From: a candidate division KSB1 bacterium
Lineage (GTDB): Bacteria; Zhuqueibacterota; JdFR-76; DREG01
Assembly: GCA_022566355.1 (NCBI GenBank)
Contig: JADFJB010000040.1
Coordinates: forward strand, 1 to 35,028
Direction of reading: 5' to 3'
Length of the DNA stretch: 35,028 nt
A program made the position numbers and the translations under genes. The notes under the pieces are model-generated. The model searched no databases. It was given only the letters and a program-made list of their open reading frames with translations, and was not told the DNA's origin. Numbering within the stretch: the stretch's first letter is position 1; every line of letters starts with the position of its first letter. Of this stretch, positions 1-35,028 are shown piece after piece.

Positions 1-139
1 AAGAAATACGAACAAAGAAGACTGACAACGAGCCTTATCTGGCTTTAGAGTTGGGACTTCCGACCGGGAGGATATCCGCAACCATTTGGCAGGAAGTGGA
101 AGAGCAAAATGAAATTTACGATATGGTGATATTGTTAAA
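1..139 (+). pseudogene. Partial duplicate of the YhaM-like HD nuclease gene (codons about 24-70)
   Basis: Bases 1-139 repeat bases 2389-2528 of the intact HD-nuclease gene almost perfectly: I see a substitution at 104, a substitution at 120 and one missing T near 125. Identity stops abruptly after the shared GTTAAA near 139. The fragment codes for the end of the OB-fold and lacks the HD domain. The missing base shifts the frame and a TGA follows at 140, so this copy cannot make the nuclease. It begins at the window edge, so a start codon and promoter may lie upstream. It forms a direct repeat with the complete gene on either side of a three-gene leftward cassette. Confidence 0.85.
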
Positions 140-319
140 TGAATATTGTAAACTATTGTTAATAAAATACTTATAGTAATTTTCTAATAGTAAAAGTAAC
201 GTATTTGTAACGTTTTTGCTTGATTTTTAGGATTTCATTAAGATTAATCTTACTTAGGTTAGAGCATAACGGCGCGCCACTGTAGCCGGTTGATCCGCAG
301 TTGAGAGTTTTAATGGAGC

Positions 320-784
320 TCAGGTTTTTAATTTCAATATAGCTTCACTTGCCAATTGTAATGCAATCAGCTTTTGTTCGGATTTTTCTTGAGGCCAACC
401 AACGATATTTGCATGTCTGGAGGGAGTGTCGTCGGGATCTAATTCCAAATTAACCTCTTTTACGGCTAATAAAATAATTTGTCCCCTTCCATATAGGGTT
501 CTCGGTGCTGGAAGTTTTTTAACAACTTCTTCATAGCCTAATTTCCAAATTTCATCTTCTGTGAGTCCTTGTGTCCTAAAAACAGACAAGCAAAAATCGG
601 GGGCCGGCATAAAGGCTGCGTCTTTTACTCTTTTATTTTCAATACTAAAATGCCTTTTGCTCATGAGATAACGTCCCAAAGGTTCGGTATCCTCAATTTC
701 CTTTAAAGGGGTAATATCTGTTTCAGGGTACTCTTTATGCAAAAACTCTTTGAATGTTGTCCAAAATCGTTTTAGGTAATTCAT
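320..784 (-). CDS. Conserved hypothetical protein, third gene of the TIGR04255-linked cassette
   Basis: A protein of about 154 residues with no recognisable enzyme motif, signal peptide or membrane segment. Conserved-looking blocks are EPLGRYLMSKRHFS near the N-terminus, then AAFMP, SVFRTQGL, YGRGQI and SRHANIVGWP near the C-terminus. I recall similar small proteins in patchily distributed bacterial gene clusters, without a known function. The start is uncertain: ATG 784 overlaps the upstream gene by 50 bases; ATG 835 is preceded by AAGGAG but would overlap by about 100 bases; ATG 664 would cut into the conserved block. It is co-directional with the two genes upstream and probably co-transcribed. 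Function unknown. Confidence 0.7.
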   Translation of the reverse strand: MNYLKRFWTTFKEFLHKEYPETDITPLKEIEDTEPLGRYLMSKRHFSIENKRVKDAAFMPAPDFCLSVFRTQGLTEDEIWKLGYEEVVKKLPAPRTLYGRGQIILLAVKEVNLELDPDDTPSRHANIVGWPQEKSEQKLIALQLASEAILKLKT

Positions 785-1226
785 TCCCAAAATATTCTGT
801 CCCGTGTGTTTTATTATACCCAAAAAGTCCTGCATAAGTTAGTTCTCCTTTTCTCCCTATACTCACCGAAAATACTCTGCGTTTAGTGTGATACCATCCT
901 AATGCGATTTCACCATCAGGCTCTACTGTTATTTGTGGGACCGGTATAGTTTTTGGCAAAAAATGGATGAAACGCAATGTTTCTTTGTAAGAAGCCATAT
1001 CAATGGCCTGCGCTCCATATCCATCCCAATTATCAGATGAACATTCTTTCATAATCTCATTTATGGTTTGGATAATTTCTTTTGACCATCCGAAAACTAT
1101 ACTATTATCCTCAATTATCCCAGCAAAACGCTCTTTCAAAGTAGAGGCATCTTCGCTCACGCCTCTGTCCCCATATGGATTAAATATTGGGTTGTAATCT
1201 TTCATTGGTAAACATAAAGTGCTCAT
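735..1226 (-). CDS. Conserved hypothetical protein, middle gene of the TIGR04255-linked cassette
   Basis: A soluble protein of 163 residues. Visible blocks are SSDNWDGYGAQAI, then PQITVEPDGEIALGWY, then FSVSIGRKGELTYAGLFG, ending in a hydrophilic tail. The alternating short strands in the second half suggest a small beta-sheet fold. The start ATG at 1226 overlaps the stop of the upstream TIGR04255-type gene in an ATGA arrangement, which supports this start and translational coupling. Its 3' end overlaps the next cassette gene. I recognise the family only as a recurring neighbour of TIGR04255 proteins in patchy accessory loci. No biochemical role is known to me and none is assigned. Confidence 0.75.
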   Translation of the reverse strand: MSTLCLPMKDYNPIFNPYGDRGVSEDASTLKERFAGIIEDNSIVFGWSKEIIQTINEIMKECSSDNWDGYGAQAIDMASYKETLRFIHFLPKTIPVPQITVEPDGEIALGWYHTKRRVFSVSIGRKGELTYAGLFGYNKTHGTEYFGNELPKTILDNIQRVFA

Positions 1227-1969
1227 TCAAATAACCTCGCTGCTTTTTCTGTGATACTACTAAAAAAAATCCTATTTTTCATATCACGAAGTTTTTCAAA
1301 GATGTACCAGATTTCTTTATTGTCTATGGGAAAGTCTCCTTGTTTAAATACATCAATATCCAAAATTATTGTAACAGAATTGGGTTGAGGAACACTCTCA
1401 AAACTATGTGTAATATTTGCAGTAATCTCTTGGGTAGGATCATAAATTGTCACCCTATTCAAAAAACTCATAACAGCCTGTGGTAGTTCTTCGGGAATAT
1501 TAGGGGCAGATATTAAGTATTCAGAAAAATCATGAATGGGTAACGGAATATTTAACTGATTAATATAACGCACAGCTAATCGTGTAACAGCTTCAGGTTT
1601 GGCAAATTTCATATATAGAGGCCACAATTCTTGAGCTTCTTTACGAATATCCACCCAGTCTGAATAAGGTCTCAAACGGTTGAAGGTAAAACCATCAATT
1701 CTAAATTGAACGACTTGTTTTTTATCATTTGTTTTTAATAAAAATCCTTGTATGCCTAAGTTCTCGATTTGTAGGTCAATTGGCTTTCCATTTTTAATTT
1801 CATGATGCCCTCTCAATAAAGATTGCTCCTCAACTATAGGGTAGTTATTAGAAAGCTTCTCCTTCAAAGGAATAAATTCTTTGGTTTGAAATGAGTCTGG
1901 AAGTTTTGTTCGAATATCTATCAATGCTTCTGTTATAGGAGCATTGTTTAAATGTCGTTGTTGAGCCAT
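1223..1969 (-). CDS. TIGR04255 family protein (sporadically distributed, function unknown)
   Basis: A 248-residue soluble protein. The N-terminus (LNNAPITEALIDIRTKLP) and later blocks (GFLLKTNDKKQVVQFRIDGF, then AVTRLAVRYINQLNIPL, and a C-terminal stretch ending in ITEKAARLFE) match my memory of TIGR04255, a family defined by scattered occurrence and a length near 250. No nuclease, kinase or DNA-binding motif is visible. It is the first gene of a leftward unit of three, joined to the next by a 4-base ATGA overlap. Only a weak AAAGA lies before the ATG. Its position between direct repeats of a host gene suggests acquisition by transfer. Family membership is from memory of sequence style. Confidence 0.75.
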   Translation of the reverse strand: MAQQRHLNNAPITEALIDIRTKLPDSFQTKEFIPLKEKLSNNYPIVEEQSLLRGHHEIKNGKPIDLQIENLGIQGFLLKTNDKKQVVQFRIDGFTFNRLRPYSDWVDIRKEAQELWPLYMKFAKPEAVTRLAVRYINQLNIPLPIHDFSEYLISAPNIPEELPQAVMSFLNRVTIYDPTQEITANITHSFESVPQPNSVTIILDIDVFKQGDFPIDNKEIWYIFEKLRDMKNRIFFSSITEKAARLFE

Positions 1970-2318
1970 AATATCTTTAAGTTTACTATACGTAAAAGAA
2001 ACATAACAAGTTTTTTTAATTATTACAATAGCCGATCATATTTTGAACGACACAAACCTTATATTAATCACTATTATAATAGTTCGGATATATTTTCATA
2101 AATATACATAAGGAAAAGTCCTCAATATAATGGCTCTTATTTCCATTAGGTTTGCATACAGATTATTCATTTCGTAATTTTACCAACTCTGTAAAATATG
2201 ACAGTTGAGAACATCATCAAAAAATCAAGGAATGATTTGTTGAAATTAATCCCAAAATAATGTATACATAAAATTAAATAGTTAAGCTAAATATTCAATT
2301 AAACGAATTGGGGGAACG
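1970..2318. other. Divergent intergenic region between cassette and HD nuclease
   Basis: Very AT-rich spacer of about 350 bases between the leftward cassette and the rightward nuclease gene. It must hold both promoters, but no -35/-10 pair is convincing; a TATAAT lies at 2075-2080 without a good partner. GGGGG at 2310-2314 precedes the nuclease ATG and is the likely ribosome site. No RNA gene or clear inverted repeat was seen. Confidence 0.5.
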
Positions 2319-3287
2319 ATGTTATCACGATCAATAAAACAATTAAAACCCGGGGAAAAAATTACTGAATTTTTTATTATTCGCAAGAAAGAAATACGAA
2401 CAAAGAAGACTGACAACGAGCCTTATCTGGCTTTAGAGTTGGGACTTCCGACCGGGAGGATATCCGCAACCATTTGGCAGGAAGTGGAAGAACAAAATGA
2501 AATTTACCATATTGGTGATATTGTTAAAATTAAAGGACGTATTATCGATTATAAAGGGAAAACTTCACTTGTCATCGAAAAAATGAAGGCACTGTGCGAT
2601 GAAGACCATTTAATACCAGCCGACTTTTTACCGGGTCCAAAAAAAGAGTTGGATCAATTAAGAGGAGAGTTCAACAAGATCATTCAATCAATCCGCAATA
2701 AATATTTGGAGGAATTGTTGACTCGAATGTTTTCAGAAAAGGATACCCGTCATTTGTTTGAGCAGATTCCGGCAGGCAAATTGTGGCACCATAACCGTTT
2801 AGCAGGACTTTTTGAACATACAATATCGATGGTTCAAATTTGTGATTTTCTTTCATCTCACTACCCAACTATCAACCGTGACATAATCATAACGGCTACT
2901 ATTTTGCATGACATAGGAAAAATAAAGAGTTACGCAATAGATCGGGGCTTCATTGAATACACCGATGAAGGAAGGCTAGTTGGCCATGTAGCCCTCGGCG
3001 CTTCCTCGGTTGAGCGGATAATCGCAGATATCCCGGAATTTCCGGGCGAATTACGCAAGCAAATCCTGCATTTAATATTAAGCCATCATGGTGAGCTTGC
3101 ACATGGTGCACCTGTCGTACCAATGACACTTGAAGCCATCGTTCTGTATATGGTAGATCAACTCGATTCAAAAGTAGATGCCTTTTTGCGTATCGCAGAA
3201 AGCGAACAAGAAGAGGGGAAAAAGTGGAGCAATTATGTTAAGTTGATGGATCGGTTTTTTTATTTTCCGGATTCTGATAAACAGTAA
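2319..3287 (+). CDS. YhaM-like 3'-5' exoribonuclease: OB-fold plus HD domain
   Basis: A 322-residue protein, the usual length of the YhaM family. An OB-fold nucleic-acid-binding domain occupies about residues 12-92, followed by a linker and an HD metal-dependent phosphohydrolase domain at about 155-290. The HD ligands are visible: H167 in GLFEHT, H197-D198 in ILHDIGKIKSY, H223 in GHVALG, the HH pair at 256-257 and D280/D283 in YMVDQLDSK. This OB-HD order is typical of Firmicute YhaM, which trims RNA and single-stranded DNA ends. No signal peptide, so cytoplasmic. The start follows a GGGGG ribosome site. A fragment of the same gene lies at 1-139 beyond the upstream cassette. A broken Nudix gene follows 14 bases downstream. 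Confidence 0.88.
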   Translation: MLSRSIKQLKPGEKITEFFIIRKKEIRTKKTDNEPYLALELGLPTGRISATIWQEVEEQNEIYHIGDIVKIKGRIIDYKGKTSLVIEKMKALCDEDHLIPADFLPGPKKELDQLRGEFNKIIQSIRNKYLEELLTRMFSEKDTRHLFEQIPAGKLWHHNRLAGLFEHTISMVQICDFLSSHYPTINRDIIITATILHDIGKIKSYAIDRGFIEYTDEGRLVGHVALGASSVERIIADIPEFPGELRKQILHLILSHHGELAHGAPVVPMTLEAIVLYMVDQLDSKVDAFLRIAESEQEEGKKWSNYVKLMDRFFYFPDSDKQ

Positions 3288-3301
3288 TCCCGCAATCCCG
3301 A

Positions 3302-3776
3302 ATGGAATTTATGAAACCCATTGTCGATCAAATTTTTCGAATCATATATTTTATTGCATACCGTACCATAAAACTCTACTGGGCAATCCGAAAGCCAAAA
3401 ACAGATGGAGCGTTAATTGCTGTCTGGTATCAAGGACAATTTTGCTTGTGCAAAATTCCTATCATGGCTATTACAGTTTACCGGGAGGTTACTTGAAGCG
3501 CAAGGAATCCGCAGTTAATGCCGTTATTCGAGAGCTTAGGAAGAAATTGGAATTATGGCTAAACCTGGTGAATTAGAACTGGTTGTAGATACGCAGCATA
3601 ATTGGGAAAACCGGGAGGATCATGTAACTATTTTTACATTAAGAGTCAATGAAAAACCTCGAATCGAAGTAGATAACCGCGAAGTTATATCTGCCGGTTT
3701 TTATTCACCTACCGAAGTGCTGAATATGAATGTTTTTCCACCTATTCTGAGTTGTATTGAGCAATCAGAGAAATAA
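3302..3776 (+). pseudogene. Nudix hydrolase gene broken by two single-base deletions
   Basis: Three reading-frame pieces join into one Nudix protein of about 158 residues. Piece one (from ATG 3302, or ATG 3311) ends in GALIAVWYQGQFCLCK. Restoring one A in the A-run at 3452-3455 leads into SYHGYYSLPGGYLKRKE. Restoring one G after 3540 gives RELREEIGIMAKPGELELVV, so the Nudix box (G-x5-E-x7-RE-U-x-EE-x-G-U) is complete once repaired. The third piece runs to the stop at 3774-3776. Both lesions are single-base losses in short runs, so either recent decay or sequencing error explains them. As written the protein cannot be made. The substrate is not predictable. Confidence 0.85.
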
Positions 3777-3812
3777 TACAATAGGTTTGCTCTAGTTATC
3801 AAGTCTATTTTC

Positions 3813-3900
3813 TTTGTGCCTTTGTGCCTTTGTGCCTTTGTGCCTTTGTGCCTTTGTGCCTTTGTTACTTTGTCACTCTGTGTCTTTGTGTCTCTGTGGT
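3813..3900. repeat. Tandem octamer repeat TTTGTGCC, 11 units
   Basis: Six perfect copies of TTTGTGCC run from 3813 to 3860, then five diverged octamers (such as TTTGTCAC and TTTGTGTC) keep the same 8-base phase to about 3900. Two overlapping open frames across it encode only low-complexity Leu/Cys/Val repeats and are not genes. A shorter array of the same unit lies at 31072-31103. Confidence 0.9.
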
Positions 3901-3965
3901 TTTCTCCGTTTGCCCCATTCTCCTATTCCCCGTTTCATGTTTTTCCGTCTGCCGCCTGCCCTGAA

Positions 3966-4001
3966 CCTTTCGACCTTGCTCAAGATAAACTCCGTCGAAG
4001 G
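3966..4001. repeat. Imperfect inverted repeat CCTTTCGAC / GTCGAAGG
   Basis: The arms CCTTTCGAC (3966-3974) and GTCGAAGG (3994-4001) pair with one bulged base around a 19-base loop. It resembles dispersed palindromes with CTTCGAC/GTCGAAG arms that I recall from other environmental bacterial genomes. It sits between two tandem arrays in the same spacer. Confidence 0.6.
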
Positions 4002-4040
4002 GTGCCTTTGTCACTCTGTCACTTTGCTACTTTTTCCTAG

Positions 4041-4082
4041 TCTCTAGCCTCTAGCCTCTAGCCTCTATCCTCTAGCCTCTAC
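4041..4082. repeat. Tandem heptamer repeat CCTCTAG, six units
   Basis: Six 7-base units run from 4041 to 4082: TCTCTAG, CCTCTAG twice, CCTCTAT, CCTCTAG and CCTCTAC, preceded by CTTTTTCCTAG at 4030-4040. The last four units plus CTCA recur exactly at 31113-31144, where only four units are present, so copy number differs between the loci. Confidence 0.9.
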
Positions 4083-5599
<1,517 letters not shown>

Positions 5600-5635
5600 A
5601 ATATTTACAAGAAAATAGATAGTATTGGGAATCCA

Positions 5636-5977
5636 GTGGTTCGAAAAAGATCAAGTTTTCATCGTAATCAAAAATCTATCCAAAAAATAAAGTTTTTACT
5701 TGGAGCGGGTCTCGGGATAGCTGCCTTATACTATCTTTCTTTTAATCAATATGGAATCCTTCAGCACTTTAAAACCAAACAAAAATTAGAACAACTTCGC
5801 CAAAGAACCGAGCAACTGAAAAAGGAACAACAAACCATAAAAGAATCTATCGAACGGCTAAAGAACGATTATGAATACATAGAAAAAATCGCCCGTGAGA
5901 AATATTTTTTTATCAAAAAAGGCGAAGAGATATATTGGATTAGAAAAAACACCCCATCCGAAAAACCTTCACTTTAA
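5636..5977 (+). CDS. FtsB/DivIC-family septum formation initiator
   Basis: A 113-residue bitopic membrane protein of the cell-division FtsB/DivIC type, expected to join the FtsL-FtsQ complex at the septum. It has a basic N-terminus (MVRKRSSFHRNQ), one membrane segment at about residues 25-41, a coiled coil at about 48-85 rich in Lys, Glu and Gln, and the closing family block YEYIEKIAREKYFFIKKGEE. The start is GTG at 5636, with a weak GGGA before it. It follows enolase by 36 bases and is probably in its operon. The call rests on architecture and the C-terminal block. Confidence 0.88.
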   Translation: MVRKRSSFHRNQKSIQKIKFLLGAGLGIAALYYLSFNQYGILQHFKTKQKLEQLRQRTEQLKKEQQTIKESIERLKNDYEYIEKIAREKYFFIKKGEEIYWIRKNTPSEKPSL

Positions 5978-6136
5978 TTCTATCATTAAAAGGTTCTTTC
6001 CAGTTTTACCTCATTCATTCTTGATGATTTACTTTATTTGCTTTTGTTTTTAGTTCATGATAAATTATTTCAATTTTTATCCGATTTATTCAACAAATCA
6101 AAGATTGCTTTAACCCAAAATAGCAGGTTTATAAAC

Positions 6137-6850
6137 ATGATCAAAAGATTAAGAGGTTATTCAATTACCGGTATTTTGGTAATTACTCCAATTGCGCTTA
6201 CTATCTATATATTCTGGAGATTATTCAATGGGTTAGACGGATTATTACTAAATACTTTTAATACTACCGCGGATTTCTTTGGTCTGCCAAGTTACCAGGG
6301 TAAAATCCCAGGTCTCGGCATCATCACCATGGTTTTTGTGACAATCCTAACAGGAATGGCTGTTCGAAATTATTTTGGTCATAAATTATTTCGAGCTGGA
6401 GAATTTGCGGTTACTAAAATTCCATTAGTCAGTAAAATTTATATTGCGCTCAGGCAGATTTTTGAAGCAATGTTCGCTGAAAAAAGAGAGGTTTTTAAAG
6501 AAGTCGTTTTATTCCAATATCCTCGACAGGGTATGTATTCAATGGGATTTATAACGCAAGACACAAGAGGTGAAATCCAAGAAAAAATTGAAGAAGATGT
6601 TTATAGCATCTTTCTCCCGACGACGCCAAATCCGACCTCGGGCTATTTGTTGTTCATTCCAAAAAAGGATTTAATCAAGTTATCGATTTCTACAGAAGAT
6701 GCTCTCAAACTAATCATTTCCGGTGGTGTAGTTACCCCCGGACGTCCAACGGATCATGAAATTACATTAGACGATCTGTTTCCATTTAAAAAGAAACGAA
6801 AAAAACAAAAACGAGCGAAACTCACCCATTCTAGTGATACTAAAAATTAA
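6137..6850 (+). CDS. DUF502 family membrane protein
   Basis: An inner-membrane protein of about 237 residues of the DUF502 family, function unknown. The N-terminal block KRLRGYSITGILVITPIALT opens the first membrane segment; a second follows at GLGIITMVFVTILTGMAV. The cytoplasmic part has the family's P-L-V-S-K-I-Y motif, then QIFEAMF, a block ending in NPTSGYLLFIPKKDLI, and the SGGVVTPG block. The basic C-terminal tail is hydrophilic. An in-frame TTG at 6038 would add 33 residues, but the family usually begins just before KRLR, so ATG 6137 is preferred. Confidence 0.88.
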   Translation: MIKRLRGYSITGILVITPIALTIYIFWRLFNGLDGLLLNTFNTTADFFGLPSYQGKIPGLGIITMVFVTILTGMAVRNYFGHKLFRAGEFAVTKIPLVSKIYIALRQIFEAMFAEKREVFKEVVLFQYPRQGMYSMGFITQDTRGEIQEKIEEDVYSIFLPTTPNPTSGYLLFIPKKDLIKLSISTEDALKLIISGGVVTPGRPTDHEITLDDLFPFKKKRKKQKRAKLTHSSDTKN

Positions 6851-6943
6851 TGATATGGATTAGGCATTCTGTACAAAAGTGATTGAACCTAAACCGTATA
6901 AAGCACTTACGGAGCACCACTGTCCTTTTTTCGATAATCCATC

Positions 6944-8791
6944 ATGCAGTCACGCACCTATTTCTTTATTTTAATCTCCATCCCTATATTATTTTTACAC
7001 ACGGATCATTCAAATGCTCAAATTCGAAATCAACTACAATTAAGTTTTCGTCAGGATTTTAGTAGTTATATCTGGCGTACTCGTTTTTTTTATTTAATTC
7101 CGATCAACCCAAATCAAAGTTTAACCATTTCGGAAATTTATAATTCGGATTTACTCGAATCTACCTTGAATACGGATAAGTGGAAGGACGATCAATTCTT
7201 CACATCACAATACACTTATCGAATCAAGCCATGGATTACCGGGGCTGCTTTTTTGAAATCCAAGATTTTTTACGATAAACAAACTGGTATTGTAAACAAT
7301 ACCAATTCTCATCAATTTGGGATAGGATGGATTCTTCAGCCAACACGAAAATTTGAAGTCAAAAATTACACCGGGTGGAAGTCCGACCAACGATTTGGCC
7401 AAACTCAACGAGGGTTCTTCTTCCAAGTTGAAAGCAGTTCATTGCCCTTTAAGGTAGCCGATTATACTAATAATTATTCACTGGAATTCAAAAATGATTT
7501 TGCTCAAGATCGAAATAACCGAGATTACCAGCTTAATTATCAGGTCTCCAGAAAGTTTTATGCAAACACATCGGATTCATTAAGTTTTAGATCTGGTTAT
7601 CGCAGGATAAACTATTTTATTTCCAAGACTGGTAACCTGGAAACAAGGGTCGAAAAAGAGACCGATTTTAGCAACCGCTTAAATTACCAAGTTAGCAATC
7701 ACATTATTTGGAAGCTTTACACAAGATTATTTAGCAGAACCAGTAAAGTGGACCAGATTATTGATGAAGAAGCAACCGGCCGTCGAGAACGTGAAGATAC
7801 AGAAACCGAATGGCGGAGCCAGATTCGCTGGCAATCGACAAATTTAAACTTTGGTTTTGGTGGCGGTTACCGAAATCGAAGTCAAGCCTATCAAAGTTCG
7901 GAAACCATTACACCTACCCCCTACATCGGTAGTATCGGGATTCCTGATAACAGGGGCCTTCTTTATTCTATGAATTCATTTGTGAATTGGAAACTTACAT
8001 CAAAAGACTTAATTGCTGCAAGGATAACTATTTCACGACTCCAATACGATACGCCGGATTCAACTAATTTTGATGACCGTGATGAGTTTCGGACAAACTT
8101 TTTAATTACATTCACGAGAAGAATATCTCCATTCCTCAAGATCGGAATCGATTCAAAAGCGTATTTGCACCATCTTTCATATTTATTCTCAGAGAGAAGT
8201 GCAAACAACAATTGGAACCGGATTATCCAGTTTGGTACTTTTTTGAAATATAATAACTTGCAAAATTTTCAATGGTCCCAGCGTGCCGAGGTGCAAGCAA
8301 ATTATACAGAATTTGATTTTGAAAAAACGCAATTTCTTGTTCGAAGTTTTGTTTATCGAAAATTTACACTTACAGACTCTCTCGCTTTGGGAACATATGG
8401 AAAATTTCACATACAGTTGTTCCATCGTCTGGAATTGGAAGAAAGCGGGAGACTATTTTGGAAAGATTTTTCCGAACAGCTTTCTCTAAATCGACGGAAT
8501 CATCAACTTACATTGGGTTGTGAATATCCAATTATTGGAAACTTGATGGCTTACACAGGCCTCACCGCCTATATTCGCCGAGAATGGCGCTATCGTTTTC
8601 AAACGACGGGAAAACAATCCAGGGAAAAAATAAAGGATTTTACGAGTTATGGTCCCTACTTAAAATTATTTCTTCGAAATAATAAAAAGAGACGAGCCCT
8701 TTTTTCCCTATCACGTCTTAAGATTTCCACCCCATCGGGACAAACATACACAATTAATCGAATAGAATTAAATACACATTGGTTCTTCTAA
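6944..8791 (+). CDS. Predicted outer-membrane beta-barrel protein, unrecognised family
   Basis: A 615-residue protein with a signal peptide (hydrophobic YFFILISIPILFL, cleavage likely after SNA near residue 25). The mature part is full of alternating aromatic and polar residues ending in strand-like segments such as FEVKNYTGWKSD and YQLNYQVSRKFYANT. The C-terminus finishes in RIELNTHWFF, an aromatic-terminated strand of the kind used in outer-membrane barrel assembly. There is no plug domain, OmpA domain or known enzyme motif. It stands alone, 93 bases after the DUF502 gene. It could be a porin-like or structural barrel; no substrate can be inferred. Confidence 0.7.
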   Translation: MQSRTYFFILISIPILFLHTDHSNAQIRNQLQLSFRQDFSSYIWRTRFFYLIPINPNQSLTISEIYNSDLLESTLNTDKWKDDQFFTSQYTYRIKPWITGAAFLKSKIFYDKQTGIVNNTNSHQFGIGWILQPTRKFEVKNYTGWKSDQRFGQTQRGFFFQVESSSLPFKVADYTNNYSLEFKNDFAQDRNNRDYQLNYQVSRKFYANTSDSLSFRSGYRRINYFISKTGNLETRVEKETDFSNRLNYQVSNHIIWKLYTRLFSRTSKVDQIIDEEATGRREREDTETEWRSQIRWQSTNLNFGFGGGYRNRSQAYQSSETITPTPYIGSIGIPDNRGLLYSMNSFVNWKLTSKDLIAARITISRLQYDTPDSTNFDDRDEFRTNFLITFTRRISPFLKIGIDSKAYLHHLSYLFSERSANNNWNRIIQFGTFLKYNNLQNFQWSQRAEVQANYTEFDFEKTQFLVRSFVYRKFTLTDSLALGTYGKFHIQLFHRLELEESGRLFWKDFSEQLSLNRRNHQLTLGCEYPIIGNLMAYTGLTAYIRREWRYRFQTTGKQSREKIKDFTSYGPYLKLFLRNNKKRRALFSLSRLKISTPSGQTYTINRIELNTHWFF

Positions 8792-8897
8792 CCTTCAATA
8801 TTTATTTGACTAAAGCCTTGCGTATTCTATTAAGTATCATTATATTGATGGCTATAATTTCAATGAATACAGAGAAAGAAAACTGATTATTATTGAT

Positions 8898-9314
8898 ATG
8901 CCTATGTCCGTTAAAATGGTAATTCCTAGTAATATCGATAGAATTGAAGAAGCGGCATCATTTGTTGAAAGCAATGCAAAAAAAATGCAATTTAGCGAGC
9001 CCGAGGTTGATAACATTGTTATCGCAATTACAGAAGCGATTAGTAATGCAATCATACACGCTAATAAGAGTGATGAAAGAAAGAAAGTAACAATTGAGAT
9101 CATTTCTAATCATGACTCAATGATAACCAAAGTGAAAGATGAAGGTCCTGGTTTTAACCTCAAAAAAATCGAGGATCCACTATTACCGGATAACTTACTT
9201 AAAGAAAGTGGCAGAGGAATTTTTATACTAAATTCATTGCTGGATTCAGTGGACTATTCATTTTCAGACCAAGGAACCGTAGTTACACTGGTCAAGAAAA
9301 AACCGAATAAATAA
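8898..9314 (+). CDS. RsbW/SpoIIAB-like anti-sigma factor serine kinase (HATPase_c_2)
   Basis: A 138-residue protein consisting of a single GHKL ATPase domain of the anti-sigma-factor kinase type. The N-box is EAISNAIIHANKSDE (about residues 49-63), the G1 box DEGPGFNLKKI and the G2 box SGRGIFILNSLLD. There is no histidine-containing dimerisation domain, unlike the histidine kinases further right. RsbW relatives bind a sigma factor or phosphorylate a STAS antagonist on serine. A STAS gene starts 141 bases downstream and is the obvious partner. No PP2C phosphatase or sigma factor gene is present here. The ribosome site before ATG 8898 is poor. Confidence 0.88.
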   Translation: MPMSVKMVIPSNIDRIEEAASFVESNAKKMQFSEPEVDNIVIAITEAISNAIIHANKSDERKKVTIEIISNHDSMITKVKDEGPGFNLKKIEDPLLPDNLLKESGRGIFILNSLLDSVDYSFSDQGTVVTLVKKKPNK

Positions 9315-9455
9315 ATCGCCATGAAATTAATTTAGGGTAACAAATGCATTGCAAGTCAAAATTTAACTAATTAAATTTAAACAAGTACCCTTTACAATAA
9401 GGATGACACTATTAATTTCTTATTTTCCTAAACCAAGCCTCAAGGAGGATGCTAA

Positions 9456-9794
9456 ATGACAATAAAAGAAGAGATACGGGACAATATTGCGATTCTTTAT
9501 CTTAAAGGGAATATGATGGGCGGCCCGGATACAACGCAAATCCATGAGAAAGTCAAAAGCCTCATAGTTGATAAAATCCACAATGTTGTGATCGATTTAA
9601 GTAAAGTAAAATGGATGAACAGTTCCGGTTTAGGTTCATTAATGGCATGTATGAGCACATTAAAGAATGCGGAAGGTCAGTTGAAGATCTCCGGAGCTAC
9701 TGAGAAGATAAAAAATTTATTCATGATTACAAAGCTTATGACCATTTTTGAAACCTATGAAACCACGGATAGGGCAATAGCAAGTTTCAAATAA
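9456..9794 (+). CDS. STAS domain anti-sigma factor antagonist
   Basis: A 112-residue STAS-domain protein of the RsbV/SpoIIAA type. The phospho-acceptor region is MNSSGLGSL, with Ser56 and Ser57 as candidate sites, after the strand NVVIDLSKVKW. The C-terminal helix block IKNLFMITKLMTIFETYET is typical. It has a strong AAGGAGG ribosome site just before the ATG, unlike the weakly initiated kinase upstream, which suits an antagonist made in excess. The pair should form a partner switch: the unphosphorylated antagonist binds the kinase and frees its target. A bidirectional terminator follows. Confidence 0.92.
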   Translation: MTIKEEIRDNIAILYLKGNMMGGPDTTQIHEKVKSLIVDKIHNVVIDLSKVKWMNSSGLGSLMACMSTLKNAEGQLKISGATEKIKNLFMITKLMTIFETYETTDRAIASFK

Positions 9795-9820
9795 AATTTT
9801 AAGTACCATGCATTACAAAA

Positions 9821-9870
9821 AAAAGGCGGTTATTCATCCAGAAAATACTGGCTAAAAACCGCCTCTTTTA
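9821..9870. terminator. Bidirectional rho-independent terminator between STAS and OmpA genes
   Basis: Arms GGCGGTT (9825-9831) and AACCGCC (9857-9863) enclose a smaller CCAG/CTGG hairpin. A-rich sequence precedes it on the left and TCTTTTATT follows on the right, so it can terminate transcription both ways. It lies between convergent genes ending at 9794 and 9908. Confidence 0.85.
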
Positions 9871-9907
9871 TTAATAAATACTGGCCTTCAATACCAGCTC
9901 ACATGTT

Positions 9908-11575
9908 TTAACGAATTAATACTCTTAGGCTCGAATTTCTTTTTTCTTCATTTGCATCTAAATCCGGTAATCCAGTTATAATAATTCCATCATCAATCAC
10001 TCGGAATGCAACACGGCGATGTAATGCAGTTGGGAACGCTTTGTAATTCGGATTCATAGACAAACTTGTATATTCTCCATAACCAGTTGTGGGGAGACGA
10101 TCAATTGTTATTTTAAATTTTTTTGCTAAATAGTTTTTAACCACTTCTGCTCGTTTGATACTAAGCTTTTCATTGTATTCTTCAGTACCAACACTATCTG
10201 TAAATCCTATGATTTCTAATTGAATTTCCGGATTCTGCTCTAATATTTCACCAATTTGATCGAGTTGTTCAATATAACCAGCCACAACTTCCGAACTATT
10301 AAAATCAAAATAAATACCGAATATCGGCTGCTTTACCAAACCGACTAACAGATTTTTTTGGGTAAATCTATCGGAAATGATACTTACTTTCGCCATTGAA
10401 CTCTGCCGGTTGTCAACAGGGATAATGGTTCTGCCCATAAAATCAACAATCGCATCAGAATCTGAATTCTCTTCAACATCAATACCATCCGGAACTCCAT
10501 CGTTGTCCGAATCTTTAGCCAATCCAAAGGCATCTACTTCAGCACCTCGGAAAGACAAAATCTCTTGATCGATAGCATCCGGCACACCGTCTCTGTCTGA
10601 ATCTAGTGGCACTCCAGTTCCATCAACAGCCCATCCCCTGGGTGTATCCAGATCCAAATCTCTTCGATCATCTATTCCATCATTGTCATAATCCGGACGG
10701 AATGTATCAAGTGAGAAATTCAAACCGACTAGTAATTGCCAGTTTTCCTTGTAGTTGGCTGTAAGTGTTTTTTTCAGATTGTCTAACGAACGCATGAAAC
10801 CAACTTCCAACCCTAATTTCGGTGTGAGAGAATATTGCGCACCGAGAGAAACATTCAGGTAGTCCTTGAATAAATCAAAATTAGCATCCAGGGAAGTCCG
10901 GGTATAAACATCTGCCAATAAAAACATCCGGCTATTATACCGATATTTTAAAGAAAAAGAAGCCAACAATTGATTACGCAAATCCCATATGCCTTGTAGA
11001 TCTTCATTAGCATAGCCGATATTAAACTGTCCTTCCAGATTATACGTAATTGGCTTAGAAACCAGGTACAGGGCTTCCAAGGTATATGCTTTGCCATCAA
11101 AAGGATAACCCGGCGCATCGACAAACAAAGCTCCTCCGGGAGTTTCCAGACTCATTTTAACTGCATGTGAAATGGAAAAACTTTTGAAATCAGGCAACGA
11201 ATATTTTAATCCAATTTTACCAATGCCCAACCCGGTCTGATATTTATTAGAAGAAAACTCTGAAACATAATGTGCAAAGGTTGTAACCAATCCCTGTAAC
11301 TCCAATTTACTTGTTAAGCCAAATGCTCCTGAGGCTGCAACTTTCATAAGCATTACATTGGAGTTATACTTATTGACCATTTCGGAATGATAATAACTGG
11401 TTAGTTTTAATCCTAATTTGCCCTTTTCCGAAACCCTGGGTGACTGCGTAAAATAAACACCATCGCCTCCTTCAATAGCTTTTGGCGCCATTTGGGCTAT
11501 TGCTTGCGACGATATTAAAGATAGAAACAAAACTGGAATGATCCGGTTAAAATATTTCTTGTTAGCTTTTTTCAT
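9908..11575 (-). CDS. OmpA-family outer-membrane protein with TSP type-3 repeats
   Basis: A 555-residue envelope protein. The signal peptide runs over residues 1-27 (hydrophobic IIPVLFLSLISSQAIA). Residues of about 40-290 look like a membrane beta-barrel. Calcium-binding thrombospondin type-3 repeats follow (DYDNDGIDDRRDLDLDTP, DSDRDGVPDAID, DSDNDGVPDGID). The C-terminal OmpA domain, about 420-535, contains IYFDFNSSEV, the peptidoglycan-binding block EIIGFTDSVGTEEYNEKLS and LHRRVAFRVI. It should tie the outer membrane to murein. The start is supported by a strong AAGGAGG 6 bases before the ATG. It is divergent from mpl and convergent with the STAS gene across a terminator. Confidence 0.93.
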   Translation of the reverse strand: MKKANKKYFNRIIPVLFLSLISSQAIAQMAPKAIEGGDGVYFTQSPRVSEKGKLGLKLTSYYHSEMVNKYNSNVMLMKVAASGAFGLTSKLELQGLVTTFAHYVSEFSSNKYQTGLGIGKIGLKYSLPDFKSFSISHAVKMSLETPGGALFVDAPGYPFDGKAYTLEALYLVSKPITYNLEGQFNIGYANEDLQGIWDLRNQLLASFSLKYRYNSRMFLLADVYTRTSLDANFDLFKDYLNVSLGAQYSLTPKLGLEVGFMRSLDNLKKTLTANYKENWQLLVGLNFSLDTFRPDYDNDGIDDRRDLDLDTPRGWAVDGTGVPLDSDRDGVPDAIDQEILSFRGAEVDAFGLAKDSDNDGVPDGIDVEENSDSDAIVDFMGRTIIPVDNRQSSMAKVSIISDRFTQKNLLVGLVKQPIFGIYFDFNSSEVVAGYIEQLDQIGEILEQNPEIQLEIIGFTDSVGTEEYNEKLSIKRAEVVKNYLAKKFKITIDRLPTTGYGEYTSLSMNPNYKAFPTALHRRVAFRVIDDGIIITGLPDLDANEEKRNSSLRVLIR

Positions 11576-11820
11576 ATTACACCTCCTTATGTATTAATAA
11601 TTTTATTAATTCCTTTTGTCCATTGCAATTTCCTAATGCCATATTCGTACCAAATCTATCTTAGGGCGATTTAAGCACAAATTGCAAAAATATTAAAACG
11701 GTTAAGTGAGTCATACACGAGACAGTTCTCAGAACCGATACAGAATTCGGGAAATCTATGGAAGTTTATGTTTCCAATTTTTATATTGAGACGCTTTTTA
11801 ATATTTACGAAAAAGGAAAT

Positions 11821-13242
11821 ATGGATAAAAAAGAATTCAAGCAAATCCATTTCATCGGAATTTGTGGCTCAGCTATGGCCAATATGGCAGTTATGATGAG
11901 TAAAATGGGCTACAAGGTAACAGGGTCAGATGAAAGTATTTATCCGCCAATGAGTACTTTCCTTGAAAAGAATAGCATACCAGTGGATAGCTTCCGGAAA
12001 GAAAATATAAAAAATAACCCGGATTTGGTTATCATCGGAAATGCTGTTTCACGAGGTAACCCGGAGGCAGAATATGTGCTTGAAAATAAATTACGGTTTA
12101 TCTCTCTTCCGGAAGCGCTTAAAACTTTTTTTCTTTATGATAAGAAAAACATCGTGGTTACCGGAACACATGGTAAGACTACTTCAACATCAATTCTTGC
12201 CTGGGTTTTAGAGTGTGCAAATCGAGACCCAAGTTTCTTCATAGGGGGAATTCCAATCAATTTTGGTTATGGTTTTAAAACCGGAAAAGGAGACGAATTT
12301 ATTTTAGAAGGAGACGAATACGATTCTGCCTTTTTTGACAAGCGTTCAAAATTTGTCCATTATCTTCCGGAAATCGTTGTCATTAATAATATTGAATTTG
12401 ACCACTGTGATATATTTCGCAGCCTTGATGATATTTTAATCAGTTTTCGTGATTTAATTAACCTGATTCCAAAAAATGGGCTTATGGTAGTCAATGGTGA
12501 TGATGCAAATGTACGAACATTGATTGATAAAAGTTACGCACCAGTTGAAACCTTTGGATTTCGAAGTGACGTTAAATGGCAAATTAAAAATTTACAAAAC
12601 TTACCCAAGGGGGTTCAATTTGAACTATACAACAAAGGTAGTTTTTCCGGTGAATATTTTGTTCCACTTTCGGGGAATCATAATACGATGAATGCAGCAG
12701 GGAGCGTCGTTGTTTTAAACTACCTGGGACTATCGAAACACGAAATCCAAAATGGATTTAATACTTTTAAAAGTATTCGCAGGCGCCTCGAAGTTCGAGG
12801 AGTTATCAATTCTATTACAGTTTACGACGATTTTGCACATCACCCGACCGAAATTCGAGAAACCCTGGAAGGATTACATAATCAGTACCCGGATTGCCGG
12901 TTGTGGGCAATTTTTGAACCCAGGACTAACACAGCAAGACGCAATATTTTCCAGAAAGAATTGCCGAGAGCTTTCGACCCTGCTCATGGGATAGCAATCG
13001 GCAAGGTTAATAGAGCCCACCTTTTGACTGCTGAAGAAATTCTGGATCGCGAACAAATCCGGGCCGACCTCACCTTGAAAAATAAGGAAGCTTTTTATCA
13101 CGATGATGTAAACGAAATCATCAATTGGCTGTTACCCAAATTGCAGCCCAAAGATCATGTGGTAATTATGTCAAATGGCAGTTTTGACGGTATTCATGAT
13201 AAACTGTTAACCAGGTTGGAAAAATTCAGCCCAACGCGATAA
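11821..13242 (+). CDS. mpl: UDP-N-acetylmuramate:L-alanyl-gamma-D-glutamyl-meso-diaminopimelate ligase
   Basis: A Mur-ligase family enzyme of 473 residues that attaches recycled murein tripeptide to UDP-MurNAc in the cytoplasm. The opening IHFIGICGSAMANMAVMM is the nucleotide-fold loop specific to MurC/Mpl, and VTGSD follows. The ATP P-loop TGTHGKTT is at about 114-121. EGDEYDSAFFDKRSKF separates Mpl from MurC, and later come NNIEFDHCDIF, SGNHNTMNAAGSV and VYDDFAHHPTEI. Start chosen at ATG 11821, after AAAAGGAAAT, because the family begins just before IHFIGICG; an in-frame ATG at 11758 would add 21 unlikely residues. It appears monocistronic. It implies meso-diaminopimelate murein. Confidence 0.93.
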   Translation: MDKKEFKQIHFIGICGSAMANMAVMMSKMGYKVTGSDESIYPPMSTFLEKNSIPVDSFRKENIKNNPDLVIIGNAVSRGNPEAEYVLENKLRFISLPEALKTFFLYDKKNIVVTGTHGKTTSTSILAWVLECANRDPSFFIGGIPINFGYGFKTGKGDEFILEGDEYDSAFFDKRSKFVHYLPEIVVINNIEFDHCDIFRSLDDILISFRDLINLIPKNGLMVVNGDDANVRTLIDKSYAPVETFGFRSDVKWQIKNLQNLPKGVQFELYNKGSFSGEYFVPLSGNHNTMNAAGSVVVLNYLGLSKHEIQNGFNTFKSIRRRLEVRGVINSITVYDDFAHHPTEIRETLEGLHNQYPDCRLWAIFEPRTNTARRNIFQKELPRAFDPAHGIAIGKVNRAHLLTAEEILDREQIRADLTLKNKEAFYHDDVNEIINWLLPKLQPKDHVVIMSNGSFDGIHDKLLTRLEKFSPTR

Positions 13243-13254
13243 ATTTATATCAAC

Positions 13255-13281
13255 CTCTGTACCCTCTGCGTGCTCCGCGAC
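13255..13281. repeat. Short 9-base-phased CTCTGYRYS-type repeat
   Basis: Three degenerate 9-base units, CTCTGTACC, CTCTGCGTG and CTCCGCGAC, lie just after the mpl stop. They resemble the CTCTGTGCC-like arrays in other spacers of this window. The rest of the spacer to 13519 holds no gene that I can support. Confidence 0.55.
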
Positions 13282-13519
13282 TTATGACTTAAGGAATCAA
13301 TTTTAACAGCAATTTCGTGTTGATAAAAAATTAGATTTTAAAAATAGCAACATTCCCCTCGAATATGAGTTGGATGAAAATTTCTCCTTGCTCACTGCAA
13401 CAAAGGGATAACAACAGTGAACCGATATTGCAAATGAATAACATCCGGAAATAGGGGAAAAATATCCTGATAATAATGAAAAAACATTAAGACTGGTAGA
13501 CAAAGAATTTGTAAATTAT

Positions 13520-14893
13520 CTAATATTCTTCATCACTTACTCCATATTGCCGCAGTTTTTCCCGTAAGGTTGATCGGGAAATACCAAGAACCCTTGATGC
13601 TTGAGATTTGTTGTTCTTATTCTCTTTCAAAACGAAAAGTATGTGACGCTTTTCCATTTCATTTAGAGACATATCTGAAGTCAACGAATCTCCCAAAGTA
13701 ACAGGAGTTTTGTGGCTCTCAACATTTAACTCTTGCGGAAGTTGTTCAACACCAATATTTAAATCAAGACATAAAATCACAGCACGTTCAATTACATTTT
13801 TTAATTCTCGAACATTTCCCGGCCAGTCATAATGAATAAGTACTTTTTCGGCTTCCGGGGTTAAGCCTTTTACATCTTTATTAAAATGACTGTTGTTTCC
13901 ATCAATAAATAATTTTGCCAATGGTAAAATATCTTCCCGCCGTTTACGGAGAGGTGGCACTTCAACATCCATAACCTTCAAACGATAATATAAATCATCG
14001 CGGAAAGTTCCTTTCCGAACACAATCAAGCAGATTTTGATTGGTTGCCGCAATAACGCGAACATCAACATGAATATTATTTGTACCTCCAACTCTTAGAA
14101 AAGAGTGGGTTTCAAGGATCCTCAATAATTTAGGCTGAAGCGAAGGACTTAAACTGGATATTTCATCAAGAAAAATAGTTCCGGTGTGGGCCATTTCAAA
14201 AAGGCCCTTTTTGGTTGCCTTAGCATCTGTAAATGCGCCCTTTTCATGTCCGAACATTTCACTCTCTAGCAAATATTCCGGAATGGCGCCGCAATTTATT
14301 TTAATCAAAGGATTGTTTTTTCTTCCACTTGAACGATGGATAGCATTGGCCACTAATTCTTTTCCAGTCCCGCTCTCACCTTGTATTAGAACAGGTGTAT
14401 TGGGTGTTACACTAACAATATTAATAAATTCTTTTACTTGCCTCAATAGTTGACTGGTGCCAAATAGCTCCGAGTCAGGAGAGTCAATTTTCTGTTGCCA
14501 CCGCAACTGGGCAACTTCTCGCCTTAACTTTTGAGTTTCCATCGCTTTCTTTACAACCAACCGCAGTAATTCCAACTCAAACGGTTTTTGCAGGTAATCA
14601 AAAGCGCCGTTTTTCATTGCTTGAATAACTTGTGGAATTTCTGCAAACGCCGTCATCATCACTACTATAATGTCAGGATCATATTCTTTTATTTCTTGTA
14701 GGATCTCAAGGCCATTTTTCCCGGGGAGCCTGATATCCAACAAGGCTAGGTCTACAAAATGATCTTGTAGATAATCTATACCCTCCTCCCCTGAAGTAAC
14801 CGTATGTGCATGATAGTCCTTTTTGCGCATTGCATCTGCAATGGAAATCCCCAAATCTTCATTATCTTCAATTATTAATAAATTTTTCTCCAA
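13520..14893 (-). CDS. NtrC-family sigma-54-dependent response regulator
   Basis: A 457-residue activator with three domains. The receiver (1-120) has acidic residues E9-D10 in IIEDNED, phospho-acceptor D53 in LLDIRLPG and K103. The AAA+ domain (about 143-380) has Walker A GESGTGKE (172-179), Walker B GTIFLDEI and the sigma-54 contact loop GAFTDA in place of the commoner GAFTGA. The Fis-type helix-turn-helix (about 415-455) includes KSQASRVLGISRSTLREKL. It binds enhancers and drives RNA polymerase with sigma-54. It lies 5 bases downstream of a histidine kinase, its likely donor, at the end of a leftward signalling operon. The target promoters are unknown. Confidence 0.95.
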   Translation of the reverse strand: MEKNLLIIEDNEDLGISIADAMRKKDYHAHTVTSGEEGIDYLQDHFVDLALLDIRLPGKNGLEILQEIKEYDPDIIVVMMTAFAEIPQVIQAMKNGAFDYLQKPFELELLRLVVKKAMETQKLRREVAQLRWQQKIDSPDSELFGTSQLLRQVKEFINIVSVTPNTPVLIQGESGTGKELVANAIHRSSGRKNNPLIKINCGAIPEYLLESEMFGHEKGAFTDAKATKKGLFEMAHTGTIFLDEISSLSPSLQPKLLRILETHSFLRVGGTNNIHVDVRVIAATNQNLLDCVRKGTFRDDLYYRLKVMDVEVPPLRKRREDILPLAKLFIDGNNSHFNKDVKGLTPEAEKVLIHYDWPGNVRELKNVIERAVILCLDLNIGVEQLPQELNVESHKTPVTLGDSLTSDMSLNEMEKRHILFVLKENKNNKSQASRVLGISRSTLREKLRQYGVSDEEY

Positions 14894-14898
14894 TGAAT

Positions 14899-16818
14899 CT
14901 AACCTTCAGTTGGCAATAATATAGTAAAACTAGTCCCTTTTTCAATTTCACTCTGAACGTGAATTTCGCCGCCATGTTCTTCAATAATTCGATAAACAAT
15001 GGATAGCCCCAAACCCGTTCCCTGTGATTTTGTCGTAAAAAATGGGTCGAAAATATTCTCCTGGTGTTCTTTTCGAATACCAATACCGGAATCACTAATT
15101 TTCACTTCAACAAAAGCCAATTCTTTTCTTGGGCCTTTGTATGCTTTTCCCCTACGATCCATATGGGTAGGAGTGATTTTGGTGTTTTTAGCGGAAATTG
15201 ACAACGAACCGCCATTCGGCATTGCATCTACTGCATTGATGATCAAATTTAAAAAGACTTGCAGAATCTGATTTAAGTCTATGTAGGCTGAACGAAGGTC
15301 TTTTTCATAGCTCTCGGAAAATTCGATACTTGCAGATTTCAATTTTTTTCCCAAAAGAACCATAACTTCGTTTACGATATCTTTGACCCTGTTATTTTTC
15401 TTTATAGGTGGTCGAGGACGCGCATAAGAAAAGAATGTCTTTAGCAGTTCGTCAAGCCTGTTTACCTGCCTTAAAATTCTTTGTAAATATTCACGGTGTG
15501 GGTGATTGGGCTCGACTTCTTCTTCCAAGGTTTGTACAATCGTTTTGATTCCGGCCAATGGGTTTCGAATTTCATGAGCGATACCGGCTGCCAGAACACC
15601 CAAAGAAGCTAACCGATCCATTCGGATCATATCTATCTGCATTTGCTTGGTGGTTGAAATATCGCGAAATGTGATAATCGTGCCTAATTTCGAATTTTCA
15701 TCATTCCGCCAGGGAGTTTGGCTAAATCCAATGTGAATTTTTTTTCCATCTTTATGGGTAATTACAGCTTCCTGGCTAAGAACAGTCTGTTTCTTACCAT
15801 TTTCGGGCGGAAGTATGATCTCGATTTCGTCGCTTTGAATGATAAAATCGATTTTTTGATTGATCACTTCATTAAAAGAATAACCTAATATTTCCTCTGC
15901 AGCAGAATTAATAAAGGTAATCCTACGATTTTGATCAACTGTAATCATACCACTGCTTATACTCTTAATAATACTTTCGGTAAGGCTTTGCAAACTAGCA
16001 ATTTGAGATTCAAGTTGAAATTTTTCCGTAACATCCCTGGCAATTCCCACCATACCGGAAATTGAGTTGGGTTCTCGTAACGGATTTAAATTCGTAGCAA
16101 AATATTTTGTAGTTTGGTCTTTACCACGAATTCGAATTTGAAATTGATGGCCAATGCCGTGAATGCATTTTTCTATTGCTTCTTCAACCACAGGTTTATC
16201 TTGTGGAATAACTAAATCTACCAGGAAATGATTCACCCAATCTTCGGATTTGAGTTTTGTAAGAAAAGGAAGCTGTCTGTTTACAAAAATAACCTTCCCT
16301 TGTTCATCGAGTGTGAAGATTAGGTCATTGGCATTCTCAATTAAATCACGATATTTGTAACGGGTTCGCTCAATTTCTTCTTCCAATTCAAGATTCCGGT
16401 CACGGATTTCCCTAGTCTTCAAAGCATTCTGAATGATGTTAATCAACTCACGATGACCGAAGGGTTTAAATAGAAAAGCTGTTAATCCTTTCACAAATAA
16501 CTCATCTTGGTCAATACCTTCATCATTACGAGCCGTTAGCATTATAACGGGGATTTTACAATAATCTTCATATTTTTTATTTGTAATCAGCTCTAGAAAA
16601 AAATCTTTCCCGGTGAGTTTAGGTAACATATAATCCAGGATAATTAGATCCGGATGATCTTCAATTATCTTTTTAAACCCCTCCTCTCCCGATGTAGCAC
16701 ATACATAATTATATCCCCCCTTTCTTATGATAACCCGTCCGATATCAAGCATTCCGGGATCATCATCTATTAAAAGAACCGTTTTTTTTCTGGAGGTATT
16801 CGCTGTCAAATCACACAC
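14899..16818 (-). CDS. Histidine kinase with N-terminal receiver and two PAS domains
   Basis: A soluble 639-residue kinase. A receiver opens the protein (D19/D20, D62 in IILDYMLPK, K118 in LFKPFG). Two PAS domains follow at about 153-270 and 280-392. The HisKA block LAAGIAHEIRNPLAGIKT has phospho-acceptor H415. The HATPase has the N-box LIINAVDAMPNGG, then DSGIGIRKEHQENIFDPFF, then GTGLGLSIVYRIIEEHGG. The H-E-I-R-N-P type and the NtrB-like shape fit the NtrC-type regulator that starts 5 bases downstream. The built-in receiver could take phosphate from another kinase in the cluster. The start is GTG at 16818, 8 bases from the previous gene; no better start is visible. Confidence 0.93.
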   Translation of the reverse strand: MCDLTANTSRKKTVLLIDDDPGMLDIGRVIIRKGGYNYVCATSGEEGFKKIIEDHPDLIILDYMLPKLTGKDFFLELITNKKYEDYCKIPVIMLTARNDEGIDQDELFVKGLTAFLFKPFGHRELINIIQNALKTREIRDRNLELEEEIERTRYKYRDLIENANDLIFTLDEQGKVIFVNRQLPFLTKLKSEDWVNHFLVDLVIPQDKPVVEEAIEKCIHGIGHQFQIRIRGKDQTTKYFATNLNPLREPNSISGMVGIARDVTEKFQLESQIASLQSLTESIIKSISSGMITVDQNRRITFINSAAEEILGYSFNEVINQKIDFIIQSDEIEIILPPENGKKQTVLSQEAVITHKDGKKIHIGFSQTPWRNDENSKLGTIITFRDISTTKQMQIDMIRMDRLASLGVLAAGIAHEIRNPLAGIKTIVQTLEEEVEPNHPHREYLQRILRQVNRLDELLKTFFSYARPRPPIKKNNRVKDIVNEVMVLLGKKLKSASIEFSESYEKDLRSAYIDLNQILQVFLNLIINAVDAMPNGGSLSISAKNTKITPTHMDRRGKAYKGPRKELAFVEVKISDSGIGIRKEHQENIFDPFFTTKSQGTGLGLSIVYRIIEEHGGEIHVQSEIEKGTSFTILLPTEG

Positions 16819-16826
16819 TCATTCTT

Positions 16827-18035
16827 CTACAGTATCCACTCCATGTTTACCTGGTCTTCAGATGAATGGATTGATGGTTTATCACCATTTGAATCTATCC
16901 GATGATCAATAGGAAGGTTAAAATAGAATGTGGAACCCTTTTGCAAAATTGAATCAACCCAAATCTCTCCGCCATGAAGATGGATAAGATTTTTGGCTAA
17001 ACTTAATCCCAATCCTGCACCACCATATTTTCTACTAATGCTTCCGTCCACTTGTTGAAAATCTTCAAATATTTTTTCTATATCCGGCTCAGCAATTCCG
17101 ATACCTGTATCTCGAATTGCAAATTCCAAAAACCCTTTATTGCAGTATACTTTTAATTCTATTTCACCGGAATCCGTAAATTTAACGGCATTGCTTAATA
17201 AATTTAACAACACTTGATAAATTTTTTGAGCATCAATATAAAGAATTGGGAGGTCATCTTCCAGCGTTTGAATAAATTTCAACTTCTCTCCATTCAAAGA
17301 GGGCTTGATCGTAGAAACAGCTGCCTCGATGATATTCACAATGGGGTTTGCTTCCGGATAAAGTTGAAACTTACCTTTATGTATCCGAGAAAAATCCAAT
17401 AACTCATTGATCAATTTTAAGAGATGGTTACCACTATCGAATATGTTTTTGAGAGCATTCACTTGAGCTTCATTCACTTGCCCATATAGCTCCTCTCTCA
17501 AAAGCTCTGCATACCCGAGAATGCAATTCAAAGGCGTTCTTAACTCATGGCTGATTGTTGATAAAAATTGGGTTTTTAATTGATTCAACTCGCTTAATTG
17601 TTTGTTTTTATCGATAAGCTGGCGATTGATCCGTTGAATTTCCTGACTGCGCTTTTTTCTTTCTTGTTCAGCGATAACGTCTTTTGTAATGTCTCGTACT
17701 ATTCCATGAAATCCTACAACCCTCTTTTGTCGAAATATGGGGATTATAGTTAGTTCTACCGAGATAATCGTGTTTGATTTAGCCGATAACCAGGTTTGTA
17801 AAACCATATTCCTATTTTTAGGGTTACCGTTTTCAAATTTTCTAATAATTTTTTTATATTCATTGTCACTAAAAAAGAAAGAAAAGTGCTTTCCCTGTAG
17901 TTCTTGAAGAGTATAACCCGTTAGCTGGGTAACAGCCCGGTTTAGAAAACGAATATGCCCTGTTGCATCAAGAAGATAAAAGCAATCAGTAGCATTTTCA
18001 ACAAGATCACTGTAATATTCTTCAGGATTCTTCAT
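16827..18035 (-). CDS. Soluble PAS histidine kinase
   Basis: A 402-residue cytoplasmic kinase. One PAS domain (about 6-122) carries NATDCFYLLDATGHIRFLNR, and a coiled-coil linker follows (about 125-155). The HisKA block FLSTISHELRTPLNCILGYA has H163. The HATPase shows LLSNAVKFTDSG, DTGIGIAEPDIEKIFEDF and YGGAGLGLSLAKNL. There is no membrane segment or receiver. It is the third signalling gene of the leftward cluster, 18 bases after the membrane kinase and 8 bases before the receiver-kinase hybrid. It might phosphorylate the receiver of the next kinase or of the GGDEF protein. The signal is unknown. Confidence 0.93.
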   Translation of the reverse strand: MKNPEEYYSDLVENATDCFYLLDATGHIRFLNRAVTQLTGYTLQELQGKHFSFFFSDNEYKKIIRKFENGNPKNRNMVLQTWLSAKSNTIISVELTIIPIFRQKRVVGFHGIVRDITKDVIAEQERKKRSQEIQRINRQLIDKNKQLSELNQLKTQFLSTISHELRTPLNCILGYAELLREELYGQVNEAQVNALKNIFDSGNHLLKLINELLDFSRIHKGKFQLYPEANPIVNIIEAAVSTIKPSLNGEKLKFIQTLEDDLPILYIDAQKIYQVLLNLLSNAVKFTDSGEIELKVYCNKGFLEFAIRDTGIGIAEPDIEKIFEDFQQVDGSISRKYGGAGLGLSLAKNLIHLHGGEIWVDSILQKGSTFYFNLPIDHRIDSNGDKPSIHSSEDQVNMEWIL

Positions 18036-18053
18036 TAAAAATATCTTGAATAT

Positions 18054-20186
18054 CTATTGTTGCCAAACTGTTGCCGGATCTTTACGGGGAAGAACTATTT
18101 TAAAGGTAGTTCCCTCGTTCATTTTACTGGCCACGGTAATTGTGCCTCCATGCAATTCCACAATTTCTTTTACAAGAGATAAACCCAAACCCGTTCCTTT
18201 TTCGTCTTGAATTCTTACATCATCTTTAATTCTATAAAATTTATCGAAGATGTGTGGCAAGTGATTTTTATCAATGCCATAACCGGAATCGCTTACCAAA
18301 ATATCAACATTTTTTGAATTCTCCAATACTTTAACGCGTATTGTTGAGTTCTCAGGACTATACTTAATTGCATTTGAAAGCAAGTTCACAATGACTTCCG
18401 ACATCATTTTTTCATCAAAATAAACTTCTAAGTCCTCATTTGCAAAATTTATATCCAAATTAATATTTTTCTTCTCTGCCTGGGCAGATACCAAGTATAA
18501 GTTTGCATCAAACACTTCTTTAATCTGGAAAAAAGCCGGGACAAAATCCATTCGACCTGCTTCAATTTTAGTGAGATCCAAATATTTACTCACTAATTCT
18601 GCTAATCTTTCAGCTTCTTCACGAATAATATTCGAATATTCTTCTACCTGATCTTTTGTTGGGCCAATGCTACCAAGAATTTCTGCGAACCCTGAAATGG
18701 CAGCTAAGGGAGATCTCAATTCATGCGCAACTATTGATACAAGTTCGGTTTTCATACGGTCAATTTCTTTTTCTTGTGTGATATCACGCAAGATAGTGAC
18801 TACTCCCATGAATTTTTCTTCACTAAAGATTCGAGTTGCCTTGGCCTTGAAAATACTATCTTTTGTATTTCCCGGTAATTTAATTACCAATTCCCTGGTA
18901 TAAAAATTTTCGGTTTGATTGCTTTTCATTTCTTCCAAAAATTGGATCAAGTCTGGTATATGAATGACCATAGAAATCGGTTTTTCAATAATTTCCGATT
19001 CCGATATCTTAAACCATTTCTCCGTAGCCACATTCAAAGTCACGATGCGATCATAATTATCTGTAACTATTACACCGTCTGCAATATTTTTGATAATGGC
19101 TTGTGTTTTATTTTTTTCCGTAATGATTTTATTCAAATTCATCTCATTCAAGCGCCCTAACTCGAAAACCATATAATTGAATATTTTCGATAACCGGCCG
19201 ATTTCGTCATCGCTATCTACCTGCACTTTTTGTTTAAAATCTCCACGGGCTATCTCAGTTGCGCTTCTTGCAAATCGATCTAATGGGCCAGTAATTTTTT
19301 TCCAATAATAATAGGTCCCAAACAACGTGAGCAATAATCCAACTGACAACAAAAGGAGAAAAGTGTTGCGAATCTCCCGAACCGGTGCATATGCTAAATC
19401 TTCGGATACTTCTGCTATGATTCTCCAATTGGGGAAAGTCGATAAATCCAGGAAGCAAGCAAGAATCTTTTCATCAGTTGAATTTTCATATTCAAATAGT
19501 TCCAATGGTTGTACTGTTAAGTTTGAAAACGCAGAATCCATCGGATAATCATTTACATCTTCTTTTCCCGTTTCATAAAAATATGTCTCCTGTCGATTCA
19601 TATCTATCAGCGCTAAATTATCTTCAATCTCTCTGGTTTTGTAAAAATCTCTAAGGTAATTAGAAATCGTATTCTCTTGAAGTGTAATTACTAAAGCTCT
19701 CTTCGGATCAAGACGACGACCATAAACCAAATATTTTGCACTAAGTTCATCTGCAGATTCAACCATAAACACAGTTTTACTTTGTTCCAGCTCCGATAGA
19801 ATATTTTGACTGGCTATCATGGAATTAAAGACAGACTCACCATATATGGTTGTTATTTCATTGGAATTTTCTTCAATAACCGCAATTGAAACGATTGCAT
19901 TATCTATAGCGGGAAATTTAGAAATGAAATCAACATTTGAACTGTCTGATTGAGTCAAATCTAAAATCAGAACATCACTTATTCGTTCTAAAGGGATAAT
20001 TATATTTTCATTTAGATAGTTAGAAACATGAAAAATTTGACTCGAGAGCCGATTATTTACGTTGGCGTTCACACTATTATAACTCTTTGTGAGAATTATA
20101 ATCGTCGCAACCAAAAGAGGAATGATAGCAGCAATCAAAGTGATGGCGAGTAATCTAAAAAGCAATTTATGGCGAAAGAATGTCAT
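18054..20186 (-). CDS. Membrane sensor histidine kinase (periplasmic sensor, HAMP, PAS)
   Basis: A kinase of 710 residues from ATG 20186; a TTG at 20237 would add 17. The first membrane helix is at about residues 12-33 (LLAITLIAAIIPLLVATIII). A periplasmic region of about 240 residues, plausibly Cache-like, follows to the second helix at about 275-294. Then come HAMP (KITGPLDRFARSATEIARGD), PAS (about 355-475) and HisKA with H488 in VAHELRSPLAAISGFAEIL. The HATPase shows LLSNAIKYSPENS, DSGYGIDKNHLPHIFDKFYR and GTGLGLSLVKEIVELHGG. It is the only kinase of the cluster able to sense the outside. It lies between the GGDEF regulator and the soluble kinase. Neither start has a good ribosome site. 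Confidence 0.92.
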   Translation of the reverse strand: MTFFRHKLLFRLLAITLIAAIIPLLVATIIILTKSYNSVNANVNNRLSSQIFHVSNYLNENIIIPLERISDVLILDLTQSDSSNVDFISKFPAIDNAIVSIAVIEENSNEITTIYGESVFNSMIASQNILSELEQSKTVFMVESADELSAKYLVYGRRLDPKRALVITLQENTISNYLRDFYKTREIEDNLALIDMNRQETYFYETGKEDVNDYPMDSAFSNLTVQPLELFEYENSTDEKILACFLDLSTFPNWRIIAEVSEDLAYAPVREIRNTFLLLLSVGLLLTLFGTYYYWKKITGPLDRFARSATEIARGDFKQKVQVDSDDEIGRLSKIFNYMVFELGRLNEMNLNKIITEKNKTQAIIKNIADGVIVTDNYDRIVTLNVATEKWFKISESEIIEKPISMVIHIPDLIQFLEEMKSNQTENFYTRELVIKLPGNTKDSIFKAKATRIFSEEKFMGVVTILRDITQEKEIDRMKTELVSIVAHELRSPLAAISGFAEILGSIGPTKDQVEEYSNIIREEAERLAELVSKYLDLTKIEAGRMDFVPAFFQIKEVFDANLYLVSAQAEKKNINLDINFANEDLEVYFDEKMMSEVIVNLLSNAIKYSPENSTIRVKVLENSKNVDILVSDSGYGIDKNHLPHIFDKFYRIKDDVRIQDEKGTGLGLSLVKEIVELHGGTITVASKMNEGTTFKIVLPRKDPATVWQQ

Positions 20187-20321
20187 TGTTTGTACAAAAT
20201 AACCAATACGAATTAATTCAACGATACGTTTGAGCAACCTAATAAGTTAATATGATCTTATAATTATCAAAACAAAAAATAAGAAAAATTAAAAAAAATT
20301 TGAATCGATCGTCTTGACGCT

Positions 20322-21251
20322 TTAGATATAAACCAGTGCATTTCGGCCCCTCTGCTTGGCTTTATAAAGCCTCCTGTCCGCTACATCAATTAGATCTGAT
20401 CCATTTTCCGTATCATTAGGAAGGGTTGATACTCCGATACTCAAAGTTAGACATTTGTTAGGTTGATTCTCTTCTTTGGGGAATTTGGTAGTTTCTACCA
20501 GGTAACGAATTTTCTCAGCCACAACAATCGCAGCTTTGCTGTTAGCTTCCGGTAATATAACAGTAAATTCTTCTCCACCATATCGAGCAGCCATATCTAT
20601 TTTTCGTAAATTTTTTTGAATCAGCTCAGCTATTTTTCGTAGTACTTCATCACCGGCAGGGTGGCCTTGGTGGTCGTTGTAATATTTAAAGTAATCAATA
20701 TCCATCATTAGAAGAGAGAGACAGTGTTGATGTCTTGTGGCCCGATCGATTTCGAGAATTAATTGTTCTTTAAAGTGCCTATGATTTGCCAAACCGGTTA
20801 AACCATCTGTTGCGGCTAATTTCTCCATCTGGTATTTTGCATCTTCCAGTTCATCGTGCAAAAACTTAATCCGCAACAATGATTTTACACGTGCCATTAG
20901 CTCCAATTTGTTAAATGGTTTGGAAATAAAATCATCTGCCCCGGCTTCAATACCGCTAATTTTGTCTTCTACTTCCTGCAAAGCTGTAACCATAACAACC
21001 GGGATAAACTGAGTTGATGGATTCGATTTAAGTTTCTTGCATACCTCAAATCCATTCATTTTGGGCATCATGATATCCAGAAGAATTAAATCGGGGCTTT
21101 CGGTATTGATCTTTTCAATTGCTGCCTGCCCGTCCATCGCAACGATGACTTCATATCCTGCTGAAAGAAGATACGTTTTTTGTAATTCAACATTTAATGG
21201 GACATCGTCAACAATCATAATCTTTGGCGTCCGATTATAATCTGTTTCCAT
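20322..21251 (-). CDS. Response regulator diguanylate cyclase (REC-GGDEF, PleD/WspR-like)
   Basis: A 309-residue protein with an N-terminal receiver (D15-D16, phospho-acceptor D59 in LLDIMMPKMNG, K111 in ISKPF) and a C-terminal GGDEF domain. The active loop is GGEEF at 225-229, and an RKID inhibitory site lies 5 residues before it, so product-inhibited synthesis of c-di-GMP from GTP is expected. Other GGDEF blocks include ATDGLTGLANHRHF and DIDYFKYYNDHQGHPAGDE. It starts 29 bases after gcvPB and 135 bases before the ATG of the membrane kinase. Its likely phosphate donor is one of the three kinases downstream. Confidence 0.96.
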   Translation of the reverse strand: METDYNRTPKIMIVDDVPLNVELQKTYLLSAGYEVIVAMDGQAAIEKINTESPDLILLDIMMPKMNGFEVCKKLKSNPSTQFIPVVMVTALQEVEDKISGIEAGADDFISKPFNKLELMARVKSLLRIKFLHDELEDAKYQMEKLAATDGLTGLANHRHFKEQLILEIDRATRHQHCLSLLMMDIDYFKYYNDHQGHPAGDEVLRKIAELIQKNLRKIDMAARYGGEEFTVILPEANSKAAIVVAEKIRYLVETTKFPKEENQPNKCLTLSIGVSTLPNDTENGSDLIDVADRRLYKAKQRGRNALVYI

Positions 21252-21280
21252 ATAAAATTTTTAAACCCTTTCTTTTTCCC

Positions 21281-22735
21281 TCATTCAGATTCTGGTTTCC
21301 ACCGAACCCTCAATTGTCTTGCAGCCCTGGCTTCATCCAATCTACTTACCGGCGTTGTAATGGGGGCCTGCTTTACTTTTTCAGGATCGCTTTCTGCCTC
21401 TTTTGCAATGCTGATAAGAGCTTCCGCGAATGCATCAAGCGTTTCTATAGATTCGGTATCTGTTGGTTCAATCATTAGTGCTTCTTGAACAATCAGGGGA
21501 AAATATATTGTTGGCGCGTGAAAACCATAATCCAACAGCCTTTTGGCAATGTCAATTGCCTTCACTCCTAGTTTTTTCTGCTTCTTGGCTGAAAGTACGA
21601 TTTCATGCATTGGAGTTGTTGGATAGGCCAATTCGTAATGGTTTTCCAATTTCTTCAATAGGTAGTTGGCGTTTAATAGGGCATTCCTGCTTATTCTTGC
21701 CAATCCTTTTGCACCATGCATACGAATATAAGTGTATGCGCGGACAAGGATACCAAAACTCCCATAAAAAGTTGTTATTTTTCCAATCGATTTCGGATAA
21801 TCAAAATCAAAGCTGAAGCCACTTTCTGATTTGAGAATTCTTGGAATTGGCAAATATGGCTCAAGATGTGCTGCAACTGCTACAGGTCCGCTTCCCGGAC
21901 CACCTCCGCCATGGGGAGTAGAAAAGGTCTTATGTAAATTGATATGAAGAACGTCAAAGCCAATGTCACCCGGACGAACGATACCCAAAAGTGCATTCAA
22001 ATTAGCCCCATCCATGTAAAGTAAAGCACCGACATCATTCAACAAGGATTTAACCTCTGCGATTTGACTTTCAAACAAACCCAGGGTATTGGGGTTTGTA
22101 ATCATCAATGCGACTACATCTTCATCTAAATTTTTCTTTAAATCATCTAAATCGATTAATCCTTTTTCATTTGATTTAATCTTGATTGAATCACAGCCAG
22201 CAATTGTTACACTTGCCGGATTTGTACCATGTGCTGCGTCCGGCAACAGAACCTTTTTTCGTGGATTCCCTTTTTCCGAATGATATGCCTGAATGAGCAT
22301 TAGCCCGGTAAATTCACCTTGTGCGCCGGCAACAGTTTGTAACGTAATAGCTTTCATTCCTACGATTTCACAAAGATGATTACTCAAATTATACATTAGC
22401 TCTAATGCGCCTTGAACATCTTCTTCTTCCTGAAACGGGTGAATTCCGGCAAAGCCATCCAACCTGGCAACTTTTTCGTTAACTTTGGGATTATACTTCA
22501 TGGTGCAAGAACCAAGTGGATAAAAACCTTTGTCGACATGATAATTCAACCTGGATAATGCAATAAAATGCCGTACAACCTCGTTTTCCGAAACTTCCGG
22601 CAAATTCAATTCATCCTTGCGTAAGTACTGTTCCGGAATTAATTCTGAAAGTTCTTTTCGGGGAATACCCAAAGGAGGCAGAGTATAACCTTTGCGCCCT
22701 GGCGAACTCCGTTCAAAAATAAGTTTCTCTGTCAT
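21281..22735 (-). CDS. gcvPB: Glycine dehydrogenase (decarboxylating) subunit 2
   Basis: The PLP-binding half of the two-subunit P protein of the glycine cleavage system, which decarboxylates glycine and passes the aminomethyl group to GcvH. The 484-residue length is typical. Visible marks are [26 protein letters not shown], the block [13 protein letters not shown], and the PLP lysine K269 in [19 protein letters not shown]. The start follows AAGGAAATTCT. The partner gcvPA, gcvH and gcvT are not in the window. It is followed by the GGDEF gene after only 29 bases, so a metabolic gene appears to lead the signalling operon. Confidence 0.96.
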
Positions 22736-22918
22736 AGAATTTCCTTATCAATTTGTAAAGTAAATTATGGGCGATGAACCCGTAAAATTACAATAATTTT
22801 CTATGAAAGTCAAGGGCATTTTGGTTGTAAAAAAGGGTACTAAAACTGTTGTAATTCTTATAATCTCAATTACTTATAATAATATTTAGTGGTTTTAGTA
22901 AGAATGAGCTAAAAAAGA

Positions 22919-22961
22919 AATGCCCACCAGGAAATTTTCAGATTAAAACCTGATGGGCATC
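22919..22961 (-). terminator. Rho-independent terminator of nrdJ
   Basis: Arms ATGCCCACCAGG (22920-22931) and CCTGATGGGCAT (22949-22960) pair with one mismatch around a 17-base loop. Read leftward, the stem is followed by TTTCTTTTTT. It sits about 20 bases past the nrdJ stop codon and separates it from gcvPB. Confidence 0.88.
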
Positions 22962-22981
22962 GATTTTCTAATAATGCTATT

Positions 22982-25900
22982 CTACGAACAACCTAACGAG
23001 GTGCCACAATTAAGACATTTGTAGCAGTTTGCATTCCTTACGGTAATATGGCCGCAAATATCACAATTCGGAGCATCTCCCATCAACACAGCCACTGAAG
23101 CCGCCATACCATTATCATAATTACCGTTACTTGGCTCACCATTATCTGAAGACTGCGAGTTTAACTCTATTGAATTAACCCGCCTTTTGTTGAATTCAGA
23201 TTTATTTTTCTCGTCTTGTTTATCTGGCTGAACATGAAGAAAATCTGTCCGTCCGCCATATTCCATGCCAAGAATACGAAAAACATAATCCAACACAGAA
23301 GTACAATTTTTTACGTTCGGATGATCTACTATACCCGCAGGTTCAAATCTCGTGTAAACAAATTTTTCAACAAATTTTTCAAGGGGCACTCCATATTGCA
23401 AACCCATTGAAACTGCTACGGCAAAACAATTTAACAAACTGCGATAAGAAGCACCCGCCTTAAACATATCTACAAAAATTTCACCCAACTCACCATCTTC
23501 ATATTCACCTGTCCGCAGATAGACTTTATTTCCGCCGATGTCTGTTCCGATAGTAACGCCAATCCTGCGTTGAGGCAGTCTGCGTTTCTCTCCTCGCTTC
23601 AATTCAACTTGTGCGGGTTTCGAATTTTTACCATCCTCGTCTGATGTATTGGACAACGGCTGTGACATTTTACATCCATCGCGGTAAAGTGCTACGGCCT
23701 TGAGTCCTAAACGCCATCCTTCAACATACAAACGTTCAATTTCTTCAACTGATGTTTCAGCAGGAACATTAATAGTTTTTGAGATTGCCCCGGATATAAA
23801 GGGTTGCACTGATGCCATCATTCTGATATGCCCCATTGGTTCGATGAATCTATTCCCAATTCCGCATCGATTGGCACAATCGAATATTGCATAATGCTCC
23901 GGTTTAAGATGAGGTGCTCCCTCGACCGTTTGCGCCCCCCCGACATAAACCTGGATCGCCTGAATTTCATCTTCGTTTAGACCACTTTTCCTTAATTCCA
24001 ACGGATTAATGTTTGGTGTATTTGCATCAATCGACCGATACTTTTTGACATATTCTTCCGCTTCACGGATTTGATCGTCCCGATAACCCATTTTAGTAAG
24101 CTCAGTCATTGATATATGCGGCGCCCCTTGCAATGTTCCGTTTCCTAAAGCATACTTAACAATGTCTTCGATGGCCTCGGAAATATAACCCAAAGCTTTC
24201 AGCGCTTTTGGAATGGATTGGTTAATAATTTTGAAATAACCACCACCTGCCAGTTTCTTCCATTTTATCAAAGTGAAGTCAGGCTCCACACCAGTAGTAT
24301 CGCAATCCATTAACAGGCCAATTGTTCCGGTAGGTGCTAAAACAGATATCTGGGAATTCCGATAACCATGTTTTTCTCCCATTCGAATTGCTTCATGCCA
24401 ATCTTCATATGCAGCTTGAATTAGGTTGTTTTCTGTTACTAAACTTTTATCAATTTCTTTAACTGCGGATTCATGAAGATGCATAACCTCAAGCATGGAA
24501 TCTCTATTTTTCTCATAACCAGAAAATGGACCAATTACTGCAGCGATCTCAGCAGAAACACGATATGCATGGCCACTCATAATCGCTGTTAATAGTGCAG
24601 AATAAGAGCGCGCTTCCGGTGAGTCGTACGGCAAACTTTTTACCATTAATAGTGTACCAAGGTTTGCATATCCCAAACCTAAGGGTCTGAAATTATGACT
24701 ATTTTCAGCAATTTTCTCATCCGGGTATGACGCCAGGTCAACCAGAATTTCTTGTGCAATAACAAAAATTCTAATTGCATGTTGATAGGCTTCAAGATCA
24801 AACGAACCATCATCCTGTATAAATTTAATTAAATTCAAGGAGGCTAAATTACAGGCGGTATCGTCAAGGAACATATATTCCGAGCACGGATTTGAGCTAT
24901 TGATTCGACCTGAGTTCTTACAGGTGTGCCATTTGTTGATGGTAGAATCATACTGAATACCCGGATCGGCACAATGCCAGGCAGAATTAGAGATAAGCTC
25001 CATCAAATCTTTCGCCTTATACGTTTCACAAGTTTCACCACTTGTCCTAAATTTTGTATGCCAATCGCCATGGTTGAAATATGCTTCCATAAACTCATCC
25101 GAAACACGGACGGAATTGTTTGAGTTCTGCCCGGAAACGGTCTTATATGCTTCTCCGTTAAAATCCGAAGTATAACCAGCCTCAACCAGAACTTTTACTT
25201 TTTTCTCTTCCCGCATTTTCCAGGTGATAAAATCTACAATTTCCGGATGGTCCATATCCAGACAAACCATTTTTGCCGCCCTGCGAGTCGTTCCTCCCGA
25301 CTTTGTAGCTCCTGCTCCTTTGTCCAACACCTCTAAAAAGGACATCAATCCCGAAGAGCTGCCGCCACCGGAAAGATTTTCTTGTTTGCCGCGAATACTT
25401 GAAAAATTAGTCCCCGTCCCGGATCCATATTTAAATAACCGCGCTTCAGTTTTCGCCAATTCGAAAATTGACATCAAATTATCTTCAACAGATTGAATAA
25501 AACAAGCAGATGCTTGCGGGCGGATATAACTATCCTCGAGCATTACTGCCTTTCCTTTTTCGAAATTCCAGGCATAATTCCCAGGGCTTCCCTGGATCCC
25601 ATATTTATAGGATAATCCGACATTAAACCACACAGGAGAATTAAAGGCTCCAAACTGGTGAATCAACAAATAAGACAATTCATCTCGGAAATTTTTCGTA
25701 GAAACAACTGATGAAAAATATCCTCTTTCGCTGCCATAATCACTGATTGTATCTGCCACACGAGAAATGACTTGTTTTGCAGAGCTTTCATGTCCGTTGC
25801 CGGGCACTCCAGCTTTCCGAAAATATTTTGAAACCACAATATCCGTAGCCAATTGAGACCATTCTACCGGAATCTCCACATCTCCCATTTCGAATATAAC

Positions 25901-26044
25901 AGTTCCATCAGGTTCAGCAATTTCTGACTTACGGATTTCATACATGATTTCATCGAGAGGATCTTTACCGGAGTGTGTAAATTTCCTATCGATTAAAAGG
26001 CCTGCCTTCTTTGAAACGTCCTGTTCCGTTATTGTTTTGGCCAT
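22982..26044 (-). CDS. nrdJ: Adenosylcobalamin-dependent (class II) ribonucleotide reductase
   Basis: Reduces ribonucleotides to deoxyribonucleotides using adenosylcobalamin to make the thiyl radical; cytoplasmic, oxygen-independent. The 1020-residue length fits the long class II type. Catalytic core marks are the early redox cysteine in [17 protein letters not shown] (C181), the glycine-rich [15 protein letters not shown], and NPCSE at 385-389 (thiyl C387, E389). The phosphate-site block [20 protein letters not shown] follows. A C-terminal zinc-ribbon-like tail, CDICG then [14 protein letters not shown], probably shuttles reducing power. I see no N-terminal ATP cone. GGAGGAG precedes the ATG. 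Two NrdR-box-like sites lie upstream and a terminator downstream, so it looks monocistronic. Confidence 0.97.
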
Positions 26045-26100
26045 GTTACTCCTCCAAACAGAATGAAACCATAACTACGTATGGCATTGATATTTAATTT

Positions 26101-26106
26101 ATTATA
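26101..26106 (-). promoter_or_regulatory. Candidate -10 element of nrdJ
   Basis: Read leftward, bases 26101-26106 are TATAAT, about 57 bases before the nrdJ ATG. A weak TTCAAA lies 17 bases upstream at 26124-26129. The NrdR-like boxes lie just upstream. The exact start site is inferred. Confidence 0.5.
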
Positions 26107-26138
26107 AAAATTTTGGTTAAAGTTTTGAAGGTTGATTA

Positions 26139-26184
26139 ATACTATATATTGATTATTTAGATTAAGAGGCTCAAAATATAGTGG
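26139..26184. promoter_or_regulatory. Tandem NrdR-box-like operator upstream of nrdJ
   Basis: Two 16-base sites fit the published NrdR consensus acaCwAtATaTwGtgt: ATACTATATATTGATT at 26139-26154 (13 of 16 positions) and GCTCAAAATATAGTGG at 26169-26184 (12 of 16). Their starts are 30 bases apart, close to three helical turns, as expected for paired NrdR boxes. They lie about 95 to 140 bases before the nrdJ start and just upstream of the candidate -10. NrdR represses ribonucleotide reductase genes when dATP is plentiful. The nrdR gene is not in the window. The region is AT-rich, so chance matches are possible. Confidence 0.65.
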
Positions 26185-26346
26185 GTCATTTTCAAAAAGT
26201 CAAGTAAAAAATTCTACATTTTTGATGGAAAATTTATAGTTGTGTTTAAAACATTAAACTTATAAAACAGAATAAAATATTAGAGGACAGAAATGTTCGA
26301 TATTTCAAATTTTTTCAACCGTTTTGCAAATAGGAATCTAAGCTAT

Positions 26347-28230
26347 TTAATTCCAAAAAGTCCAAATTACACCATACTGAAAATTCCTGCCGGGTTGATC
26401 CTGTAAGATGCGGTATGTATAGATTTGATCGGAAAGATTCTGCCATTGGAAAAAGATCCGCGCATCGCCTATGTGAAACATGAATTTAGCGTGAATTAGC
26501 AGAACATCGTCTATTAAAAATTTATTTAGCCCAAAATCTTGTGGGTAACCATAACTATACCTACTACCTAAAAACTCACCTGTTAAAAAAAGGTGTGCAT
26601 CTAAGTTCCCATTAAATAAAATTTTGTTCATATGAAATTGCAACCAGAATTGATGATTTGGAATTTCATTTAATTCAGGCGAAGTAAGGTTAGAGTAATG
26701 TGAGAATTGGTATCTACCAGAGAACTTCATCGCTTTACCCAGACTTGTCTGAGCTTTTATAAACAAACCTAAAGAATTAAAATTTGGCGAAATCATCATT
26801 TTCGTTGTTGAATCTGCAATGGCTGGAAACACAAGGTTTCGTGTATGCTGGTAGTAAAGATCTGCAAAAATCTGGGTTCGTTTTTTATAGTTCCAAGAAA
26901 ACTGCAAACGGACACCCCTGTTGCCAACCGATTCATTCGGCTTAACTTGAACGGTGAATGCTTTATCAATGGTTGAAAAAAGAAGTGGCCATGGTTGATT
27001 TTCAAATGGCAGCAGCTTGCCATTACGCCAGCCTAAAGGTGGAACGGTTGAATTGTCAAATACAACCAGTTTAGCAGAAGTAAATGCACTAAATTCTTTC
27101 TCGAAAGCTAAATTAAATTTGCGTGATTGCCAGGATTTATCATGATAAGTATAATCAAAATCCACCAAAGCAAAAATGTCTTTTCGGATTTTACGATAGC
27201 TTGATATGCTGATGCCAACCGGAAATTCATGAAAACTATCGAATCCGAGTGATGATGCTCCCGTACCCATGAAATTGAAGCTAATTTTTGAAATTGACTT
27301 TTCAGATTGATGTGAAAACAAACCAGTCACTTTCCCCCACCTGGTTATGTCCTCGGTGTTTATTCCTATGGAACTTCCCGTATAGTTCCTTCTATCACTG
27401 TGATATTCTGTCGTAACACTTTTAACCCATTTCCCTGAATCAGGAAAATCGATCTTTAAAAAATGATCGGTTCGTCGGACTTTTCTACGAAGGCTACTGA
27501 ATTGAATGACTGAATTTTCGTAAATATTGCCGGGATAATTAGCTTTATATCGGTTTGTCAAAATACGATAAGTTAGTTTGTATTTTTTCCAAAGTTGGAA
27601 ATGCAGCTGGGCTCGAAACTTTTCGTTGTCTACTGCACTGTTTGCAAGACGTCCATCGAATCCAAAGAACGTACCTCCCACATGAAAAGAGCCATGTTTT
27701 CCAATTCCTCGCTGAAATAGTACATCCACTTCACTTTCATTGTTTTTTCCCTGGCGGTAATATACTTGAGAAAACGGTTCAGTTGAAAGAACTTCCAAAG
27801 GTAGAATGTTTATGCTTGAATTTCGCAATTCTAACTTTGTCATCGTAATTAAAGGTAAAAAATTTAGATCGAGCAAACCATAAACAGGATCGTTCATGCT
27901 CATTCCCAGCCACCGAATCTCACTCATCCACACTGGTCGACCTAATATTTGTACTTGATGGGGATGCCCTACTTGGGATGACCTTGAAATCCAAACATGC
28001 GGGAATTGCTGTATCCAAGTGCTCAAATCGTGATCCTGGAAAGTTAGAAATTCATCCAACTCAATCGAAAAATCCGATTGCAATGTATCTGGCGAGATGA
28101 CTTCAGCAGATTCGAGAGAATCCAGGGGTAAATCTTTTACCTGAAAAGCAAGAAGAGGAGAATGAAAATTAGCAATAGAAGCAATGACTATCGGTAAAAT
28201 AAAAGCACAAATTCTTCCTTTTACTATCAT
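26347..28230 (-). CDS. Outer-membrane receptor-like protein with BtuB-like plug
   Basis: About 627 residues from ATG 28230. The signal peptide is ICAFILPIVIASIANF with cleavage likely after LLA. The region at about 55-150 resembles a TonB-receptor plug: DLSTWIQQFPHVWISR, VQILGRP, then GMSMNDPVYGLLDLNFLPL, like the plug segment GVPLNDPxxGxxDLxxIP. The rest is a probable barrel ending in an aromatic strand (FQYGVIWTFWN). At this length it is short for a full TonB receptor. ATG 28230 overlaps the stop of the upstream S-component-like gene in an ATGA, preceded by AAAGGAAG, so the two are coupled. Likely role: uptake of a small molecule across the outer membrane; the substrate is not shown. Confidence 0.7.
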   Translation of the reverse strand: MIVKGRICAFILPIVIASIANFHSPLLAFQVKDLPLDSLESAEVISPDTLQSDFSIELDEFLTFQDHDLSTWIQQFPHVWISRSSQVGHPHQVQILGRPVWMSEIRWLGMSMNDPVYGLLDLNFLPLITMTKLELRNSSINILPLEVLSTEPFSQVYYRQGKNNESEVDVLFQRGIGKHGSFHVGGTFFGFDGRLANSAVDNEKFRAQLHFQLWKKYKLTYRILTNRYKANYPGNIYENSVIQFSSLRRKVRRTDHFLKIDFPDSGKWVKSVTTEYHSDRRNYTGSSIGINTEDITRWGKVTGLFSHQSEKSISKISFNFMGTGASSLGFDSFHEFPVGISISSYRKIRKDIFALVDFDYTYHDKSWQSRKFNLAFEKEFSAFTSAKLVVFDNSTVPPLGWRNGKLLPFENQPWPLLFSTIDKAFTVQVKPNESVGNRGVRLQFSWNYKKRTQIFADLYYQHTRNLVFPAIADSTTKMMISPNFNSLGLFIKAQTSLGKAMKFSGRYQFSHYSNLTSPELNEIPNHQFWLQFHMNKILFNGNLDAHLFLTGEFLGSRYSYGYPQDFGLNKFLIDDVLLIHAKFMFHIGDARIFFQWQNLSDQIYTYRILQDQPGRNFQYGVIWTFWN

Positions 28231-28799
28231 CCCCGCTTCCTTTGAGCAAGAAGTAACCAATTCTCCAACCTTGGAATAGCGATAGGAAGAAGTACCGCAA
28301 AAATGACGGCATTAGATCCGATATGAAGAAGATAAAAGTATAATCCAAAAACCAGGCTGGCAACAAATTTCTTCATCGATAATCCTGCAAATATTAGAAA
28401 ACTAGCCGTGGTGAGCAAATCAAATATCAATGTTAAAAGTAATCCTAAAATTCCAAATAACAACGAAGATTTCCAGATCGATATATTGGATTGATCCATT
28501 TTGAAAAATCTGTAAAACCTGCGTAAATTTTCTGCAGTTAAACTCCCTATGAAAGCAGCCAAAGACATACCTAATATCTGTGCAATCAATAATGGCAAGG
28601 CAGCAGCTCCCATTGGATTTAAAAATGAATAAAGACCCTCTCCCAATGCCGCAGCGGCGACACCATCTCTGGCGCCTAATAAGTATCCGGCCAAAAAACA
28701 GGTAAAGGTCACTAACTCAAAATTTGGTACCGCAAGAAAAAGCAATCCCAGTGCGACAATGGTTGCGGAAAACAACGGGATAAATATTAAGCGTCTCAT
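28227..28799 (-). CDS. ECF-transporter S-component-like membrane protein
   Basis: A 190-residue integral membrane protein with about five to six helices. The block FLAGYLLGARDGVAAAALGE followed by LYSFLNPMGAAALPLLIAQI resembles substrate-binding S components of energy-coupling-factor vitamin transporters, which share an ATPase/EcfT module encoded elsewhere. No ATPase or EcfT gene is in the window. It overlaps the following BtuB-like gene by 4 bases, suggesting inner- and outer-membrane steps of one uptake route. The substrate cannot be read from the sequence; nearby B12-dependent nrdJ makes cobalamin or a precursor a reasonable guess only. Other small membrane families remain possible. Confidence 0.65.
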   Translation of the reverse strand: MRRLIFIPLFSATIVALGLLFLAVPNFELVTFTCFLAGYLLGARDGVAAAALGEGLYSFLNPMGAAALPLLIAQILGMSLAAFIGSLTAENLRRFYRFFKMDQSNISIWKSSLLFGILGLLLTLIFDLLTTASFLIFAGLSMKKFVASLVFGLYFYLLHIGSNAVIFAVLLPIAIPRLENWLLLAQRKRG

Positions 28800-29174
28800 G
28801 ATTCAGAGTATAAGTAATTAACCTGAATAATTCATAAAAAAAGCTGTTTTCTTTTACAAGCTATTGTTTTATATTTAGTTATAACATTAACAAAATACCA
28901 ACCAAGTTCGAGAAAACAGCTATGAAAGAATTATACTAAACAATTGATGCTTATAAAATGATTTTGTGATTTATTCCTTGGGTCATTAACTCAATTGCAA
29001 CCAAATGACATTTATAATCGGGATTTGCCAATTCATTTATGTTTATTCTAAAACGCACATTATTTTGGAATCATTCAACAAGTTTAATACTATCATCATA
29101 ATTTCAAAAAATGAATTACCCATCCCGATATTTGTGCCATATGGCACAATAAACTTAATTCCTTGCAACAGAAA
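28800..29174. other. Gene-free spacer with an 11-bp inverted repeat and an 18-bp palindrome
   Basis: About 375 AT-rich bases with no supportable gene. Two structures stand out. An exact 11-base inverted repeat pairs AGCTGTTTTCT (28842-28852) with AGAAAACAGCT (28911-28921); the second arm is followed at once by ATGAAAGAATTA and a quick stop, perhaps an insertion-sequence remnant. A perfect 18-base palindrome TTGTGCCATATGGCACAA lies at 29132-29149, 25 bases past the sulfotransferase stop. Confidence 0.6.
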
Positions 29175-29918
29175 CTAACTGCATAACACCCCTTCCTTGG
29201 AATTTGCTTTAGATTTAAGAATAGTGTATAACCTTTTTACTACTTCAGGCAAAGCCAAAAAATCCTCTTTAGATGAAGGGTCATGGTTTAAATCTCTTTC
29301 ATAAAACCCTTTAATTCTGGTTTCCATTTCGATAAAGGAAAGAGGAGAACCCAAGGCTTGTAAACAAGCATGCAGTTCCCTCTCCGTATCATCTTTTAGA
29401 CGGTCGTAATCAACCACCACTAATGGGATACGCCTTATCGATTGAAGCAGCCGGGCATTATATTCACACCAAAGACCCAAGCCGTGGTCTATACTAAATT
29501 TATTTCTGGTCTTTAAAGATTCGGCAACCCCTAAAGGGTTTCGTAGACAGAGAACAATGGCCTCAAGAGAAGGACAGTATTTTTCCCATAGTTCTGCAGT
29601 AAGGCAGATTCTTGGATCTTTAACAATATGACCTTGAAATTTATGAGAAAAATCGTTGAAAAGAGCCTCAAACAAGGTACCGTTTTTTAGAATATCTGCT
29701 TGCGAAGGAGGATTTAACCATGATCCTCCGGAATAATGAAGCAGCATGTCATTAATTAATACAGCTTTGTAATTCTCAAAATGCCCCCTTTTGTTATCTA
29801 GTTGCGGTTCATTCCCGTTCAAAAGCTCTTGGGCTTGGCCGTAAGAGTACCCACATTGGCCGAGGAGCCCGACAATACAGCTTGTACCGCTTCTATGCAT
29901 GCCTGTAATTGCAATCAT
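29175..29918 (-). CDS. Sulfotransferase family protein
   Basis: A 247-residue cytoplasmic protein of the PAPS-dependent sulfotransferase fold. The 5'-phosphosulfate-binding loop is GMHRSGTSCIVGLL at about residues 6-19. The 3'-phosphate-binding region is VKDPRICLT with LCLRNPLGVAESLKTRN. It would transfer sulfate from PAPS to an unknown acceptor such as a carbohydrate or lipid. Length is normal for the small bacterial form. GAGGAG precedes the ATG. No sulfate-activation genes lie nearby, so the partner pathway is not visible here. Confidence 0.88.
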   Translation of the reverse strand: MIAITGMHRSGTSCIVGLLGQCGYSYGQAQELLNGNEPQLDNKRGHFENYKAVLINDMLLHYSGGSWLNPPSQADILKNGTLFEALFNDFSHKFQGHIVKDPRICLTAELWEKYCPSLEAIVLCLRNPLGVAESLKTRNKFSIDHGLGLWCEYNARLLQSIRRIPLVVVDYDRLKDDTERELHACLQALGSPLSFIEMETRIKGFYERDLNHDPSSKEDFLALPEVVKRLYTILKSKANSKEGVLCS

Positions 29919-29986
29919 TACAACACTCCTCTAATTTAATTAGCAGCCTCTTTTGTATCTTGATTATCGAAATAAAGAGATTAATC

Positions 29987-30172
29987 ATGATCAAACATTT
30001 ATCCGGCGTAAGCTTTGACAAGAACTATGAATTTTACGGAAAACACTTTCTTCAAAAATACAACCACAATTATAAAAAATTATCTATTCATCCAAATAAA
30101 GTAGGGGCATGGTTGCACGATTTTCAAACTATTCACTTTGAAATAAAAACAACACCTTATAAGCAAGGCTAA
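29987..30172 (+). CDS. Small hypothetical protein, doubtful
   Basis: A 61-residue frame from ATG 29987, with a weak AAAGAG before it, lies in the gap between the sulfotransferase and a broken response regulator. The frame is open further upstream to 29909 but that part overlaps the start of the divergent sulfotransferase. The protein is rich in Lys, His and aromatic residues, with no membrane helix or known motif. It could be a remnant of a larger gene or a chance frame. Confidence 0.3.
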   Translation: MIKHLSGVSFDKNYEFYGKHFLQKYNHNYKKLSIHPNKVGAWLHDFQTIHFEIKTTPYKQG

Positions 30173-30179
30173 ATCGGTT

Positions 30180-30626
30180 CTAAGAGGTATTTGACTGAAT
30201 TTTTGTTTCGAATTCAATAGCTCGAGAATCGTTTTCCAACGGCTGCCCTTTGCTAAGTATTTTTTCTGCTAGCTTAATTAGCTTTATAAGGTCACTCTTT
30301 AAATAGGATTTGGTTAGATAATAATCAACTCCAGCCTCCCGTGCTGTTTGTTTATCTTCTTGGTTTGATTTAACAGTTAACATAATGACACAAGTACGGG
30401 TATTTTCGTTAGTTTCTTTTCCTCTGAGTTTTCAGAGAACATCAATGCCACTCATACCCGGTATCATCCAGTCGAGGATAACCAGTTTAGGGGCACTTTC
30501 ATGTTGAAGATTCTGCCATGCTTCATTGCCGTTTTGAGCAAGGATGACATCATATCCGGCAGCCTGTAAGACGAACATAATAGTCGTAGCACTTTGTTTA
30601 TTATCTTCTGCAATTAAAATTTTCAT
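30180..30626 (-). pseudogene. Single-domain response regulator interrupted by an in-frame TGA
   Basis: One frame runs from ATG 30626 to 30180 (148 codons) apart from a TGA at 30432-30434, codon 65. Before it are the acidic pair E7-D8, the phospho-acceptor D52 in LVILDWMIPG and GIDVL; after it KLRGKETNEN, the switch block VIMLTVKS and lysine K106 in YYLTKSY. A CGA-to-TGA change would turn the expected GIDVLRKLR into the stop, so one transition explains it. Otherwise the domain is intact with all key residues. As written only a 64-residue, inactive piece is made. It has no kinase beside it. Confidence 0.85.
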
Positions 30627-30700
30627 TACATCTTTTTTTCTGAGTTTGTTGATTTAATAATAATAAAAAACTGTTAACCTGCACTATTCATGAATTTTTG

Positions 30701-30835
30701 CCACAAAGACTCTAAGTCACTAAGAATATTAAAGTTATAAAGAATATTATTATGAACCAATTTTCGGTCAATATAAAAAATCAATCTTTCTTAACCTTTA
30801 TTTTTTAAAGCTTTGTGTCTTTGAGTCTTGGTGGC
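30701..30835. repeat. Imperfect inverted repeat with 25-base arms
   Basis: Arm 30701-30725 starts GCCACAAAGACTC and arm 30811-30835 is its reverse complement at 21 of 25 positions, around an AT-rich loop of about 85 bases. The arms have an 8-base rhythm (CACAAAGA-like) related to the TTTGTGCC arrays elsewhere. It lies in a gene-free stretch from 30627 to 31136. Confidence 0.75.
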
Positions 30836-30922
30836 TATGAATTATCCAGGTTAATAAATAAATCGGTAGGATAATATAATGGCTTTAATTTATTTGATAA
30901 TTATACCGGACGGGATTTTCTT

Positions 30923-30965
30923 TCCCCTTCGTCGAGCTCAGGACGCAGCCTCTCAAGAGGGGAAT
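30923..30965. repeat. Small inverted repeat TTCCCC / GGGGAA
   Basis: Six-base arms TTCCCC (30923-30928) and GGGGAA (30960-30965) flank a GC-rich core with GTCGAGCTCAGGACGC. It stands out from AT-rich surroundings and recalls the CTTCGAC-type palindrome at 3966-4001. It could be a degenerate copy of the same dispersed element. Confidence 0.45.
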
Positions 30966-31071
30966 TATAATACATACTAGCAATAAAAGATCGGCGGTAG
31001 AAGTCACCATTATAATATTTTAGCAGATCGAGAGCGACAAATTATTAGAATCACTTGAAGTATATTTTATC

Positions 31072-31144
31072 TTTGTTACTTTGTGCCTCTGTGCCTTTGT
31101 GCTTTTTCCTAGCCTCTAGCCTCTATCCTCTAGCCTCTACCTCA
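31072..31144. repeat. Composite octamer/heptamer repeat, second copy
   Basis: Four octamers (TTTGTTAC, TTTGTGCC, TCTGTGCC, TTTGTGCT) are followed by CTTTTTCCTAG and four heptamers (CCTCTAG, CCTCTAT, CCTCTAG, CCTCTAC) plus CTCA. The 32 bases 31113-31144 are identical to 4055-4086. The stop codon of the large secreted protein (31137-31139, read leftward) lies inside the last heptamer. Confidence 0.9.
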
Positions 31145-34076
31145 ACAACATCAACTTCTTCACTTCCATAAAAGCGCCGGCCTGAATACGATACAAATAC
31201 AAACCACTCGGCAAGCTTTTACCGGCATCATCCCGGGCATCCCAGACGATCTCGTGGAAGCCAGCCTGTTTCTCATCACTAACCAACCTGCGCACAAGCT
31301 GGCCTTGTACATTGTAGATCATCAAGTTCACATCTGAAACCTGGGGCAACTGATAGCGAATCGTGGTTTCCGGGTTGAATGGATTCGGGTAATTCTGCTG
31401 TAGTGCAAATTCGGTTGGTATGTTGGTCCCTTCCTCAGGAGTTGGCTCCTCCACATCCGTTATGCCGGTTATTAACTCAAGAGTCTGATCCTTAATATTC
31501 ACATAAAACCTTAATGGCTCAGGTTTAGCGCTGGTGGTTTTCGCAACCGGGGACAGACCGCCGGGTCCGGGCTTTACGATGCCAGACACATTGGCTTCGA
31601 AAAAGAAATCAATTGAATCCGGATCGTTGAATATCCACAATTTAAACGTTGACATTTCACCCGGATCCAACCGATGGTCTCCCCCAAGTGAATTGCTGTA
31701 ATCAAAAAAAGCGCCGATTCCGGTGCCACCGCCATCAGCGTTAGCCACCGTTACACTAGTTGGCATAGTTGAAGGAACCGTAAAGATCGTGTCAAATTCA
31801 ACAGTAATCGGGGCACAAAGCGTGTCCGTAGAATTGTTAGTCACCTTCAATTCAAACGAGAATTGCTTCAGATTAAAGTTCCAAAATACCAACTGTTGTC
31901 CTGGAAAAATCTCATCATTGATAATCACCCCTACATTTACATCAACGGATGCGCTATTATTGCTCGGATCGTTATCCTGGTCGGCAGCAACTGTCGCCGT
32001 GTTTTTGATGATCGATCCGTTCACCGTGGCATCTACTTCAACTTTGAAGGTAATGGTGTCTTGTTGTGCAGGAGCCATAGCGCCGATATTTACCGTTACC
32101 GTGTTACCCGCCGTAAAGCCAAAATCGGCATTGTCATCAGCGGCAGCATCCGTTCTTACTGTGTCATTATGGGTGATACTTTCAGGCACATAGGTAAGGC
32201 CGGCCGGTATTAAATCCGAAACCACAACACCTACGCCCGCTGCAAGGCCGACATTCTTGACTATGATCGTGTAGGTAATCGTATCTCCTTCGACTACGAC
32301 CGTATCCGAGGCTGTCTTTGAGAATAGCTGTGGATCTGCACCCTTAACAATCACCGTATCCGGTCCGCAGGTGTTGTTGGTCTCATCACTTTCCGTAACA
32401 TCGTTGTTGGGATCCACTTCGCAGATACCGCCGGTCCTCGGGTTGATCAATGTATCCGGGGATGCACTCGGCGTCACATCGTAGGTCACTTTGAACTCGC
32501 CTGTGGTCGCGCCTATCGTCACATCCCCGCCGTCGGCGGTACAGGTGAGATTTTGTGAACCATCTATGCTACAGCTAATGCTTACACTGTTTGTTATGTT
32601 GGTGAAGTTCCCTTCCGTGACGTTAGCGTAGGTCACATTACCGTTGGGCAGGTTATCCGTCACGATCGTATCACCATCGGCGAAGGTAGCATCCGCCGAG
32701 CCGTTATTCGTAACCGTATTGCTCCACTGGAAGGTGGAATCAACGGTCACCATTGCCATGGTGTCGTTGGACTTGCTGATTTCCAGGTCGGCAACTCTTA
32801 ACTGTGCCATGCCACTGACGGAGCTAAAACTAATCGACCCGATCGGCGTGCCTAAGCCTGTGCCCTTGTCAATCGCCAGTAAAGTGCTGGTTCCAGGTGT
32901 ACCGCCAGCACCGCCGCCGCTCTTGGCGCCAAAGAGATTGCCAGCAGGATCGAAATGAATGTCCGGAATTGAAGTACCACCAGCCACCGTGCCAACGAAA
33001 GTAGCAGTGACAAGGCTGGTATCGATCGTAAACAGGTCACCTGCCGCGGACCCCCCAGCTGAGGCACCCCCACCTGACGCGTATAACGTGCCGTCGGTCG
33101 GATCAAACGCCAGGCCTTGTAAACCGCTTACCCCAAGGCCTCCTAAAGAAGTTCCCGCACCGGTGCCCGTGTCGATGGTGAGCAAATCACCTGTAAAGGT
33201 GGTGCCAAATAAGACGTCATTCGCATCAAAGGCGATGCCTTCAAGATTATCAAATCCAATGGCACCAACCGTGTCCGATTCCCCGGTCGCGGCATCTATG
33301 CGCAGAAGGAAACTTGGAGCAACTGTTCCGGGTCCGTGTGTTGACCCAAACATTTCGCCAGCCGAATTAATCGCCAGGCCCGGTACTCTGTCAACACTGA
33401 TCGCGGTGAAAAAATCTAGAATATCGCCGACCAGGGAGCCAACGCCGGTTGCGGGATTAATGGTCAGGAGTCTCCCGCCATCTTGGCGGCCGGTAGAGGC
33501 GTAACAGACACCTTCTTGCGCAGAGGCTGGGGTAAACAACGGAAACTCAAAGACATAGGCCCGACCGGCATTATTTGGGCTGCTGCCGGGGTCTTCAGAG
33601 GAAGCGCCGACGATGACATCGGCTTTGCCATCCATATTCACATCCCCGGCGCCCGATACCGAAATACCAAAGAAGCCACCAAATTCTTCAAAGGGGGATT
33701 TGAGCGAAAACAGGGTGTCGCCGGTGGCGCCGCTAAAGACATAGGCCCGGCCGGCACCAGAAGGGCTGCTGCCGGGGTCTTCATTCCGAGCGCCGACGAT
33801 GACATCGGCTTTGCCATCCATATTGACATCCCCGGCGCCCGAGACCGAAAAACCAAAGAAGCCACCAGCTTCTTCAAAGGGGGATTTGGTAGAGAACAGG
33901 GTGTCGGGTTTTTGGGCTGAAGCAGGAAGAGCGACAATGCAAATTATGGCGATGAGAAGGAATGTGTTTTTGGCCGGAAAAGGCGAGCAAAGCATTTGCC
34001 TGAATACCCGCGAATGACGAATTCGATTGAACCCCGGCGAACTTAACGATTGATAACTTTTGGGATTTGATAGCAT
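31137..34076 (-). CDS. Large secreted FG-GAP/DUF11 protein with type 9 secretion sorting domain
   Basis: A 979-residue exported protein. A signal peptide (TFLLIAIICIVALPASA) ends near residue 54 after a long N-terminal extension; ATG 34076 is favoured by AAAGGAG, though ATG 33995 would give a normal signal length. Two FG-GAP (integrin-like) repeats of 62 residues follow, each with GAGDVNMDGKADVIVGA. Residues of about 190-420 hold propeller-like repeats (TINPATGVG, TIDTGTGAG). DUF11-like domains follow (VTNNGSADATFADGD; IVKNVGLAAGVGVVVSDL). The tail, about 890-979, is a Por sorting domain: FALQQNYPNPFNPET then SGLYLYRIQAG. It is probably a cell-surface or adhesive protein. Sample lines are near 50% GC against under 40% in neighbours, suggesting different origin or selection. 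Confidence 0.9.
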   Translation of the reverse strand: MLSNPKSYQSLSSPGFNRIRHSRVFRQMLCSPFPAKNTFLLIAIICIVALPASAQKPDTLFSTKSPFEEAGGFFGFSVSGAGDVNMDGKADVIVGARNEDPGSSPSGAGRAYVFSGATGDTLFSLKSPFEEFGGFFGISVSGAGDVNMDGKADVIVGASSEDPGSSPNNAGRAYVFEFPLFTPASAQEGVCYASTGRQDGGRLLTINPATGVGSLVGDILDFFTAISVDRVPGLAINSAGEMFGSTHGPGTVAPSFLLRIDAATGESDTVGAIGFDNLEGIAFDANDVLFGTTFTGDLLTIDTGTGAGTSLGGLGVSGLQGLAFDPTDGTLYASGGGASAGGSAAGDLFTIDTSLVTATFVGTVAGGTSIPDIHFDPAGNLFGAKSGGGAGGTPGTSTLLAIDKGTGLGTPIGSISFSSVSGMAQLRVADLEISKSNDTMAMVTVDSTFQWSNTVTNNGSADATFADGDTIVTDNLPNGNVTYANVTEGNFTNITNSVSISCSIDGSQNLTCTADGGDVTIGATTGEFKVTYDVTPSASPDTLINPRTGGICEVDPNNDVTESDETNNTCGPDTVIVKGADPQLFSKTASDTVVVEGDTITYTIIVKNVGLAAGVGVVVSDLIPAGLTYVPESITHNDTVRTDAAADDNADFGFTAGNTVTVNIGAMAPAQQDTITFKVEVDATVNGSIIKNTATVAADQDNDPSNNSASVDVNVGVIINDEIFPGQQLVFWNFNLKQFSFELKVTNNSTDTLCAPITVEFDTIFTVPSTMPTSVTVANADGGGTGIGAFFDYSNSLGGDHRLDPGEMSTFKLWIFNDPDSIDFFFEANVSGIVKPGPGGLSPVAKTTSAKPEPLRFYVNIKDQTLELITGITDVEEPTPEEGTNIPTEFALQQNYPNPFNPETTIRYQLPQVSDVNLMIYNVQGQLVRRLVSDEKQAGFHEIVWDARDDAGKSLPSGLYLYRIQAGAFMEVKKLMLLR

Positions 34077-35028
34077 GAAAGCTCCTTTCTTTTTAATGAA
34101 CTACTTTGCCGAGTAAATTCTTGTAATTGCAATCGTGGATACCGCAAGTGGCAACGTGCTGCTTATTTCTTGATTTAATGTTTTTTTGCTTTTCATTTAA
34201 ACCATGCGGCTCATATGGTCCGTGCTGGTCATTCAATTTTTTTGATAACGTGGCTACACCTAAATCAGAATTAGTGAAATATACATAAATATATGCTTAA
34301 AAATAATAATAGTGTTGCCTGGTGAGACACTTCACTCCGTGATATGAATCTGCACCTATTGAACATAACATCCATCCTATCTTATTAATTATAAACGATA
34401 TAGTATTTAACGATACTAAAGAAATTGACTAATTCCGTTTCTAGGTTATTAGGTATTTTTTGCCGCTTTTATTAATTCAAATACTTAAAATATTTTTTTT
34501 GATTTTGCATTCGGGTCATTGCCAAATCCGGTACATATGATTTGATTTGAGTTCCTGAACACCTGAGGCTGCAGGCAGGTCAGGCTCCGCCAGGAACAAG
34601 CTTGCGAGATTATTATTTTGAATTCGCTTCATGTTACGCCAAGAATGCATAAATTCGCTTTACCTCCCACACATCCTTATTGTGCATGGCTAATATCGAC
34701 AGAAAACTGAAAACAAATAGCTTGAAAAAGTCAAACAAAGAAATTGTCATAGTTTTCAAGAAACTGTCACATGTTAAGACAACAATGGATTTATGCTGAA
34801 CTTTTACAGTATATCTCATACTAAAACCTACGCCAAACAACCACTTCCGTGCTTGATTCAGATTCCGAGATTAAAACAGGTTGGATATGTGCTTGAAGAA
34901 GCGCCAGTGTAACGTGTTGAGACACTTATTCACTTTTTCCTAACCTCACTCCTTTTATAGCGTTTTAATCCTATCTCTTTATTTTATAGAGTGTTACAGA
35001 TCAATACCCATAAGAACCTGGCGAATTC
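34077..35028. other. Gene-poor end region
   Basis: About 950 AT-rich bases between the secreted-protein start and the window end. The first part must carry that gene's promoter and holds its AAAGGAG ribosome site. A short leftward frame at 34634-34840 has no ribosome site or recognisable protein features and is not called. The only structured part is the nested inverted repeat at 34551-34597. A gene truncated at the right edge cannot be excluded but none was recognised. Confidence 0.5.
34551..34597. repeat. Nested GC-rich inverted repeat
   Basis: Outer arms GTTCCTG (34551-34557) and CAGGAAC (34591-34597) enclose inner arms CCTGA (34562-34566) and TCAGG (34580-34584), with GCAGGCAGG in the loop. 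It is a GC-rich island in an AT-rich stretch, without a T-run, so it looks like a dispersed palindrome rather than a terminator. Confidence 0.65.

Follow-up and report, generated by a model that had tools for sequence, protein, structure and literature searches.

A TIGR04255 protein heads a conserved three-gene operon that probably forms a tripartite toxin–antitoxin-like module with exchangeable partners

The 35,028-nucleotide stretch of DNA analysed here (the window), from a candidate division KSB1 bacterium, carries a three-gene operon headed by a TIGR04255 protein; with two protein families so far undescribed, it most likely encodes a toxin system of three parts. The operon is conserved and patchily spread, it sits in a local insertion, and at other loci its last slot is held by recognised toxins. 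Our comparative analysis makes it probable that we are dealing with a horizontally moving tripartite module, in which gene 3 would act as the toxin, gene 2 as its antitoxin and the TIGR04255 protein as a shared third part that silences the pair. The genes are laid out as follows:

1223–1969, minus strand: gene 1, TIGR04255 family protein of 248 amino acids (NCBIfam match), the proposed shared third component
735–1226, minus strand: gene 2, antitoxin-like protein of 163 amino acids from the 'WDGYGA...PDGEI..W' family, with homologues in the same slot
320–742, minus strand: gene 3, toxin-like protein of 140 amino acids from the TTG at 740–742, the start favoured over an upstream ATG
320–835 as called, minus strand: alternative form of gene 3, 171 amino acids from the ATG at 833–835

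All three open reading frames lie on the minus strand where the preliminary description had placed them, and its assignment of gene 1 to TIGR04255 holds over the full length of the NCBIfam model (E 1.3e-40; 139.9 bits against a cut-off of 30; positions 2–252 of 252 covered). The ATGA overlap that it reported between genes 1 and 2 is likewise real and is conserved among loci with the window's own partner families (type I, below): the start of gene 2 falls at −4 nt relative to the end of gene 1 in 39 of 62 such loci and at −1 in 7 further. The deeper overlap described for genes 2 and 3 depends on the start codon assumed for gene 3. The ATG at 833–835 exists and would give a 101-nt overlap, whereas an in-frame TTG at 740–742 reduces the overlap to 8 nt. 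Since many gene 3 homologues start at, or shortly past, the gene 2 stop, and since the first ~20 residues even of the 140-residue form make up a low-confidence part of the predicted structure ahead of the conserved domain, the short form is the more likely one. An AAGGAG precedes the ATG, and the same bases code for conserved gene 2 residues (K-G-E-L-T-Y-A-G). The early assumption that a deep overlap is a meaningful feature was dropped. The window pair is laid out like a type II toxin–antitoxin (TA) system: both genes are small, they adjoin and overlap, and they are mobile and occur patchily.

Neither gene 2 nor gene 3 of the window matches Pfam or NCBIfam, gene 2 has no PHROG match, and sequence comparison with solved structures gave no convincing relative for gene 1, 2 or 3. 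The gene 2 family comprises 67 proteins, a homologue filling the same slot at most related loci, and is acidic (median pI 4.98); the type I gene 3 family is basic (median pI 9.22). The pairing of an acidic with a basic protein is the pattern of many TA pairs. Gene 3 of the window departs from most of its family in being acidic (pI 5.7). The AlphaFold2 model of gene 3 (pLDDT 94, pTM 0.83) has no fold match in the PDB or BFVD, and no catalytic motif was recognised in the protein; two residues, S53 and H110 in the numbering of the 140-residue form, are invariant in an alignment of 43 sequences.

When 84,980 species genomes were searched with a TIGR04255 profile, 204 relatives came up, from which 80 loci were read together with 8 viral contigs; the TIGR04255 alignments worked for finding loci, unlike gene 2, which as a lone probe returned nothing in genome contigs or plasmids. 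Of the distinct TIGR04255 genes, 98 have 1.2 kb or more of sequence downstream; the window's gene 2 or gene 3 family follows 67 of them, and both families follow 64; the order TIGR04255, gene 2, gene 3 is kept across many phyla. As this sample is biased to relatives of the window's gene 1, we also searched in reverse, starting from gene 3. In the phylum of a Nitrospira locus (L046), 13 of 198 genomes carry gene 3. Among the 12 near-complete matches there, 11 have gene 2 and TIGR04255 upstream in order and the 12th is severed by a contig end, so that all 11 testable matches have both partners; the remaining matches are partial or decayed. In the window's phylum gene 3 is found in 2 of 82 genomes, both times inside the operon. 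The proposed co-occurrence of the three families in fixed order is thus borne out, and so is their patchy spread, with TIGR04255 present in 8 of 82, 30 of 347 and 59 of 343 genomes of three phyla (roughly 9 to 17%).

Gene 2 also occurs apart from TIGR04255. In the window's phylum it is found at 7 places, 3 of them without TIGR04255, and a gene-3-like protein comes next in 2 of these 3. Gene-2/gene-3-like pairs without TIGR04255 stand at L112, where a TIR protein and a HigBA-like pair adjoin, and at L113. Such pairs are expected if the pair is a TA unit and TIGR04255 an add-on. The genome of the window itself carries a second complete TIGR04255 operon (L007, G000:C2:114714-115463), in which both gene 2 (E 2e-6 to the window's) and gene 3 have diverged. 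At G000:C7:55998-56093 (L008), a decayed TIGR04255 remnant with an in-frame TGA is followed by antitoxin-like and HEPN-like open reading frames; this is a broken copy of another partner type.

At other loci TIGR04255 is followed by other proteins. Over 158 distinct TIGR04255 loci the downstream pairs are distributed as follows:

Type I, the window's gene 2 and gene 3 families: 81 of 158
Type II, a 97-residue or HTH protein and an 'RQGD...QSCD' protein: 22 of 158
Type III, a 148-residue protein and DUF7689 (E 1.1e-43): 12 of 158
Type IV, a HEAT-like protein and a 172-residue protein: 2 of 158
PIN protein in the last slot: 7 of 158 (Pfam E 5.8e-19 to 7.7e-8)
HicB-like protein and HicA: 5 of 158 (HicA Pfam E 3e-5)
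Unnamed protein and HEPN: 4 of 158 (HEPN Pfam E 0.0014)
PemK/MazF in the last slot: 3 of 158 (Pfam E 5.8e-19, 2.2e-13 and, weakly, 0.006)
No type assigned: 22 of 158, on inspection mostly type II-like

A toxin-type protein (PIN, PemK/MazF, HicA or HEPN) therefore ends the operon at 19 of the 158 loci, mostly in the same overlapping three-gene layout, and the same partner profiles gave zero matches in 320 kb taken from these genomes as 20 control regions. Two further phyla (347 and 343 genomes) were sampled with the TIGR04255 family model rather than through likeness to the window; here a recognised toxin family lies downstream at 15 of 51 readable loci, and these samples include the PIN and PemK/MazF proteins of the last slot. 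Mapping partner type on the TIGR04255 tree requires at least 11 changes, where the minimum is 5 and shuffling gives 28.6; hence the pairs are mostly inherited with TIGR04255 and sometimes exchanged.

Type I gene 3 matches its own divergent forms weakly, over most of the length in the best pairs, and shows no convincing link to the last genes of types II, III or IV. DUF7689 proteins of the type III slot (L035, L074, L099 and others) share conserved 'YNCIAWA' and 'HAARQL' motifs, which, at the level of sequence, suggests a Cys-His enzyme. As to the middle slot, a candidate N-terminal docking motif of gene 2, 'G[VFT]S.[DE][AS]..[LIV]', at first seemed significant in types II and III, with a seed picked post hoc and with related group members; over held-out loci of all partner types its combined p is 0.13, and a shared gene 2 docking motif is kept solely as a lead. 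The HTH-bearing gene 2 proteins of L188, L190, L221, L226 and L238 have an N-terminal hydrophobic stretch followed by G-T-S-x-A, and the partner of the PIN protein at L229 has a similar stretch; the C-terminus of the latter resembles VapB-type antitoxins. In both kinds of partner the stretch could be a chaperone-dependent tail.

The TIGR04255 protein of the window is confidently modelled by AlphaFold2 (pLDDT 95.3, pTM 0.89) as two units, each roughly beta-alpha-beta4-alpha, a topology like that of TATA-binding proteins (TBP). TBPs are also its top fold matches in the PDB (probability up to 0.99, E 1.4e-3), with a TM-score of at most 0.40, below the fold-level threshold of 0.5, and an rmsd of about 11 Å. 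The models thus suggest a likeness in topology only, that is, in the order of secondary-structure elements. SecB is absent among the 50 PDB fold matches listed, and gene 1 has no Pfam match to SecB.

The immediate surroundings of the operon point to an insertion. The relevant features are:

140–2200: insert of 2.06 kb carrying the operon, absent at the matching place in a relative (G002)
1–139, plus strand: 3' part of the left direct-repeat copy, equal to 2389–2528 at ~98% identity
Contig C81, 22011–22208, at the contig end: 5' part of the left direct-repeat copy
2201–2528, plus strand: right direct-repeat copy, continuing into the intact YhaM-like gene
2319–3287, plus strand: intact YhaM-like exoribonuclease gene with OB-fold and HD domain, the host gene adjoining the insert

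The repeat is a 328-bp block that consists of the last 60 bases of an acylase gene, the intergenic DNA and the first 70 codons of the YhaM-like gene (PRK13480 at E 5e-55, below that model's cut-off; HD and OB domains in Pfam), and it stands at ~98% identity on both sides of the 2.06-kb insert, the junction of C81 with the window's contig (C40) being itself inferred from a ~10-nt overlap. In the relative, the acylase gene and yhaM are direct neighbours, and the site is empty. Because the block is duplicated and this site is empty, we regard the 2.06 kb as an insertion with a long direct repeat. The preliminary description had spoken of insertion beside a duplicated host gene; the insertion and a duplicated piece are there, whereas duplication of the entire gene had to be dropped, as only the acylase end, the intergenic DNA and the first 70 YhaM codons are repeated. 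A single crossover with a circle bearing the 328-bp block would leave such a repeat. An intergenic block of ~109 bp (window 145–253) recurs once elsewhere, 78% identical, at G000:C92:14586-14693 (L003), and is possibly a small mobile or terminator-like repeat. Farther along the window, two overlapping low-complexity open reading frames with CLCAFVPL repeats (3814–4047), an unusual run of simple repeats, lie immediately upstream of an enolase gene.

No clear enrichment beside known defence genes was seen: by PADLOC, the flanks of 18 loci resemble 20 control regions of the same genomes, in a small comparison of 140 flank with 140 control proteins. Raw family counts (143 in flanks, 39 in controls) are inflated by a few proteins that each match many models. 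A TIGR04255 locus on a Thermus plasmid has argonaute, VapC and Cas6 nearby and one on a Crinalium plasmid has restriction genes; together with L112 these are single suggestive cases. Phage and prophage contigs (L102–L109) carry TIGR04255 operons as well, several of them among head, connector and lysis genes: at L105 the module lies between terminase and portal, and at L106–L108 it lies beside head, connector, endolysin or Zot-like genes.

We read gene 3 as a toxin and gene 2 as an antitoxin because, in operons of the same layout, recognised toxins stand last and antitoxin-like proteins stand in the middle; the TA resemblance that had been pointed out earlier is strengthened by TIGR04255 heading operons that end in known toxins. 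We infer that gene 3, a candidate toxin of an undescribed family, would be neutralised by gene 2, and that TIGR04255, as a chaperone or sensor, would hold the pair in check. The simplest way to do so would be to bind the antitoxin and stabilise it, which is what SecB-like chaperones do in TAC systems. If TIGR04255 or gene 2 were lost, or captured by, say, a product of a phage, gene 3 would be set free; a phage trigger and a role in phage defence are likewise putative. Several points speak against the tripartite TA-like reading: genes 2 and 3 of this type resemble no known antitoxin or toxin, the fold search with gene 3 gave no match, the window's copy of gene 3 is acidic, TIGR04255 is not SecB-like, the docking motif failed, and the flanks lack a clear enrichment in defence genes.

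Other readings give the same genes different parts. TIGR04255 might act as a transcriptional autoregulator that stands apart from a two-part TA pair and binds operon DNA through its TBP-like fold, much as omega serves epsilon-zeta and PaaR serves PaaA-ParE. It is always the first gene, its best structural lead, if a weak one, is the TBP-like topology, and several gene 2 types have no recognisable DNA-binding domain; the family, however, is acidic (median pI 5.69), upstream inverted repeats are only marginally longer than in shuffles (7.15 vs 6.66), and some partner pairs already hold an HTH protein in the second slot, all of which leaves this reading unlikely. Rather improbable, too, is that the three proteins work jointly, without killing the host, as an accessory complex borne by phages and islands, with superinfection exclusion or counter-defence as possible roles. 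The module's place among structural genes, as between terminase and portal at L105, and the want of a recognised catalytic motif in gene 3 would suit it, yet known TA toxins occupy the same slot at 19 loci, and toxins are likewise common phage cargo. That TIGR04255 is itself the effector or sensor-effector, with the two downstream genes as its regulators, strikes us as very improbable: it is the sole constant part of all the operons, but classical TA toxins, complete and in need of no further effector, are among its partners, gene-2/gene-3-like pairs also occur in its absence, and neither Pfam nor the PDB fold search reveals a recognisable catalytic motif or enzyme fold.

Under the preferred tripartite TA-like reading, the nearest counterparts are the TAC systems, in which a SecB-like chaperone family pairs with HigBA, HicAB or MqsRA and protects the antitoxin (PMC5105189); in the anti-phage system CmdTAC, a phage capsid protein pulls the chaperone off and frees the toxin (PMC11618068). 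Like these systems, M. tuberculosis HigBA1-SecB-TA included, TIGR04255 operons combine three genes, a constant third protein and unrelated TA families. They differ in that the third protein is TIGR04255, SecB-like neither by sequence nor by its best fold matches, in that it has more partner types, and in that the window's toxin and antitoxin families are new; the recognised TA family that marks TAC is found in 19 of 158 TIGR04255 operons and not in genes 2 and 3 of the window. Since TIGR04255 is not SecB-like, the comparison concerns a working mode and not membership or homology. Panacea is a hyperpromiscuous antitoxin domain combined with many unrelated toxins (PMC10440598), and so again one constant module; it lies within the antitoxin, whereas TIGR04255 has a third gene of its own, beside an antitoxin that varies too. 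HipBST is a tripartite TA operon of three proteins (PMC10627512). It differs in its HipA-type kinase toxin, in its other proteins and in being a single family. It is not known to exchange partners. The NCBIfam entry for TIGR04255, of which gene 1 is a member, is for a sporadically distributed family of undescribed role, and the model is silent on operon partners or function.

The name TIGR04255 had no match in 5.39 million open-access papers, nor in two papers on TA systems, and no description of the tripartite operon was found in the open literature searched. In its broadest form, which we put forward tentatively and find somewhat harder to believe than not, TIGR04255 may be a hyperpromiscuous third component, its two-repeat TBP-like fold being unrelated to SecB, and may lend a shared layer of sensing or control to at least 8 unrelated TA pairs across bacteria and phages, with both the toxin of the window (possibly a new fold and activity around the invariant Ser and His) and its antitoxin undescribed. 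The link to recognised toxins gives TIGR04255, an annotated family without an assigned role, a testable function, and it adds a second kind of third component beside SecB to tripartite TA biology. At least three undescribed effector families are indicated, namely type I gene 3, the type II 'RQGD..QSCD' protein and DUF7689. Should TIGR04255 prove to sense phage, it would serve as a general trigger module, exchangeable between toxins.
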